A stretch of 56,312 nucleotides of DNA from Prevotella sp. (lineage in GTDB: Bacteria > Bacteroidota > Bacteroidia > Bacteroidales > Bacteroidaceae): the NCBI GenBank assembly GCA_017395215.1, contig JAFPVW010000043.1, positions 1-56,312 of the forward strand, in the 5' to 3' direction. Under the pieces are notes generated by a model, which saw nothing but the letters and a program-made list of their open reading frames with translations, ran no database searches and had not been told where the DNA came from. Each line of letters starts with the position of its first letter. Positions within the stretch are counted from its first letter, which is position 1. The position numbers and the translations under genes are program-made. Positions 1-56,312 of this stretch are shown here, in pieces.

Positions 1-96
1 GAGGTGATCCATGTGGCGCATCTCATACACTTGCCTCATATCGTTGATACGAGCGGAGGACTTTACAAAAACACTCTCATTTGGTTGTTTCACCAT
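1..96 (-). CDS. Unknown protein, N-terminal 32 codons only (runs off the left edge)
   Basis: An ATG at 96..94 on the minus strand opens a frame that stays open to base 1, giving 32 residues that begin MVKQPNESVFVKSSARIND. There is no signal peptide and the fragment is polar, so a cytoplasmic protein is likely. I do not recognise the family. Its upstream side (97-301) holds two palindromes and four copies of a 10-base direct repeat, unlike the plain promoters elsewhere in the window. That suggests unusual control or a mobile or replication-linked gene. With so little sequence it could also be a chance frame. Confidence 0.5.
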   Translation of the reverse strand, partial: MVKQPNESVFVKSSARINDMRQVYEMRHMDHL

Positions 97-121
97 AACT
101 TTTTGAACTTTTGGTGTCAAC

Positions 122-136
122 CTTATTTAAAATAAG
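122..136. repeat. Short palindrome, 7-bp arms
   Basis: CTTATTT and AAATAAG flank a single A, making a near-perfect palindrome 26 bases upstream of the truncated gene at the left edge. It could be an operator for that gene. Function is not shown. Confidence 0.4.
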
Positions 137-175
137 ACACCGCCGCCTTTTGCTCATAAACCGGTGCTTTTTGCG

Positions 176-194
176 CAAAACCCGGCGGGTTTTG
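176..194. repeat. Perfect inverted repeat, 8-bp arms with 3-base centre
   Basis: CAAAACCC, then GGC, then GGGTTTTG. It lies between the left-edge gene and the direct-repeat cluster at 219-301. It could act as an operator or hairpin. It lacks a run of T after it, so it is not an obvious terminator. Confidence 0.5.
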
Positions 195-218
195 AACAAG
201 ACTTGCCCATCATCGTCA

Positions 219-301
219 AGTGCAGGTTCCAGTGCAGGTTAGATGTAGGTAATTCGGCCGTAACCTGCTGATAATGAGGCTCAGTGCAGGTAGTGCAGGT
301 T
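219..301. repeat. Iteron-like cluster: four direct copies of AGTGCAGGT(T/A)
   Basis: Copies lie at 219-228, 231-240, 283-292 and 292-301, the last two sharing a base. An inverted core (AACCTGC) sits near 262-268. Direct 9-10-mers at short spacing upstream of a gene start resemble binding-site arrays for a dedicated DNA-binding protein. Nothing in the window identifies that protein. Confidence 0.6.
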
Positions 302-330
302 TGTGCTATATATAAGCAAGGAAAACAACG

Positions 331-370
331 AAAAATCGGGAGGCGATGCCGCTGGGCACGCCTCCCGATT
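331..370 (-). terminator. Rho-independent terminator of SusCD locus 1
   Basis: A perfect 12-bp stem (334-345 with 359-370, AATCGGGAGGCG) has a 13-base loop. On the minus strand it is followed by a short T tract. It lies 20 bases past the stop of the last gene of the locus. Confidence 0.85.
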
Positions 371-390
371 GGTTATTCCTCAATTGGAAA

Positions 391-1146
391 TTAGTCGTTC
401 TCCTCAAGGCCGGAGTAGCGGATGCCACTCACCTTGTAGCGGGTGTAGCCGTCAACAGGATACCAGGGGTCGCCCTTATAGGTGACGAAGAAGACGATGC
501 TGTCAGCTGGGGAGCCGTTGTTCTGCTTACCGGCACCCTTCAGGATCTTACCCTCGATGGTGACAGGCATGGCCTTCTCCTCGTTGAGTAGCACGTCAAT
601 CATCTCAGCCTCTTTCTTTTCCGCGTCAGCCCAGACGGTGTCGCCATTCTGGTCGAGTTTCGCCTTCTTAGTCCACCACTGGTAGCCCTCGCCGAAGTTC
701 TCCGACTCTGAGCTCTTGAAAGTCAGAGCATTCTGGTCGACGCTGACCTTAGTCTTAATGGTGTAGGTGGGGAAGCCCGGCATTCCGACTTCTTCAAAAC
801 CGTTATGGTATTTGTCCTTGGCAGCATTAACATCGCCATCGAGGATATCGATGTACTGCAGGAAATAGTCTTTGTAAGCTGCCGAAAAATTACCGATGCC
901 AAGATTGTCCACCCACATCTCAGAGGCAGAGTTGCCTGCCGTGTTGTAGGTAAGCAAGATGGTTCTGCCTTCACCGAAGTAGTCCTCACCACTTGTGATG
1001 GGGTTGCCGCTATCGTCGACGGCATCAACAACGCAGTACCATTTTCCTGCCATTGACTCGGTGGCAGTTCCACCAATCTCATCCTTTTCGCACGAGGTCA
1101 TCCCGGCGCAGATGATGAGTGCTGCTAAATATAATACTTTCTTCAT
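391..1146 (-). CDS. Lipoprotein, lipid-binding putative hydrolase type (SusCD accessory)
   Basis: A 251-residue surface or periplasmic lipoprotein. The signal peptide ends in a lipobox with Cys19 (GMTSC). The mature part has many aromatic, strand-like stretches, and phrases such as GKWYCVVDAVDDSG resemble the Bacteroidetes lipid-binding putative hydrolase lipoproteins (PF12888 type) that often close SusCD operons. No catalytic motif is visible and its activity is unknown. It is the last gene of a four-gene minus-strand operon, 6 bases after the Ig-like lipoprotein, and precedes a strong terminator. The family call comes from sequence feel plus context, so it is moderate; the lipoprotein call is firm. 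Confidence 0.8.
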   Translation of the reverse strand: MKKVLYLAALIICAGMTSCEKDEIGGTATESMAGKWYCVVDAVDDSGNPITSGEDYFGEGRTILLTYNTAGNSASEMWVDNLGIGNFSAAYKDYFLQYIDILDGDVNAAKDKYHNGFEEVGMPGFPTYTIKTKVSVDQNALTFKSSESENFGEGYQWWTKKAKLDQNGDTVWADAEKKEAEMIDVLLNEEKAMPVTIEGKILKGAGKQNNGSPADSIVFFVTYKGDPWYPVDGYTRYKVSGIRYSGLEEND

Positions 1147-1152
1147 AATTGT

Positions 1153-1851
1153 TTACTCTTTTACCCAAGTTTGTACAAAATTCATGCCTGCATACAGAAC
1201 ATTGAGATGGAACGTGCTGGTAGTAGCATCGAACGATCCTTCAAAATCGTCTGGACCATCGTTCCAGCCAGGGACATGAGCGTCTTCACATACCACACTT
1301 CCGTCTTCAATAGAAATAACTCCTGCCATAGCATAATTGGTGCCATAGCCGACACGCTGGCAGTACCAGCCACCGAGGAGGTCGTCAACAGCGTATGTTC
1401 CGTCGCCATTGTCGATAATCAGAGTTTCAAAAGGTGAGCCGTATGCCACCTGGGCACCCTCGCGCAGACGATAGCTATCGGCCTGGTTCAGATAGAAGCC
1501 CTCAACGGCACTGTTCGGGTCAAGAACCACGACGGTACGTTTTGCATTTGCAGTGATGCCATCAGAGTTCTTAATTGAGTAGACTACGGTGTAGACACCG
1601 CTCTTGCCCATATTCACATTGCTGTTCACGTTTACTTGATTGCTCACATCCTCACCATTAAGGGTGGCGGTGTAGCCAGGATCCTGGAACGTGGTGCCTT
1701 TGTCAACCACCATGTAGCCGTCGCCCTTCAGCTCCAGTATGGGGTAGTAGGTGAATCGGCTCTGACCTTCTGAATCCTTGTCGCCGTCGCAGCTCGTCAG
1801 TGCAAAACTGACCAGGGCGAGCATCATTGCGAAAAATATGTTCTTTTTCAT
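1153..1851 (-). CDS. Ig-like lipoprotein of the DUF5012/BT_2262 type
   Basis: A 232-residue lipoprotein with lipobox Cys21 (FALTSC). Residues about 30-105 form a bacterial Ig-like repeat: a DPGYTATLNGEDVS strand pair and a closing GVYTVVYSIKNSDG...AKRTVVV segment, as in DUF5011-type Ig folds. The C-terminal 120 residues are strand-rich and contain the Gly/Trp-rich DDLLGGWYCQRVGYG, as in the BT_2262-type C-terminal domain. These proteins sit beside SusC/SusD and probably help bind ligand at the cell surface. I start it at the ATG at 1851; the upstream TTG belongs to the tandem heptamer array that fills the gap to the susD stop. Confidence 0.8.
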   Translation of the reverse strand: MKKNIFFAMMLALVSFALTSCDGDKDSEGQSRFTYYPILELKGDGYMVVDKGTTFQDPGYTATLNGEDVSNQVNVNSNVNMGKSGVYTVVYSIKNSDGITANAKRTVVVLDPNSAVEGFYLNQADSYRLREGAQVAYGSPFETLIIDNGDGTYAVDDLLGGWYCQRVGYGTNYAMAGVISIEDGSVVCEDAHVPGWNDGPDDFEGSFDATTSTFHLNVLYAGMNFVQTWVKE

Positions 1852-1853
1852 AA

Positions 1854-1881
1854 ATTTCAATTATCAATTATCAATTATCAA
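1854..1881. repeat. Heptamer tandem array at an operon junction (TTGATAA x3 plus one variant)
   Basis: On the minus strand the bases right after the susD stop codon (1884..1882) read TTGATAA three times (1881-1861), then TTGAAAT (1860-1854), then nearly at once the next ATG. Each unit carries TGA and TAA, and the 7-base period rotates them through all reading frames. Similar heptamer-based arrays lie at 17345-17436, 25387-25414 and 36790-36831. Confidence 0.75.
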
Positions 1882-3399
1882 TTACTTACCCCAGAACGGA
1901 GGAACCTTGTATTCCGAGTCATCAAACTTCGGCGCGTTCGAGTTGCTCGATGTAGATTCAGAAGGATAAGGCCAGCGCTGGATTACCTGGTTGGCGCCCA
2001 CCTTTTCGAAGACTGAGATTGGCGTATAAAGTGTGCCAGGCACATAATTCTCTGTGGCCAGGTGGTCTTCTGAAGCGTTATAGAGAGTTGTTCCTGTTGC
2101 AGAGCCAAATGCGGGATACTTCAGTCGGCGAAGTTCGCACCACGACTCAAAATTGTTGGTGCCTGACAGGGCAATCCACTTCGAAATACCGATGCACTGC
2201 TTGTAGTTAGCCTGATTGTAGGGGAATTTGGCAATGACCTGGTCGGCACCACTGACACCAGCTGAAGCGCAAGAAGCCTCGATGGCGGCATTGTAGTGGG
2301 CCTGAGCCTGGGCTGCGTTGTTCTGACGGGCGTAGTACTCGGCAATGAAAAATTCAATCTCTGCCACCTGAATCAGATACACGGGAGAGTTGTACTTCAT
2401 AGCTGGACGGCACCAGTAGGCAGCCTTGTAGTTGTTTGATGTGCTGAAGTTGGTGCCCGACACGCCACCGACGTATTCGCCGCTGCTGTTGACATCGAAG
2501 AAGGCAGCCAAGCGGGGATCCTGATAGACCACGTCGCCCTCACCGTTCCTCTGCAGCATAGTGCTGACGATGGCCATGTTGGCCGTCACATTAATCTGGG
2601 TGGAGCCGAAGGCAGTTGAAAACTCCTCAGAGTAGTAGGGGTTCATCTGGCCCGTCTCGTTGCTCCAGCAGTCGGTGTAAGCCACATCGGCAGCGGGGAA
2701 GTTGTTCTCGGCGATGAGTGCGCCAATCTTGCTCTCCACGTCGGCCACTGCACCCACCTCACGGCTCATGATCTTCAGCTTCAGAGCGTTGGCGAACTGG
2801 ATCCATGCGGCGGCGCTCTTACCCTGATACAGGAAGTTTGTAGCCACGGGATCCGTTGCATTGGCCTTACTCAGAGCATTGTCAAGCTCTGTGAGAAGTC
2901 CGGCATACACGGTAGCACCGTCGTCATACTTAGGCGAGGGATTGCTGATGTCGAGTGCTTCAGAATAGGGGATGCTGCCGTAGCAGTCGACCAGTGCCTG
3001 AAGTGCAAAGCAACGCAGGGTGGTGGCGGCAAGATAGGTGCCCCAGTCCTCGTTCTTCTCAGCCAGTGAGCAGATGGTCTGCAAGTTCTTCAGACCCACG
3101 CGGTTAAGCTGCGCATAGGCCGAACCGGAACGCACGGGCGACATCTCAAACTGAGAATAGTCCACATAGTTCGATGTACCGAACATGTGTGAGTAGTGTT
3201 GTGCGAAGTAGCCTGCGGGAATGCGGAGCAGGTTGCCGTAGGTTGCGGCGACACCCATCTCAGCTGCAGGCAGCATGATGTTGGGCGTCATGTTTCCCTC
3301 GGTGGGTGAGTTGGGATCCTGGTTGATGTCCAAGTAGCTGTCGCAAGAAGTGGCTCCGAGACCCAGGATGATTGCTGATATAATTGCTAATTTCTTCAT
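1882..3399 (-). CDS. SusD/RagB-family outer-membrane nutrient-binding lipoprotein (SusD_2 type)
   Basis: A 505-residue surface lipoprotein that caps the SusC transporter and binds the substrate. Signal peptide with lipobox GATSCDSYLDINQDPN; the S-Y-L-D-I-N-x-D-P-N block after the Cys is typical of the SusD-like_2 group (PF12771). TPR-like helices are spread over the middle (for example near AAAWIQFANALKLKIM) and the tail ends in RWPYPSES...VPPFWGK. I chose the ATG at 3399, not the one 18 bases upstream, because GGAGGA (3412-3407) sits 7 bases before it. It follows susC by 18 bases. The substrate cannot be told from sequence; the SusD_2 class is found with varied, often non-starch, ligands. 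Confidence 0.93.
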   Translation of the reverse strand: MKKLAIISAIILGLGATSCDSYLDINQDPNSPTEGNMTPNIMLPAAEMGVAATYGNLLRIPAGYFAQHYSHMFGTSNYVDYSQFEMSPVRSGSAYAQLNRVGLKNLQTICSLAEKNEDWGTYLAATTLRCFALQALVDCYGSIPYSEALDISNPSPKYDDGATVYAGLLTELDNALSKANATDPVATNFLYQGKSAAAWIQFANALKLKIMSREVGAVADVESKIGALIAENNFPAADVAYTDCWSNETGQMNPYYSEEFSTAFGSTQINVTANMAIVSTMLQRNGEGDVVYQDPRLAAFFDVNSSGEYVGGVSGTNFSTSNNYKAAYWCRPAMKYNSPVYLIQVAEIEFFIAEYYARQNNAAQAQAHYNAAIEASCASAGVSGADQVIAKFPYNQANYKQCIGISKWIALSGTNNFESWCELRRLKYPAFGSATGTTLYNASEDHLATENYVPGTLYTPISVFEKVGANQVIQRWPYPSESTSSNSNAPKFDDSEYKVPPFWGK

Positions 3400-3417
3400 A
3401 CGTTTGTCCTCCTTCAT

Positions 3418-6400
3418 TTAGAATTTAACACCTACGTTGAAACCGAACGTGCGGCAGCCGGGGTTCACGTAGAGCTCACCGAACTGACCTTCGAGGTCGT
3501 TACCACGGGTACTTCCCTCAGGGTCGATGAAGGTGTTGCTCTTGTGTGTCCAGGTGAACACGTTGTTGCAGAACAGCGACAGGGTGATGTCGCTCAGGTA
3601 GAGCTGGCTGACCCATGCCTTCGGCAACTGGTAGGCCAGTGTGATGTTACGCAGCTTGACGAACGACTTGTCGAGCAGGTAGGCCTCGCCTCCCTGACCC
3701 CAACCGAAGTTGTTGTAGTAGTCCTGATAGTCGCCGACTTCGTAGTCTGCACCGCCCAGCATGATCGGAGTTGTGTTCTCCACGTAGCCGCCTTTGCCGT
3801 CGCTAACCACAGAGTTGGGAATGACGAACGGACGACGCTGGTTGTAGGTCGTGATGTCGCCGTTACCGGTGAACTGCATCAAGTTCTTCGAGCGCGAGAA
3901 CATGTAGCCGCCCTTACGGATGTCGAGGGCTGCGCTCAGTGTCACACCCTTATAAGACAGGGCTGTGGTCACACCGCCAATCCAGTCGGGGTTCATGTTC
4001 TTGCCAGTGTCGACAAGGTCGGTGGTCAGCATAGGCTGTCCATCCTCACCGACGATGAGTTTGCCGTCATCAGTATACTGAGGCATATAGGTGTAGTACT
4101 CACCCATGGGGTTGCCTTCTTCTGCATAGAAGTAGACGGCATCGTTACCAGCCGAGAAGCTGTATATCTCGGTCTTACCGCCCTCAACGCTGGCAGGCAT
4201 AGAGAGCACCTTGTTCTCGTTCTTAGAGAAGTTGAAGCCCAAATCCCAACGGAAGTCCTTGGTACGGACAGGCGTGGTGTTGACTAACAACTCGAAACCA
4301 CGGTTACGGACACTACCGAAGTTGGTCACCATGTAGGCGTAGCCTGATGCGGGGTCAACGGGCAGGGTAAAGATTTGGTCCTTGGTCTCACGGTTGTAGT
4401 AAGCGGCATCAATGTTGATGCGGTTGTCGAAGAATGCAAGGTTCAGACCGACCTCGAACTCAGAGGTCATCTCGGGCTTCAGGTCAGAGCTACCAATGGT
4501 AGACGATGCCTGGAAGGCGTTGACACCTGCCATCGGGAACTTGGCTACGTCGGCACCGTAATAAGCGCGTGATGTACCTTGGACGAAACGAGCAGCAGTA
4601 CGATAAGGATCAGCATCGTTACCGGTCTTACCGTAAGCCAGACGAACCTTACCGAAGTCGAGAATGTTGTTCTTCGGGATGAGCTTCGTGAAGATCCAGC
4701 TCAGTGTTACACCGGGATAGAAGTAGCTGTTCTTCTCGAGGGGCAGTGTCGAAGACCAGTCGTTACGAGCGGTCAGACCGAGATAGAGCATCTCGTCCCA
4801 GCCAATGGTAACATCGCCGAACAAGCCTACGAGACGACGCTTCGACTGGCTCTCAGAAAGTTCAGCCTTGGTAGCACCGTTGGAGAGGTCCCAGAAACCT
4901 GTGTTGAAGGTCAGGCCATCGGTCTCACCTGTCATATAGGTGCTAGAACGCTCGTTCATATTGACACCAGCGGTGACATTTACGTCAAGCTTGCTGTCAA
5001 GATACTTGTCTGCCCAGTTGGCCATGAAGTCATGGTTCTTCTCGTACTTACGATAGTAGCGGCTCATAACCCAACCGTCCTGATTCATGTTAGAGGGAGC
5101 ATAACCATAGTCCTCGTTGATGAGGGCATCGTCGAGCGTAATCTGCGGGAAACCCATCTTCAGGTCGTAGTCAGTATAGTCGAAACCATAACGGTAGGTC
5201 AGTGTCAGCTGCTGAATCGGCTTGATGTCAGCCTGAATCTTACCGTAGACCTGCTTAGAGTCGTTGTGGTTGTAGTTGTTCTCAATAGCCCAGTAGGGGT
5301 TGGTGATACCATAAGGTGTGTACCAAGCCTCGGGGGTGTTGAAGGGACTGCTCAAATCCTTGCGGTCAACCAGTGAGAGGTCGCGCGGGAACTCAAGGAT
5401 ACCATCGATGAACGACGTTCCCTGGAAAGAACCTACGATGTCAGCCTTGGTGGTGGCAACATTCACGTTCGACGTGAGCTTAAACCATTTTGTCGGCTCA
5501 TAGCTGCCGCGCATGGCGATGGTGTTACGCTTGAATCTGTCCTTGTCGCCAGGGATGATGCCATTATCGCCAGAGTAACCGTAGCTCAGGTAGTAGGTCA
5601 TCTTCGAGTCATCGCTAACACCGCTCAATGCCACGCTATGGCTGGTGCTGACGCCCTTTTCGAAGAAGTCCTCGACGTTGCTCTCAACAGCCTCATACTT
5701 GTGGATGAGCTGCTGGTGGTTCCAGATGGGACCATAGACCTGCTGCGAGCCGTCGAACTCAGGACCCCAAGAACCGTTCTCGATATAGGTCTGTTTACCG
5801 TTCCAACCCTGTCCGAACTGGTTCTGGAACTTGGGCAACGTGGAAACCTGGCGCCACTGAACGCTACCATCATAAGTGATGGTGAAGTTACGGTTATCGC
5901 CTCTCTTACCACTCTTGGTTGTGATGACAATCACACCGTTGGCTGCGCGGCTACCATAGAGGGCGGTAGCAGCAGCACCCTTCAGCACGGTCATCGACTC
6001 GATATCATTCGGGTTGATGCTCGAGATACCACCCATTGCCTCCTCATGACCCTGCGACAGCGAAGATGTCTGCTGGAGGGGCACACCGTCTACGACGTAC
6101 AGCGGCTGGTTGTTACCGTTGATTGAGCTGAAACCACGGATAATCACCGAGTTGGCAGTACCAGGGTCAGCCGAACTGGCGCTGATCTGCACACCAGCCA
6201 CCTTACCAGCCAGAGCCGAGGTGACATCGGTCATCTTACCCAGCGTCAGCTCTTCGTTGTCGAGTTGCGTTGCCGAGTAACCCAGCGTCTTCTGCTGGCG
6301 CGAGATACCCATGGCGGTAACCACAATCTCGTCGAGGTTGGTGTCGCCACTGCGCAATACGATACGCATCTGCGGACGGGCACTCACCTCCAGCGTCTCC

Positions 6401-6633
6401 ATACCTACGTATGAGAAGCGGAGCTGAGACTTGCCTTCAGGAACGGTCAGCGAGAACCGACCGTCAGCACCTGTCACGGTTCCTACGTTAGTACCAACAA
6501 CAAGGACCGACACGCCGACTACCGGCTGGTTGTCCTCCTGAGATACTACGATACCGTTGACTTTTGTCTGGGCCAGCATCGTTCCTATACTCAGGAAGAG
6601 GCAGGCCAAAAACACAGTTAGTCTTTTTTTCAT
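3418..6633 (-). CDS. SusC/RagA-family TonB-linked outer-membrane transporter (locus 1)
   Basis: A 1,071-residue TonB-dependent receptor that imports the ligand captured by its SusD partner. Order: signal peptide (1-21); carboxypeptidase-like regulatory Ig domain (about 24-95, GTVTGADGRFSLTVPEG); a DEIVVTAMG TonB-box-like stretch (about 101-109); plug domain with the SusC signature around LAGKVAGVQI, RGFSSINGNNQPLYVVDGVP (about 141-186); then a 22-strand-type barrel ending in an aromatic-final strand (FNVGVKF). I start at MKKRLTV (6633), after a purine-rich GAGAGAG; 19 residues upstream have no signal-peptide logic. First gene of the operon, with a TAnnTTTG box 55 bases upstream. Confidence 0.96.
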   Translation of the reverse strand: MKKRLTVFLACLFLSIGTMLAQTKVNGIVVSQEDNQPVVGVSVLVVGTNVGTVTGADGRFSLTVPEGKSQLRFSYVGMETLEVSARPQMRIVLRSGDTNLDEIVVTAMGISRQQKTLGYSATQLDNEELTLGKMTDVTSALAGKVAGVQISASSADPGTANSVIIRGFSSINGNNQPLYVVDGVPLQQTSSLSQGHEEAMGGISSINPNDIESMTVLKGAAATALYGSRAANGVIVITTKSGKRGDNRNFTITYDGSVQWRQVSTLPKFQNQFGQGWNGKQTYIENGSWGPEFDGSQQVYGPIWNHQQLIHKYEAVESNVEDFFEKGVSTSHSVALSGVSDDSKMTYYLSYGYSGDNGIIPGDKDRFKRNTIAMRGSYEPTKWFKLTSNVNVATTKADIVGSFQGTSFIDGILEFPRDLSLVDRKDLSSPFNTPEAWYTPYGITNPYWAIENNYNHNDSKQVYGKIQADIKPIQQLTLTYRYGFDYTDYDLKMGFPQITLDDALINEDYGYAPSNMNQDGWVMSRYYRKYEKNHDFMANWADKYLDSKLDVNVTAGVNMNERSSTYMTGETDGLTFNTGFWDLSNGATKAELSESQSKRRLVGLFGDVTIGWDEMLYLGLTARNDWSSTLPLEKNSYFYPGVTLSWIFTKLIPKNNILDFGKVRLAYGKTGNDADPYRTAARFVQGTSRAYYGADVAKFPMAGVNAFQASSTIGSSDLKPEMTSEFEVGLNLAFFDNRINIDAAYYNRETKDQIFTLPVDPASGYAYMVTNFGSVRNRGFELLVNTTPVRTKDFRWDLGFNFSKNENKVLSMPASVEGGKTEIYSFSAGNDAVYFYAEEGNPMGEYYTYMPQYTDDGKLIVGEDGQPMLTTDLVDTGKNMNPDWIGGVTTALSYKGVTLSAALDIRKGGYMFSRSKNLMQFTGNGDITTYNQRRPFVIPNSVVSDGKGGYVENTTPIMLGGADYEVGDYQDYYNNFGWGQGGEAYLLDKSFVKLRNITLAYQLPKAWVSQLYLSDITLSLFCNNVFTWTHKSNTFIDPEGSTRGNDLEGQFGELYVNPGCRTFGFNVGVKF

Positions 6634-6687
6634 AATCTCTCTCGTTTTGTTTGTTTGTTTATAAATAGATGTTTGTCTTTCAAGGTG

Positions 6688-6695
6688 CAAAAATA
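6688..6695 (-). promoter_or_regulatory. -7 box of the SusCD locus 1 promoter
   Basis: TATTTTTG on the minus strand fits the Bacteroidetes TAnnTTTG box. The -33 side is A/T-rich without a clear TTG. It lies between the terminator of the neighbouring locus and the susC start, so locus 1 has its own promoter. Confidence 0.6.
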
Positions 6696-6808
6696 TAACA
6701 AAATTTTTAAAAAGAAGAAAAATGGCCGAGTTTTTTCACTTTTTTCTTCAATTTGTTTAGAAAGTGTTGCATTTGACAAGCTTTTTGTGGCAAAATGTAC
6801 AATTAAAT

Positions 6809-6836
6809 GGGGGCGTATCGCAAACGATACGCCCCC
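6809..6836 (-). terminator. Terminator of SusCD locus 2
   Basis: A perfect 12-bp stem, GGGGGCGTATCG (6809-6820) pairing with 6825-6836 across a CAAA loop, about 22 bases past the BACON lipoprotein stop. On the minus strand it is followed by an A/T-rich stretch with T runs. It separates locus 2 from locus 1. Confidence 0.85.
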
Positions 6837-6858
6837 CCTATTTTCGGGTAATACATTA

Positions 6859-8232
6859 TTATTTTCGGTAAAGCTTAAAGCTTGTAGGCATGTTCTTGCG
6901 CACCTTCGGCATCATGCGACCAGTGGCTGAGCGCTGGCGGACCGTCTTGCGCGAGGCATCGGCAGCAGTAGCCTTTACGAGCGTGGCGGTACCACCGGCA
7001 GGAATTTCCCACCACCAGCCTTGAGTATAGGCGGGATCGGTGGCCATCACGCAAAGGTCGGCAGAAACAATACCTTCGGGCGTAATGTCAAAGATAATGA
7101 AGTCTTGCTGTGATGCGCTCATGATGAGATTGCCGTAGTCGCCTTGGTCGGGATTGGTCAGCGTACCCAGCTTCTGGCTGTCATAGATGTAGAGTTTGCC
7201 ATCCTCGACGTAACCGTAGATTTCGTTATCCGGGACGTAGAAGCCCTTCAGCACGACATCGCCCTCTTCAGCGTCCTCGCCAGTATATTCCTCAATGGTG
7301 AAGTCGCCCAGGTTATACGTGTCGCTGCCAGTCCAGTAGAAGGTGTAGGTACCGAAGAAGGGGTCTTCCTCCTGCGGCTGCTCTTCAGGACTCTTCACGG
7401 CCTCCTGGGTGACGGTGATGGTCTTGGTAATATCCAGGGACTTCACGGTGACGGTGCCTTCACGGGCTTCACCGGGATTCTCGGCAACGCTCACGGCAAG
7501 CGTATCGGCCGCGTCATTCAGCACACAGGTAATCCATTCGGCATCAGCCGTGGCGGTCACGGGGCGGGAGTGATCAATGAGAACAGTCTGCGTTCCGCCT
7601 TCACCGGGCAGCGTGACGGCGTTCTTCTCTAATTTGAACAAGATGGCATCCTGAATAATCTGGATGGTATCCTTCATCGTACCGGTCTGGATGGCAACTA
7701 AGCCGGCGCGCTCTGACTCCGTGTCGTTCGATGCGGCCACGATTTCAACCATGCTTGTCTGGCTGTTGAAGGTGGCAGTCAGCCAGTCGGCCAGACTTGA
7801 AACGGTAGCACCGGCCGTCTGGGCCACGGGAACGCTGACCTGAGAGTTGGCAGTGTCAGCAACGTGATACACGTAACCGTCGGCAAGGCCATAGATAATA
7901 CCGCGCTGAGTGACATTGACCTCCTTGACGGCGGTGGCAGATTTCAGCACGACGTTTGTTGAACGGCCTTCGAGCTTGTCGTTGGCGGCAACGGTCAGCG
8001 TGACGGTGTTTCCGTTGACGGCAGCTTTCAGCCAATCGGCATTAGAGGTTGCTGTGATAGACTCAGCACTATTGACGACGATAGAGCCCGTGCCGCCTGC
8101 TGCCTCAAAGAATGCGTCAGCGCTCTTCAGCGAAAGCTCTGCAGGGGCGGTGTAGGTCGGATCGTCATCGCTGCAGGACGTGAAGGAAATCACGCCTGCC
8201 AGCAATATCATGAAGCTTAATAACTTTTTCAT
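6859..8232 (-). CDS. Triple-BACON-domain lipoprotein
   Basis: A 457-residue surface lipoprotein. Lipobox ISFTSC (Cys20), then three BACON-type Ig repeats at about 34-110, 117-194 and 195-280. Each carries the small-residue + W/D core (SNADWL, SLADWL, DAEWI) and ends in a V-T-Q or I-Q strand. A Pro/Glu-rich linker (about 281-292) leads to a strand-rich C-terminal domain. BACON domains occur in Bacteroidetes glycan and mucin-linked surface proteins and are usually spacers or binders. The last 35 residues are strikingly basic (TVRQRSATGRMMPKVRKNM), odd for an acidic protein. Start at the ATG at 8232; a TTG two codons upstream is less likely. Last gene of SusCD locus 2. Confidence 0.85.
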   Translation of the reverse strand: MKKLLSFMILLAGVISFTSCSDDDPTYTAPAELSLKSADAFFEAAGGTGSIVVNSAESITATSNADWLKAAVNGNTVTLTVAANDKLEGRSTNVVLKSATAVKEVNVTQRGIIYGLADGYVYHVADTANSQVSVPVAQTAGATVSSLADWLTATFNSQTSMVEIVAASNDTESERAGLVAIQTGTMKDTIQIIQDAILFKLEKNAVTLPGEGGTQTVLIDHSRPVTATADAEWITCVLNDAADTLAVSVAENPGEAREGTVTVKSLDITKTITVTQEAVKSPEEQPQEEDPFFGTYTFYWTGSDTYNLGDFTIEEYTGEDAEEGDVVLKGFYVPDNEIYGYVEDGKLYIYDSQKLGTLTNPDQGDYGNLIMSASQQDFIIFDITPEGIVSADLCVMATDPAYTQGWWWEIPAGGTATLVKATAADASRKTVRQRSATGRMMPKVRKNMPTSFKLYRK

Positions 8233-8245
8233 AAACAATAATCAT

Positions 8246-9556
8246 TTAATCGTTAAACGGATCAAGATTCTCGTCCCAAACCTTGATGACATTGTTGGGC
8301 ATGTCATCATCGGCAAGTTGAATCCAAGTAGGCGACTTCGGGTTGTCGCATGTCAGCGTGAAGGTTCTTACGACAGGAACCACACTGCCGTCTTCGGCAA
8401 GCTCTGTGCTGCAGCCGAACGGAGCCACCATATAGAAGAAGGCGGCATTCTTGGGGTTGATATACCAGTCGCCATTGCTCTGGTTGCCCTTGGCATTATA
8501 CACAAGCTGGACCTTGTCGTCGCCAACCAGCTGGTACTTGAAGCCGATGACACCGCCGTAGCCGCTACTGTTGAAGGTGAAGCCCCAGTAAGAGCCGTTC
8601 TTGCCAAAGTAGAAATAGGCAAGCTGCTCACCCAGTGCAGGCATGACCTGGGTCTTGATAACATTCCACAAAGGCATGCCGAATTCGCCCATGTTGCTCA
8701 TGCTGCAGGCCCAGAGGCCATTGACCAAGGTGGAGTTGATGGGAGGCACAATGCCGTTCAGCACAATATTGGCATCGGTGGTGCTGGGGAAGTCGTATGT
8801 GTCGGCAACATGCTTGAATCCGCTAATCTCCTTGTTGTTGATGTTGATGGGCTCGTAGAACTCGATACCTGCGTCGGTCACCACGAAAGGCACGTTGATC
8901 GTGGTATCGGTCGTGGCTGTTGCATAGGTCATCTCGAAGTTGCGGTTCGACTTGACGATGGAAACCTCTGTGGTGTCCACCTTCATCTTGTACTGTGGGA
9001 AGTTCATGTCATCCTCGATGCCCTTGACCATCGTAATATACTCAGCCCACTTGTCGTCCTTACAAGGTTCCATGGTGGCATAGTTGCCGCTCCTCTTGCC
9101 TTTCAGGACAATCTTCTCGGGTGAGACGGAGATGAACTCAAAGTCGTAGTCGCCTCCCCAGCCCTCTCCGGCAGAGCCTAAGACGGGGTCGGGTGTGGAG
9201 AACTTATGGAAGATTTCGTTGTAGGTGTCGAACGACAGGACGACGCCGGCACTCTGCGTAATCTTGTAATAGCTCTCGGCAGAAGCTTCTGGCTCGTCAA
9301 TGTCGCTGGCAGCCGTCACCTTGCCATCGGCGGTGAACTTCAGAAAGACATTGTATCCGCCATACGTGCGATAAGGTGAAGGATAATACTTCATCAGCCA
9401 ACCATTCCCAGCTCCGGCAAGAAGTTGATAGTTGGCAGCAATGGCCTCCTCGGCTCTCTGAGCTGAGGGCTTGTCAAAGGTGTCTTCCTGGTCTTTGAGA
9501 CAAGACGTCAACAAGCCAAGGATGGCAATACCCAATAATATTTGTATTTTCTTCAT
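8246..9556 (-). CDS. DUF4302-type lipoprotein
   Basis: A 436-residue lipoprotein with lipobox GLLTSC (Cys19) followed by KDQEDTFDKPSAQRAEEAI. This start and the long strand-rich body (GAGNGWLMKYYPSP, GGYNVFLKFTADGKVTAASD) match the DUF4302 family (PF14135). The family sits in SusCD operons next to the HExxH lipoprotein, as here. Its biochemical function is unknown; it is probably a surface-exposed ligand-binding or structural subunit. It starts 8 bases after the metallohydrolase and ends 13 bases before the BACON gene, so it is co-transcribed. Confidence 0.85.
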   Translation of the reverse strand: MKKIQILLGIAILGLLTSCLKDQEDTFDKPSAQRAEEAIAANYQLLAGAGNGWLMKYYPSPYRTYGGYNVFLKFTADGKVTAASDIDEPEASAESYYKITQSAGVVLSFDTYNEIFHKFSTPDPVLGSAGEGWGGDYDFEFISVSPEKIVLKGKRSGNYATMEPCKDDKWAEYITMVKGIEDDMNFPQYKMKVDTTEVSIVKSNRNFEMTYATATTDTTINVPFVVTDAGIEFYEPININNKEISGFKHVADTYDFPSTTDANIVLNGIVPPINSTLVNGLWACSMSNMGEFGMPLWNVIKTQVMPALGEQLAYFYFGKNGSYWGFTFNSSGYGGVIGFKYQLVGDDKVQLVYNAKGNQSNGDWYINPKNAAFFYMVAPFGCSTELAEDGSVVPVVRTFTLTCDNPKSPTWIQLADDDMPNNVIKVWDENLDPFND

Positions 9557-9564
9557 GTTGCTTC

Positions 9565-10569
9565 TTAATTAAGTGTTTGCAAATCTAACATGGTAACGTT
9601 GTCGGAGCGGCGCTGAACGATTTCGCGCAGCTTGTCGAGGTCTATCTCCCAGGCGGTCTTCAGCCAGTCGCGCACGATGTCAAGCTTAGTCTCGATATAG
9701 CCGCGGCCGCTGCGGTCGATGTCGGTGCTCGTAACCGTTGCTATGCCGTCGGCCTTCAGCTGGGCCTCCTCAGGCTGTACGCCATAGTAGGCCTTCTCGA
9801 TGCTTGCGCCTGCAGCAGTCGTTCCTTTGTAATTGAACTTCACTGCCTTCTCGAGCTGTTCGTCCCACCACGCCTGGTCGTGAGTGATGTAGTTGGCGAT
9901 GATCTCGACGAAGTCTTCCTGGGTCTCACGGCTGGCATAGTCAGTGATGAAACCGAGGGCAAGCCACTCGTTCTCCTTAAGGTTTACCCAGCTCTCAGAC
10001 TGATAGTTGGCAGCCGAAACCTCGTTGAAGTTGACGGGGTAGGGCTTGGTCTGGTGCAGGATGTGGGCAAACTCATGGTGCATGGTCTTGAAGAACCAGT
10101 AGTTCAGGAATTCGATGTCGGGATTGTCGTAGTCGATGTTGTTGACGTTGTAGAGCGTGATCTTCATGCCGCCCTCAGCGACGCCGAGCGTCACGGAACC
10201 ATCGGAGTTGTAGCCGTAAGAGCCGACGAAGTGCATGATCTTCGGGCAGTACTGGCGGATGAAGTCACGCCCCTTGAGCTCCTCGTACGACTCGAGCCAC
10301 AGGTACTTGGTCAGCTTTGCGAGTGCGATGGACTTGTCGTAGCGGGCAGGGGCGAGGTTCTTGGACTCGTCGCTCTCCTTAAACTCAAAACGGTATTTCA
10401 GCTGGATGTTGTAGGGCTGCTGATAGTTCACCTCCAGCCACTTGTCAAGCTCTGTAGGATTTGCTGTCGTCTCGTCGGGGAAAATGCTCTTCTCGTCGAG
10501 GCTGTCCTCGCTGCACGATGCCATCAGGAACATGGCACCTGCTGCTAAAAGATAATATCTTATTTTCAT
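9565..10569 (-). CDS. Substrate-import-associated zinc metallohydrolase lipoprotein
   Basis: A 334-residue lipoprotein (lipobox FLMASC, Cys19) with an intact zinc-protease-like motif, HHEFAHILHQ. His165-Glu166 and His169 form HExxH, and His172 or a downstream acid (for example in EDFVEIIANY) may be the third ligand. This matches the Bacteroidetes family of HExxH lipoproteins found only in SusC/SusD loci (TIGR04549 type). Known facts stop at family membership; a role in trimming a peptide or glycopeptide before uptake is inference. It lies 18 bases after susD and 8 bases before the DUF4302 gene. Confidence 0.9.
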   Translation of the reverse strand: MKIRYYLLAAGAMFLMASCSEDSLDEKSIFPDETTANPTELDKWLEVNYQQPYNIQLKYRFEFKESDESKNLAPARYDKSIALAKLTKYLWLESYEELKGRDFIRQYCPKIMHFVGSYGYNSDGSVTLGVAEGGMKITLYNVNNIDYDNPDIEFLNYWFFKTMHHEFAHILHQTKPYPVNFNEVSAANYQSESWVNLKENEWLALGFITDYASRETQEDFVEIIANYITHDQAWWDEQLEKAVKFNYKGTTAAGASIEKAYYGVQPEEAQLKADGIATVTSTDIDRSGRGYIETKLDIVRDWLKTAWEIDLDKLREIVQRRSDNVTMLDLQTLN

Positions 10570-10587
10570 AATGCTATTCCTTTCTTA

Positions 10588-12213
10588 TTATTTGTTACGT
10601 GGATTGGGGGTCAAACCGGCAGAAATCACGTCGGCAGGCAGCTGCAGGGCACGGCGCGGGTCGTCGAGCAGCAGTTTGTCGTCGGGCTGACCCTCGCGGT
10701 TATGGGCAATCTCGATGCCCCAACGCTTGATGTCACACCAGCGACCGCCTTCCTGCATCGTCTGGCAGCGGCGCATGTGGAGAATGAACTGGATCATGTT
10801 CTCCTGGTCAGAGCCTTCCTTGTCGATGGTGAATCCTAACGGGTGGAGGTGCTTCTTGGCAGAGCCCTTCTCGGCACTGGCAGCAATAGGACCGCCGTTG
10901 CCGTCGTCCATGTACTTCATGCCGGTACCTTCTTCCTCGTTGTATGTGCCGTAGCGCTGGTTGACCAGTTCCTGGGTAGCCTGCAAACCACTGCCAGTGT
11001 TGGTCGACAGCCAGAGGTTCATGTCCTTCAAGGCATTGGTCAGGTCGCCCTTCACAGCGTAAGCCTCGGCACGGCAAAGCAGCGTCTCGTCGCCACAAAG
11101 CTGAACATAGACGTTGCGGCGATAGCCGACACCGTTCACCTTGTCGGTGTACTCAAAGTAGCCATAGTATTTGGAAATGTTCAGAGTCTGGACGGGTCCC
11201 CAGCAAGAATGAGACATATACAGGCCTACGTTTACAGGAGAGTCCCATGCCCCCCAGATACCGGGAGCACGATAGGTCTCAATTCTGGTAATATTGGTCT
11301 GGTCGTGGCCATAGCGCGTACCGAGGTTCCAGGCACCAAAGATGTAGCCACTGCTCGATGCTGCTGTTTGCAAGAGGAAGTTGGCGTTCTCGCTGGCATT
11401 GATGTAGGCATTGCAGCGGGTCTCATAGTCGGATGCCGTTTCCACGACAAGATGATACCAGTTGCGCAGGAAATTGGCAGGATTGCTGCCCAAGGCGGCA
11501 TTGGCGTACTCGATACACTTGTCCCACTTCTGGTAGAACAGGTTGAAGCGGGCTGCGAAAGCGTATGCGGCATTCTTGTTGAAATGATACTTGGGTGCCG
11601 TATAGATCTTGTCGTTGATCAGGGGCAGTCCCTCGTCAATGTCATCGCTGATATGCTTGTAGAGCTCGGCCATCGTGCCACGCTGGTAGTCGGGCTTCAC
11701 CTGAGTCTCGGGGGCCAGGGAGTAGGGCAGGCCCATGTCCTTGTCGGCTGTTGCGGGGTTGTAGCCCAGACAGAACACATTGGCCAGCTGGAAGTGGGCC
11801 CAGGCACGGCAAAGCAAAGCCTCGCCACGATATGCACTCAGGCTGGCAGGATTGCCCATGTCTTCAATAGCCGCCAGGGCCTGGTTGGCGTGTGCTGCAG
11901 CCATGTAGCAGGCATCCCATACGGACTGGGCAGCATCGTTGTCGGTACTGGTCTGGTCTTTCCAGAGATAAGCCTCTTCCTGCTCCAACGCGTCAAAGTC
12001 GTAAGAAGTCCCGTTGTCACGGGCATTGTCTGACGACATCTCCAGTATCAGGTTGGAGTTGTTGCCAGCGTAGGCACTGACCAGCAGTTTGGATATTTTA
12101 TCCTCGGTATTCACCTCTGCACGGTCATCGGGCACCTTGTCAAGGAAGTCGTCGCAAGAAGTCAGTGCCAGTAAGCTGGTAGCAAAGATATATACTAAAT
12201 TTAGCTTTTTCAT
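10588..12213 (-). CDS. SusD/RagB-family nutrient-binding lipoprotein (locus 2)
   Basis: A 541-residue lipoprotein with lipobox ALTSC followed by DDFLDKVPDDRAEV, the standard RagB/SusD opening. The N-terminal half shows the TPR-rich SusD-like_3 pattern (EALLCRAWAHFQLANVFCLGY; MAELYKHISDDIDEGL). The C-terminal half carries the SusD_RagB region (ETLLCRAEAYAVKGDLTNALKDMN; MRRCQTMQEGGRWCDIKRWG). It caps the SusC barrel encoded 28 bases upstream. It differs in class from the SusD of locus 1, so the two loci probably take up different ligands. Confidence 0.94.
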   Translation of the reverse strand: MKKLNLVYIFATSLLALTSCDDFLDKVPDDRAEVNTEDKISKLLVSAYAGNNSNLILEMSSDNARDNGTSYDFDALEQEEAYLWKDQTSTDNDAAQSVWDACYMAAAHANQALAAIEDMGNPASLSAYRGEALLCRAWAHFQLANVFCLGYNPATADKDMGLPYSLAPETQVKPDYQRGTMAELYKHISDDIDEGLPLINDKIYTAPKYHFNKNAAYAFAARFNLFYQKWDKCIEYANAALGSNPANFLRNWYHLVVETASDYETRCNAYINASENANFLLQTAASSSGYIFGAWNLGTRYGHDQTNITRIETYRAPGIWGAWDSPVNVGLYMSHSCWGPVQTLNISKYYGYFEYTDKVNGVGYRRNVYVQLCGDETLLCRAEAYAVKGDLTNALKDMNLWLSTNTGSGLQATQELVNQRYGTYNEEEGTGMKYMDDGNGGPIAASAEKGSAKKHLHPLGFTIDKEGSDQENMIQFILHMRRCQTMQEGGRWCDIKRWGIEIAHNREGQPDDKLLLDDPRRALQLPADVISAGLTPNPRNK

Positions 12214-12241
12214 ATTTCTTCTGTCATTAAATTGTATGAGA

Positions 12242-15200
12242 TTAGATACCCAATTTCAGCGTCATCGTGAACTGCTTTGGCATAGGAGCAGCCACACCAC
12301 CAGTGTTGAAGAACTCCGGATCCTGACCGTTGAGCTTCTTGTCGGCGTAAATCAGGAAGAGGTTGGTGGCCTGCAGCTTCAGCGAGAGATTGTTCAGCTT
12401 CAGAGGTTCGACCAGCGTCTTGGGGAAGTCGTAGCTCAGCGAGATTTCCTTCATGCGGATGAAGTCGCCCTTGGCAATACGCTCTGTCGAGTAGTTGTAA
12501 GCGTTGTAGGCGCGGCGCAGGTAGGAGTCGTTCTCGTCCAGGCGCTTGTCGGCTATGACAGGAATGTTGGTAAATGCCTCGTCGCCAGCCTGAGTCCAAC
12601 GGTTCTTGAATTCCTTAGGCATAGCGTCGAGGTCGGAATACCTGCGCGAGAAGACAGGGTCAAGACGCACCACATTGCCGAATGCGTAGGTAATGAACAC
12701 GTTCAGCTTCAGCCCCTTATATTGGAATACGTTGCCAAACGATCCAGTCACTGTGGGGTCAGTCGGACCCTCATAGATGAGGTAGTCGCGATTCTCGCGG
12801 TCCTGGAAGTTGAAAGTGCTGACGGTCTCTTCGCCCATCTCGTTGATGAACGTGGGCAGACCCTCGTCGTTAAGACCCTTGAAGTCGATGGAGAACAGCG
12901 AACGTACGGGATAGCCTTCGAGTGTGAAGCCAGTGCCGGAAATCATGTCGATGATACGGGCCTTGGTGTCAAGTTCCGTAACCTCGTTCTTGGCATACGA
13001 GAAGATGAAGTCGGTGTTCCACTTGAAGTCCTTGCTGACGATGTTCTTGGTAGAAAGGGTGAACTCGACACCATGCGACTTCATTGACGCAACGTTGGCA
13101 TACTTGACGGTCTGGCCGCCGATACCCATCGTGTTGACCGTACCGATCAGGTCGTAGTTGTTACGCTTATACCAGTCAAAGGCGAAGTTGATGCGGTTGT
13201 TCAGGAAGCCGAGCTCTGCACCGATGTTGAACTCATGCTTCTTCTCATAAGTCAGCTCGCTGTTCTCAAGGTCGTAGATTTCCAGGCCGCTCTCACCGAC
13301 ATTGGTGAAGGGGCGCCAGGGGTTGAAACTCTGGATAATAACCTGTGAGTTGGAAACGGACGTAGGACCGCGGTCACCTGTCAGAGAATAAGATGCCTTC
13401 AGCGTGAAGTTGGACAGCGTATTCTGGAAGGTGTCATGGAACCATGCCTCCTCGTGGGCATTCCATGCACCTGAGATGTTCCAGGTCGGCAACCAGCGAG
13501 CCGAGCGGCTCTTACCGAGCTTGTTGGTACCCTCGTAGCGCACGGTTCCGTTCACGGTGTAGCGGCCCTTCCACGAATAGGTGGCATTGGCGAAGAAAGC
13601 GGCTGACCTGCTATTCGTGTTGGTTACGGTGAAGTAGGCGGCGTTCTCTTCCTCGGTCTGCTTGAAGTAGCGGTAGTCGTACTTGGCCAGCATACCCATG
13701 TCGTACTGCATGCCGACACCGTTGAAGAATGTCTTGCTGCGCTCGACATTGTTCACCTCCATACCACCGAACAGGTTGACGATATGGTCTTCGTTGAACA
13801 CGTCGTTATAGTTGGCCGTGGCACGGAAGTCCCAGCTGTTCATCTTGTACTTGGTCTGGCGATAGAATCCGCCGTAAGGAACTACAGAAACCTTCAGGCT
13901 GTTCTCAACATCGGGATCGCTGTAGAGCCAGGGGTTGTTGTCACGCATGGTGGCATCGTCCATTGCACGGAATGCCATGGCCTGGTTGGAGCCGTCCTTG
14001 ATGTAGTGGTCCTGTGAGGTTGTAGAGTACTTATAAGCGCCAAGTACGGACAGGGTAACCTTCTGGATGGGCTTGTACTGCAACTCAGCCTGGAAACGGG
14101 TGTCGACGACGTCAAGGTCCATATAGTTGTTGTCCAACTCATTGAGGATGTTGAACGGGGCATAGTTGCGGACATAATATTGGTCGGCAGCCAGCGTGCG
14201 TGACGTGTTCATCGAATAGCTATAGGGGTTGATGTCAAAGTCGCGACGAACCTCACCATATACCGGGTCGATGTCTGAGGCCAGCGTACCGGGAGCCTGC
14301 TGCTTACGGTACGAGGCGTTGCCGATGAGGTTCATGGTGAGCTTCTTCGAGAGGTTGTAGTTGGCATTGATGTTGGCCGTGTAGCGCTCCACCTTGCTCT
14401 TCTTGTACCAGCCCGGGTCGTTCATCAGCGAGAACGAGGCGTAGTACTGGGCCTTCTCCGTACCTGACGACAGGCTGATGGAGTGGTTGTGCTGCACGGT
14501 GTTGTTGAACAGCTCGTCGAACCAGTCGGTGTTGCGGTACTCTGCCTCACGCAGATAGGCGGTGCGTGCTGCATCGGTATTGGGCATGGCGAACTGACCG
14601 GTAGTTTCGTCGTAGGTGTTGATCAGGCGGTACATCTTGCCGTAGACACCGCTCTCAGAGGCACGGTAAGTCTCGGCCATGTTCAGCCATCCGCCTTTTT
14701 CCATCTCACGATAGACCGACATCTGCTCCTGAGAGTTCATGATGTTGAAGTTTGAATAGCTGGGCTTCAGGCGCATCGTGTACTCACCGGTATAGCTGAT
14801 ACGGTTTGAACCAGCCTTACCTTTCTTAGTGGTGACGACAATCACACCGGCCATCGCGCGCGCACCATATATAGAGGTGGCAGAACCGTCCTTCAGAATC
14901 TGGAACGACTCGATGTCGTCGGAGTTCAAACCGGCAATGGCCGAAGAAATCAGCGTCTCGGCGTCACCGCTCGACAAATCGTCGGCATCCACTTCGGTCA
15001 CGTCCTCCATAATGACACCGTCGACAACCCACAACGGTTTCGACGAACCGTAGATGGAGGTAGCACCACGGACACGGATCTTGGGGGCTGTACCGAACGT
15101 ACCGCTGACGTTCTGCACGCTGACACCGGCAGAACGGCCTTCCAGTGAGCGCGAAATATCGGCAACACCGTTTAGCTTGGCATCTTCTGCTGAGATTTTC

Positions 15201-15559
15201 GTTGTCGCACCGGTAAACAGCCGTCGGTCGGTCTTCTGCATACCCGTGACCACCACCTCGTCGAGGGCCTGGCCGTCGGGGACGAGCTCGATGCGCATCG
15301 TGCTCTGGGGGTTAAGTACTTGTGTGGCCATGCCGATGTAGCTCACGCTAATCTTTTTCCCCTGGGGGACGGTCAGCGAGAATCGGCCGTTCACATCTGT
15401 AACGACACCGGTCTTGGCTCCCTGGACTACTACCGAAGCACCGATAACGGGCTCGCCGTCGTCCTGGGAGACGACAGTGCCGCTAACCTTAGTCTGGGCA
15501 ATTGCTCCCCCTAAACACAGGAAGAGGACTGCCAGCAACAGAGTTAGTCTTTTCTTCAT
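12242..15559 (-). CDS. SusC/RagA-family TonB-linked outer-membrane transporter (locus 2)
   Basis: A 1,105-residue TonB-dependent receptor and first gene of locus 2. Signal peptide to about residue 21 (GGAIAQ); carboxypeptidase-like regulatory domain about 24-93 (GVVTDVNGRFSLTVPQG); TonB-box-like LDEVVVTGM; plug domain with SLEGRSAGVSVQNVSG and RGATSIYGSSKPLWVVDGV; a barrel over the remaining 850 residues. It shares its N-terminal plan with the locus 1 SusC, but the plug and barrel have diverged strongly. The start is at MKKRLTL, after a GAGAGA purine tract. Promoter box at 15600-15607. Confidence 0.96.
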   Translation of the reverse strand: MKKRLTLLLAVLFLCLGGAIAQTKVSGTVVSQDDGEPVIGASVVVQGAKTGVVTDVNGRFSLTVPQGKKISVSYIGMATQVLNPQSTMRIELVPDGQALDEVVVTGMQKTDRRLFTGATTKISAEDAKLNGVADISRSLEGRSAGVSVQNVSGTFGTAPKIRVRGATSIYGSSKPLWVVDGVIMEDVTEVDADDLSSGDAETLISSAIAGLNSDDIESFQILKDGSATSIYGARAMAGVIVVTTKKGKAGSNRISYTGEYTMRLKPSYSNFNIMNSQEQMSVYREMEKGGWLNMAETYRASESGVYGKMYRLINTYDETTGQFAMPNTDAARTAYLREAEYRNTDWFDELFNNTVQHNHSISLSSGTEKAQYYASFSLMNDPGWYKKSKVERYTANINANYNLSKKLTMNLIGNASYRKQQAPGTLASDIDPVYGEVRRDFDINPYSYSMNTSRTLAADQYYVRNYAPFNILNELDNNYMDLDVVDTRFQAELQYKPIQKVTLSVLGAYKYSTTSQDHYIKDGSNQAMAFRAMDDATMRDNNPWLYSDPDVENSLKVSVVPYGGFYRQTKYKMNSWDFRATANYNDVFNEDHIVNLFGGMEVNNVERSKTFFNGVGMQYDMGMLAKYDYRYFKQTEEENAAYFTVTNTNSRSAAFFANATYSWKGRYTVNGTVRYEGTNKLGKSRSARWLPTWNISGAWNAHEEAWFHDTFQNTLSNFTLKASYSLTGDRGPTSVSNSQVIIQSFNPWRPFTNVGESGLEIYDLENSELTYEKKHEFNIGAELGFLNNRINFAFDWYKRNNYDLIGTVNTMGIGGQTVKYANVASMKSHGVEFTLSTKNIVSKDFKWNTDFIFSYAKNEVTELDTKARIIDMISGTGFTLEGYPVRSLFSIDFKGLNDEGLPTFINEMGEETVSTFNFQDRENRDYLIYEGPTDPTVTGSFGNVFQYKGLKLNVFITYAFGNVVRLDPVFSRRYSDLDAMPKEFKNRWTQAGDEAFTNIPVIADKRLDENDSYLRRAYNAYNYSTERIAKGDFIRMKEISLSYDFPKTLVEPLKLNNLSLKLQATNLFLIYADKKLNGQDPEFFNTGGVAAPMPKQFTMTLKLGI

Positions 15560-15599
15560 AATTCTCTCTCTTTGTTTAATTTTTTAATGATAAAGTGCG

Positions 15600-15607
15600 C
15601 AAAGGTA
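15600..15607 (-). promoter_or_regulatory. -7 box of the SusCD locus 2 promoter
   Basis: TACCTTTG on the minus strand is a perfect TAnnTTTG box, 40 bases before the susC start. The leader between them is A/T-rich and short. Confidence 0.8.
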
Positions 15608-15635
15608 ACATATTTTTTAAAAATAAACGAAGAAA

Positions 15636-15660
15636 AGGGTAAAAAACGTCTTTTTACCCT
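15636..15660 (-). terminator. Probable terminator of the rsmI-lipoprotein-peptidase unit
   Basis: AGGGTAAAAA (15636-15645) pairs with TTTTTACCCT (15651-15660) across a 5-base loop. On the minus strand a T-rich stretch follows. It sits between the peptidase stop and the locus 2 promoter. The stem is A/T-rich, so it is weaker than the other terminators here. Confidence 0.6.
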
Positions 15661-15697
15661 GCATTTTGTTAATTTACTTCAATTATGCTACTCTCCG

Positions 15698-17374
15698 TTA
15701 CTCCCACTTGATGATGGGCGGAGCGGGGCGACAATGCCATGGCGACAGGCTGCGGGTGGTGTATCGCCAGCGGGTGGGCTTGTGCTGCTCGTCGAAGGCG
15801 GCGAACTCCTCGAGCGAGGACGTGGGCTTGTCTTCGCCCAGCAGCCGGATGCGGTCGTAGATGGCCTTGCGACTCGGAGCATTGAAGGGACTCTGGTTGC
15901 TTCTCATCATGCTCTCCACGGTGGGACGGTAGATGCCCATGGTGTAAGTGAACCCACCTTCGTAGATGCCGATGCTCTCGGAAGCGAAGCTGCTCTCGCC
16001 GATGAACTTACTCCACGGCACTTTGTCGGTGGCGTCGTTGGTGTCGACGTTCAGCATCCAGTCGTACTTATGGTAGACCTGCAACTGGCGTGCCACGATG
16101 TCGGCGGGTGCTCCGTTGTAGTCGTAGCCGTACTCGTCGGCAAGTTTGGCCAGGCCGTGACCGATGGTCTCGTGGACGAGCACCTGGCGGAACTCTTCGC
16201 TGTCGATGCCGTCCATGAGGGTGCAAAGCGAGATGGCGTATTGGCGGGGAAGGGCAGTCCGCTCGTTGAAGAACAGGCTGGTTACACCGTTGTGACTCTT
16301 GCTGTTGACAATGACCACGGCCAGCGAGTTCTCGAAGTCAATGCTGTCAACCTTGCGGACGTACTCGTCGACTTTGTCGGCGTTGAATGCAATCTCTGAG
16401 TTGATGAAGCTCGGAACAGTACTGAATACGGTGCTGTACTCCTCGCCAACGGCATCATTCCGGGAAATAGCGGTGACGGCGTAGACATTGAAGTAGTCGC
16501 GCATCGACTTGACGGGCTCCTCGCTGAAGATGTTTTCCATGGTCTGCTTCATCACCTGGGCGTATGTGCTGTCGCTGATGTGCTTGTCGGCAAAGCCGTC
16601 GCCCATGAGCACCACGGCGATGCCCTTGCCAACAGTAGCGCGCTGGAGCAGCGTGACGGTGCCGTCGTCCGTGTAGTCGGCCGACACGTAGTCGCTATGC
16701 ACGCCGTTCTGAGAGACGTAGGCGGTGTCCAGCCCGATGAAAGAGCCGTTGTCGGTGGGCATGGTCAGTATGTAGACAGCCGTGCGGCTGTTGCCCGTGA
16801 GATTGGGCGACACAGTCAGTTCCTCAGTCTTGCCCGACCATTCCGTCCGGGTAAAGCTGCTCTCCGTGGGCCAGCTGATCCAGTCGGTCTGCGAATAGCG
16901 TATCTGCAGGTTGTCGCCAGGCTCCAGGTTGCTCTTGAAGCTGAGTTGCAACTTGCCGCCCCCGGCCGACACGGTGTGTTTCTTTTTGTCGAAGATGGCA
17001 TACTTGCCGCTCTGTACCACCGTCACGTTGCGCCGTCCCGAACCAGACGTGATGGTGAGCGACGTCGACCGTGTGCTCTTGGTCTTGTTGGTGGCAGCGG
17101 TGGTAATCTTGATGGTGTTCTTCCCACGACTCCCTTTACGCGGCGAGAATGTCAGCCAGTCGGCCTGGCACGAGGCTGTCCAATCGTCCGCCGATTCGAA
17201 GGTGAGCTCCTTGCTTTGGTTGACGACAGGATATAACTCCACCACGCTCCCCGATGTGAGCGTGATGGAACTATTGCCGTCGTCCTCCTCGCATCCTGCC
17301 ATCAGGAGCAGGCATAGCAGCAGGAAAAGGCATTGCTGGGTAATCTCCTTACTCCTCAACTCCTTACTCCTCAA
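15698..17374 (-). CDS. Lipoprotein peptidase, M64 (IgA peptidase) type, with N-terminal BACON-like domains
   Basis: About 558 residues. Lipobox LLLMAGC (Cys28 from the start given). Residues about 38-125 are BACON-like (DDWTASCQADWLTF...VTVVQSG) and 130-225 form a second strand-rich domain. The rest is an M64-like metallopeptidase: GDGFADKHI opens it, and HETIGHGLAKLADEYG (near 401) carries HExxH plus the downstream Asp/Glu expected for M64. It probably cleaves host or dietary glycoprotein at the cell surface. No ATG precedes the signal peptide. The frame opens at TTG codons (17374, 17359) inside a tandem array that also supplies AGGAG; 17359 has AGGAG at 7-base spacing and is an equally good start. 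The first residues (RSKEL RSKE) are translated repeat. Confidence 0.83.
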   Translation of the reverse strand: MRSKELRSKEITQQCLFLLLCLLLMAGCEEDDGNSSITLTSGSVVELYPVVNQSKELTFESADDWTASCQADWLTFSPRKGSRGKNTIKITTAATNKTKSTRSTSLTITSGSGRRNVTVVQSGKYAIFDKKKHTVSAGGGKLQLSFKSNLEPGDNLQIRYSQTDWISWPTESSFTRTEWSGKTEELTVSPNLTGNSRTAVYILTMPTDNGSFIGLDTAYVSQNGVHSDYVSADYTDDGTVTLLQRATVGKGIAVVLMGDGFADKHISDSTYAQVMKQTMENIFSEEPVKSMRDYFNVYAVTAISRNDAVGEEYSTVFSTVPSFINSEIAFNADKVDEYVRKVDSIDFENSLAVVIVNSKSHNGVTSLFFNERTALPRQYAISLCTLMDGIDSEEFRQVLVHETIGHGLAKLADEYGYDYNGAPADIVARQLQVYHKYDWMLNVDTNDATDKVPWSKFIGESSFASESIGIYEGGFTYTMGIYRPTVESMMRSNQSPFNAPSRKAIYDRIRLLGEDKPTSSLEEFAAFDEQHKPTRWRYTTRSLSPWHCRPAPPIIKWE

Positions 17375-17436
17375 CTCCTCAACTCCTTACTCCTCAACTC
17401 CTCAACTCCTTACTCCTCAACTCCTCAACTCCTCAA
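17345..17436. repeat. Two-letter tandem array (TAAGGAG / TTGAGGAG) filling an operon junction
   Basis: 92 bases made entirely of 7-base (TAAGGAG, 4 copies) and 8-base (TTGAGGAG, 8 copies) units on the minus strand. The order is 8-8-8-7-8-8-7-8-8-7-8-7. It begins right after the stop codon of the coiled-coil lipoprotein (17439..17437) and runs into the coding start of the M64 peptidase. Every unit contains AGGAG, a Shine-Dalgarno match, and every 8-mer contains TTG, a possible start codon. Copy-number change would therefore alter how the peptidase is started. Confidence 0.9.
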
Positions 17437-18285
17437 CTACTTCACCAGCACAACCAGATACTTGCTCGTCGACCAGAACAGCATGGGGTCGGTGATGCGC
17501 AGTACGTACTGCTTGTTGGCGTCGCGCTGCAGCGTGTACGAGCTTGACGGATGTGCTGTCAGCATCTTGGCTGATGAGCTGTAGAGCTTGATTTCCTTGT
17601 CGACGCGGATGTCAATCTTTGTGAAATACTCCTTGTTGAAACTCGACTGGAGTACCTTGCCGTCGACAAGAATCTGCTGTTCTTTCAACTCATCCTTCGT
17701 ACCAAACACGAACCAGGCCGTGTGCAGCTGCTTGTCCTGCTGCGAGATGGTTTCGGCGCGCTGATTTGTCTCCGTCGTCAGTTCCTTGACATCCGTGTTC
17801 AAGTTGGCCACCTGCTCGTCGAGTTCCATGATTTGCACGTCCTTCTCGTCCAACTGTTCGCGAAGGGCAAGCATCTGCTTCTCGCTCTCTTCCAGTTGCT
17901 GGCTCATGCTTTCGACAAGCTTGCGCAGGGCGTCGCTTTTCACGCTGCTCTCGCGCAGCTGCTGTTTCAGCTTGTTGATGAGCTCCTTGTTCTGCTTCAT
18001 CGTGGTTTGGATGAACTGGATGTTCTCACGGATGCGCTGCTTGGAATTGGCACCCTCGCCCTGTTGGGCCACGGCAACGCGGTTCTCGGCCTCGGAAATC
18101 TGGCGGAAGCCTTCTTCAATCTCGCTAAAGGTGCTCAGCATGTCGTTGATCTCGTTGTCCTTCTGGGCAATAATCTGGTTAAGGGAGTCTACCTTGGGGT
18201 TGCCGGCTAACTCTACTTTCGATGGTTTCTCGTTGCAGCTGACCATGGCCAGCACGCAAACGGCAAATACTACTAATTTCTTCAT
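17437..18285 (-). CDS. Coiled-coil lipoprotein (Cbp1-like)
   Basis: 282 residues: lipobox VLAMVSC (Cys17), then a long heptad-rich coiled coil from about 30 to 190 (for example LINKLKQQLRESSV, MLALREQLDEKDVQIMELDE), and a compact strand-rich C-terminal domain of about 90 residues. The plan matches the Bacteroidetes lipoproteins named after Bacteroides fragilis Cbp1, a collagen-binding adhesin. Adhesion is a family-level suggestion, not something the sequence shows. It follows rsmI by 16 bases and is followed by the tandem array and the M64 peptidase, so the three are likely co-transcribed. Confidence 0.8.
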   Translation of the reverse strand: MKKLVVFAVCVLAMVSCNEKPSKVELAGNPKVDSLNQIIAQKDNEINDMLSTFSEIEEGFRQISEAENRVAVAQQGEGANSKQRIRENIQFIQTTMKQNKELINKLKQQLRESSVKSDALRKLVESMSQQLEESEKQMLALREQLDEKDVQIMELDEQVANLNTDVKELTTETNQRAETISQQDKQLHTAWFVFGTKDELKEQQILVDGKVLQSSFNKEYFTKIDIRVDKEIKLYSSSAKMLTAHPSSSYTLQRDANKQYVLRITDPMLFWSTSKYLVVLVK

Positions 18286-18301
18286 GATTGTGATAATTTA
18301 T

Positions 18302-18991
18302 TTAATTTTCTGTCTTTTCAACCTTCTTTCCTGCTAACACGATGACAAACTCGCCCCGAGGCTCATGCTCCTTGAAATGGGCGATGACCTCGGCCAGCGT
18401 GCCACGGACGCTCTCCTCGTGTACTTTGCTTATTTCGCGACTGACGCTTACCTGACGGTCGGCGCCATAGGCTTCGGCAAACTGCTCCAGCGTCTTCACT
18501 ACGCGGTAGGGCGACTCGTAGAAAATCATTGTCCGCTCCTCGTCGGCAAGGCTGCGGATTTTTGTCTGGCGACCTTTCTTCTGAGGCAGGAATCCCTCGA
18601 ATGCAAAGCGTTCGCAGGGCAGGCCGCTGCTGACCAGTGCCGGTACAAAGGCGGTCGCACCAGGCAGACACTGCACCTCGACACCAGCTCTGACGGCCTC
18701 GCGCACCAAGAAGAATCCCGGGTCGCTGATGCCGGGCGTGCCGGCATCGCTGATGAGGGCAACGGCTTCGCCTGCCAACAGGCGGGCGACGATGCCTGCC
18801 GTCGTGCCATGCTCGTTGAACTTATGGTGGGACAGCAGCTGGTTCTTGATGTCGAAATGCTTCAGCAGAATGCCCGACGTCCGGGTATCCTCGGCCAACA
18901 CCACGTCCACCTCTTTTAATATACGGATGGCCCGGAGCGTCATGTCTTCCATATTGCCAACAGGCGTCGGAACAACATAAAGTATTCCCAT
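18302..18991 (-). CDS. rsmI: 16S rRNA (cytidine1402-2'-O)-methyltransferase RsmI
   Basis: 229 residues, tetrapyrrole-methylase fold. Methylates the 2'-OH of C1402 in 16S rRNA using S-adenosylmethionine. Signatures: GILYVVPTPVGNMEDMT at the N-terminus, LAEDTRTSG, LISDAGTPGISDPG (SAM-site loop) and LPGATAFVPAL. Length is slightly short but complete through the last strand (RGEFVIVLAG). The start is at MGILYVV (18991). Upstream in-frame codons are rejected because they overlap the promoter, whose -7 box ends only 8 bases before this ATG, leaving almost no leader. Divergent from tdk. Confidence 0.95.
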   Translation of the reverse strand: MGILYVVPTPVGNMEDMTLRAIRILKEVDVVLAEDTRTSGILLKHFDIKNQLLSHHKFNEHGTTAGIVARLLAGEAVALISDAGTPGISDPGFFLVREAVRAGVEVQCLPGATAFVPALVSSGLPCERFAFEGFLPQKKGRQTKIRSLADEERTMIFYESPYRVVKTLEQFAEAYGADRQVSVSREISKVHEESVRGTLAEVIAHFKEHEPRGEFVIVLAGKKVEKTEN

Positions 18992-18999
18992 ACAGCCCG

Positions 19000-19029
19000 C
19001 AAATGTAGTAAAAATATCAAAAAGAACAA
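19000..19029 (-). promoter_or_regulatory. rsmI promoter
   Basis: TTG (19029-19027), 19 bases, then TACATTTG (19007-19000), a good match to the Bacteroidetes -33/-7 pair. The box ends 8 bases before the rsmI ATG, so the transcript should be leaderless or nearly so. Confidence 0.8.
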
Positions 19030-19047
19030 AAAAAGTTGCCCGTTTCT

Positions 19048-19078
19048 TTGCAATTTTTAAAACGTATTTGTAATTTTG
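19048..19078 (+). promoter_or_regulatory. tdk promoter
   Basis: TTG (19048-19050), 20 bases, TAATTTTG (19071-19078). The tdk ATG at 19083 follows only 4 bases after the box, again implying a leaderless or nearly leaderless mRNA. Confidence 0.8.
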
Positions 19079-19082
19079 CACT

Positions 19083-19673
19083 ATGAACAACAACATAAAT
19101 GGCGAAACTCACCGTCCCGGCCGTATCGAGGTCGTCTGCGGTTCAATGTTCTCGGGGAAAACCGAGGAACTCATCCGGCGGCTGCGCCGGGCACAGTTTG
19201 CAAAGCAGCATGTGGAGATTTTCAAGCCTGCTATTGATACGCGCTATTCCGACGAGGATGTTGTCAGCCACGACCAGAACCACATACACTCCACACCTAT
19301 TGATTCGTCGGCCAGCATACTCCTGCTGTCAAGCGACATTGACGTTGTGGGCATCGACGAGGCTCAGTTCCTTGACGACGGACTGCCCAGCGTCTGTAAC
19401 GAACTGGCTAACCGTGGCATCCGCGTCATTATTGCCGGCCTTGACATGGACTTCCGTGGCCAGCCCTTCGGCCCCATGCCCGCCCTCTGTGCCATCGCCG
19501 ACGATGTCACCAAGGTACACGCCATCTGTGTCAAGTGTGGTTCGCTGGCATACGTCAGCCACCGCACTGTTGCCGGCGACCGCCGCATACTGCTTGGCGA
19601 GACCCAGGAATACGAGCCTTTATGCCGCGAATGCTATCAAAAAGCGCTGCAAGACAAAAAATCATCCGAATAA
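19083..19673 (+). CDS. tdk: Thymidine kinase
   Basis: 196 residues, type II (TK1-like) thymidine kinase: phosphorylates thymidine to dTMP in salvage. P-loop [11 protein letters not shown] (20-30), Walker-B-like DEAQF (92-96), and a structural zinc site formed by Cys149, Cys152, Cys181 and Cys184 (CVKC, CREC). The C-terminal lasso with the substrate loop is present. Length and motifs are normal. It is transcribed divergently from rsmI from a shared 110-base region. With the ATG so close to the -7 box, an internal start cannot be excluded, but the next Met lies inside the P-loop. Confidence 0.96.
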
Positions 19674-19675
19674 AT

Positions 19676-19706
19676 TTGGCTAATTCGAAAAAACATCGTA
19701 CCTTTG
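19676..19706 (+). promoter_or_regulatory. tRNA-Lys promoter
   Basis: TTG (19676-19678), 20 bases, TACCTTTG (19699-19706), directly after the tdk stop codon. It sets the tRNA up as its own unit. Confidence 0.8.
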
Positions 19707-19732
19707 CACGCGCTTTACAGCAAAACATGGTT

Positions 19733-19805
19733 GATCCGCTAGCTCAGTACGTAGAGCACCGCCCTTTTAAGGCGGGTGTCTTGGGTTCGAACCCCAAGCG
19801 GATCA
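19733..19805 (+). tRNA. tRNA-Lys (anticodon TTT)
   Basis: A full cloverleaf. The acceptor stem pairs GATCCGC (19733-19739) with GCGGATC (19798-19804) and A19805 is the discriminator. D-arm GCTC..GAGC; anticodon stem CCGCC/GGCGG enclosing a CTTTTAA loop with anticodon TTT; T-arm with GGTTCGAAC. CCA is not encoded. Confidence 0.97.
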
Positions 19806-19816
19806 CTTTAGAAATT

Positions 19817-19853
19817 CCGCAAGAAACTGATGTTCAGTCGCTTGCGGTTTTTT
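19817..19853 (+). terminator. Terminator after tRNA-Lys
   Basis: CCGCAAG (19817-19823) pairs with CTTGCGG (19841-19847). An inner ACTGA/TCAGT stem (19826-19830 with 19834-19838) makes it longer. A T6 run follows. Confidence 0.85.
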
Positions 19854-19920
19854 GCGTCTATGAAATGCAACCAACCATATACATATCCACCACCAAGGTC
19901 TTAAAGACATATATGTATAT

Positions 19921-20189
19921 ATCCGTCAATCCGTCACCTTTGCCCTATACGCCTCATTCTGAGTGTGTTACGTGGTGACGGATGATGGTGACGGGTGACG
20001 GATGGCTACAAGCTCCAACGGCTGTAATGATTCACGGGCGGTGAACAATAATTCACCGCCCGTGAACATTTGGCACAGAGGCTTGGCGTACGGGAATGCG
20101 CCGTACATCCGTCATCCGTCACCATTATCCGTCACCACGTATCCGCTTGACTGTCTGATGTTTACGTGGATGTGACGGATATGACGGAT
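19921..20189. repeat. Nested inverted-repeat element built from GTGACGGAT units
   Basis: A three-layer palindrome. Outer arms: two ATCCGTCA(C) units (19921-19937) against two (G/A)TGACGGAT units (20172-20189). Middle arms: 34 bases at 19970-20003 against 20107-20140, matching at 32 of 34 positions, each with three units. Core: a perfect 15-bp hairpin (20031-20045 with 20052-20066, TTCACGGGCGGTGAA) and a 6-bp one (20088-20093 with 20101-20106, GTACGG). About ten copies of the 9-mer in all. There is no gene inside. It fills most of the gap between tRNA-Lys and the sugar porter. Confidence 0.85.
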
Positions 20190-20282
20190 TTAAAATTATC
20201 ATTTTAGTGAGATTGACGGCTGATCTGAGGTCCTTTCGTGCCTACTGACCGATTTGGGATTATTGAATCCAAGCGTTTTTAT

Positions 20283-21581
20283 TCAGATTAACTCCTGCTC
20301 CAACTGCTCGAGGCTCTTGCCTTTTGTTTCCGGACAGCGGCTGAACAGGAAGAGGAAGGCACAAAGGCAGATGCCGCTGTAGATCCAGAACGTGCCGCTG
20401 CTGCCTAAGGCTGCGTTCATCGACGGGAACGAGAATGTCAGCGTGCAGCAGCCTACCCAGAGGGCAAACGTACACGTAGCCATCGCCACGCCGCGGATGC
20501 GGTTGGGAAATATCTCGGCCAGCAGCGTCCAGGTAACGGGACCAAGCGTCATGGCATAGACCGAGATGGCTGTCACCACCAAGCAAACCATGGCGAAGCC
20601 CTTTACCTCCAGGAAGTAGCAGGTGCCTAAGGTCAGGTATATCAGTCCAAGGCCACCGGCACCGATGAGCATCAGCGTGCGGCGGCCCCACCGCTCGATG
20701 GTATAGAGTGCTACAAAGGTGAAGACCACGTTGGCGATGCCCGTAATGACGATGTTGATGAACATGCCGTCGACATCGAAGCCTGCTCCCACGAAAATCT
20801 CCTGCGCGTAGTTGAAGATGACGTTCGTGCCGCACCACTGCTGGAACACCGCAATGACCAGTCCCAGCACGAGCACCCTCGCGTACTTACTCTGGGCCAG
20901 TTCCCTCAGCCCCGCCTGTTCGCTGTGCTGCGGCGTTGCCGCAGCCTTCATCCGCAAGAACACCGGGCTTTCCGGGATGAAGAAACTCATCACGAGAAAC
21001 GCCGCCGCCGGCACCGTCTCGGCCCAGAACATCCAGCGCCAGCCCCACGCCACATTCCACGCCTGACTCTCGGCCACGCTGGTATCGCGGGCCAGCAGCA
21101 GGTTGACAATCTGTGCAGCCAGAATGCCAAGCACGATGGTCATCTGGTTGAGACTCACCATGCGCCCGCGAATCTGCGCCGGGCTGACTTCGGCTATGTA
21201 CATCGGCGACAGTGCCGAAGCCACCCCGATGCCCATGCCGCCGATGAAGCGTGCTATATTAAATAAGGTGAAGTCGTTGAACAGTCCGGTAGCGACCGCC
21301 GACACCGTGAACAGCACGGCCGCCGTCGTCAGCAGTGGCTTGCGCCCGAACCGGTCGGCAGCAGCACCCGCTACCATCGCACCAAAGAGACAGCCCACCA
21401 AGGCCGTCGACATGGCCACGCCCTGCATCACAGGCGAGTCAGCGATGCCAAAGTATAGTTCGTAGAACGGTTTTGCGCCGCCGATTACCACCCAGTCGTA
21501 GCCGAAGAGCAGACCGCCCATGGCCGACACGGCGCAGATGAAATAAAGAAAAGACCGGTTTTGGTTTACAGTTGTATTCAT
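20283..21581 (-). CDS. MFS sugar porter (sugar:H+ symporter family)
   Basis: 432 residues, twelve-helix inner-membrane transporter. Sugar-porter marks: GGLLFGYDWVVIGG in helix 1, DRFGRKPLL after helix 2, RFIGGMGIGVAS and the helix 4-5 signature PMYIAEVSPAQIRGRM, GRRTLMLIG between halves, and PETKGKSLEQLE at the C-terminus. The exact sugar cannot be told. It starts 4 bases after the GH28 stop, so import of a pectin-derived sugar such as galacturonate is a fair inference. I chose MNTTVNQ (21581) because upstream Met codons overlap the GH28 gene. Confidence 0.93.
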   Translation of the reverse strand: MNTTVNQNRSFLYFICAVSAMGGLLFGYDWVVIGGAKPFYELYFGIADSPVMQGVAMSTALVGCLFGAMVAGAAADRFGRKPLLTTAAVLFTVSAVATGLFNDFTLFNIARFIGGMGIGVASALSPMYIAEVSPAQIRGRMVSLNQMTIVLGILAAQIVNLLLARDTSVAESQAWNVAWGWRWMFWAETVPAAAFLVMSFFIPESPVFLRMKAAATPQHSEQAGLRELAQSKYARVLVLGLVIAVFQQWCGTNVIFNYAQEIFVGAGFDVDGMFINIVITGIANVVFTFVALYTIERWGRRTLMLIGAGGLGLIYLTLGTCYFLEVKGFAMVCLVVTAISVYAMTLGPVTWTLLAEIFPNRIRGVAMATCTFALWVGCCTLTFSFPSMNAALGSSGTFWIYSGICLCAFLFLFSRCPETKGKSLEQLEQELI

Positions 21582-21585
21582 AGCG

Positions 21586-23016
21586 TTATTGTACTGGTTT
21601 TGAGTAAACATTCTCTGTTGTCTTGACATCCCGCATCGTCAGCTTGGCTGTTGCCTCGTCGATGTCGGTTGCCACCTTATTATATATAATGGAACATTCG
21701 CTGATGTCAATGTCGTGTATGCAGTCGAGTCCCTCAATGCCGGCGGCCTTGATGCCCGTCTTGGCTCCGCGGCAGACGATGCGGCTGATGTGGATATCCT
21801 GGAAGTTGGGCGCATGGCGGCGCTGCTCTTCGGTATAGGTTGGCGCCTTGCCGTTGTCGCCGGCGTGTCGGTTCACGTAGTCGCACTGGAAGATGATGGC
21901 CTCGCCGGCGATGTCGGTCATCATGATGTCGCTGATGAAGAGGCGCTCGGTCCGTCCGCCGCGGTCCAGTGCACTCTTGAAGCGCAGGCCAACATCGGTG
22001 CCGAGAAAGCGGTTGTGGCGCACAACCATATCGCGGATGCCGCCGATGGTCTCACTGCCCAGTACGAAGCCGCCATGCGCGTGGTAGACGGTGTTGTCCT
22101 GAATGAGCACGTCCTGACAGCCCCACACGTCGCAGCCCTTCTTCTGCGAACCGCTCTTCATGCAGAGCCCGTCGTCGCCGACGTTGACCGTTGCGTTGAC
22201 AATCAGCGCCTGATGGCAGTCCGAGAGGTCGATGCCGTCGCCGTTCTGAACGTTCCACGGGCAGCGCACGGTGATACCGTCGATGATGATGTTGCGCGAG
22301 TAGCAGGGATGGACGTGGAAGCGGGGCGAATTCTGGAACGTCACGCCCTCCAGCAGGATGTTCTCACACTGCTCGAAGCGCACCAGGTCGTTGCGCATGG
22401 CCTCCTGCTTCTGCGGCGTGCCGGCAATGTCGGGGAAGCGGCTCTTCAGCTGCCATGGGTACCATAGGTCGCCCTTCTCGGTCAACTGACCGCCCATTTC
22501 CGTATACTGTTTCCACTCCACGTCGCTCATCTTCGAGCGCTTCACGGGTCGCCACTGGTTGCCGTTGCCGTCGATGATGCCGCTGCCGGTAATAGCGATG
22601 TTGCGGGCCTTCGAGGCCCGTATGCATGGGTCAACGCGGCTCGACTTGCCTTCAGCATCTAGGTATAGCTGCTTGTCGGGCGAGAAGTAGATGATAGCAT
22701 TCTTCTCAAGATGCAGTTCGATGTTATCCTTCAGACGGATGGGGCCTGTCAGCCATACGCCCTCGGGCACCGTCACTCGTCCGCCGCCCTGCTTGGTCAG
22801 CTTTGAAATTGCTTTCTCGAAGGCCTCGGTGCAGAGCGTCAGACCGTTGCCCACGGCACCGAAGTCCGTCAGCATGACTTCGTTCTTCGGAATGGTGAAG
22901 ACCTCCACCTGTTTCACGGGCGTCGGCAGATTCTGGTAATACTTCGCATAGTCGGCAGCCTGCAGGGTTGTGGCTACCAGCACGAAGAGGGTCAGTAGGT
23001 AGTTTCTTATTGTCAT
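21586..23016 (-). CDS. Glycoside hydrolase family 28 (polygalacturonase-like)
   Basis: 476 residues: signal peptide (to about residue 20, LQAA), then a right-handed beta-helix of GH28. The opening MLTDFGAVGNGLTLCTEAFEKAI is typical of pectinases. Catalytic signatures are intact: NGDGIDLSDC, GDDGLCMKSG, HGGFVLGSETIGG (His) and LRFKSALDRGG (R-x-K). It hydrolyses galacturonan or rhamnogalacturonan oligomers, probably in the periplasm, since the signal is type I rather than a lipobox. It forms a two-gene operon with the sugar porter. Confidence 0.94.
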   Translation of the reverse strand: MTIRNYLLTLFVLVATTLQAADYAKYYQNLPTPVKQVEVFTIPKNEVMLTDFGAVGNGLTLCTEAFEKAISKLTKQGGGRVTVPEGVWLTGPIRLKDNIELHLEKNAIIYFSPDKQLYLDAEGKSSRVDPCIRASKARNIAITGSGIIDGNGNQWRPVKRSKMSDVEWKQYTEMGGQLTEKGDLWYPWQLKSRFPDIAGTPQKQEAMRNDLVRFEQCENILLEGVTFQNSPRFHVHPCYSRNIIIDGITVRCPWNVQNGDGIDLSDCHQALIVNATVNVGDDGLCMKSGSQKKGCDVWGCQDVLIQDNTVYHAHGGFVLGSETIGGIRDMVVRHNRFLGTDVGLRFKSALDRGGRTERLFISDIMMTDIAGEAIIFQCDYVNRHAGDNGKAPTYTEEQRRHAPNFQDIHISRIVCRGAKTGIKAAGIEGLDCIHDIDISECSIIYNKVATDIDEATAKLTMRDVKTTENVYSKPVQ

Positions 23017-23044
23017 AGTTTGTCTGTAATGGTGAAAATCTGTG

Positions 23045-23052
23045 CAAAGTTA
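23045..23052 (-). promoter_or_regulatory. -7 box of the GH28 operon
   Basis: TAACTTTG on the minus strand, 28 bases before the GH28 start. It lies back to back with the promoter of the HerA-like gene. Confidence 0.7.
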
Positions 23053-23072
23053 CAAAATATCATGGAAAAACT

Positions 23073-23103
23073 TTGGCTTTTTACGCTTTTTTATGTACTT
23101 TTG
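23073..23103 (+). promoter_or_regulatory. Promoter of the HerA-like/mtnN/rsmA operon
   Basis: TTG (23073-23075), 20 bases, TACTTTTG (23096-23103). Confidence 0.75.
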
Positions 23104-23149
23104 CCATCAGTATTGCAAGAAATCAAAAACTTAAAACAAGAAAAGCCAC

Positions 23150-24730
23150 ATGTTAGACAACGAACGCGGGCTCTACATCGCCCACTGCGCCGAAGGAGCG
23201 CTCAGTATTACAGGAAAGATGGCCAACCGGCACGGACTCATTGCCGGAGCCACGGGTACAGGTAAGACGGTCACGCTGCAGGTCATGGCCGAGACATTCT
23301 GCCAGGCAGGTGTGCCCTGCTTCATGGCCGACATGAAGGGCGACCTCAGCGGCATCTCGCAAGTGGGCAAAATGAGCGGTTTCATCGAGAAAAGACTGCC
23401 TGAATTTGGCATCGAGAACCCGCAGTTCCAGGCTTGCCCCGTCCGCTTCTATGACGTCTTTGGTGAGCAGGGCCACCCCATGCGCGCCACCGTCAGTCAG
23501 ATGGGCCCGCAGTTGCTCAGCCGTCTGCTTCAGCTTAACGAGACACAGGACGGTGTGCTCAACATCGTGTTTCGCATTGCCGACGAGCGCGGACTGCTCA
23601 TCCTCGACCTCAAGGACCTGCGTTCCATGCTCGACTGGGTGTCGCAACATGCCAAGGAGTACACCACGAAATACGGAAACATCTCTACTCCGACCATCGG
23701 CGCCATCCAGCGCGCCCTGCTCCAGTTGGAGGCTCAGGGTGCCGACCACTTCTTCGGTGAGCCCTCGTTCGATATCTACGACCTGCTGCAGACTGAAGGC
23801 GGTAAGGGAATCATGAGTGTCCTCGCTGCCGACAAGCTGATGCTTCAGCCCAAACTCTACTCTACATTCCTGCTTTGGCTGCTCTCTGAGCTATACACCA
23901 CACTCCCCGAAGTAGGCGACCTGCCGCTGCCGAAGCTCGTGTTCTTCTTCGACGAGGCTCACATGCTGTTCGACGGTACGTCGAAGGCCCTGCTCGACAA
24001 GATTGAGCAGGTCATCCGACTCATCCGCTCGAAGGGCGTTGGCATCTACTTTATCACGCAAAGCCCGACAGACATTCCCGAGGTCATTCTCGGACAGCTT
24101 GGCAACCGCGTACAGCACGCTCTTCGTGCCTATACGCCGAAGGACCAGAAGGCCGTGAAGACTGCCGCCGACACCTTCCGCCCGAATCCTGAGTTCAAGA
24201 CCGATGAGGCTATTATGAACCTTGAGACCGGCGAGGCTCTCGTCAGCTTCCTTGACGAGAAGGGTGCCCCGGCTATTGTACAGCGCGCCAAGGTACTGTT
24301 CCCGCTCAGTCAGATAGGTGCCGTCAGCGAGGGTCAGCGTCTTGACATCATCAAGCAGAGTCGTATCTATGGCAAGTACGACACGCCCGTCGACCGTGAG
24401 AGTGCCTTCGAGGTACTGGCCAAGGAGGCCGAGGAGGCTCTTGCCGCCCAGGAGGAGCAGGCTGCCGAAGCTGAAAAGGAAGGCAAGGGCGGCAAGGCCG
24501 AGAAGAAGAAGGCTGGCATCATGAGCAAGGTGCTGAAGGCCGTGATGACTGCCGTCACCTCGACACTGGCTGCCCTGCTTGGCACGTGGGTGAGTGGAAA
24601 AGTCAGCGGCAAGGAAACAAAGTCGAGAACCTCGGCCAAGGAGAAGGTCGTTAAGAATGCCACCAGTGCCGCCACCCGCACCATCACCAAGGAGCTGACG
24701 CGCGACATTCTCGGCAACTTGGTAAAGTGA
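23150..24730 (+). CDS. HerA-like P-loop ATPase (DUF853/YjgR family)
   Basis: 526 residues, cytoplasmic. Walker A GATGTGKT (about 33-40), a Walker-B-like [13 protein letters not shown] (about 262-274) and [35 protein letters not shown], all characteristic of the DUF853 branch of HerA/FtsK ATPases (E. coli YjgR). DNA pumping is known for HerA but not shown for this branch. After the ATPase core comes a Lys/Glu/Ala-rich segment (about 425-460), then a hydrophobic stretch and a basic tail ending DILGNLVK. First of three plus-strand genes with gaps under 20 bases. Confidence 0.92.
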
Positions 24731-24748
24731 ACCGTAAATAGAGTAACT

Positions 24749-25405
24749 ATGAGAATAGGTGTTATCGTGGCGATGGATAAGGAGTTGCACCAGCTCCAGT
24801 CGCTATTTAATGACAGTAATGTCGTGGTGCAGAAGTGTGGTATAGGTAAGGTGAATGCTGCCCTCGGCTCCCAGCGAATGATAAACGAGTTTCACCCCGA
24901 CGTCATTATCTCCAGTGGTTGTGCAGGCGGCAATGGCGACGATGTCAATGTTCAGGACATTGTGGTCAGTAGTCAGCTGGCCTATCACGATGTTTACTGT
25001 GGCGCGGCTGTCGGTGTCTCTGTCTATGGTCAGGTGCAGGGCTTGCCAGCCCGCTTCGAGGCTGATCCTTTCCTGCTTCGCAAAAGCAAAGAGTTAAAAG
25101 AGTCTGTGTTTAAGATACACACGGGTCTTATTGTCACCGGCGACTGGTTTGTGGACTCACGCGAGAAGATGCGCGAGATTATCGGCCACTTCCCCGAGGC
25201 TAAGGCTGTCGACATGGAGTCGTGTGCCATCGCCCAGACCTGTTATATAAATAAGGTGCCGTTCATCTCGTTCCGCGTCATCAGCGACGTACCCCTGCGC
25301 GACACCAACGCCTCGCAGTACCATAACTTCTGGGAAACCATTGCTGACAACTCTTTCAAGATGACGCGTGCTTTTGTCGCTTCGCTAGTGAATAGCGAAG
25401 AGTGA
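24749..25405 (+). CDS. mtnN: 5'-methylthioadenosine/S-adenosylhomocysteine nucleosidase
   Basis: 218 residues of the nucleoside phosphorylase PNP_UDP_1 fold. Cleaves adenine from MTA and SAH, clearing by-products of methylation and polyamine synthesis. Marks: GVIVAMDKELHQL with Glu12, the GCAGG loop (57-61), VDMESCAIAQ with Glu157, and RVISD with Asp180 as likely general acid. Slightly shorter than the E. coli enzyme but complete. It starts 18 bases after the HerA-like gene and is followed 16 bases later by rsmA, itself a SAM-using enzyme. Its last codons fall in a heptamer array (25387-25414). Confidence 0.92.
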   Translation: MRIGVIVAMDKELHQLQSLFNDSNVVVQKCGIGKVNAALGSQRMINEFHPDVIISSGCAGGNGDDVNVQDIVVSSQLAYHDVYCGAAVGVSVYGQVQGLPARFEADPFLLRKSKELKESVFKIHTGLIVTGDWFVDSREKMREIIGHFPEAKAVDMESCAIAQTCYINKVPFISFRVISDVPLRDTNASQYHNFWETIADNSFKMTRAFVASLVNSEE

Positions 25406-25414
25406 ATAGTTAGC
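25387..25414. repeat. Heptamer array spanning the mtnN stop codon
   Basis: AGTGAAT, AGCGAAG, AGTGAAT, AGTTAGC in direct tandem. The TGA stop (25403-25405) sits in the third unit, so the last residues of the protein (LVNSEE) are partly repeat-encoded. Same period and similar letters as the array at 36790-36831. Confidence 0.65.
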
Positions 25415-25421
25415 TACCGAT

Positions 25422-26219
25422 ATGAAGCAAGTACGTCCAAAGAAGAACCTCGGCCAGCACTTCCTCGTTGACTTGGACATTGCCCGGCGCATTGCCGACA
25501 CTGTCGACGAGCCCTACCATGCCCTGCCCGTCTTGGAGGTTGGGCCAGGTATGGGAGTCATGACCCAGTTCCTTGTCGAAAAGCCCCGTCCGCTGAAGGT
25601 GGTCGAGATTGACCGTGAAAGCGTGGCATATCTGAAGAACACGCTTCCGACTCTTGATATCATCTCAGGCGACTTCCTCCGCATGGACCTCAGCGAGGTG
25701 TTCGGTGGCCAGCAATTCGTGCTCACCGGCAACTATCCCTACGACATCTCGTCGCAGATTTTCTTCAAGATGCTCGACAACAAGGACCTCATCCCCTGCT
25801 GTACCGGAATGATTCAGCATGAGGTGGCCGTCCGCATGGCTGCCCCCCCAGGCAATAAACAGTACGGAATACTCTCCGTCCTGATTCAGGCTTGGTACGA
25901 TGTAGAGTATCTCTTTACCGTCGAGCCAGATGTCTTCAATCCGCCCCCCAAGGTGCAGAGCGCCGTCATACGCATGACCCGCAACCAGACGACAGACCTC
26001 GGCTGCGACGAGCAACTCTTCCGTCGCGTGGTCAAGACTACTTTCAACCAGCGTCGCAAAATGCTACGCGTCTCGCTGCGCCAGCTGCTGCCTGCAGAAT
26101 GCCTGTCGGCAATCGCTGAAAGTCAATTTGCGACTCTACGTCCCGAGCAGCTCACCATACCACAGTTCGTGGAACTGACGAACCTCGTTTCAGAGGTGTG
26201 TTCGCACACGGTCGCTTGA
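25422..26219 (+). CDS. rsmA: 16S rRNA (adenine1518-N6/adenine1519-N6)-dimethyltransferase
   Basis: 265 residues, KsgA family. Dimethylates two adjacent adenines near the 3' end of 16S rRNA. Marks: KKNLGQHFLVD at the N-terminus, SAM motif I LEVGPGMGVMTQ, catalytic GNYPYDISSQI (the Bacteroidetes form of NLPY), and the C-terminal RNA-binding domain with TTFNQRRKMLRVSL. Third gene of the HerA-like/mtnN/rsmA operon. Confidence 0.96.
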   Translation: MKQVRPKKNLGQHFLVDLDIARRIADTVDEPYHALPVLEVGPGMGVMTQFLVEKPRPLKVVEIDRESVAYLKNTLPTLDIISGDFLRMDLSEVFGGQQFVLTGNYPYDISSQIFFKMLDNKDLIPCCTGMIQHEVAVRMAAPPGNKQYGILSVLIQAWYDVEYLFTVEPDVFNPPPKVQSAVIRMTRNQTTDLGCDEQLFRRVVKTTFNQRRKMLRVSLRQLLPAECLSAIAESQFATLRPEQLTIPQFVELTNLVSEVCSHTVA

Positions 26220-26268
26220 TTTACGTCAAAAGAAATACAGTTTTTATGCAAAAAGCGGCGGCAAAGCA

Positions 26269-26298
26269 TTGCCAATTCTGAAAATCGCCGTACCTTTG
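26269..26298 (+). promoter_or_regulatory. Promoter of candidate small RNA A
   Basis: TTG (26269-26271), 19 bases, TACCTTTG (26291-26298). A good match with no protein gene downstream on this strand for 1.7 kb. Confidence 0.7.
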
Positions 26299-26303
26299 CA
26301 CCG

Positions 26304-26525
26304 TCAAAAGGAAACAAAGACATCTTCAATAGTTACAGATATAAGTGGTATTAGTAGTAAAAGGTAAATAAGATTGCTTCATAGGTATTGTTAGGTAAAA
26401 GATTGGTTAGAAAGGATAATGTGATAACGTCGTGAGACGTCAGTCACTTTTCTGAAAAGGTTTTTTGGTTATTAATATTGTTGATGCGGCTTGCAGACAG
26501 ACGTCTGTAAGCCGTATTACTTTTT
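26304..26525 (+). ncRNA. Candidate small RNA A (about 220 nt)
   Basis: This stretch between rsmA and the convergent MATE gene has a strong promoter at its left end and a strong terminator hairpin at its right end, and no open frame of note between. Internal hairpins are visible at ACGTC/GACGT (about 26427-26440) and at CTTTT/AAAAG followed by a T run (about 26448-26466), which could be an earlier 3' end. A similar promoter-AT-rich body-terminator unit is found at 29629-29780; both start with TTTGCACCGT and share purine-rich GAAAG..A patches. I cannot match it to a named RNA family. Confidence 0.45.
26487..26525. terminator. Terminator shared by small RNA A and the MATE gene
   Basis: CGGCTTGCAGAC (26487-26498) pairs with 26503-26514 across a 4-base loop, with one G-U pair. 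TATTACTTTTTC follows on the plus strand. It sits just past the MATE stop on the other strand, so it may serve both. Confidence 0.75.
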
Positions 26526-27881
26526 CTGCCAGTTTCCACGGAACAAGCGGACGAGGAAGATGCTTCCCCGGAACGTCAGCTCAATGGCCATAGCCGTCCA
26601 GACGCCGCACAGACCATAGCGGGGAGCAAGCGCGGCCGCAAGTGTCAGACGCACGGCCCACATCGAAGTGAGGCTCATGATGGCGGGCTTGATGGTGTCG
26701 GCAGCACCGATGAACACACCATTGCAGACAATGGCAGCAGCAAACATCGGCTCCGCCCAGGCCTCGATGCGCAGGGCGTCGGCTCCCAAGGTGATGATTT
26801 CCTCAACGGGCGACATGATGCCCATCAGTTCGGGGGCGAAGATCCACATGAACACACCCATAAAGGTCATCACGCCAATGCCCAGGCCTACCGACATATA
26901 GGCAAACGAGCGCGTGAGCAGCCGCTGTCCGGCGCCGATGCCCTGACCGACAAGCGTCGTGGCCGCCTCAGCTATGCCGAAGCCCGGCATGTAGCACAGG
27001 CTCTCGACGGTGATGGCCAGAGAATGTGCTGCAATGGCAACAGTTCCCAACGGAGCCACAATGATGGTGCTCACAACCTGGGCACCGCCCATCAGCAGGT
27101 GCTGTAGTCCCATCGGTGCCCCGATTTTGAAGGCCGTCTTCACAGTGTCTTCCTTCGGACGGAATGAGCCGGGGTGGCCTTTCAGCGCCAGCATGGGCGA
27201 CTTAACCAGCAGGAACCACATCATAAGCGTGGCAGTAACCAGCATGGCCAGTCCTGTTCCTATTGCAGCTCCTGCCACGCCCATGTTGAGTATATATATA
27301 AATAGGTAGTTGAACAGGACGTCCATCGCGCACATACCGATATTCAGCAGGCTGGGAATCTTCATGTTGCCCGAGCACTTCAGCATTGATCCGGCCAGTC
27401 CCTCCATCTGGAAGAAAATGCCAAAGCCACAGAAGATGGCAAAATAGAGCGAGGCGTCGTGGGCTACCTCCTCGCTGCCGCCCAGCCAGTAGGGCAGGTG
27501 AGGGGCAATGACGAATGATGTCAGCATGACAAAGAGTGCCCAAAGCAGCGAGCAGACGAGTGACTGGCGCAACACCCGGCGCGCCGCCTCGAAGTCGTTG
27601 GCACCGATGAAGTGGGCCACCTGCACGGAGAACCCCATGTTGACAGCCGAGGCCAGTCCGCCCATCAGCCAGCCGGTAGTCTCTACCAGTCCGATAGAGG
27701 CCGATGCCTTGGCCCCGAGGTGGCCGACCATCGACGCATCGATGAAGAACATCACCGTTGCCGATATCTGCGCCAGGATACTGGGAATGCTGAGGCTGAC
27801 AATCAGTCTCATCTTCTCGGAACGGGTCATCGTCCGCCCTTCCCGGATGTATGACAATAGCTCTTCGCTGTTTCTTTTCAT
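26517..27881 (-). CDS. MATE-family multidrug/cation antiporter
   Basis: 454 residues with twelve predicted helices. The first half opens with SIPSILAQISATVMFFIDASMVGHLG, the usual MATE helix-1 motif; GIGTGLAMLVTATLMMW, APMGLQHLLMGGAQVVST and VGQGIGAGQ mark the two pseudo-repeats. Exports drugs or metabolites against Na+ or H+. Monocistronic, minus strand, with its own TACCTTTG box at 27902-27909. Substrate unknown. Confidence 0.92.
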   Translation of the reverse strand: MKRNSEELLSYIREGRTMTRSEKMRLIVSLSIPSILAQISATVMFFIDASMVGHLGAKASASIGLVETTGWLMGGLASAVNMGFSVQVAHFIGANDFEAARRVLRQSLVCSLLWALFVMLTSFVIAPHLPYWLGGSEEVAHDASLYFAIFCGFGIFFQMEGLAGSMLKCSGNMKIPSLLNIGMCAMDVLFNYLFIYILNMGVAGAAIGTGLAMLVTATLMMWFLLVKSPMLALKGHPGSFRPKEDTVKTAFKIGAPMGLQHLLMGGAQVVSTIIVAPLGTVAIAAHSLAITVESLCYMPGFGIAEAATTLVGQGIGAGQRLLTRSFAYMSVGLGIGVMTFMGVFMWIFAPELMGIMSPVEEIITLGADALRIEAWAEPMFAAAIVCNGVFIGAADTIKPAIMSLTSMWAVRLTLAAALAPRYGLCGVWTAMAIELTFRGSIFLVRLFRGNWQKK

Positions 27882-27901
27882 CGATGATGGTTTAGTGGTT
27901 G

Positions 27902-27909
27902 CAAAGGTA
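27902..27909 (-). promoter_or_regulatory. -7 box of the MATE gene
   Basis: TACCTTTG on the minus strand, 20 bases before the ATG. Confidence 0.75.
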
Positions 27910-27980
27910 CGAAAAAAATATATGATACAAAAGCGAAAAGCCGCGAAACATTATTAATATTTCTCTCGGCGATTATTTCG

Positions 27981-27988
27981 TACCTTTG
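27981..27988 (+). promoter_or_regulatory. -7 box of the GH30 gene
   Basis: TACCTTTG, with the first in-frame ATG 13 bases further on and the preferred start at 28023. Confidence 0.75.
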
Positions 27989-28022
27989 CACCGCAATAAG
28001 AATGATAATAAATACCTTGCCA

Positions 28023-29525
28023 ATGAAAAAGATTTTTACCACAATGCTTGCGCTGGCTGCCGTCACGGCTATCCAGGCTGCATCGATTTTAATTGCGGTG
28101 AAGGACACCCGCAAACAGACCATCACAGGCTTCGGCGCTGCCAGCTGTGACGGAGCCATGAAACCCTTTGGTACTGACACCCAACCCGCCAGACTGCTCT
28201 ATGGCGCTGAATCCAAAATCGGACTGAACATCATGCGTATGGAGATCTCGCCCAGCTTCACAGGCGACAACTGGGGCGACTACGACTGGAACGGCTCGCT
28301 GCCTTCGGCCAGAATCGTGAAGCAGCGCGGCGGTATCGTGTTTGGTACCCCCTGGTCGCCCCCCGGTGAATACAAGACCAACGGTACGGCTCAAGGCGGC
28401 AACTCTGACTCGCAAGGCAAGAAGCGTGGCAAGCTGCGCGAGGACTGCTACGAGAAGTTCTTCCCCTGGCTGAACACTTTCCTCAAGTGGATGAAGTCAA
28501 AGGGCGTTACTGTCGATGCCGTGTCCATCCAGAACGAGCCTGACTGGTGGGTCGACTACTCAGGATGCCTCTACGACCCTGCGGATTTGGTAAAGCTGGT
28601 GAAGAACTATGCCCACATGCTTGACCGTGAGACCTATTCTGGCGTGAAGCTGATCAGCGGCGAGAGCTTGGGCTTCACCCAGAACTACACCGACCCGCTG
28701 ATGAATGACCCGACGTGCCGCGAGCAAATCGACATTGTGGCAGGCCACCTCTATGGGCATGCACCACTCACTTACATGAAGCAGTCGGCCGTGCTTGCCG
28801 CCAAATACGGCAAGGAAGTCTGGATGACTGAGCATTCGGTGACCGATAATATCGACCACCTGCCCAACTGGCACGAGCAGCTGATTTTTGCCGAGGAGCT
28901 CAACGAGTGTATGCTGGCTGGCTGCACTGGTTATATCTATTGGTATATGCGCGCGCATTGGGCTTTTGTCGGCACTGGCGAGACGAAATATAACGTCGGC
29001 GACATGAAGAACACCAAGAACAAGCTGCTGCCCCGTGCCTACGTCATGTCTCACTTCTCAAAGCATGTCACCGGCTCCACCCGTCTGGTCACCTCGCGCG
29101 ACAAGACATCTGGCGAGGGAGCTACCCATGAGTACTCGGCCTATATCAAGGGCGACTCGCTCATCGTCATGGCCATCGACACCACCAAGAACGGCGTCGA
29201 CCTGAAAATCCTGCTTCCCTACCAGGTGAAGAGCGGCACCCACATTTTGTCAACCGGCAACGAGCCTGAAAATCTCTGTCAGGAGAGTCCCATTGTCATT
29301 GACGAACCGACAAATGAAGTAATCGTCCCTATGCCTGCCCGCAGTCTGAACACCTACATCTTTATGATCGACAAGGGTAGTACTGCCATTGAAGAGCGTG
29401 CTGTGGCCACTGATGACACGAAGGTCTACTACGATCTCCACGGTCGGCTGATGGACACGCCGAAGGGGCTGTGCATTGAGAAATCTGCCGACGGCGCGTC
29501 GCGAAAGATCTACGTGGGATATTAA
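28023..29525 (+). CDS. Glycoside hydrolase family 30 (xylanase-like), with degenerate T9SS-like tail
   Basis: 500 residues. Signal peptide MKKIFTTMLALAAVTAIQA; a GH30 (beta/alpha)8 barrel with acid/base Glu in SIQNEPDWW and nucleophile Glu in EVWMTEHS; then the small beta-sandwich that GH30 enzymes carry (ending about 445). RMEISPSF and GTPWSPPGEYKTNG fit the glucuronoxylanase side of the family, but glucosylceramidase-type or beta-1,6-glucanase activity cannot be excluded. The last 40 residues (YYDLHGRLMDTPKGLCIE) look like a worn T9SS type-A sorting tail. I prefer the ATG at 28023; the one at 28002 adds 7 residues before the signal peptide. The regulator next to it may control it. Confidence 0.9.
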   Translation: MKKIFTTMLALAAVTAIQAASILIAVKDTRKQTITGFGAASCDGAMKPFGTDTQPARLLYGAESKIGLNIMRMEISPSFTGDNWGDYDWNGSLPSARIVKQRGGIVFGTPWSPPGEYKTNGTAQGGNSDSQGKKRGKLREDCYEKFFPWLNTFLKWMKSKGVTVDAVSIQNEPDWWVDYSGCLYDPADLVKLVKNYAHMLDRETYSGVKLISGESLGFTQNYTDPLMNDPTCREQIDIVAGHLYGHAPLTYMKQSAVLAAKYGKEVWMTEHSVTDNIDHLPNWHEQLIFAEELNECMLAGCTGYIYWYMRAHWAFVGTGETKYNVGDMKNTKNKLLPRAYVMSHFSKHVTGSTRLVTSRDKTSGEGATHEYSAYIKGDSLIVMAIDTTKNGVDLKILLPYQVKSGTHILSTGNEPENLCQESPIVIDEPTNEVIVPMPARSLNTYIFMIDKGSTAIEERAVATDDTKVYYDLHGRLMDTPKGLCIEKSADGASRKIYVGY

Positions 29526-29615
29526 AAATGTATGATTTATGGTCAAATTCGTTTATTTTTTACGAAAAAGAAACGATGCGAAACATACAAGATAGCCTGA
29601 TTGCAGAAAAATGCC

Positions 29616-29623
29616 TAACTTTG
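29616..29623 (+). promoter_or_regulatory. -7 box of candidate small RNA B
   Basis: TAACTTTG, followed by CACCGTGAAAG, nearly the same start context as small RNA A. No clear TTG at -33. Confidence 0.5.
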
Positions 29624-29628
29624 CACCG

Positions 29629-29780
29629 TGAAAGAAATAAAGCAGAAAATATAAAACAGAATCTCATACATAAGGTTATTAGTTATAGTTAGTAGTTAGT
29701 TTTTGTAGAAAGAATTAGTTATGGTAAAGCTAATCACAGTGGTTGCCCGTATGTGAATATCGGCAGCCACTTTTCTTTTA
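29629..29780 (+). ncRNA. Candidate small RNA B (about 150 nt)
   Basis: An intergenic unit between GH30 and the hybrid regulator with promoter box, AT-rich body and its own terminator. The regulator has a separate promoter at 29872, so this is not simply its leader. The body has AGTTA-type short repeats (29688-29701). Resemblance to small RNA A is in layout and the first ten bases. It could instead be the untranslated end of the GH30 mRNA. Confidence 0.4.
29738..29780 (+). terminator. Terminator of small RNA B
   Basis: AGTGGTTGCC (29738-29747) pairs with GGCAGCCACT (29762-29771), one G-U pair, followed by TTTCTTTTAT. Confidence 0.75.
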
Positions 29781-29803
29781 TCTGTTTCACCGAGAAGACC
29801 GCT

Positions 29804-29819
29804 ATGAGACAATGAGACA
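29804..29819. promoter_or_regulatory. Tandem ATGAGACA octamers upstream of the hybrid regulator
   Basis: Two direct copies (29804-29811, 29812-29819), 53 bases upstream of the regulator's -7 box. The same octamer occurs as an inverted pair at 36096-36118 and once at 55861-55868, also upstream of promoters. Possible operator; not proven. Confidence 0.4.
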
Positions 29820-29871
29820 TAAAAAAAACTAAAAGAAACGTAAAAAGAACACACGGATAATGAATAATTAG

Positions 29872-29879
29872 TATCTTTG
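29872..29879 (+). promoter_or_regulatory. -7 box of the hybrid two-component regulator
   Basis: TATCTTTG, 29 bases before the ATG. Confidence 0.75.
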
Positions 29880-29908
29880 CACGCTGAAAACGATATTTTA
29901 CCATAACT

Positions 29909-32900
29909 ATGAATAAGTTATTATCTTTGTTGTTTTGTCTCTTGACTTTTTCCAATGCCTCGGCGCAGATGGGAAACTTCTTTCCGTCAGACCGCTTCTC
30001 GAGCAGTCTTATTGCCGACCTTTGCCAAGATAAATACGGTTACATCTGGATAGCTACCGACTATGGACTGAACCGCTATGACGGCTACCATTTTGAAACC
30101 TTTCTACACAACGATGAGTCGCCGACGTCAATATGCAACAGCGTTGTGGTCAGTCTGCTGCTCGACCGTGACGGCAGACTGTGGGTTGGTACCAATCGCG
30201 GACTCGACCGTTACGATGAGTCCATCGACGGTTTCGTACACTATCCATTCCCGAATGGTGTACTTCCCCGTGTCAGCAGTATGCTACAGCTCCCCGATGG
30301 TCAGATTCTCGTGGCGACGTCGGGCTACGGTGCCTTCCTGGTAGGCGAGGACGGTCAGCCGAAACCCACTAACGACTATGCTGACAAGGACAATAACCAG
30401 TATTTCGGCGAGGTCTATTTAGACTCACATGGGCGTATATGGAAAACCGGCTACGACAACACCGTTGTGATGAAGTCGGGCAACAAGTTCCAGCTCTTCC
30501 AGTCGAAGGGCGAACCGATAGGTATCTTGGAGCGTGGCGATGAGCTATGGATCGTCGGTGTACACGGTATCATGTCCTATCACAACGGCCGGATGTCGGA
30601 TGCCGACATCGACATGAGCTACTTGGCAGGCAAGGACGTGTTGTTCAGCACGGCAGGCAAGGATGCCAATGGTAATATATACATAGGTTCGCGAGGCCAG
30701 GGCTTGTTCCGCATCCTTCGTGGCAGTCGGCAGCTGGAGCGTTACGATGTGAATATCTTTGGCGTCAACCTCAACACGGCCAAAGTGTGGAGTATCCTCT
30801 GCGACCGCCGGGGCAACATGTGGCTGGGCCTGCAGCGCAAGGGACTGGTCCTTATTCCCCAGCGCCCCATTACCTTCAAGAACTGGAGCTTTGAGGCTCA
30901 GAACATCAATGTCGGCTCGTCCATCTCCTCTGTCTGTGAGGGCGACGGCGGCATCGTCTGGTGTACCGTCCAGGGTGTTGGCGTCTACGGCTTCAACAGC
31001 AAGGGGCGTGTCGTGGCCCATCCTGCGGCACCCGATGCCGTCGAGTTCATCTTCCGCGACCGCCAGCGCCGCTACTGGATTGGCACCGACGACGGCCTGT
31101 TTGCCTACGACCCGCTGACAGGTGCCTACAGCCAGAAGGTAACTTTCGACTGCGACAAGTTCAACGATATGACCAGCGACGACGAAGGCAACATCTATAT
31201 TTCTACCTTCTCGCGCGGCTTCTGCGTCTACAATATGCAGTCGGGCACTCTGAAAAACTACAAGAACATCGGTGACGACACTACCAAGGTTGGGCACCTC
31301 TGTAATGACTGGGTCATGTGTATGTCGCCCGACCGCGACGGCATCATCTGGATGGGTACGGCCTCGGGGGTCGCCTGCTTCGACCCCAAGACGGGCAGCT
31401 TCCTTTCCCACGGCTGGAACCAGCAGCTCGACGGCGTCATGTGCTACTCCATCTGTGAGCTCAAGGACGGCAACATTGCCATCGGTACCGACCGTGGTCT
31501 CTATCTCTACCTTCACGACAAGCGTCAGACAGTCCTCTTCCCCGGCAGCAAGCAGCTGAGCGACAAGACGGTGAACTATATTGTCCAGTCGAACGACGGC
31601 GACATCTGGTGTGCGACGTCTATGGGAATCTGGCAGTACGAGGCCAGGAAGAAGCAGTTCGTGGGCCATGTCAACGGCAACGGTCTCTTCAAGAAGGAGT
31701 ACCTCTACGGCGTAGGCATGCACACCGACGGCGACGACGTCTATTTCGGCAACAACGATGGTCTGACCGTCTTCAAGCCGCAGAATGTGAAGAGCGTCAG
31801 CCGTCCTGCCGACGAAGTGGTGCTGACGGCTTTCCTTCTGGGCAACACCTATGTCAATGCCAATAGCGTCATCAATGGTGTTCGCGTCACCGACCGTGCC
31901 GTGGCCGAAAGCGATCATTTCACGCTCTCCTACCTCGACCATACCATTACCCTTGCCTTCTCACAACTCAACTTCGACAATCCCGCCAACGTCTCGTTTG
32001 AGTACAGCGTCAACGGAGGACGGTGGATGCGACAGGCAGAGGGCGTCAACGAGATAACCCTGAGCCACCTGCAACCCGGCGACTACAAGGTGAAAGTGCG
32101 TGCCCTTGCGGCAAACGTCTATTCGCCCGAGAAGACCATCACCGTTACCATCCGTGCCCCTTGGTATCGCACCCGCCTGGCCTATCTGCTCTACCTGTTG
32201 ACATTGGTGGGACTGGCCACTTACGTATTCATGACCTACCGCCGCAGGGCAAACCAGCAGATGAACGAGGAGAAGATGAAGTTCCTCATCAACGCCACCC
32301 ACGACATCCGCTCACCGCTGACACTCATCATGGCACCGCTCTCAAACCTGCGCCGCCGGCTTACCAACGATCAGAAGGAGGCACAGCGCGACGTGGACAC
32401 CATCGAGCATAACGCCACACGCATCCTGAACCTCGTCAACCAGATTCTCGATGTCCGTAAGATTGACAAGCAGCAGATGCACCTGCACTGTCAGAAGACC
32501 GACCTCGTCAGCTTCATTAAGGGCGTCTGCATGATGTTCGAATATAATGCTGAGGAGCGCAATATCAAGTTCGGGTTCAAGCACGAGGGTTTCGACAGGC
32601 TCGAGGCCTGGGTCGACCCCGGACAGTTCGACAAGGTGGTCACCAATCTCCTCTCCAACGCCTTCAAGTATTCGTTCGACGGCGGTACCATCGACGTCGT
32701 ATTGTCACAAGATGACCAGCACGCGGTGCTGAAGGTGGTCGACACGGGCGTCGGACTCGACACCGACGGTCAGAAGCACATCTTCGAGCGATTCTATCAG
32801 GGGGGCAACTCGCGGCGTATGCACATCGACGGCACGGGTATCGGACTGAACCTCTGCAAGATGATTGTCGATATGCATCATGGCACCATCGAGGCTGCCA

Positions 32901-33802
32901 ACCGCACCGATGCGCGCGGATCGATATTTACCGTCACACTGCCCTTGGGCAACGAGCATCTCGCTCCCGAGGAGATTGACACGATGCCCGAAATTCCGGA
33001 GCCAGAAGAGGGAGCAGCATCCGCTGAGAGCAAGAAGGGCGGCAAGTATCGCGTGCTCATCGTCGACGACGACCTTGAAATAGGACGCTACATCTCCACC
33101 GAACTGGGCCGTTTCTACAAGTTCGGCACCTGTACCAACGGCAAGGAGGGCCTGCGCGAGCTGCTTACCAACGAGTACGACCTCGTCATCAGCGACGTCA
33201 TGATGCCCGAGATGGACGGCTTCACCATGTTGCGAATGATCAAGACCAATATCAACATCTCGCATATCCCCGTCATCATGCTCACGTCGAAAGCCGACGT
33301 GGCCAACCGTCTCGAAGGACTCGAGCGTGGGGCCGACGCCTTCCTGGCCAAGCCCTTCGACCTCGAGGAGCTGCGCATGAACATTGAGAACCTCATCCAC
33401 AACCGTCAGCGGCTGAAAGGCAAGTTCAGCGGTGCCCAGCTACAGGCCGAACTCGTTGAGCAGCCCGAGGTGAAGGGCAACGACGAGCTGCTCATGGAGC
33501 GCATCATGAAGGTTGTGAACAAGAACCTTTCGAACAGCGACTTCAACGTTGACATGCTCACCCAGGAGGTGGGTATCAGCCGGGCACAGCTCCATCGCAA
33601 GATGAAGGAGCTGACGGGAATCTCAACCAGCGAGTTCATCCGAAATATCCGTCTGGAGCAGGCCGCCCGACTGCTGAAGGAGCAGAAGATCAATGTCACC
33701 CAGGTGGCTTATACCGTCGGCTTCTCTAATCTGGCCCATTTCTCCACCATCTTCCGCAAGCACTTTGGCGTTGCTCCATCCGAGTACGCCGAACAGGCTT
33801 GA
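29909..33802 (+). CDS. Hybrid two-component system sensor/regulator (HTCS)
   Basis: 1,297 residues combining sensor kinase and transcription factor. Signal peptide (1-19); two seven-bladed propellers of regulator-propeller repeats (about 30-670; DKYGYIWIATDYGLNRYDG, DRDGRLWVGTNRGLDRYD); Y_Y_Y domain (about 680-745); one membrane helix (about 753-775); HisKA with phospho-acceptor His in NATHDIRSPLTL (near 795); HATPase with LLSNAFKYS and DGTGIGLNLCKM; receiver with Asp in VISDVMMPEMDG (near 1092); and AraC-type HTH at the C-terminus. HTCS sense an oligosaccharide in the periplasm and switch on a nearby utilisation locus; the adjacent GH30 gene is the best target candidate. Confidence 0.96.
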   Translation: MNKLLSLLFCLLTFSNASAQMGNFFPSDRFSSSLIADLCQDKYGYIWIATDYGLNRYDGYHFETFLHNDESPTSICNSVVVSLLLDRDGRLWVGTNRGLDRYDESIDGFVHYPFPNGVLPRVSSMLQLPDGQILVATSGYGAFLVGEDGQPKPTNDYADKDNNQYFGEVYLDSHGRIWKTGYDNTVVMKSGNKFQLFQSKGEPIGILERGDELWIVGVHGIMSYHNGRMSDADIDMSYLAGKDVLFSTAGKDANGNIYIGSRGQGLFRILRGSRQLERYDVNIFGVNLNTAKVWSILCDRRGNMWLGLQRKGLVLIPQRPITFKNWSFEAQNINVGSSISSVCEGDGGIVWCTVQGVGVYGFNSKGRVVAHPAAPDAVEFIFRDRQRRYWIGTDDGLFAYDPLTGAYSQKVTFDCDKFNDMTSDDEGNIYISTFSRGFCVYNMQSGTLKNYKNIGDDTTKVGHLCNDWVMCMSPDRDGIIWMGTASGVACFDPKTGSFLSHGWNQQLDGVMCYSICELKDGNIAIGTDRGLYLYLHDKRQTVLFPGSKQLSDKTVNYIVQSNDGDIWCATSMGIWQYEARKKQFVGHVNGNGLFKKEYLYGVGMHTDGDDVYFGNNDGLTVFKPQNVKSVSRPADEVVLTAFLLGNTYVNANSVINGVRVTDRAVAESDHFTLSYLDHTITLAFSQLNFDNPANVSFEYSVNGGRWMRQAEGVNEITLSHLQPGDYKVKVRALAANVYSPEKTITVTIRAPWYRTRLAYLLYLLTLVGLATYVFMTYRRRANQQMNEEKMKFLINATHDIRSPLTLIMAPLSNLRRRLTNDQKEAQRDVDTIEHNATRILNLVNQILDVRKIDKQQMHLHCQKTDLVSFIKGVCMMFEYNAEERNIKFGFKHEGFDRLEAWVDPGQFDKVVTNLLSNAFKYSFDGGTIDVVLSQDDQHAVLKVVDTGVGLDTDGQKHIFERFYQGGNSRRMHIDGTGIGLNLCKMIVDMHHGTIEAANRTDARGSIFTVTLPLGNEHLAPEEIDTMPEIPEPEEGAASAESKKGGKYRVLIVDDDLEIGRYISTELGRFYKFGTCTNGKEGLRELLTNEYDLVISDVMMPEMDGFTMLRMIKTNINISHIPVIMLTSKADVANRLEGLERGADAFLAKPFDLEELRMNIENLIHNRQRLKGKFSGAQLQAELVEQPEVKGNDELLMERIMKVVNKNLSNSDFNVDMLTQEVGISRAQLHRKMKELTGISTSEFIRNIRLEQAARLLKEQKINVTQVAYTVGFSNLAHFSTIFRKHFGVAPSEYAEQA

Positions 33803-33823
33803 GAAGGTCTATAACCAGTGCTG

Positions 33824-34825
33824 ATGGAAAGCAAGAACCTTGGAAGCCGCCTGCTGAAAATTGCGATGCCGCTCGTGCTGGGCGGTGCCATCCTTTACTG
33901 GATGTATCGCGACTTCGACTTCCAGACCGTTGGGCATGTCATGCTCCACGAAATGGACTGGACGTGGATGCTGCTGTCGTTCCCCTATGGCATCTTGGCA
34001 CAGATGTTACGCGGCTGGCGATGGAAGCAGACGCTCGACCCCATTGGCGAACACCCGCGCCGCTCGACGACTGAGAATGCCGTTTTCCTCAGCTATGCTG
34101 CCTCGCTGGTCATACCGCGTATTGGCGAGTTCACCCGCTGCGGCGTGCTGAAGCGGTGGGACGGCATCTCGTTCTCGAAAGCCTTAGGAACGGTGGTCAC
34201 CGAACGGGCCGTCGACACCGTCATCGTTATGCTCTACTCAGGACTGATCCTGCTTTTCCAGATGTCGACCTTTGGCTCTTTCTTCCGCAAGACGGGGACG
34301 TCGTTCAACAATATCCTGAGTGGCTTCTCGACAACTGGCTGGCTGGTGACGGCCATCTGCGGCGTGGCTGCCCTGCTGCTGTTGCACCTGCTGCTGAAGC
34401 GCCTTTATATATATAATAAGGTGAAAACCACGCTCAGCGACATCTTGGAGGGTGTCCTCTCGCTGCGGGCTGTCCGCAACCTGCCGCTCTATCTGGTGTT
34501 TACCGTCGGTATCTGGGTGTGCTACTTCCTGCACTTCTACCTGACGTTCTTCTGCTTCGACTTCACGGCCCACTTGGGTATAGGCTGCGCCCTGGTCTGC
34601 TTTATCGTCGGCAACTTCGCGGTCATCGTACCCACGCCCAACGGTGCCGGCCCGTGGCACTTCGCCATCAAGACCATGCTCATCCTTTACGGCGTACAGG
34701 ACGAGCAGGCCCTCTTCTTTGTCCTCATTGTCCACACCGTGCAGACGATGCTGATGGTGGCCCTGGGCGTGTGGGGATGGCTCAACTTGTCCTTCACACC
34801 AAAGAAAGTCGGCCATCCTATATAG
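33824..34825 (+). CDS. Flippase-like integral membrane protein (LPG synthase TM / UPF0104 family)
   Basis: 333 residues with about eight helices. Family marks: RGWRWKQTL after helix 2, SLVIPRIGEFTRCGVLKRW, GTVVTERAVDTVIV and VPTPNGAGPWHF (PTPGGxG-like). Related to the membrane half of lysylphosphatidylglycerol synthase and to flippase-like proteins, but there is no aminoacyl transferase domain, so the substrate is unknown. It starts 21 bases after the HTCS and is probably read from the same transcript. I use the ATG at 33824; a GTG two codons earlier is possible. Confidence 0.87.
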   Translation: MESKNLGSRLLKIAMPLVLGGAILYWMYRDFDFQTVGHVMLHEMDWTWMLLSFPYGILAQMLRGWRWKQTLDPIGEHPRRSTTENAVFLSYAASLVIPRIGEFTRCGVLKRWDGISFSKALGTVVTERAVDTVIVMLYSGLILLFQMSTFGSFFRKTGTSFNNILSGFSTTGWLVTAICGVAALLLLHLLLKRLYIYNKVKTTLSDILEGVLSLRAVRNLPLYLVFTVGIWVCYFLHFYLTFFCFDFTAHLGIGCALVCFIVGNFAVIVPTPNGAGPWHFAIKTMLILYGVQDEQALFFVLIVHTVQTMLMVALGVWGWLNLSFTPKKVGHPI

Positions 34826-34869
34826 TAAATGACGAAAAGAGGTACCCCTCCTGCCCCTATTTGCTATAT

Positions 34870-35973
34870 TTATGTGGTCTTCCTGCCTATATTGCGCATC
34901 CATGCCGTTACAGACTGGCCCATGCGCTGCTTGAAGACGTGGCTGAAGGTGCTGTAGCTGCTGTATCCGCTGTCGCTGGCCAGCTGCTTGGCTGAGACGG
35001 AGTGCCTGGCAGCGACAGCCTTACGGTAGAGACTGACGAAATGGTCGATGCGCAGCCTGTTGATGTAATTGTTGTAAGTAGTGTCCTGATGCGAGAAATA
35101 CTGGCTGAGGTAGAGGCGGTTGGTGCCAATGGTCTGGGCAAGCTGGATGATAGTCAGGTCGTGCTGCAAGTAGAGCTGCGAGTCTACGCAGTGCTGTTGC
35201 AGCAGCAGCCCGATGCCATCGGGCATGGCTTCCGCCTCCTTGACAGGAACAGTCAGGGTAGGGGGGAGTCCCAGGTCTCTCAGCGTCTCGACGCGCCACA
35301 GTAGATAGGCTGTCAGCGCGATGCTGCACACCTGGATGATGTATTCGTAGGCTATGCCCCCTAAGCCGCTTACGTAGAAGCCGAGCATCAGGCCGATGAT
35401 GGCCAGAACCGTGAAGCTCTGCCACACCTCCTTGTCCTCCAGGTCGGCATAGTTGTCGAGGAGCCAGCGTCTGTACTGTCTCACGGCGCGTACCATATAG
35501 ACAATCAGTCCGACCCCCAACAGCAGTAGGTAGCCATACAGCATCGGCAAAGAGGCATCGCTGCGGGTGGCTATGCAAATGGCCATTCCCATGACGAGCG
35601 GAGCCGTCATCAGGGCGACGGGCCACAGTGGCCGCCGTCGGTCCTGCAGCATACAGATCATGACGACGATGGCCAGGGGGAAAGTCAGCAGGCAGTCGAG
35701 CAGTCCGCCGACAAACAGACTCAGCATGATATCTTCGCTCGAAGTGTACACGGCGGCGGGTATGTACCACAGGTGGCCCAGGGCCAGGACGGCAAAGAAG
35801 GCGGCCGTCCACCGTCGCAGCCGCATGGGCGGGGTGACGCCGGGAGCAAAGGCGTTGCTGCGCCGCAGCAGAAGGTATAGACAAGCGATGGCAGCCATCG
35901 TCATTCCTGCCCCGTAGAGCAGGTAAAGCAGTATGATATGGAAAGGCATTTGTCCGAACATCTCTAATTCCAT
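34870..35973 (-). CDS. Membrane-bound AraC-family transcription regulator
   Basis: 367 residues. Residues 1-230 hold six or seven hydrophobic helices (FHIILLYLLYGAGMTMAAIA; LLTFPLAIVVMICML; LYGYLLLLGVGLIVYMV). The last 100 residues are an AraC-type double helix-turn-helix: LTIIQLAQTIGTNRLYLSQYF and KQLASDSGYSSYSTFSHVFKQ. This is the Bacteroidetes type with a 7-helix-like sensor membrane part and a cytosolic DNA-binding tail. The signal is unknown. Convergent with the flippase-like gene. An alternative start is the ATG at 35961. Confidence 0.9.
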   Translation of the reverse strand: MELEMFGQMPFHIILLYLLYGAGMTMAAIACLYLLLRRSNAFAPGVTPPMRLRRWTAAFFAVLALGHLWYIPAAVYTSSEDIMLSLFVGGLLDCLLTFPLAIVVMICMLQDRRRPLWPVALMTAPLVMGMAICIATRSDASLPMLYGYLLLLGVGLIVYMVRAVRQYRRWLLDNYADLEDKEVWQSFTVLAIIGLMLGFYVSGLGGIAYEYIIQVCSIALTAYLLWRVETLRDLGLPPTLTVPVKEAEAMPDGIGLLLQQHCVDSQLYLQHDLTIIQLAQTIGTNRLYLSQYFSHQDTTYNNYINRLRIDHFVSLYRKAVAARHSVSAKQLASDSGYSSYSTFSHVFKQRMGQSVTAWMRNIGRKTT

Positions 35974-35983
35974 TTAAGTGTTG

Positions 35984-35991
35984 CAAAGGTA
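35984..35991 (-). promoter_or_regulatory. -7 box of the membrane AraC regulator
   Basis: TACCTTTG on the minus strand, 10 bases before the first ATG, so the leader is very short or the second ATG (35961) is used. Confidence 0.7.
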
Positions 35992-36095
35992 GCAATAATC
36001 TTCCAACTAAGTGAAATTCCTTGTACGGTTATTCGTTTTTTTTAGATTCTTTTCACAAAAAGAGCAGCGTAAAGGGCGGTTTGCACTTTTCTATT

Positions 36096-36118
36096 TGTCT
36101 CATTTTGGCCATGAGACA
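36096..36118. promoter_or_regulatory. Inverted TGTCTCAT/ATGAGACA pair
   Basis: TGTCTCAT (36096-36103) and ATGAGACA (36111-36118) form a perfect 8-bp inverted repeat, about 85 bases upstream of the -7 box for the small membrane protein and giant-protein operon. Possible operator. Confidence 0.45.
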
Positions 36119-36179
36119 TGCAAAATCAGCAAAAAAAGTATCTAAATCAGCAAAAATTACGCCACGGGGCACTTGGGAC

Positions 36180-36210
36180 TTGGTAAGTTGGAAAATTATG
36201 CTTAATTTTG
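36180..36210 (+). promoter_or_regulatory. Promoter of the giant-protein operon
   Basis: TTG (36180-36182), 20 bases, TAATTTTG (36203-36210), 29 bases before the small membrane-protein ATG. No other promoter is obvious before the giant gene, so the three genes to 48707 probably share it. Confidence 0.7.
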
Positions 36211-36239
36211 CAAGGTAGATAATTTTAAAAATAATCCTA

Positions 36240-36794
36240 ATGCGTACAAGGTTCAAGAAAAATGCCAAGATTTTCGACATCGTCATTACTGCGGTGGCGG
36301 GCATGGTGTCGGTGGGAGTCATGCTCTATGGCGTGGGGCACTTCGGTCTGCGCGAGGCATGGCCCGAACTGGTGCTCAACCTTTTCTATGTGGCTTGCTT
36401 AGTGATGATATGGCTTTACTTCTTCAACCGGATTGATACCGACCGGTTCAACTACTGGTGCTCCATCTCGGTGGGTATGACGGTGCTGCTGCGCGACATC
36501 CTCTTTGCGCCGCCACTGGCCTTTTACGCCCTGCACCTGGCCTGTCTGACGCTGTCGGTACTGCTGCTTTGCACGCTCACCTATTTTTATGCGCGTAAGA
36601 ACTGGAAGAGCTACACGAAGCGCAACCTGTGGGTCATCTGCGTCATCGACATACTGATAGCCGTCCTTTACAACTGTGCCATCTATCTGGAACCCATCGA
36701 CGAATACACTAACTATATGCTGACCGAAATCTGGATTCGGCCCACCATCACCTACGGTCTCGTCGCATGCTTTGTCACAGAAGTGGAGAAGTGA
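36240..36794 (+). CDS. Five-helix membrane protein of unknown function
   Basis: 184 residues, basic N-terminus (MRTRFKKNAK) and five hydrophobic segments at about 11-32, 45-62, 73-90, 95-115 and 127-147. Two charged loops (FNRIDTDRFNYW, ARKNWKSYTKRN) give an inside-positive pattern. I recognise no family. It precedes the giant secreted-protein gene by 65 bases filled by a heptamer array and is likely co-transcribed; a role in making or exporting the giant protein is possible but unsupported. Confidence 0.75.
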   Translation: MRTRFKKNAKIFDIVITAVAGMVSVGVMLYGVGHFGLREAWPELVLNLFYVACLVMIWLYFFNRIDTDRFNYWCSISVGMTVLLRDILFAPPLAFYALHLACLTLSVLLLCTLTYFYARKNWKSYTKRNLWVICVIDILIAVLYNCAIYLEPIDEYTNYMLTEIWIRPTITYGLVACFVTEVEK

Positions 36795-36831
36795 AGAGTG
36801 AAAAGTGAAAAGTTGGAAGTGAAAAGTGAAA
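36790..36831. repeat. Heptamer tandem array (AGTGAAA-type, six units)
   Basis: AGTGAAG, AGTGAAA, AGTGAAA, AGTTGGA, AGTGAAA, AGTGAAA with no spacing. The first unit contains the TGA stop (36792-36794) of the membrane protein. TGA recurs every seven bases and so appears in all three frames. It lies between that stop and the giant gene. Confidence 0.8.
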
Positions 36832-36859
36832 TAATTATCAATAACAAAACATTATTATT

Positions 36860-39800
36860 ATGAACCAAAAAAGTACAAACATTCTGCGAGGGCGGCCGTG
36901 GCTGATGCTACTGGCGGTCTTCGCTTGGCTGCTGCCTCAGACGGCGGCGGCCGAGAGGTTCGTTGAGAAGACCTACCAGTATATGGTCATGCTCAACGGT
37001 GCAAACACCATCCGCATCAAGGCCCCCGTCTATGACGAGGACGCGGATGACCACTGGGTGTGCAACGGCAACCTGTATGTGACGTGGACCGACGACAACG
37101 GCACGGAGCAAAAGAAAAGCCTGCTGCACTTCGGATTCAACCACGGATCGACGGGACGAGGCTCCGGCCCGAAGGTGGACGGCCACAGCAACAGCGACTC
37201 CACCGTGCCCATCTTCTTCGCTACGGAAGTGGGCGGCAGCCTGGACATCACGCAGGGCAACACGTCGAACCACTTCTCGCTGAAGAAGGAGGACGGCGAG
37301 CTGCAACGCAGCGTCTATGAGAACAATGACGGCGAGACCTACGAGTTCTCTGCCGTCTGGCGCGTGCCCTACGACATGCTGGGCAAGAAACTGAAGTTTG
37401 AGTGGGGTATCATGATTGACTACACCAACGGCTTGGTATGGGACACGGACTACTCACTGAGTGGTCTGAGTGCCACCGAAATCGACGTGCCGAAAGCTCA
37501 GGACGTGATTTTGCCGCAGCTGACGCAGGCCGCCATGTCGTACAGCATGGAGGGCAAGCTGGAGCTGCCGTGGTTCATGGCGAGCGACAAGGTGACGAAG
37601 GCACGCTATGAATACACCGACCAGTACGGCAAGACGCAGAAAGTGACGTTGCAGCCGAAAGCCACCAGCAGCGTCATCTATCTGGACGCCACGGTGCCTC
37701 ACAAGAACTTCCGCATTGTGGTGAGCTACAAGGACAACCTGGACAACGACATCGAGGAAATCTCGTCGGAGGTGATTGACATTCCCATCATCCACGGACC
37801 CAACGGCCTGACGGTGCGCTCGCTGGGCGACATGAAGTCGAAGATGGAACTGAAGTGGAGCCTTTGGCACACGGACGTGAATGACCTGTCCACCTCGGAC
37901 ATGTTCGTCATTCAGCGCTCGCTGACAGGCAAGGAGGAGGACTTTGAGGAGATAGGCAAGGTGATGTATATGGAAGGCACCACCGCCGACAGTATCTTCA
38001 CCTTCGTGGACAGCACCCTCGTGGAGTCTCTCGCCGAGGGCCATCTGAAGAACGGCGGGACGCTGGACCACCTGACCTACCGCGTGCGCCGCGCCATGAC
38101 CGAGAACTGGGGCTGGGGCACCAATAACAACTGCGCCCGCAGCGTCTCGACCGTGGTCGACGACCTGCACCTGCTGCGCATTGCCAACTACACGGCCAAG
38201 TGGGAGGACGAGCGAGCCTACACCGTGCGCGTGTCGTGGGACTATGCCGACGAGCGTGGCGGCGTGTGGGACGACCGCGCCCAGATGGCGCTGCGCGTCA
38301 TTATGAGGAACCGCGAGGGCGCAGTGGTCGATACCATGCGCTACGTGCTGAACCAGACCGACCGCGAACAGCGCTACAAGGTGTTGACGCTCTTCCGCTC
38401 CTGCGTGAAGTTCGACGTGGATGTCCTCGTGGAGAAGGGCGAGTCGCCACTCAACGACCTGAAGGATGTGACGGCATACTGTTTCCCCATCCGCACGTAT
38501 GACGACTGGGTGGCTTTCCGTGACAAGGTACAGGCTGCTAAAGGTCAGTACGACGTGAATGCCCGCCTCTATGCCGATGTGAATGCCGGTTCCATCATGG
38601 TGGGCTGGACTGAAAGTACCGCCTACCGTGGCTATTTCGACGGTAACGGCCATACGCTGACCTTCAATGTGGGGGACCAGAATAGACAGTACGTTGCCCC
38701 CTTCGCCTACGTAGGCAATGTCACCATCAAGGATCTGCACACGGCAGGTACTATCACTTCCAACCATAAGTTTATAAGCGGTCTCATTGCGAGGGTCAAC
38801 CAAGGCTGCACAGTCAACATTTTAGGCTGTCGCTCATCGGTCACGCTGAACAGTACCGTGAATGGCGATGCCACTAACGGCGGATTTGTGGCTCTCAGCA
38901 ATAGTGGCCATATTTTTATACGCAACAGCAAGTTTGACGGCAGCTTTGAGGGTGACAACTGCAGCCATAATGGCGGTTTCGTAGGCTGGCCATCCTACGG
39001 CACGGTAGCAATCGACAACTGCTTCTTCTCGCCTGCCCATTTCAGCACCAAGATCGAAGGTTGTGCAACGTGGTCACGCACTCCCTCTGCTGATCAAGTG
39101 ACGGTAACGAACAGCTATGCCACCACGGAGCTTACCGACCAGATTAAAAGCATAGTCATCGACGGCAAGACCTTCATGGTGCTGCACAACAATGACGACT
39201 GGATGAGTTTCAAGGAGGCCATTAAGACCAATGATTACACCAACGCCATTTTAGCTAACGACTTTACGGTTAACCATTGTATCGCCTGGGATGGCGAGGG
39301 CACATTCCGAGGCATCTTCGACGGCAACGGCCATACGCTGAATATGGATATCTATGCTGGAAATGCTTCCGCTGTTGGCCTGTTCAAAAATGCCTCAGAC
39401 TATACCATCAAGAACCTGCACCTTACAGGTAAAATCACGGGCGGCCAACACACGGCCGGCCTCGTAGGTAATAGTACTGCTGCCAGCTCAGCAAATCGCA
39501 ACCATATCTACAACTGCCGTGTATCGGCCACTATAGAGAGTAGCGGCTGGGTAGCTGGCGGCTTCATCGGCCGTGGCAATTATGCTGACGTTTTGAACTG
39601 TCTGTTCGACGGCCACATAGGGTGCAGTCAAGAAAAGAGAGATGGTCTTCAGTGGTGGATAGGAGCTTTTTATGGCTACGTTGATGATGGCTTAGCTTGC
39701 TGCGTACAGACAAGTCTGGAGAAAGGCAGCTATAAAGGCGGTACTGAACATATTGGATTGAACATCAAGCCTTGGGATTACTGGGGTAATGGAGAGAATG

Positions 39801-42800
39801 AATGGAACCGCGACAACTGGAGCTATAGCAACTTGCCTAAGACCAAAAACGCAAATGAAGTAGCGGTGGAAGCTATGCTCAGCAATCTGGGTACCGACAA
39901 CTGGCAGATGGTTGACGGAACGGTATTACCCAAGATGGCTACCACCGAGATTATCGGTATTGTCACCCATCCGCTCAGCGATTTCGAACAGTACTACAAA
40001 GACGGCTGGAAGAAGGAAGGCAACACCATCGTACCCGAAACCACAACGATACCCGACCAAGTGTACGCTGAAATCACCAAGCCTGCGCTTCCCGACTTCT
40101 ATCACGCCAGCAACGGTAAGATAGACCCGGAGCTGCTCACCACCACACGCCAGAGCAGCGTGGTGCTGGCCTGGAACACCGACGGCAACCCCATCGACTA
40201 CTTCAAGGTGCTGCGCCGTGTGAAGGGCGAAGGCGACGACAAGTGGGCGGAGGTGGCCACCGGCCTGACCGACATGAGCTATGAGGACAAGACGGTATCG
40301 CCGCTTGCCACCTACGAATACAAGGTGCTCGGCGTGAATGACTGCGAGGGCCGTGACTCGACCGCGACCGAAGTGAAAGTGGGCGAGTGTAAGCACACCG
40401 GCCGCTTGGAGGGCTACGTGCGCTTCAACGACGGCACCAGCGCTCCCGACGTCAAAGTGTCCATCTACTACGTGAAGAGCAACAGGAAGACCTGGGTAAA
40501 GGATGTCACGACGGACGACAGCGGCTTCTTCGAGGCCGACGAACTGTCGTATTACGGCGAACCGTCGGCCGAATACAATGCGAAGGCCGTCAGCGATGAC
40601 AACATCGAGTTCGAGGTGGGCGACTACTCGGTGACGTTCAACGCCACGAGCAACAACGAGGCGGTGCATGAGTTCATCATCACCAACGGCAAGCGCTTCT
40701 CGGGCTTCGTCATGTACGACGGCACGAGCATCCCCGTGAAGGGCGTGAACTTCCTGGTGAACGGCAAGAAGATGCACAACGCCAAGGGCGAGGTGCTGGA
40801 GACCGACTACGACGGCAGCTTCTCGTTCCGCGTGAAGGAGGGCGACAACAAGATCCAGGCGGTGATGGACAAGCACGTCTTCACCAACGACGGCTACTAT
40901 AAGAACTCTGGCGCGCAGAACATCAAGAGCGACGTGGCCGGCATCTACTTCTACGACTCCACGAAGGTGAAGCTGACGGGCCGCATCGTGGGCGGCAACG
41001 ACCAGGGCCTGAAGCCATTAGGCAACAACCTCTCGAAGAACAACCTGGGCGACTCGCTGACGATGGTGCTCACCTTGGAGGGCGACAACACGTCGTGGCT
41101 GGTGTATGACAACCTGAACCCGAACAAGACCGTGCGCGAGGAGGTGGTGCGCCACCCGCGCAACGGCGCCAAGCACTATACGTCGGTGACCACCGAGCGC
41201 AAGCGCATGATGGTATATCCCGACGTGAAGACGGGCGAGTATGTGCTGATGCTGCCGCCCGTGCGCTGGAAGGTGCAGCAGGTTTACTGCAAGGGCTACC
41301 CCACGCTGTTCCAGGAGGGGCAGGTGAGCGAGGTCATCGACCTGACCGACTGCCTCGTCAGCAAGGACACCACCTACGTGGGCACCTTCAAGGACGTGGA
41401 CGCGCAGACGGTCTATCAGCCGAAAGACAGCTTCAATGCCGTGTATAACCGCATCTACCACAGCCCCGTTGAGGTGACCTACAAGCAGATAGTCTACGAC
41501 AACTTCGACTACTTCGGCGACAAGACCTACACGGCCACCAACCTGGCCGGCCAACAGGCCTCAGTGCCACTGGTCTATGCGGTGAAGAAGCCCAACTGGC
41601 CCAGGGAGCTGAAAGACTCGCTGCAGGCCGTCTATACCTTCGACTACCCCGTGTTCAGCTTAGAGCGCCGCTACGGCATCCAGCTGCAGGTGGGCGAACG
41701 CTACCTGTACAACAACGACCTGGCCAGCGGCAAGTTTGACATCGTGCGGCTGCAGGGCGGCAAGGCCTACATGCAGAACGGCATGAAGGCCGGCGCAGAA
41801 AAGGTGGAACAGGAACTGGACAGCCTGGGCCAGACCGTGTTCACGCTGCAAGCCGACCAGGTGACGCAGATGCTGACGGGCCCCGCCGCGCTGCGCACGG
41901 TGACCTTCAGCGTGAAGCGCGACAGCACGTACTTCGAGGCCGAGCCGCTGCACGGCTACGTGCTCAACATGTTTGCACTGGGCTCGGGCCGCGACATCCT
42001 GACCGAGGGCCAGCCCATCCTCTTCGACATCCTGCGCGACCCGCCGGGCGGCTACAGTTCGGCCTCGCTGGCCAAGGGTGCCACCATCAACTACTCGTAC
42101 ATGATGAACCTCTCATTGGCATCCGGCCCCGTGCTGAGCATGACGATAGGCCAGAAGCAAGAGACATTCTTTGGTACCGTACAGGGTAATCTGACCCCAG
42201 CCCAAGTATTTAATGGTGCCACCACTGGCTACAACAGCATCTCTGACAACGGCAGTGCCACGGTGCAGGACTTTGTGTTCAACATGCAGGGCAGCAAGGC
42301 TTACTCTTACACGATGGCTCTCACCAACGCCGTGAGCACCAGCGGCGACCCATCAATGGTGGGTGCCGATGCCGACCTCTACATCGGCACGGTGCAGAAC
42401 GTCACAGTGACGCCCATGTCCACCATCCGTGCCCTGCCCGACTCGATGTACAACGAGCTTCTCAGCCAGATGAGCATCGGCCAAGTGAACACCGACGGCT
42501 ACTTAGCCAAGTACGCCCAGTATGGCGACGTGGTAGAGATAGCCAAGGGTACGAAGATAAACGCAGACGGCAGCAAAGAGGTGTTCCACCTGGTGCGCGA
42601 CCTGTCGTTAGGCTACGGCCCGAAGCTGAAGTCCAACTTCATCTACTCGCAGAAGCAGATCATGACGCAGATCATCCCCGCCAAGGCTAAGGAAATCCTC
42701 AACCTGATGTATACCGGCAGCAAGGCCGAGGCCCAGTCATTGGCCAATGCCACGAAGAAGCCCGTCTATCTGTCGCTGCGCCTGCCTACCGACCCGAATT

Positions 42801-45800
42801 TTGCCCTGCCTAACACGAAGGTGATACCGGGCCATGCCTACAACACGACCATTGAGAAGGCCGAGGACGGCATCAACTACCTCGTAGTGCTGCCGAGCGA
42901 CAAGAAGGAGAGCGACTTCGGCGACGAGGTGAAAGAGAAGTTCCAGATAATCTATGCCTGGGCACAGTTCATTGTCCAGAACGAGCATGAGAAACTGGGT
43001 GCCACCGACCTGGTGAACAACTACGACATTGCCGGTGCTGCGGGCGTGAACTACAGCGAAACCTACGATGCCACCTTCTCGGAGACCACCATGCAGTACT
43101 TCCCCTTCGGCGTACAACCCGACTACTTCGAGACCAGCGCTGCCAGCGGCTCGTGGATGGCAGCCGTCAATGTGGGTTCTACGGCACTCAGCGTTGTTGC
43201 CGCTGTCCTGGAAGGCTTGATAAAGAAAGACCCGACAACAAAAACCAGTAGTAGCGAATGGATAAAAACGAAGTTTAATGGTGAGAAGGTGTCTGATATC
43301 GAGTTCCAAGGCCTGCTGTTCCGTTGGTCACTCGTGCCCGTGGTGTCCATGACGACCGTCGGCACCCGCTCCGAGTCGAAGGGCTACAACCGCACGGAGA
43401 CCTTCACCATTGCCACCGACCCGGCCAGCCACCTGAACGTGGACGTCTATCGCACGAAGCCGGCCAACACCATGACTTCCTCGACGAAGGTATCTGCCAT
43501 GGACGTCTTCACGAACTACAACTTCTATGAGATGTCGAAGAAGGACCTCGAAAAGCTGAGCGGCAGGATGAGTGGTGGCCAGCTGGAGGTTGTGGGTCCG
43601 CGCAGCTTCGTCTATCGCACCCGTGGCGGTGCCACCCAGAATCCGTGGGAGGACAAGCGCGTGACACAGTTCTACCACCCGGGCACCCAGCTCGACGAGC
43701 GCACGCTGAAGATCTGCAACCCGAAGATCAAACTCGACAAGCAGAGCGTGAGCGGCGTGGCCATCAACGATGCGGCCCGCTTCACCATCATCCTGTCGAA
43801 CGAGAGCGAGAAGCCCGAGGCCACCGACGGCCTGAGCATCCTGCAGCTGTTTGCCGTTGACCAGGCTAACCTCAACGGCGCGAAAATCAGCGTCAACGGA
43901 CAGACCCTGACCACCGGCGGCATGAGCGTCACCACCGTGCCGGGCCTGCCTACCATACTGCAGATGGAGGTGCGCGCCGGACAGGCCTTCGACTATGAGG
44001 GCCTGATGATTGGCGTGATGTCGCCCACCGACCCCGAGCACACCTACGACCTGACATCCTTCGACGTACACTTCCTGCGCGAGGCCGGACCGGTGGACAT
44101 CGCAACGCCGGGCGACAAGTGGGTGCTGAACACCAATGCCCAGATGGACTCGAAGCGCGGCTGGTACATCCCCGTCACCATCAACGGCTTCGACCGCCAT
44201 CAGCAGAACTTCGACCACATCGAGTTCCAGTACAAGGAGTCGCAGCGCGGCGACGACTCGTGGACGAACCTCTGCTCGTACTATGCCAGCGACTCGCTGA
44301 TGGCCACGGCCAACGGCGTGAGGAAGCTGATACCCGAGAACGGCAACATCGTGACCGAGTTCTACGGAGAGGGCTGGGTGATGGAGCGCACCTACGACCT
44401 GCGCGCCGTGCTCTTCTGCCGCAACGGCAACGACTTCCTGACCACGCCGTCGAAGATTATCAGCGGCGTGAAGGACACGCGCCGCCCGCAGCTGTTCGGC
44501 ACGCCCGAACCGAAGAACGGCCTGCTGACCTCGGGCGACGACATCGTGTTCAACTTCTCTGAGGACATTGAATACAACTACCTGAGCGCCATCACCAACT
44601 TCGAGGTGAAGGGCGAGGTGAACAACGACAACCTCTCTGAGATGGTCAGCGTGCAGTTTGGCGGCCAGGCCAGCGTAGAGAGCGAGGCCAGGCGCAACTT
44701 CACGGGCAAGGACCTGACCATCGACCTGATGGTGAAGCCCGCCGAGACAGGGCGCGACATGCCGCTCTTCTCCCACGGCACCAACGGCCAGAAGCTGCAG
44801 CTGTGGCTGACGAAGGACTTCTACCTGAAGGCCGTGGTGAACGACCAGACCTTCACGTCTGACTCTGTTATCGGCAAGAACGCCTTCCGCCAGGTGGCTC
44901 TGACCATCAGCCAGCAGGACAGCACGCTGACGTTCTACAAGGGCGGCGTGCGCATTGGCAGCAGGAAGCTGACGTCACTCTACAACGGCACGGGTACGCT
45001 CATCTTCGGACGTACCAACGAGCTCGACCGCAGCCAGAGCACCTACTACGAGGGCCGCATGATGGAGGCCCGCCTGTGGTACAGCGCCATGGACGGCGGG
45101 CTCATCGGCACGACCTACGGCGGCAAGCGCCTGACGGGCTACGAGAGCAACCTCGTGGACTACTACCCGATGAACGAGGGGTCGGGCGACTACGTCACCG
45201 ACCACACGCAGGGAGCCAACGCACGGCTGATGGGTGCTTCGTGGGCCATCCCACGCGGTCTGTCGCTGCACTTGGAGAAAGCCGACAAGGGTGTGCTGCT
45301 TGACAAGAACGCCATCAACCGCACTAACGAGCACGACTACACGCTGATGTTCTGGTTCAAGACCGATGCCGACGGACGAGGCGCGCTGCTGAGCAACGGT
45401 CGCGGACTGAAGGAAGACATCGGCGCACAGAACCTGTACCACATCGGATTCGAGGGCGACAAGCTGATGTATCGCTCGAACGGCTTTGCTACTGAGGTGC
45501 CGGGCGACTGGAGCGACGGCCAGTGGCACAACTTCGCCATGACGGTAAACCGTGCCCGCAACGTGGCCAATATCTATGTAGATAAGGAACTGCGCACCAC
45601 CTTCGAGGCCGACTCACTCGGCGGCATCAGCGGCGGCTATCCGCTCATCGGCGCCACCCGCTACGACGTGCTGAAGGAGAACGGCGACGTGGAGACGAGG
45701 GATGGCGACGACGCCCTGAGGGGTAACGTTGACGAACTGATGTTCTTCGCACAGGCACTGCCCCAGCAGCTCATCAGCACCTACGCCACGAAGAACCCCA

Positions 45801-47920
45801 ACGGCGACGAGAGCGGTCTGCTGACCTATCTGTCGTTCGACCGCATAGAGCGCCAGAGCGACAACGACCTCGAACTGGTGCCCTACGCCTACAGCAAGAA
45901 AATCTACCTGGACGACAAGGGCCAGCCGCGCTATCAGCTCGACCCGCTGACGAAGGAGCCCACCGGCACGTTGGTGCGCGACTACCTGTTCGCCGACGAG
46001 ATGGACGCCGTGCTGGCACACTTCGACCGGACGCAGGCAGCACCCGTGGTGCCCTACGAGGAGGTGAAGAACCTGAAGTTCGGCTTCATCGGACGCGGCA
46101 ACCAACTGCTCGTGGAGCTTGACGAGCATGCCGCCCGGCTGAACCACCGCAACATCTACGTCACGGTGCGCGACATCGAGGACAAGAACGGCAACACGCT
46201 GGCTTCGCCACAGACGGCCTGCTACTACGTGACCAACAGCAGCCTGCAGTGGCTGGTGAACCGCCTGGACGCCACTATTAAATATGGTAGCGGCGAGAGC
46301 TGTGAACTGCTGTTCTACAACAACGGCGCACAGAACCACACCTACACCATCGAGAACTGCCCCCGCTGGCTCAAACTCGACAAGTACACCGACGTGATGG
46401 CACCGCAGAGCTTAGACTATGTCACAGCAACGGCCAGCAAGGACCTGAACATCGGTACGTACAACGAAATCATCTATCTGACCGACGAAGAGGGCATCAC
46501 AGAGCCGTTCTACCTCAACCTGACGGTGGAGGGCGAGCAGCCCGACTGGGCCAAGAACGTGGAGGGCGACCTGCTGCAGCACTCGATGAGCATCAGCGGA
46601 CAGGTGTATCTCTATGATGAGCTGGACACCGACACGCGCGACATCGTGGGCGTCTTCGACGACGAGAACCGGTGCCACGGCTTTGCTAACATCAGCCACG
46701 ACGCCGCAACGGGCGAGAACGACCTCTTCCTGACTGTCTATGACGACCAGGCGAGCGGGCGCGCACTGAACTTCCGCCTCTGGCAGTACAGCACGGGCCG
46801 CGAGATTCTGCTGACGACAAAACCGGCCATCACGTTCGAGCAGTCGGCCGTGCTGGGTACCGAGACTCCCGTGCGCTTCGACGGCCGTGAGAGCTTCGTC
46901 CAGAACTTCAGCCTGAAGGAGGGCTGGAACTGGGTGTCGTTCAACGTCAGCAGCCCGCAGCTCAGCGACGTGAACAAGCTGCTGAGCGGCATGGCCTGGA
47001 GCGACGGCGACATCCTGACGGACCTGAGCAGCAACATGACGCTGACCTACGAGAAGGAGCTGAAGCAGTGGATAGCCACCGACAGCGTGCAGAACATGGC
47101 CATCTCGCCGAAGAACGCATACGCCATCAGGGTGGGCAGGGACTGCACATTCCCCATCGGCGGCACCGTCGTCAAGGATGAGGCCGGACGCACCGTCACC
47201 CTGAAGGAGGGCTGGAACGGCATCGGCTACACGCCGGTGACGAACCTGAGTGTGGAGACGGCCCTGAGCGACTACTATGACCTAGCCGAGCCGGGCGACG
47301 TCATCAAGAGCCACACGGAGTTTGCCTACTTCACCAAGGCGGGCAACGTCGGACGCTGGCGCGGCAGTCTGCAGTATCTGAAGCCGGGCGAGGGCTATAT
47401 GATGCTACGCAAGGCCAAGGACGATGCGTCGTTCACCTATCCGTTCTACGAGCTGGGCAGCAACTTCCGTGAGGACTGGTCAGTCGGCGCAAGGCGCAGC
47501 CCCGCCCCGAAGTCGCCCAGCACGATGAGCGTGAGCGCTGTCATCGAGGGCTTCGAGTTTGAGGACGGCGACGTCCTGGTCGCCTACAGCAACGGCGAGG
47601 CCGTCGGCGAAGCCACTACTGTCAGCGGTTCTCCCGCCGACACCCGCGAGCCGCTCTACCTGAGCATCGCCGGCGACGCACAGCAGCCAATCTGGTTCGC
47701 CATCGAGCGCGACGGTGAAATCGTTGCCACTACCGGCGAAATCATGAGCTTCAAGAGCAACGCCGTCGTCGGCAGTCCCGACGAGCCGACGTCCATCAGA
47801 TTCGTCCGCTCCGCCTACGAGGACGGCTACTGGTACACCACTAACGGCCTGAAGCTGCAGCGCAAGCCGACGCGCAAGGGCATCTACATCTATAATGGTA
47901 ACAAAATCGTGATTAAGTAA
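36860..47920 (+). CDS. Giant secreted multidomain protein (LamG, GLUG-like, T9SS sorting tail)
   Basis: 3,686 residues. Signal peptide (about 1-31, LLPQTAAA). In rough order: strand-rich N-terminal domain; FN3-like domain (about 316-430); two GLUG-like helix regions opening at FDGNGHTL (about 590-770, 815-1000); FN3-like domain (1093-1180); two or three CnaB/carboxypeptidase-like folds (GRLEGYVRFNDGTSAPDV, 1181-1420); a long unrecognised central region (1430-2300) with one hydrophobic stretch near 2105-2125 (VGSTALSVVAAVLEGL); two LamG-like jellyrolls (about 2613-2750, 2800-2960); a module shared with the next gene (about 3257, 3570); two LKEGWNW/LKEGWNG repeats; and a T9SS type-A tail (LQRKPTRKGIYIYNG). 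Probably exported by T9SS to the surface as a carbohydrate-binding or adhesive protein. No catalytic motif was seen. Confidence 0.9.
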   Translation: MNQKSTNILRGRPWLMLLAVFAWLLPQTAAAERFVEKTYQYMVMLNGANTIRIKAPVYDEDADDHWVCNGNLYVTWTDDNGTEQKKSLLHFGFNHGSTGRGSGPKVDGHSNSDSTVPIFFATEVGGSLDITQGNTSNHFSLKKEDGELQRSVYENNDGETYEFSAVWRVPYDMLGKKLKFEWGIMIDYTNGLVWDTDYSLSGLSATEIDVPKAQDVILPQLTQAAMSYSMEGKLELPWFMASDKVTKARYEYTDQYGKTQKVTLQPKATSSVIYLDATVPHKNFRIVVSYKDNLDNDIEEISSEVIDIPIIHGPNGLTVRSLGDMKSKMELKWSLWHTDVNDLSTSDMFVIQRSLTGKEEDFEEIGKVMYMEGTTADSIFTFVDSTLVESLAEGHLKNGGTLDHLTYRVRRAMTENWGWGTNNNCARSVSTVVDDLHLLRIANYTAKWEDERAYTVRVSWDYADERGGVWDDRAQMALRVIMRNREGAVVDTMRYVLNQTDREQRYKVLTLFRSCVKFDVDVLVEKGESPLNDLKDVTAYCFPIRTYDDWVAFRDKVQAAKGQYDVNARLYADVNAGSIMVGWTESTAYRGYFDGNGHTLTFNVGDQNRQYVAPFAYVGNVTIKDLHTAGTITSNHKFISGLIARVNQGCTVNILGCRSSVTLNSTVNGDATNGGFVALSNSGHIFIRNSKFDGSFEGDNCSHNGGFVGWPSYGTVAIDNCFFSPAHFSTKIEGCATWSRTPSADQVTVTNSYATTELTDQIKSIVIDGKTFMVLHNNDDWMSFKEAIKTNDYTNAILANDFTVNHCIAWDGEGTFRGIFDGNGHTLNMDIYAGNASAVGLFKNASDYTIKNLHLTGKITGGQHTAGLVGNSTAASSANRNHIYNCRVSATIESSGWVAGGFIGRGNYADVLNCLFDGHIGCSQEKRDGLQWWIGAFYGYVDDGLACCVQTSLEKGSYKGGTEHIGLNIKPWDYWGNGENEWNRDNWSYSNLPKTKNANEVAVEAMLSNLGTDNWQMVDGTVLPKMATTEIIGIVTHPLSDFEQYYKDGWKKEGNTIVPETTTIPDQVYAEITKPALPDFYHASNGKIDPELLTTTRQSSVVLAWNTDGNPIDYFKVLRRVKGEGDDKWAEVATGLTDMSYEDKTVSPLATYEYKVLGVNDCEGRDSTATEVKVGECKHTGRLEGYVRFNDGTSAPDVKVSIYYVKSNRKTWVKDVTTDDSGFFEADELSYYGEPSAEYNAKAVSDDNIEFEVGDYSVTFNATSNNEAVHEFIITNGKRFSGFVMYDGTSIPVKGVNFLVNGKKMHNAKGEVLETDYDGSFSFRVKEGDNKIQAVMDKHVFTNDGYYKNSGAQNIKSDVAGIYFYDSTKVKLTGRIVGGNDQGLKPLGNNLSKNNLGDSLTMVLTLEGDNTSWLVYDNLNPNKTVREEVVRHPRNGAKHYTSVTTERKRMMVYPDVKTGEYVLMLPPVRWKVQQVYCKGYPTLFQEGQVSEVIDLTDCLVSKDTTYVGTFKDVDAQTVYQPKDSFNAVYNRIYHSPVEVTYKQIVYDNFDYFGDKTYTATNLAGQQASVPLVYAVKKPNWPRELKDSLQAVYTFDYPVFSLERRYGIQLQVGERYLYNNDLASGKFDIVRLQGGKAYMQNGMKAGAEKVEQELDSLGQTVFTLQADQVTQMLTGPAALRTVTFSVKRDSTYFEAEPLHGYVLNMFALGSGRDILTEGQPILFDILRDPPGGYSSASLAKGATINYSYMMNLSLASGPVLSMTIGQKQETFFGTVQGNLTPAQVFNGATTGYNSISDNGSATVQDFVFNMQGSKAYSYTMALTNAVSTSGDPSMVGADADLYIGTVQNVTVTPMSTIRALPDSMYNELLSQMSIGQVNTDGYLAKYAQYGDVVEIAKGTKINADGSKEVFHLVRDLSLGYGPKLKSNFIYSQKQIMTQIIPAKAKEILNLMYTGSKAEAQSLANATKKPVYLSLRLPTDPNFALPNTKVIPGHAYNTTIEKAEDGINYLVVLPSDKKESDFGDEVKEKFQIIYAWAQFIVQNEHEKLGATDLVNNYDIAGAAGVNYSETYDATFSETTMQYFPFGVQPDYFETSAASGSWMAAVNVGSTALSVVAAVLEGLIKKDPTTKTSSSEWIKTKFNGEKVSDIEFQGLLFRWSLVPVVSMTTVGTRSESKGYNRTETFTIATDPASHLNVDVYRTKPANTMTSSTKVSAMDVFTNYNFYEMSKKDLEKLSGRMSGGQLEVVGPRSFVYRTRGGATQNPWEDKRVTQFYHPGTQLDERTLKICNPKIKLDKQSVSGVAINDAARFTIILSNESEKPEATDGLSILQLFAVDQANLNGAKISVNGQTLTTGGMSVTTVPGLPTILQMEVRAGQAFDYEGLMIGVMSPTDPEHTYDLTSFDVHFLREAGPVDIATPGDKWVLNTNAQMDSKRGWYIPVTINGFDRHQQNFDHIEFQYKESQRGDDSWTNLCSYYASDSLMATANGVRKLIPENGNIVTEFYGEGWVMERTYDLRAVLFCRNGNDFLTTPSKIISGVKDTRRPQLFGTPEPKNGLLTSGDDIVFNFSEDIEYNYLSAITNFEVKGEVNNDNLSEMVSVQFGGQASVESEARRNFTGKDLTIDLMVKPAETGRDMPLFSHGTNGQKLQLWLTKDFYLKAVVNDQTFTSDSVIGKNAFRQVALTISQQDSTLTFYKGGVRIGSRKLTSLYNGTGTLIFGRTNELDRSQSTYYEGRMMEARLWYSAMDGGLIGTTYGGKRLTGYESNLVDYYPMNEGSGDYVTDHTQGANARLMGASWAIPRGLSLHLEKADKGVLLDKNAINRTNEHDYTLMFWFKTDADGRGALLSNGRGLKEDIGAQNLYHIGFEGDKLMYRSNGFATEVPGDWSDGQWHNFAMTVNRARNVANIYVDKELRTTFEADSLGGISGGYPLIGATRYDVLKENGDVETRDGDDALRGNVDELMFFAQALPQQLISTYATKNPNGDESGLLTYLSFDRIERQSDNDLELVPYAYSKKIYLDDKGQPRYQLDPLTKEPTGTLVRDYLFADEMDAVLAHFDRTQAAPVVPYEEVKNLKFGFIGRGNQLLVELDEHAARLNHRNIYVTVRDIEDKNGNTLASPQTACYYVTNSSLQWLVNRLDATIKYGSGESCELLFYNNGAQNHTYTIENCPRWLKLDKYTDVMAPQSLDYVTATASKDLNIGTYNEIIYLTDEEGITEPFYLNLTVEGEQPDWAKNVEGDLLQHSMSISGQVYLYDELDTDTRDIVGVFDDENRCHGFANISHDAATGENDLFLTVYDDQASGRALNFRLWQYSTGREILLTTKPAITFEQSAVLGTETPVRFDGRESFVQNFSLKEGWNWVSFNVSSPQLSDVNKLLSGMAWSDGDILTDLSSNMTLTYEKELKQWIATDSVQNMAISPKNAYAIRVGRDCTFPIGGTVVKDEAGRTVTLKEGWNGIGYTPVTNLSVETALSDYYDLAEPGDVIKSHTEFAYFTKAGNVGRWRGSLQYLKPGEGYMMLRKAKDDASFTYPFYELGSNFREDWSVGARRSPAPKSPSTMSVSAVIEGFEFEDGDVLVAYSNGEAVGEATTVSGSPADTREPLYLSIAGDAQQPIWFAIERDGEIVATTGEIMSFKSNAVVGSPDEPTSIRFVRSAYEDGYWYTTNGLKLQRKPTRKGIYIYNGNKIVIK

Positions 47921-47921
47921 T

Positions 47922-48707
47922 ATGAAAAAGATATATTTATCAGTCGCACTGCTTGCAAGCCTCGTCTTCGGGGCTTGCAAGAGCGACAGCGACAGCGACA
48001 ATGACACCCCAGTCATTGACAATAACGCCGCCTACACCGAGACCACGGTCAGTGTGGCACCGACGTGGCAGATAGATTGGAACCATGACCAGCAGCGCCC
48101 TGACTGGAAGGAGCCAGACGGGTCAATCTACGAGAACTGGACTATCCTGAAGGTGCAGATAGAGGAGGCATTACGCCCCTATGCTTCCTCTGGCGACTTG
48201 ATGGCCCTCTTCGTGAACGGCGAACTGCGCGGACTGGCAAGCCCCGCCGTCATCGTCAGCACGGGTCAGACCGACAACGGCAAGTTCTTGATGAAGGCCT
48301 ACGGCAATGAGTCGGGCACGGAAACAGTGAACATGTCACTGAAATACTACTGCCAGCAGCTGAAGCACATCTTCACCCTGACGGACGACATCAACTTGAA
48401 CTCGGATGAGAGCACCGGCATCGACGAGGCCTACATCCCAGAGTTCACCTACGGCTCCGACAAGTATCCCGTGGTGAAGACAGTGGTCGTGGAGAGCCTC
48501 CTGACAAAGGTTGGCATCACGCCCGTAGAGGACAACGTGATAGGTGCCTTCGTAGGCGAAGAGTGCCGTGGCACGGTGACGCTCTCAGCATCAGGCCGAA
48601 CGGAGCTCATCATTTACGGTCGCACGGATGGTGAGTCAGTGACGCTGAAGTACCATGACGCTGCGAAAGGCGTCATATACACCATTGCCGACACCGTGAA
48701 ACTGTAA
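47922..48707 (+). CDS. Lipoprotein made of two copies of a module shared with the giant protein
   Basis: 261 residues. Lipobox VFGAC (Cys19) and an acidic DSDSDND linker. Two tandem modules follow: GDLMALFVNGELRGLASP...FLMKAYG (about 94-165) and DNVIGAFVGEECRGTVTL...ELIIYG (about 203-257). Both follow the pattern D-x-(V/I/L)-x-(A/G)-(F/Y)-x(4-6)-(R/V)-G found twice near the end of the giant protein (DIVGVFDDENRCHG, GDVLVAYSNGEAVG). The ATG comes one base after the giant gene's stop, so the two are translated together. It may be a lipid-anchored partner or stub of the giant protein; the function is unknown. Confidence 0.82.
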   Translation: MKKIYLSVALLASLVFGACKSDSDSDNDTPVIDNNAAYTETTVSVAPTWQIDWNHDQQRPDWKEPDGSIYENWTILKVQIEEALRPYASSGDLMALFVNGELRGLASPAVIVSTGQTDNGKFLMKAYGNESGTETVNMSLKYYCQQLKHIFTLTDDINLNSDESTGIDEAYIPEFTYGSDKYPVVKTVVVESLLTKVGITPVEDNVIGAFVGEECRGTVTLSASGRTELIIYGRTDGESVTLKYHDAAKGVIYTIADTVKL

Positions 48708-48715
48708 CAAACGAC

Positions 48716-48741
48716 GGTAGCGGGGGGCAACTCCCGCTACC
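48716..48741 (+). terminator. Probable terminator of the giant-protein operon
   Basis: GGTAGCGGG (48716-48724) pairs with CCCGCTACC (48733-48741), 9 bp, 8-base loop, 9 bases past the stop. The T tract after it is poor, so termination may be partial. Confidence 0.6.
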
Positions 48742-48802
48742 TACCGTTACTAAAAATCCACAATTTTTCCTTAAAAGGGATGATTTTCTCGTTTTTTCTT
48801 AC

Positions 48803-48810
48803 TAAATTTG
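48803..48810 (+). promoter_or_regulatory. -7 box of pepD
   Basis: TAAATTTG, 40 bases upstream of the pepD ATG. Confidence 0.7.
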
Positions 48811-48850
48811 CGGCGCAAACCTAAGAACACCCATTTTACTACAAGAAAAG

Positions 48851-50311
48851 ATGAACGAAATTCAGAACCTACAGCCGCAGTGCATCTGGAAGAACTTCTA
48901 TGCACTGACACAGGTGCCCCGCCCGAGCGGACACCTCGAGAAAGTACAGCAATTCCTGCTGGAGTTTGGAAAGCAGGCCGGCGTCGAGGCCTTCAAGGAC
49001 CCTGCCGGCAACATTGTGTTCCGCAAACCCGCCACGCCGGGCATGGAGAACCGCAAGGGCATCATCCTGCAGGCTCACATGGATATGGTGCCGCAGAAGA
49101 CACCCGAGTCAACCCATAACTTCGAGACCGACCCCATACAGCCGTGGATTGACGGCGAGTGGGTAAGGGCCAAGGGCACGACGCTCGGCGCCGACAACGG
49201 TCTGGGTGTGGCCTCTATCATGGCCATCATGGAAGCCAAGGACCTGCAGCACGGCCCCATCGACGCCCTTATCACTCGCGATGAGGAAACGGGCATGTTC
49301 GGTGCCAATGAGCTGCCGGAGGGTGAACTGCAGGGTGACATCCTGCTGAACCTCGACTCCGAACACTGGGGTAAGTTCGTCATCGGAAGCGCCGGTGGCA
49401 TCGACGTTACCGCAACCTTGGATTATAAAGAGGTGGAGACCGACGAGGACGACGCTGCCGTCCGCGTCACCGTCAAGGGACTGCGCGGCGGACACAGCGG
49501 TCTGGAGATTCACGAGGGACGCGGCAATGCCAATAAACTGCTGGTGCGCCTCGTCCGCGAGGCCATCGAGGAACTCGATGCCCGTCTGGCCTGCTGGCAG
49601 GGCGGCAACATGCGCAACGCCATCCCCTTCAAGGCCGAAGTGGTGCTCACGCTGCCGAAGGAGAACGTCGATGCCCTGAAGGAGCTCTGCGCCGACTGGC
49701 AGGAGGACTTCCGCGACGAGTACAAGCAGATTGAGACGCTCGGCATCGAGGTGACGGCCGACGACGTGGAGACGCCGAAGATGGAGGTGCCCGTCGAGAT
49801 TCAGGACAACCTCATCAACGCCATCTACGCCTGCCACGACGGCGTTATCCGTATGATACCCTCCTATCCCGAGGTTGTCGAGACCTCGTCGAACCTCGCC
49901 ATCATCAACATCGGCGACAGCAAGGCCTCGCTGAAAATCCTGGCACGCTCCAGCCGCGAGGACATGAAGGACTACGTCGTGAAGACCCTCGAGAGCTGCT
50001 TCTCGATGGCCGGCATGAAGGTGGAGACTGCCGGCTCGTACGGCGGTTGGGACCCGAACCCCGACAGCGAGATTCTGCATCTCTTGTTAAAAGAGTACAA
50101 GGAGTTGTTCGGCGAGGACGGTATCATCCAGGTCGACCATGCCGGTCTGGAGTGCTCCGTTATCCTGGGCAAGTACCCGCACTTGGACGTCGTGTCTTTA
50201 GGCCCGACGATGAAGTCGCCCCACACCACCACCGAGCGCGCCCTCATCGCCACCGTCGCCCCGTTCTGGGAGCTGCTGAAGAAGACGCTCCAGGACGTGC
50301 CTGACAAATAA
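48851..50311 (+). CDS. pepD: Aminoacyl-histidine dipeptidase (M20 peptidase)
   Basis: 486 residues, cytosolic di-zinc dipeptidase of the M20C/PepD family, acting on X-His and other dipeptides. Metal and catalytic residues are in place: His76 and Asp78 in LQAHMDMVP, Asp115 in GADNGLGVA, Glu145-Glu146 in RDEETGMFGA, Asp169 in LNLDSEHWG. GLRGGHSGLEIHEGRGNAN marks the dimerisation/lid domain and a final His lies in KSPHTTTERA. Full length, own promoter and own terminator. Housekeeping peptide use fits a proteolytic gut or rumen lifestyle. Confidence 0.95.
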   Translation: MNEIQNLQPQCIWKNFYALTQVPRPSGHLEKVQQFLLEFGKQAGVEAFKDPAGNIVFRKPATPGMENRKGIILQAHMDMVPQKTPESTHNFETDPIQPWIDGEWVRAKGTTLGADNGLGVASIMAIMEAKDLQHGPIDALITRDEETGMFGANELPEGELQGDILLNLDSEHWGKFVIGSAGGIDVTATLDYKEVETDEDDAAVRVTVKGLRGGHSGLEIHEGRGNANKLLVRLVREAIEELDARLACWQGGNMRNAIPFKAEVVLTLPKENVDALKELCADWQEDFRDEYKQIETLGIEVTADDVETPKMEVPVEIQDNLINAIYACHDGVIRMIPSYPEVVETSSNLAIINIGDSKASLKILARSSREDMKDYVVKTLESCFSMAGMKVETAGSYGGWDPNPDSEILHLLLKEYKELFGEDGIIQVDHAGLECSVILGKYPHLDVVSLGPTMKSPHTTTERALIATVAPFWELLKKTLQDVPDK

Positions 50312-50332
50312 CCCTAACCCCCTCAATAAAAC

Positions 50333-50362
50333 CCGCAGGCCTGCAGCGTCTGCGGTTTTTTT
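50333..50362 (+). terminator. pepD terminator
   Basis: CCGCAG (50333-50338) pairs with CTGCGG (50350-50355), with an inner GC-rich loop, followed by T7. Confidence 0.85.
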
Positions 50363-50363
50363 A

Positions 50364-50371
50364 TAATTTTG
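50364..50371 (+). promoter_or_regulatory. -7 box of the sigma-fusion operon
   Basis: TAATTTTG, immediately after the pepD terminator and about 50 bases before the ATG at 50420. It is a housekeeping-type box, so the sigma-fusion gene need not be autoregulated. Confidence 0.6.
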
Positions 50372-50419
50372 CATGCCGAAAGCGTTGACATTTCGACTGC
50401 TCGCCTGTACTATATACAA

Positions 50420-51268
50420 ATGGAAAGACTGACGACAGACCAGATAGACTCCCTTTACCGTCAGCACCACGAACGCATGGTGCTGACGGCACGCACGCTG
50501 TTAGGCAACGGCGACGAGGCCCGCGACGTCGTCAACGACGTGTTTGCCGATTTGCTCGTCCGCAACAAGCCGCTGGACGACGCGCAGGCTGAGAGCTACC
50601 TCATGGTCTGCGTACGCAACCGTTGCCTCAACCTGATAGAGCATCAACGGATAGTCAGACAGTCAGCCAGTGAAATCAGCTCTGACGGGGATGCTTCTGA
50701 GGAGGGCGAGTACGAGGAGCCGCCCGTCGACGACGTACTCAATTATGTCAGTAGTGCGCTGACCCCCAAGTCGCAGCAGGTCATCGAACAGCACTTTCTG
50801 AAACAGAAGAAGTACCAGGACATTGCCCACGACATGGGCATCAGCCGCTTCGCCGTCTACAAGCACATGACGCGAGGCATCCGCCAGCTTCAGGCCCACT
50901 TTGCCTGGTACCACCTGGTGTTGGCCTTAGTCCTGCTGTCGGGTGCCGTCTTTGCCGTCTGGATGCACTTCAGCCGTCCTGCCCAGCCCCAGCCGACGGT
51001 ACCGGCAACCGCTGTACAGCCTGCCACGCCGACTGCCGAGCCACGTACCATCCGCTACGAGAACGCCACGCTGGAACAGATACTGACCGACATCACTAAA
51101 TATAATAAGGTAGAACTGCGCTTCCTCAACGACGCTCCCAGACAACTGCGGCTGCACTACGACTGGCACCAGGCAGAACCCGTCGCTGACATAGCCGCCA
51201 CGCTCGACGCTTTTGACGGCATCAGTATGGAACTGCGCGATAACACCCTCTACGTGAATAAACCATGA
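50420..51268 (+). CDS. ECF-type sigma factor fused to a membrane helix and a DUF4974-like domain
   Basis: 282 residues. Sigma region 2 at about 8-75 (SLYRQHHERMVLTARTLLG...ARDVVNDVFADLL, YLMVCVRNRCLNLI); an acidic linker (84-105); sigma region 4 at about 108-158 with helix-turn-helix YQDIAHDMGISRFAVYKHMTRG. A single membrane helix follows at 161-184, a Pro-rich linker to 208, and a C-terminal domain (209-281, TIRYENATLEQILTDITKY...DNTLYV) like the DUF4974 domain that normally ends FecR anti-sigma factors. The FecR domain itself is missing. The DNA-binding part would face the cytoplasm and the tail the periplasm. A TTG at 50369 is rejected as a start because it lies in the promoter box. The stop overlaps the next ATG (ATGA). 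Confidence 0.9.
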   Translation: MERLTTDQIDSLYRQHHERMVLTARTLLGNGDEARDVVNDVFADLLVRNKPLDDAQAESYLMVCVRNRCLNLIEHQRIVRQSASEISSDGDASEEGEYEEPPVDDVLNYVSSALTPKSQQVIEQHFLKQKKYQDIAHDMGISRFAVYKHMTRGIRQLQAHFAWYHLVLALVLLSGAVFAVWMHFSRPAQPQPTVPATAVQPATPTAEPRTIRYENATLEQILTDITKYNKVELRFLNDAPRQLRLHYDWHQAEPVADIAATLDAFDGISMELRDNTLYVNKP

Positions 51269-52596
51269 GACACGTCATCATCTTCCTCCTGCTGCTTAGT
51301 ACGGCGTGTACAGCTGGGGCCCAGCGCGTTAGCCGAGACTACCGTGACTGTCCGATGACCACAGTCCTCACCGACCTGAGCCGTGTCTCGACGCGGCAGC
51401 GCATTGTCTTCATCTACAACGACTTGGAGGACTACCTCGTCACCCAGCGCTTCAACTCGCTGACCGTGGCCGAGGCTATCGTCGCCTGTATCGGCCATTA
51501 CCCCATCAAGCTGACCAACCGGGGCGACTCCATCCTGCTCGTGGAGTGCACGCAGCGCCTGCCCTACAAGGTGAAGGGGCTGCTGGTCAACGAGCAGGGA
51601 CAGCCCGTGGCCGACGCCAACATCAGCCTGACAGCCGGCGAAGCCGCCTGCGGACAGAGCATCAGCAACCAGAGCGGGCGCTTCGTCATACCGACCAGTC
51701 AGCCTGAAGGCACCATCCACGTCAGCCACGTCGCCTACAAGCCCGCCAGCCTCCGCTTTTCGGCGGGCGACCTGGGCACCATTCGCCTGGAGGCGGCCAA
51801 CATCAGGCTCGACAGCGTCAGCGTGAAGGCCAGCGTGCCGACCTTAGCCGAGAGCCGTTACCTGAAGTACGCCGACAGGATAGCAAAAGAGGTGTGGCAG
51901 ATGAAGATGCCGCAGTTCCACATCGACACCCTGCCCGCCAAGTACCGGCACGCTGATGCTGTCGTGCTGGCCGACTACGACTGTATAGAGTATCAGCTGG
52001 TCAGCCAGAGCTACCCCGGCATGCCTTTCACCCTTGTCAACTTACACGAGAAGTGGGTCAGCACACTCCACCTCCACCGCAGCCGCTATTACGTCAACAG
52101 CCCCGAAGCCGCCCGCAGACTGTCGGCAGTGAGCTTCTCGCGCCTGACCGACATCACCGACGTCACCTTCCACAAGACTACGGTCATGGGCATCAGGGTG
52201 ATCAGTCCTGACGGCAGCACGCGCACCGTGAACACCTGGCCCTACTTCAAGCCCAAGGCCAGAAGCCGCGCGACCGCTGCCAACGCTACCGACACCATAC
52301 GCCTGGCGCGGCTGGAGCCAGGCGACATCCTCGACGTCTTCATCTATCACCGCTTCGAGGAGCCAATGTCTCCGTACGAGCTGAAACTGCCTGCCCGCTA
52401 CCCCGTGCTCTACTACGAGGGCAGAGCCGTAGCCGACCGCAAGCTGCACCTCATGCACCGAGAGACCGGTACCCTGGGGCACAAGACGACTGAGGAGAAC
52501 GACGGGCGCGACGTGATAGTCTACACCCAGAGCGACTACGACCAGCCGCCGGCGACCGCCGCCAGCGTCACCGTGGAGGTAAACCTGAAGAAATAA
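51265..52596 (+). CDS. Envelope protein with STN-like and carboxypeptidase-like domains, no TonB barrel
   Basis: 443 residues. Signal peptide (to about 19, CTAGAQ). Residues 24-95 resemble the secretin/TonB short N-terminal domain (STN): VLTDLSRVSTRQRIVFIYND...RGDSILLVE. Residues 100-180 are a carboxypeptidase-like regulatory fold (VKGLLVNEQGQPVADANISL). In SusC-type receptors a plug and barrel would follow; here the rest (185-443) is a soluble strand-rich domain with RHADAVVLADYDCIEY, ISPDGSTRTVN and LARLEPGDILDVFIYHRFEEP, which reads like DUF3857. Probably periplasmic. Translationally coupled to the sigma fusion and plausibly its signal partner, since STN domains touch FecR C-termini in classical systems. 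Confidence 0.8.
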   Translation: MRHVIIFLLLLSTACTAGAQRVSRDYRDCPMTTVLTDLSRVSTRQRIVFIYNDLEDYLVTQRFNSLTVAEAIVACIGHYPIKLTNRGDSILLVECTQRLPYKVKGLLVNEQGQPVADANISLTAGEAACGQSISNQSGRFVIPTSQPEGTIHVSHVAYKPASLRFSAGDLGTIRLEAANIRLDSVSVKASVPTLAESRYLKYADRIAKEVWQMKMPQFHIDTLPAKYRHADAVVLADYDCIEYQLVSQSYPGMPFTLVNLHEKWVSTLHLHRSRYYVNSPEAARRLSAVSFSRLTDITDVTFHKTTVMGIRVISPDGSTRTVNTWPYFKPKARSRATAANATDTIRLARLEPGDILDVFIYHRFEEPMSPYELKLPARYPVLYYEGRAVADRKLHLMHRETGTLGHKTTEENDGRDVIVYTQSDYDQPPATAASVTVEVNLKK

Positions 52597-52608
52597 CATA
52601 CAGACACA

Positions 52609-53244
52609 ATGAAGCATAAGACAAAGAACCACATACGAGCAGTACTGCTGCTACTGACAGTACTCGCCTGGCAGCAGGCCGCGGCTCAGTCGGCGGAAAC
52701 GCCGACAGAGCCGACGGCGAAAAAGAAGAAAGTGCTGAACACCATCCTGGCCGACTTCAACACGGGCTGGATCACCTCGGAGGTGACCACCCCCGAAAAC
52801 ACCTTCAAATGGCGGAACGGCCAGGGCTTCGGAATCAGCTACCGGCGGCTGCGCAACGATGGCTACGGCATCGGCCTCGACTTTGCCCACAGCGCCTCCA
52901 GCTACCCCTCGCGGTCCTACGGCGGCGAGTACCACCTGAATGCCAACTACTACGGCGTCTCGCTCCTCTACGGCGGTTTCCTCAGCCAGAAGTTCATCGC
53001 CACCGTCAGCATCGGCGCCGGGTGTGCCTACACTTTCGGCAGCGACGAAAGCAACGTGGGCTTCGGACTGAAGCAGGCCATCGACGTGGAATACCAGCTG
53101 ACCCCGTTCGTCGGCATCGGAGCCGGGATCGACCACTTCATAAACATCTCAACCCAGCAGCAGCCCAACGGCTACGAAAAGAAATACGCCATCAACGGCT
53201 TCAAGCGGCTGGCACTCCACGCCGGACTAAGAGTGTACTTTTAA
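52609..53244 (+). CDS. Small outer-membrane beta-barrel protein
   Basis: 211 residues: signal peptide (AAAQ near 27), a short Lys-rich spacer, then alternating Gly/aromatic strands (GFGISYRRL, YGIGLDFAHS, ANYYGVSLLYGGFL, FVGIGAGIDHF) ending in LHAGLRVYF with a terminal Phe, as expected for an eight-strand-type barrel. Ligand unknown. Third gene of the sigma-fusion cluster, 12 bases after the STN protein. Confidence 0.82.
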   Translation: MKHKTKNHIRAVLLLLTVLAWQQAAAQSAETPTEPTAKKKKVLNTILADFNTGWITSEVTTPENTFKWRNGQGFGISYRRLRNDGYGIGLDFAHSASSYPSRSYGGEYHLNANYYGVSLLYGGFLSQKFIATVSIGAGCAYTFGSDESNVGFGLKQAIDVEYQLTPFVGIGAGIDHFINISTQQQPNGYEKKYAINGFKRLALHAGLRVYF

Positions 53245-53259
53245 AACATCATCAGCAAT

Positions 53260-53889
53260 ATGAAACACATCATCCTACTATTCACCCTCCTGGCTGCCAC
53301 ACTGGCAGGCCAGGCGCAGAGCAGCTACTGCCTGACGTTCGACGAATACGCAGCCGGCACGTGGCACCAGCTCAGCCAGCTCGAACTGCAATACCGCTCG
53401 GGCAACAAGTCGCTCTGGAACGGCGGAGCCAGCTACAAACCCGTGACAGGCGACAGCAAGACCGACAAGACGCTGAAGAAGGACGCCTGCCTCATCATGC
53501 ACAACGACTCGCTCTACATCAACTGCCGCGGCCTGACGTGCCAGGGCGTGGGCTTCGGCAACTGGTATGCACCGGCCTACGTCTTCGACCGCGACTACTT
53601 CCTCTTCACGGCACTGAGTCTCAAGGCCAAGAAGTCGACAGCCAGGTCGGCCTTCTGGTTCGGCATCGTCGGCGGGGCCATCGCGGCGGCCAACCACAAG
53701 GACGAGTACATGTGCTACATCTTCTATCCCAACTCCGAAACGGTGAAAGCCGTTGACCAGAAAATGATGTACCAACTGCTGGAGGACCACCCCGACCTGC
53801 GCAGCAACTACGACGACATGGTGGGCGACGACGCCGACTGCTCGCCTCAGACCGTCATCCCGCTGCTGAAGAAAGCCGGCCTCATCTGA
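53260..53889 (+). CDS. Secreted protein of unknown function
   Basis: 209 residues. Signal peptide MKHIILLFTLLAATLAGQAQ, then a mixed domain beginning SSYCLTFDEYAAGTW and a short hydrophobic glycine-rich stretch (FGIVGGAIAAA, about 130-140) that may be a membrane-insertion or helix-packing segment. The C-terminal 60 residues are helical and acidic (LLEDHPDLRSNYDDMVGDD). Similar proteins of Bacteroidales are uncharacterised. It lies 15 bases after the barrel gene and closes the first part of the cluster. Confidence 0.75.
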   Translation: MKHIILLFTLLAATLAGQAQSSYCLTFDEYAAGTWHQLSQLELQYRSGNKSLWNGGASYKPVTGDSKTDKTLKKDACLIMHNDSLYINCRGLTCQGVGFGNWYAPAYVFDRDYFLFTALSLKAKKSTARSAFWFGIVGGAIAAANHKDEYMCYIFYPNSETVKAVDQKMMYQLLEDHPDLRSNYDDMVGDDADCSPQTVIPLLKKAGLI

Positions 53890-53922
53890 CGCCCGAAGAA
53901 AAAAATCTTGCTCCCGTGTTTA

Positions 53923-53945
53923 AACCTTTTGCCTGCCCGAACGTC
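53923..53945 (+). promoter_or_regulatory. ECF-sigma-type promoter (AAC-N16-CGTC)
   Basis: AAC at 53923-53925 within TTTAAACCTTTTG, then 16 bases, then CGTC at 53942-53945 within CGTCTAAAG. This matches the general ECF -35 AAC / -10 CGTC pattern, unlike the TAnnTTTG boxes used elsewhere in the window. It drives the small secreted protein at 53994 and is the natural candidate target of the sigma fusion at 50420. Confidence 0.7.
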
Positions 53946-53993
53946 TAAAGGCTGTTATCTAATTAAAATTATTAACAACTAAAATTAACAACT

Positions 53994-54521
53994 ATGAAGA
54001 AAGTAATGATGATGCTGGCCATGCTGGCACTTCCGTTTGCCTTGCAGGCACAAACAAAGTTCCACGATGTAGAAGCTAACGAGGCTACAGGTCCTGTGAA
54101 GTCGATTACCCAGTCGGGCATGATGGGCCGCGGCGAGCAGGTTATCAACTTCACCAAGGAAGGCAAGATGCAGGCAGAGGGTCTGTCGGGCATGGAGTAC
54201 GATGAGAATGGCTACCTGAAGAAGGCTGAGAGATCTGTCGAGGGTCCTCAGGGCAATATGAAGATTACCACCACCTATAAATGGGAGAACGGCAAGGTGA
54301 AGAGCCAGACGATGGATTTCGGCCAGGGCGGCATGACGCAGGTCTTCACCTACAACGAGAAGGGTGCTCCCGCCTCGATGTCGATGGACATGATGGGCCA
54401 GGCCATGGAGACTCCCTACACCGACTACAAGTACGACGACCACGGCAACTGGATCAGCCGCAAGATGTCGATGATGGGCCGCGAAATGGAGCAGACCCGC
54501 AAAATTGAGTACTACGAGTAA
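53994..54521 (+). CDS. Small secreted strand-repeat protein, likely ECF-sigma target
   Basis: 175 residues. Signal peptide MKKVMMMLAMLALPFALQAQ, then repeated strand-turn units (FTKEGKMQAEG, YDENGYLKKAE, YKWENGKVKS, YNEKGAPASM, YKYDDHGNWISRK) of the YD/MORN-like kind, giving a small beta-sheet protein that is unusually rich in Met and Gly. The function is unknown; a stress or envelope role is an inference from its ECF-type promoter. It is the only gene between that promoter and the terminator at 54546. Confidence 0.8.
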   Translation: MKKVMMMLAMLALPFALQAQTKFHDVEANEATGPVKSITQSGMMGRGEQVINFTKEGKMQAEGLSGMEYDENGYLKKAERSVEGPQGNMKITTTYKWENGKVKSQTMDFGQGGMTQVFTYNEKGAPASMSMDMMGQAMETPYTDYKYDDHGNWISRKMSMMGREMEQTRKIEYYE

Positions 54522-54545
54522 GAAAACGCCGCGCGACCGCAAACC

Positions 54546-54582
54546 TACCCGCACCCCTACAACAGGTGCGGGTAATTTTTTT
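54546..54582 (+). terminator. Terminator after the small secreted protein
   Basis: TACCCGCACC (54546-54555) pairs perfectly with GGTGCGGGTA (54565-54574), 9-base loop, followed by A then T7. Confidence 0.9.
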
Positions 54583-54593
54583 GCTGCAAAAAT

Positions 54594-54624
54594 TTGGTTT
54601 TTTGCACGCTTATTCGTATCTTTG
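54594..54624 (+). promoter_or_regulatory. corA promoter
   Basis: TTG (54594-54596), 20 bases, TATCTTTG (54617-54624). The transcript would start near 54630, leaving a leader of about 140 nt before corA. Confidence 0.8.
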
Positions 54625-54654
54625 CACCCGATAAACCAAAATAGTAACAAAATT

Positions 54655-54690
54655 ATGGACGACTACCCGGCGGATAAACACAATTCGTAA
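54655..54690 (+). CDS. Possible 11-residue leader peptide upstream of corA
   Basis: ATG at 54655 opens a frame of 11 codons, MDDYPADKHNS, ending in TAA at 54688. It lies in the corA leader just before the switch-like hairpins. Two Asp, a Tyr-Pro and a further Pro/Asp pattern recall Mg-responsive leader peptides, in which low Mg2+ destabilises ribosomes on acidic/proline codons. No Shine-Dalgarno is visible and it may be a chance frame. Confidence 0.3.
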   Translation: MDDYPADKHNS

Positions 54691-54696
54691 AGGCGG

Positions 54697-54767
54697 GGGA
54701 TTCCGGTGGCAAGGCTGCTAATCCCTTTGCCGCTAAAACCATTTCACAAACGAAAAAAGGATTAGCA
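54697..54767 (+). promoter_or_regulatory. corA leader with mutually exclusive hairpins (candidate riboregulator)
   Basis: TGCTAATCC (54716-54724) is perfectly complementary to GGATTAGCA (54759-54767), which holds the corA ribosome-binding region 2 bases before the ATG; three more T-A pairs extend the stem past one mismatch. The same segment also takes part in two other stems: GGGATT (54697-54702) with AATCCC (54720-54725), and GTGGCAAGG (54706-54714) with CC(T)TTGCCGC (54724-54733), which puts it in the loop. Only one can form at a time, so the leader can open or close corA translation. It matches no riboswitch class I know. Confidence 0.6.
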
Positions 54768-54769
54768 CA

Positions 54770-55696
54770 ATGAAGACTTACTGGAACACCCAAGGCGGAC
54801 TGACCCAGCTCACAGAGTGGCAGCCCAATTGTTGGATACAGATGACGTGTCCGACTGAAGACGACCAGCGCGAGCTGGAAGAGCAGTTCAAAATACCCGA
54901 CTACTTCATGTCGGACATCAGCGATACCGACGAGCGTGCGCGCTATGAGTACGACGACGGCTGGATGCTCATCATCCTGCGCATACCCTACGTCAAGGAG
55001 GTCCGCTCGCGCACGCCCTACACCACCGTTCCCCTCGGTATCATCCACAAGCGCGACGTCACCATCACCGTCTGCTACTACGAAACCAACATGATGATCG
55101 ACTTCGTCTCGTTCCAGCAGAAGCGCGGCGAAGGCTTCACCGACTATGTCGACATGATTTTCCGTCTGTTCCTCTCGTCGGCCGTCTGGTACCTGAAGCG
55201 CCTGAAGCAGATCAGCATGCTCATCGACAAGGCCAAGCGTAACCTCGACAAGGAGGTGAACAACGAGAGCCTCATCGGGCTGAGCCGCCTGCAGGACTCG
55301 CTCACCTACTTCCAGACCTCCATCCGCGGCAACGAGACGCTGCTCTCGAAGCTGAAGTTCAAGCTGCAGATTGACGAGCTCGACGCCGACCTCATCGAGG
55401 ATGTCAACATCGAGATGACGCAGGCCCGCGAGACCACCAACATCTACTCCGACATCCTGGAGTCGACCATGGACACCTACCAGTCGATTATCAACAACAA
55501 CATGAACAACGTCATGCGAACGCTGACCTCGGTCACCATCATCATGATGTTCCCCACGCTCATTGCCTCGCTCTTCGGCATGAACCTCGTCAACGGCATG
55601 GAGGAGAAGTCCTGGGGCTTCATCTTCGCCCTCATCATCTCCGTCCTCGTATCCTTCGGCTGCTGGTGGTTCTTCCGCCACAAGCGGCTGGTGTAG
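54770..55696 (+). CDS. corA: CorA-family magnesium/divalent-cation channel
   Basis: 308 residues. Cytoplasmic N-terminal domain with long stalk helices (DSLTYFQTSIRGNETLLSKL; ELDADLIEDVNIEM), then two C-terminal membrane helices. The GMN signature is intact in LFGMNLVNGMEEKSW, which forms the selectivity filter of the pentamer, and the tail is basic (FRHKRLV). Takes up Mg2+ and perhaps Co2+ or Ni2+. Preceded by a structured leader that could tune translation to ion level. Confidence 0.95.
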   Translation: MKTYWNTQGGLTQLTEWQPNCWIQMTCPTEDDQRELEEQFKIPDYFMSDISDTDERARYEYDDGWMLIILRIPYVKEVRSRTPYTTVPLGIIHKRDVTITVCYYETNMMIDFVSFQQKRGEGFTDYVDMIFRLFLSSAVWYLKRLKQISMLIDKAKRNLDKEVNNESLIGLSRLQDSLTYFQTSIRGNETLLSKLKFKLQIDELDADLIEDVNIEMTQARETTNIYSDILESTMDTYQSIINNNMNNVMRTLTSVTIIMMFPTLIASLFGMNLVNGMEEKSWGFIFALIISVLVSFGCWWFFRHKRLV

Positions 55697-55951
55697 TCAT
55701 ACTCAATTGTTCCTTTTCCGTCGCATCCGTCACTTCCTTGTAATCGTCTCATTGCAGGGCGGACGGGGCTGTCGGATAATTGAAGCACTTTTCGTTTTTG
55801 TGCTTTCGTTTTCAGCTGATTTCAGTGTTTACTGGCTATTGGAGATGTTTTTATAACTCAATGAGACAAACTTTATACCTTGTATACATTAAATACCATA
55901 CCTTTGCAGACCGAAATCATAATTCACATTAATAACTAAATTTTAAACAAC
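55697..55951. other. Intergenic stretch with scattered motifs
   Basis: No gene seen. It contains one ATCCGTCAC (55728-55736), the unit of the nested palindrome at 19921-20189, and two GTCTCAT/ATGAGACA-type motifs (55746-55752 inverted; 55861-55868). No terminator for corA is obvious. Confidence 0.5.
55899..55906 (+). promoter_or_regulatory. -7 box of the right-edge gene
   Basis: TACCTTTG, 45 bases before the ATG. An ATGAGACA octamer lies 30 bases upstream of it. Confidence 0.75.
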
Positions 55952-56312
55952 ATGAAAAGATTTACAAAATTGTTTATGACGCTCGCCCTGCTCTGCGTGG
56001 CAGGGAGCGTGAGTGCAAAGACGGAGAAGGTGCATGCGACCTTTGAGTCTCCTTCTAACACCAACACTACATGGAGTGCTGATGCAAGTGGTAAGACTTT
56101 AGGAACCTTTACATGGTCTACTACGTACTATAATCAGTTGCGCAACATCGGTCTTCCAAGCGGTGACATTACAAAGTACAAGAAGCTGGTCGTCGACTGC
56201 GACATCAAGAATGGTGAGCAGTTCCGTATCTTGTTCTACAAGGGCGGTTCTAACCTGACGCTTTATGCCAGCAACGGCGTGAACGAATTCATCTTGGCCG
56301 ACACACTTGCAA
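55952..56312 (+). CDS. Secreted protein with strand-rich N-terminal domain (partial, runs off the right edge)
   Basis: 120 codons are visible. Signal peptide MKRFTKLFMTLALLCVAGSVSA, then a strand-rich region: ATFESPSNTNTTWSADASG, LGTFTWSTTYYNQLRN, YKKLVVDCDIKNGEQFRILFYKGG. This looks like the N-terminal carbohydrate-binding-like domain found in front of Prevotella glycosidases and other T9SS cargo. The catalytic part, if any, lies outside the window. Confidence 0.8.
   Translation, partial: MKRFTKLFMTLALLCVAGSVSAKTEKVHATFESPSNTNTTWSADASGKTLGTFTWSTTYYNQLRNIGLPSGDITKYKKLVVDCDIKNGEQFRILFYKGGSNLTLYASNGVNEFILADTLA

Follow-up and report, generated by a model that had tools for sequence, protein, structure and literature searches.

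A fused ECF sigma factor, membrane helix and FecR_C domain in Prevotella: a probable one-chain regulator of cell-surface signalling

Introduction

The closest described design is that of IutY from Pseudomonas putida, in which an ECF sigma domain, one helix and a periplasmic FecR-like domain form a protein that is activated by Prc and RseP (PMC5411451, PMC9249621). IutY is given as 374 residues long and is classed as ECF243 in a review. Its region 4 ends at residue 164 and a sigma-only truncation at residue 168, before the helix (PMC5411451, PMC9249621); because this truncation ends where it does, IutY seems to have no separate anti-sigma domain. The FecR-like periplasmic region comprises about 190 residues, as estimated from truncations, with two subdomains by analogy with PupR, and the partner is IutA, a TonB-dependent receptor for aerobactin. 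The accounts of IutY drawn on here call it unique.

Within the Bacteroidota, Dma3 of Bacteroides thetaiotaomicron, a member of the dual membrane-spanning anti-sigma family, carries a sigma domain at its own N-terminus (PMC13088901). Dma proteins (Dma2 and the family) combine a long disordered tether with an outer-membrane barrel at the C-terminus, and the parts of that report used here do not mention a FecR_C tail (PMC13088901). A C-terminal membrane extension with proposed proteolytic activation has also been described for ECF48, ECF52 and ECF53 (SCO4117) (PMC8999054).

The protein described here is encoded in a stretch of 56,312 nucleotides from Prevotella sp. (assembly GCA_017395215.1, contig JAFPVW010000043.1, forward strand; hereafter the window). 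A first-pass annotation had proposed that the protein is an ECF sigma factor tethered to the membrane, with a DUF4974-like receiver, and that it represents a compact variant of signalling across the envelope; the analysis supports that reading. The further suggestion that such a system is undescribed stands in part: the kind is already known through IutY and Dma3, and the Prevotella protein is a smaller variant with another partner. Like IutY, it joins a sigma factor, a single helix and a FecR-type receiver, presumably periplasmic, in one chain; unlike IutY, it has a tail of about 100 residues with the STN-like part only, belongs to another phylum, has two or more separate origins in the Prevotella genus and, in two of its groups (A and B, below), is accompanied by a protein of 433-637 aa. 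With Dma3 it shares the phylum and an N-terminal sigma domain on a membrane-spanning regulator (PMC13088901), but its chain ends after FecR_C, with neither the long tether nor the barrel. As in the FecI-FecR-FecA and PupI-PupR-PupB systems, the regulator's STN-like domain would face that of the partner (PupR:PupB structure, PMC7186176); unlike the fusion, these systems have a separate sigma factor, an anti-sigma domain, a juxta-membrane subdomain and a TonB-dependent receptor. ECF48, ECF52 and ECF53 differ in coming from Actinobacteria and in keeping a zinc-finger anti-sigma domain, and the sections of their description used here do not mention FecR_C or an STN partner (PMC8999054).

In the open-licence literature, as far as its texts were available, no description of a comparable fusion, whether from Prevotella or with DUF4974, was recognised. 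As far as the literature above shows, the FecR_C-only form, the short partner and the probable one-promoter loop are new, as are, within the same scope, the repeated origin within one Bacteroidota genus and the pair of split and fused forms at one locus.

Domain Organization of the Fused Protein

The fused gene (50420..51268; this and all following features of the window lie on the + strand) starts with an ATG at 50420 and runs through 282 codons to a stop at 51268. The open frame and the Pfam matches bear out the 282-residue chain with sigma regions 2 and 4, one helix and a DUF4974-like tail that had been proposed. Region 2 occupies residues 12-77 (50453..50650; PF04542 Sigma70_r2, 31.1 bits, cut-off 24) and region 4 residues 113-158 (50756..50893; PF04545 Sigma70_r4, 30.8 bits, cut-off 24.1; PF08281, 30.5 bits, likewise above its cut-off). 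With both regions above their family thresholds, the protein classes as an ECF sigma factor. TIGR02937 scores 63.7 bits (cut-off 42.9); the Bacteroidetes subfamily TIGR02985 gives the best score, 92.7, yet stays below its cut-off of 126.4.

Five residues beyond the end of the sigma match lies the only hydrophobic 19-mer of the chain, a predicted membrane helix at residues 166-184 (50915..50971; Kyte-Doolittle mean 2.28 over the 19 residues), which aligns with the helix of separate anti-sigma proteins. The layout is presumably N-in/C-out, with the sigma domain in the cytosol and the tail in the periplasm. The presumed periplasmic receiver, an STN-like FecR_C domain (PF16344, which we take to be the former DUF4974), covers residues 211-279 (51050..51256). 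Positions 2-70 of the 70 in the profile are aligned, at 15.5 bits, below the cut-off of 24.4; the first four orthologues (12.9-21.8 bits) and the fusion at L068 (16.0) likewise fall short of this value, which the fusions at L070 (38.1 bits) and L072 (29.9) exceed. At E<=0.1, FecR_C is matched in 17 of 19 fusions, and regions 2 and 4 in all 19. The full-length alignment and the two scores above the cut-off argue against the objection that the tail might have no similarity to DUF4974. A search of the tail family against solved structures gave nothing meaningful (best E 0.49, to unrelated proteins). Across the fusions, a linker of 17-37 residues leads from the helix to FecR_C, which then stands alone, and the sigma domains hold residues that are invariant in all 19 sequences. 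An internal start that would produce a separate tail protein was considered and appears unlikely by eye, because the window protein has no conserved Met codon in that vicinity.

Comparison with Separate Anti-Sigma Proteins

The telling loss in the fusion is that of the cytosolic segment before the helix. In 19/19 fusions the helix follows the sigma match after a gap of 2-10 residues (median 5), whereas in 45/45 separate anti-sigmas it is preceded by 46-123 residues (median 71); these 45 are neighbours of related sigma genes, taken as longest frames, so some of the lengths may be too long. Many of them start with a recurring LLxMxEHPExY-like sequence, as judged by eye. Since the helices align and the gaps differ in this way, the chain can be read as a sigma factor plus an anti-sigma minus the cytosolic part. 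The position of the pre-helix segment in the separate proteins makes it the presumed anti-sigma domain; the fusion thus has no recognisable anti-sigma domain, and the anchor itself may be the lock.

The first-pass annotation had pointed instead to a missing FecR domain. PF04773 indeed has no match in the window protein, but it has none in the whole genome of the window either (85% complete), and its loss was therefore rejected as a special trait of the fusion. In all 45 separate anti-sigmas FecR_C starts before residue 190, which leaves no room for a FecR solenoid, although longer FecR proteins could be missed by the profile of such proteins with which these were found. Three separate anti-sigmas of the window's genome that could be read (L037, L038, L039) also show the order helix, linker, FecR_C. 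FecR_C has seven matches in this genome, one of them in a 1041 aa frame that is probably a partner protein, because it lies directly behind another FecR_C match.

The split mini systems of the genus consist of a sigma factor and a helix-FecR_C protein of 171-265 aa, several with an STN partner of 836-865 aa; for some pairs, the stretch examined held no STN partner gene. Sigma domain, helix and tail are homologous to those of the fusion, and the gene order is the same in several systems, but there are two chains, of which the second has the 46-123 residues before its helix. In three genus genomes (G347, G353, G340) a split system takes the place of the fusion at the same locus, between M20 peptidase and CorA genes, with a sigma factor of 160 aa, a helix-FecR_C protein of 183-194 aa, a partner of 836 aa and the same kind of promoter motif. 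A different genus of this family likewise has a split sigma gene behind the M20 gene (L103, G745). The 836 aa partner at L097 has carboxypeptidase-regulatory-like domains and no match to a barrel family, and an 854 aa partner at L040 matches OMP_b-brl_3 at 187.9 bits.

Occurrence, Selection and Number of Origins

The same layout was seen in two genus genomes, at 54-57% identity, among the first relatives, and fusions at 53% identity occur in two named Prevotellaceae metagenome assemblies, which recur in later samples as G275 and G345 and are counted once. A third match of the named-genome scan (L033; 21% identity over residues 7-184 only) is not a fusion. A profile built from five fusions found full-length, stop-free forms in 19/398 sampled genus genomes, the window's included; a broader profile of all 19 recovers the same 19, and the lowest-scoring fusion (321 bits) is well separated from the best separate sigma factor (218 bits). 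In samples of the family (399 genomes), the phylum (395) and the order (334), the window's own gene was the only fusion found; these samples include the window's genome and some of the same genus, and they overlap. The family search used a group A profile, and the 6-7 best first-look candidates per genome were scored, so distant independent fusions outside the genus may be missed.

The measurable pairs of fusions show purifying selection. Whole-gene dN/dS is 0.08-0.32 in six measurable pairs out of seven (the seventh is saturated, and two pairs have few changes), with values below 1 in each part of the gene; two close pairs give 0.22 (L061/L062) and 0.28 (L072/L074). A sequencing or assembly error joining two genes, a concern raised by the first-pass annotation, can be set aside with near certainty. 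Nothing was found in favour of it, and it is contradicted by the open, full-length frames in 19 genomes, by the same locus in ten of them, by dN/dS below 1 and by four orthologues that share 51-55% identity with the window protein over its length.

Before any tree was built, the fusions were sorted by neighbourhood and score into group A (10 fusions, the window's included), A2 (G309), B (5), C (2) and D (1). The tree of sigma domains comprises 64 of 79 rows, the other 15 being left out since no FecR_C gene was found beside the sigma gene in the stretch examined. A single origin of all fusions is rejected by the AU test (p 5.2e-05), as is a clade of groups A and C (p 1.6e-08); a clade of A, A2 and B is not rejected (p 0.139). 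The last two combinations were picked after the trees had been seen, a practice against which the note to the AU test warns. The rejection of a single clade implies at least two independent fusion events, unless fissions are assumed. Groups A and B may represent one event, since A+A2+B is not rejected and both have the short partner.

Operon and Partner Protein

Checked by tblastn with the window's proteins, the neighbourhood of group A is conserved. An M20 peptidase gene lies upstream in 10/10, directly before the fusion except in G345, where the distance is about 1.2 kb; the partner follows in 10/10, a small barrel protein and a DUF6563 protein are each present in 9/10 (not in G345), and a CorA gene in 9/10 (not in the stretch of G175 that was examined). 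A2 occupies the same peptidase locus, with one other gene between fusion and partner. The gene beside the group B fusions presumably encodes acetate kinase. Groups C and D lie at other loci and have longer partner frames (775 aa, with an uncertain start, and 885 aa). A relative of the partner follows 19/19 fusions.

The partner of the window (51265..52596, 443 aa) has a start codon that overlaps the stop of the fused gene (ATGA, 51265). It has a signal peptide, as judged by eye, an STN-like N-domain, a CarboxypepD_reg-like domain (E 1.9e-06, 28.5 bits, cut-off 32.3) and a DUF3857-like C-terminal part (E 0.016, below the cut-off). Because its own N-domain has no Pfam match, the STN label rests on profile comparison and on relatives: hhalign relates the partner N-domain family to the FecR_C family (probability 58, E 9.9e-05), and among 14 partner N-domains PF16344 matches 3 (best E 0.00072) and STN 1 (E 0.0098). 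Comparison of the N-domain with solved structures gave nothing useful. No barrel family matches the partner of the window or that at L102 (637 aa), the two fusion partners that were scanned. In place of the SusC-type receptor with STN that the first-pass annotation took as the standard partner, the locus thus has this 443 aa STN-like protein beside a small predicted outer-membrane beta-barrel of 211 aa (52609..53244; PF13505, E 2.9e-05, 24.8 bits, cut-off 28.7). The gene for a DUF6563 protein of 209 aa (53260..53889; PF20201, 143.7 bits) likely belongs to the same operon.

Some minor features accompany these genes. In G013 (L034:1724-3526, 600 aa) and G345 (L102:3043-4956, 637 aa) the partner is longer and carries an additional part at its C-terminus. 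An inverted repeat, CCGCAG/CTGCGG, and a T run behind it are visible by eye downstream of the M20 peptidase gene of the window (50333-50362), likely a terminator that separates this gene from the sigma operon. Further upstream, a single frame of 3686 codons (36860-47920) encodes a very large protein, predicted to belong to the envelope or the cell surface.

Promoter-Like Motif

The presumed target of the fused sigma factor is a promoter-like motif, GTTGACATTT-N12-TGTACTAT (50384..50413), which ends 6 bases before the ATG. It differs at one position from GTTWRCATTT-N12-TGTACTAT; this pattern was itself drawn from these sites, so that its searches inform only on how nearly absent the motif is elsewhere. 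GTTRRCATTT-N12-TGTACTAT, or a sequence near it with constant N12, lies upstream of the ten group A fusions, of A2 and of four split sigma genes of the same clade; three further split sigmas of that clade (L075, L078 and L080) have the motif, and two of the wider clade (L076 and L077) do not. It is absent upstream of groups B, C and D (6/8 operons inspected), where other sequences are found.

The window's genome has one match at <=2 mismatches, and the backward control none. In 11 genomes, chosen for carrying the fused (9) or the split (2) form, there are 12 matches at <=1 mismatch, each just upstream of a fused or split sigma gene. The same holds for each such match among all loci examined, many of which overlap and were chosen for those sigma genes. 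Four further matches at 2 mismatches in the 11 genomes, fewer than the eight of the backward control, were for that reason not counted as a wider regulon. The motif follows the sigma clade, whether fused or split, which argues that the tethered sigma factor still reaches its promoter; together, motif and fused sigma probably form a closed autoregulatory loop. Since the -10-like element ends 6 bases before the ATG (region 50406-50422), the mRNA may be leaderless. This distance is also 6 bases in G175 and 10-23 in other group A operons.

Proposed Mechanism

The fusion appears as a one-chain regulator of cell-surface signalling of the IutY design, further reduced. That the tether holds the sigma factor inactive, and that partner contact and intramembrane proteolysis free it, is the reading favoured here, with moderate confidence. 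It builds on the domain order, the missing cytosolic segment, the linkage to the partner, the motif and the M50 and S41 protease genes seen in the sequence. The helix, almost directly after region 4, would carry the sigma domain into the inner membrane and leave the STN-like FecR_C tail in the periplasm. Lacking a recognisable anti-sigma domain, the protein would be kept off by the tether itself, with region 4 pinned at the membrane, or with the tail shielded by the partner. The STN-like N-domain of the partner would dock on the tail in the periplasm, partner and small barrel standing in for a TonB-type signalling receptor. Altered contact would make the tail accessible to a periplasmic protease of the S41/Prc type, after which an M50 site-2 protease of the RseP type would cut the helix and free the sigma factor with a short stub. 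Once free, the sigma factor would act on the promoter that lies 6 bases before its own start codon and so amplify the operon.

Such steps have precedents. IutY is cut by Prc and then by RseP, which frees the sigma factor, and partial periplasmic deletion activates it (PMC5411451, PMC9249621). In the Fox system the signalling domain of the receptor shields FoxR from proteolysis, and overproduction of the IutA signalling domain blocks IutY processing (PMC11637429). The membrane-proximal or the STN subdomain of PupR alone does not bind the partner, possibly because it is unfolded (PMC7186176), a point against simple transfer to the shorter, STN-only tail. In FecI-type systems the N-terminal fragment of the anti-sigma is described as capable of pro-sigma activity, which the fusion could not use because it has no such fragment. 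The window's genome encodes one M50 gene and five S41 matches; as these families are widespread (M50 in 14/14 and S41 in 10/14 control genomes), their presence proves nothing specific.

Alternative Explanations

The tethered sigma factor might instead act in place, in a ToxR-like manner: the tether would be permanent, the partner would alter clustering or conformation, and recruitment of RNA polymerase to one operon would take place at the membrane. The single motif match of the genome lies directly upstream of the factor's own operon, so free diffusion to many promoters would be unneeded; that operon encodes predicted envelope proteins, and region 4 meets the helix almost directly in 19/19 fusions. 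To our knowledge, no sigma factor works while embedded in the membrane. Truncated IutY variants that retained the helix, moreover, required RseP for activity (PMC5411451, PMC9249621), and action in place is therefore considered rather unlikely. Similarly unlikely, if wider in reach, is a class of integral-membrane sigma factors inhibited by the tether alone, the anti-sigma domain being absent from at least two independent fusions in one genus, and in which the single-promoter regulon of group A drives its own envelope operon, possibly through transcription by a membrane-embedded sigma factor.

Control in trans, with a separate mini anti-sigma supplying the anti-sigma domain and the fused tail adding only localisation, would draw on the five further FecR_C matches in the window's genome outside the fused gene and the long partner frame, and on G175, where a fused system coexists with a related split one and both have a promoter motif of the same kind. 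Four of the five, however, adjoin sigma genes of their own (C69, C126, C199, C3), the fifth is truncated at the end of its contig, and no free anti-sigma gene was seen in the fusion operon, which makes such control improbable. The idea that the fusion is a broken or unregulated remnant, its sigma factor constitutively active or inactive, finds a parallel in a decayed fusion in a relative (L053:3292-3768); it is more doubtful still, given the low dN/dS of the whole gene and of each part, the invariant sigma residues, the promoter motif kept by group A and the two or more independent origins. Tethering followed by proteolytic release remains the preferred reading.

Implications and Further Observations

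A solution like that of IutY recurs in a second phylum, where it arose at least twice and in each case lacks the cytosolic segment of the separate anti-sigmas, so it becomes testable whether membrane holding alone silences a sigma factor that has no anti-sigma domain. The split and fused forms, with the same locus and the same kind of motif, provide a natural matched pair, and with only one predicted target the output is simple to follow.

The product of L053:3292-3768 (G024), 159 aa, combines about the first 20 sigma residues with an anti-sigma helix and FecR_C. It adjoins an intact-looking copy of the operon and looks like a deletion product, which hints at how fusions arise. In G175 (C2 and C108; L085, L100) the fused system and the related split system have similar promoter motifs, and since both occur in one genome, the two sigma factors may cross-regulate. 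The window's genome also encodes a second membrane-tethered sigma factor in a separate gene (L182:1108-2619, G000:C25; 503 aa), with a sigma domain, a hydrophobic stretch directly after region 4 and an Ala-rich tether. From the likeness of its layout to that of L050 (560 aa, with an OMP_b-brl_2 match), it would be a Dma3-like protein with a C-terminal barrel.
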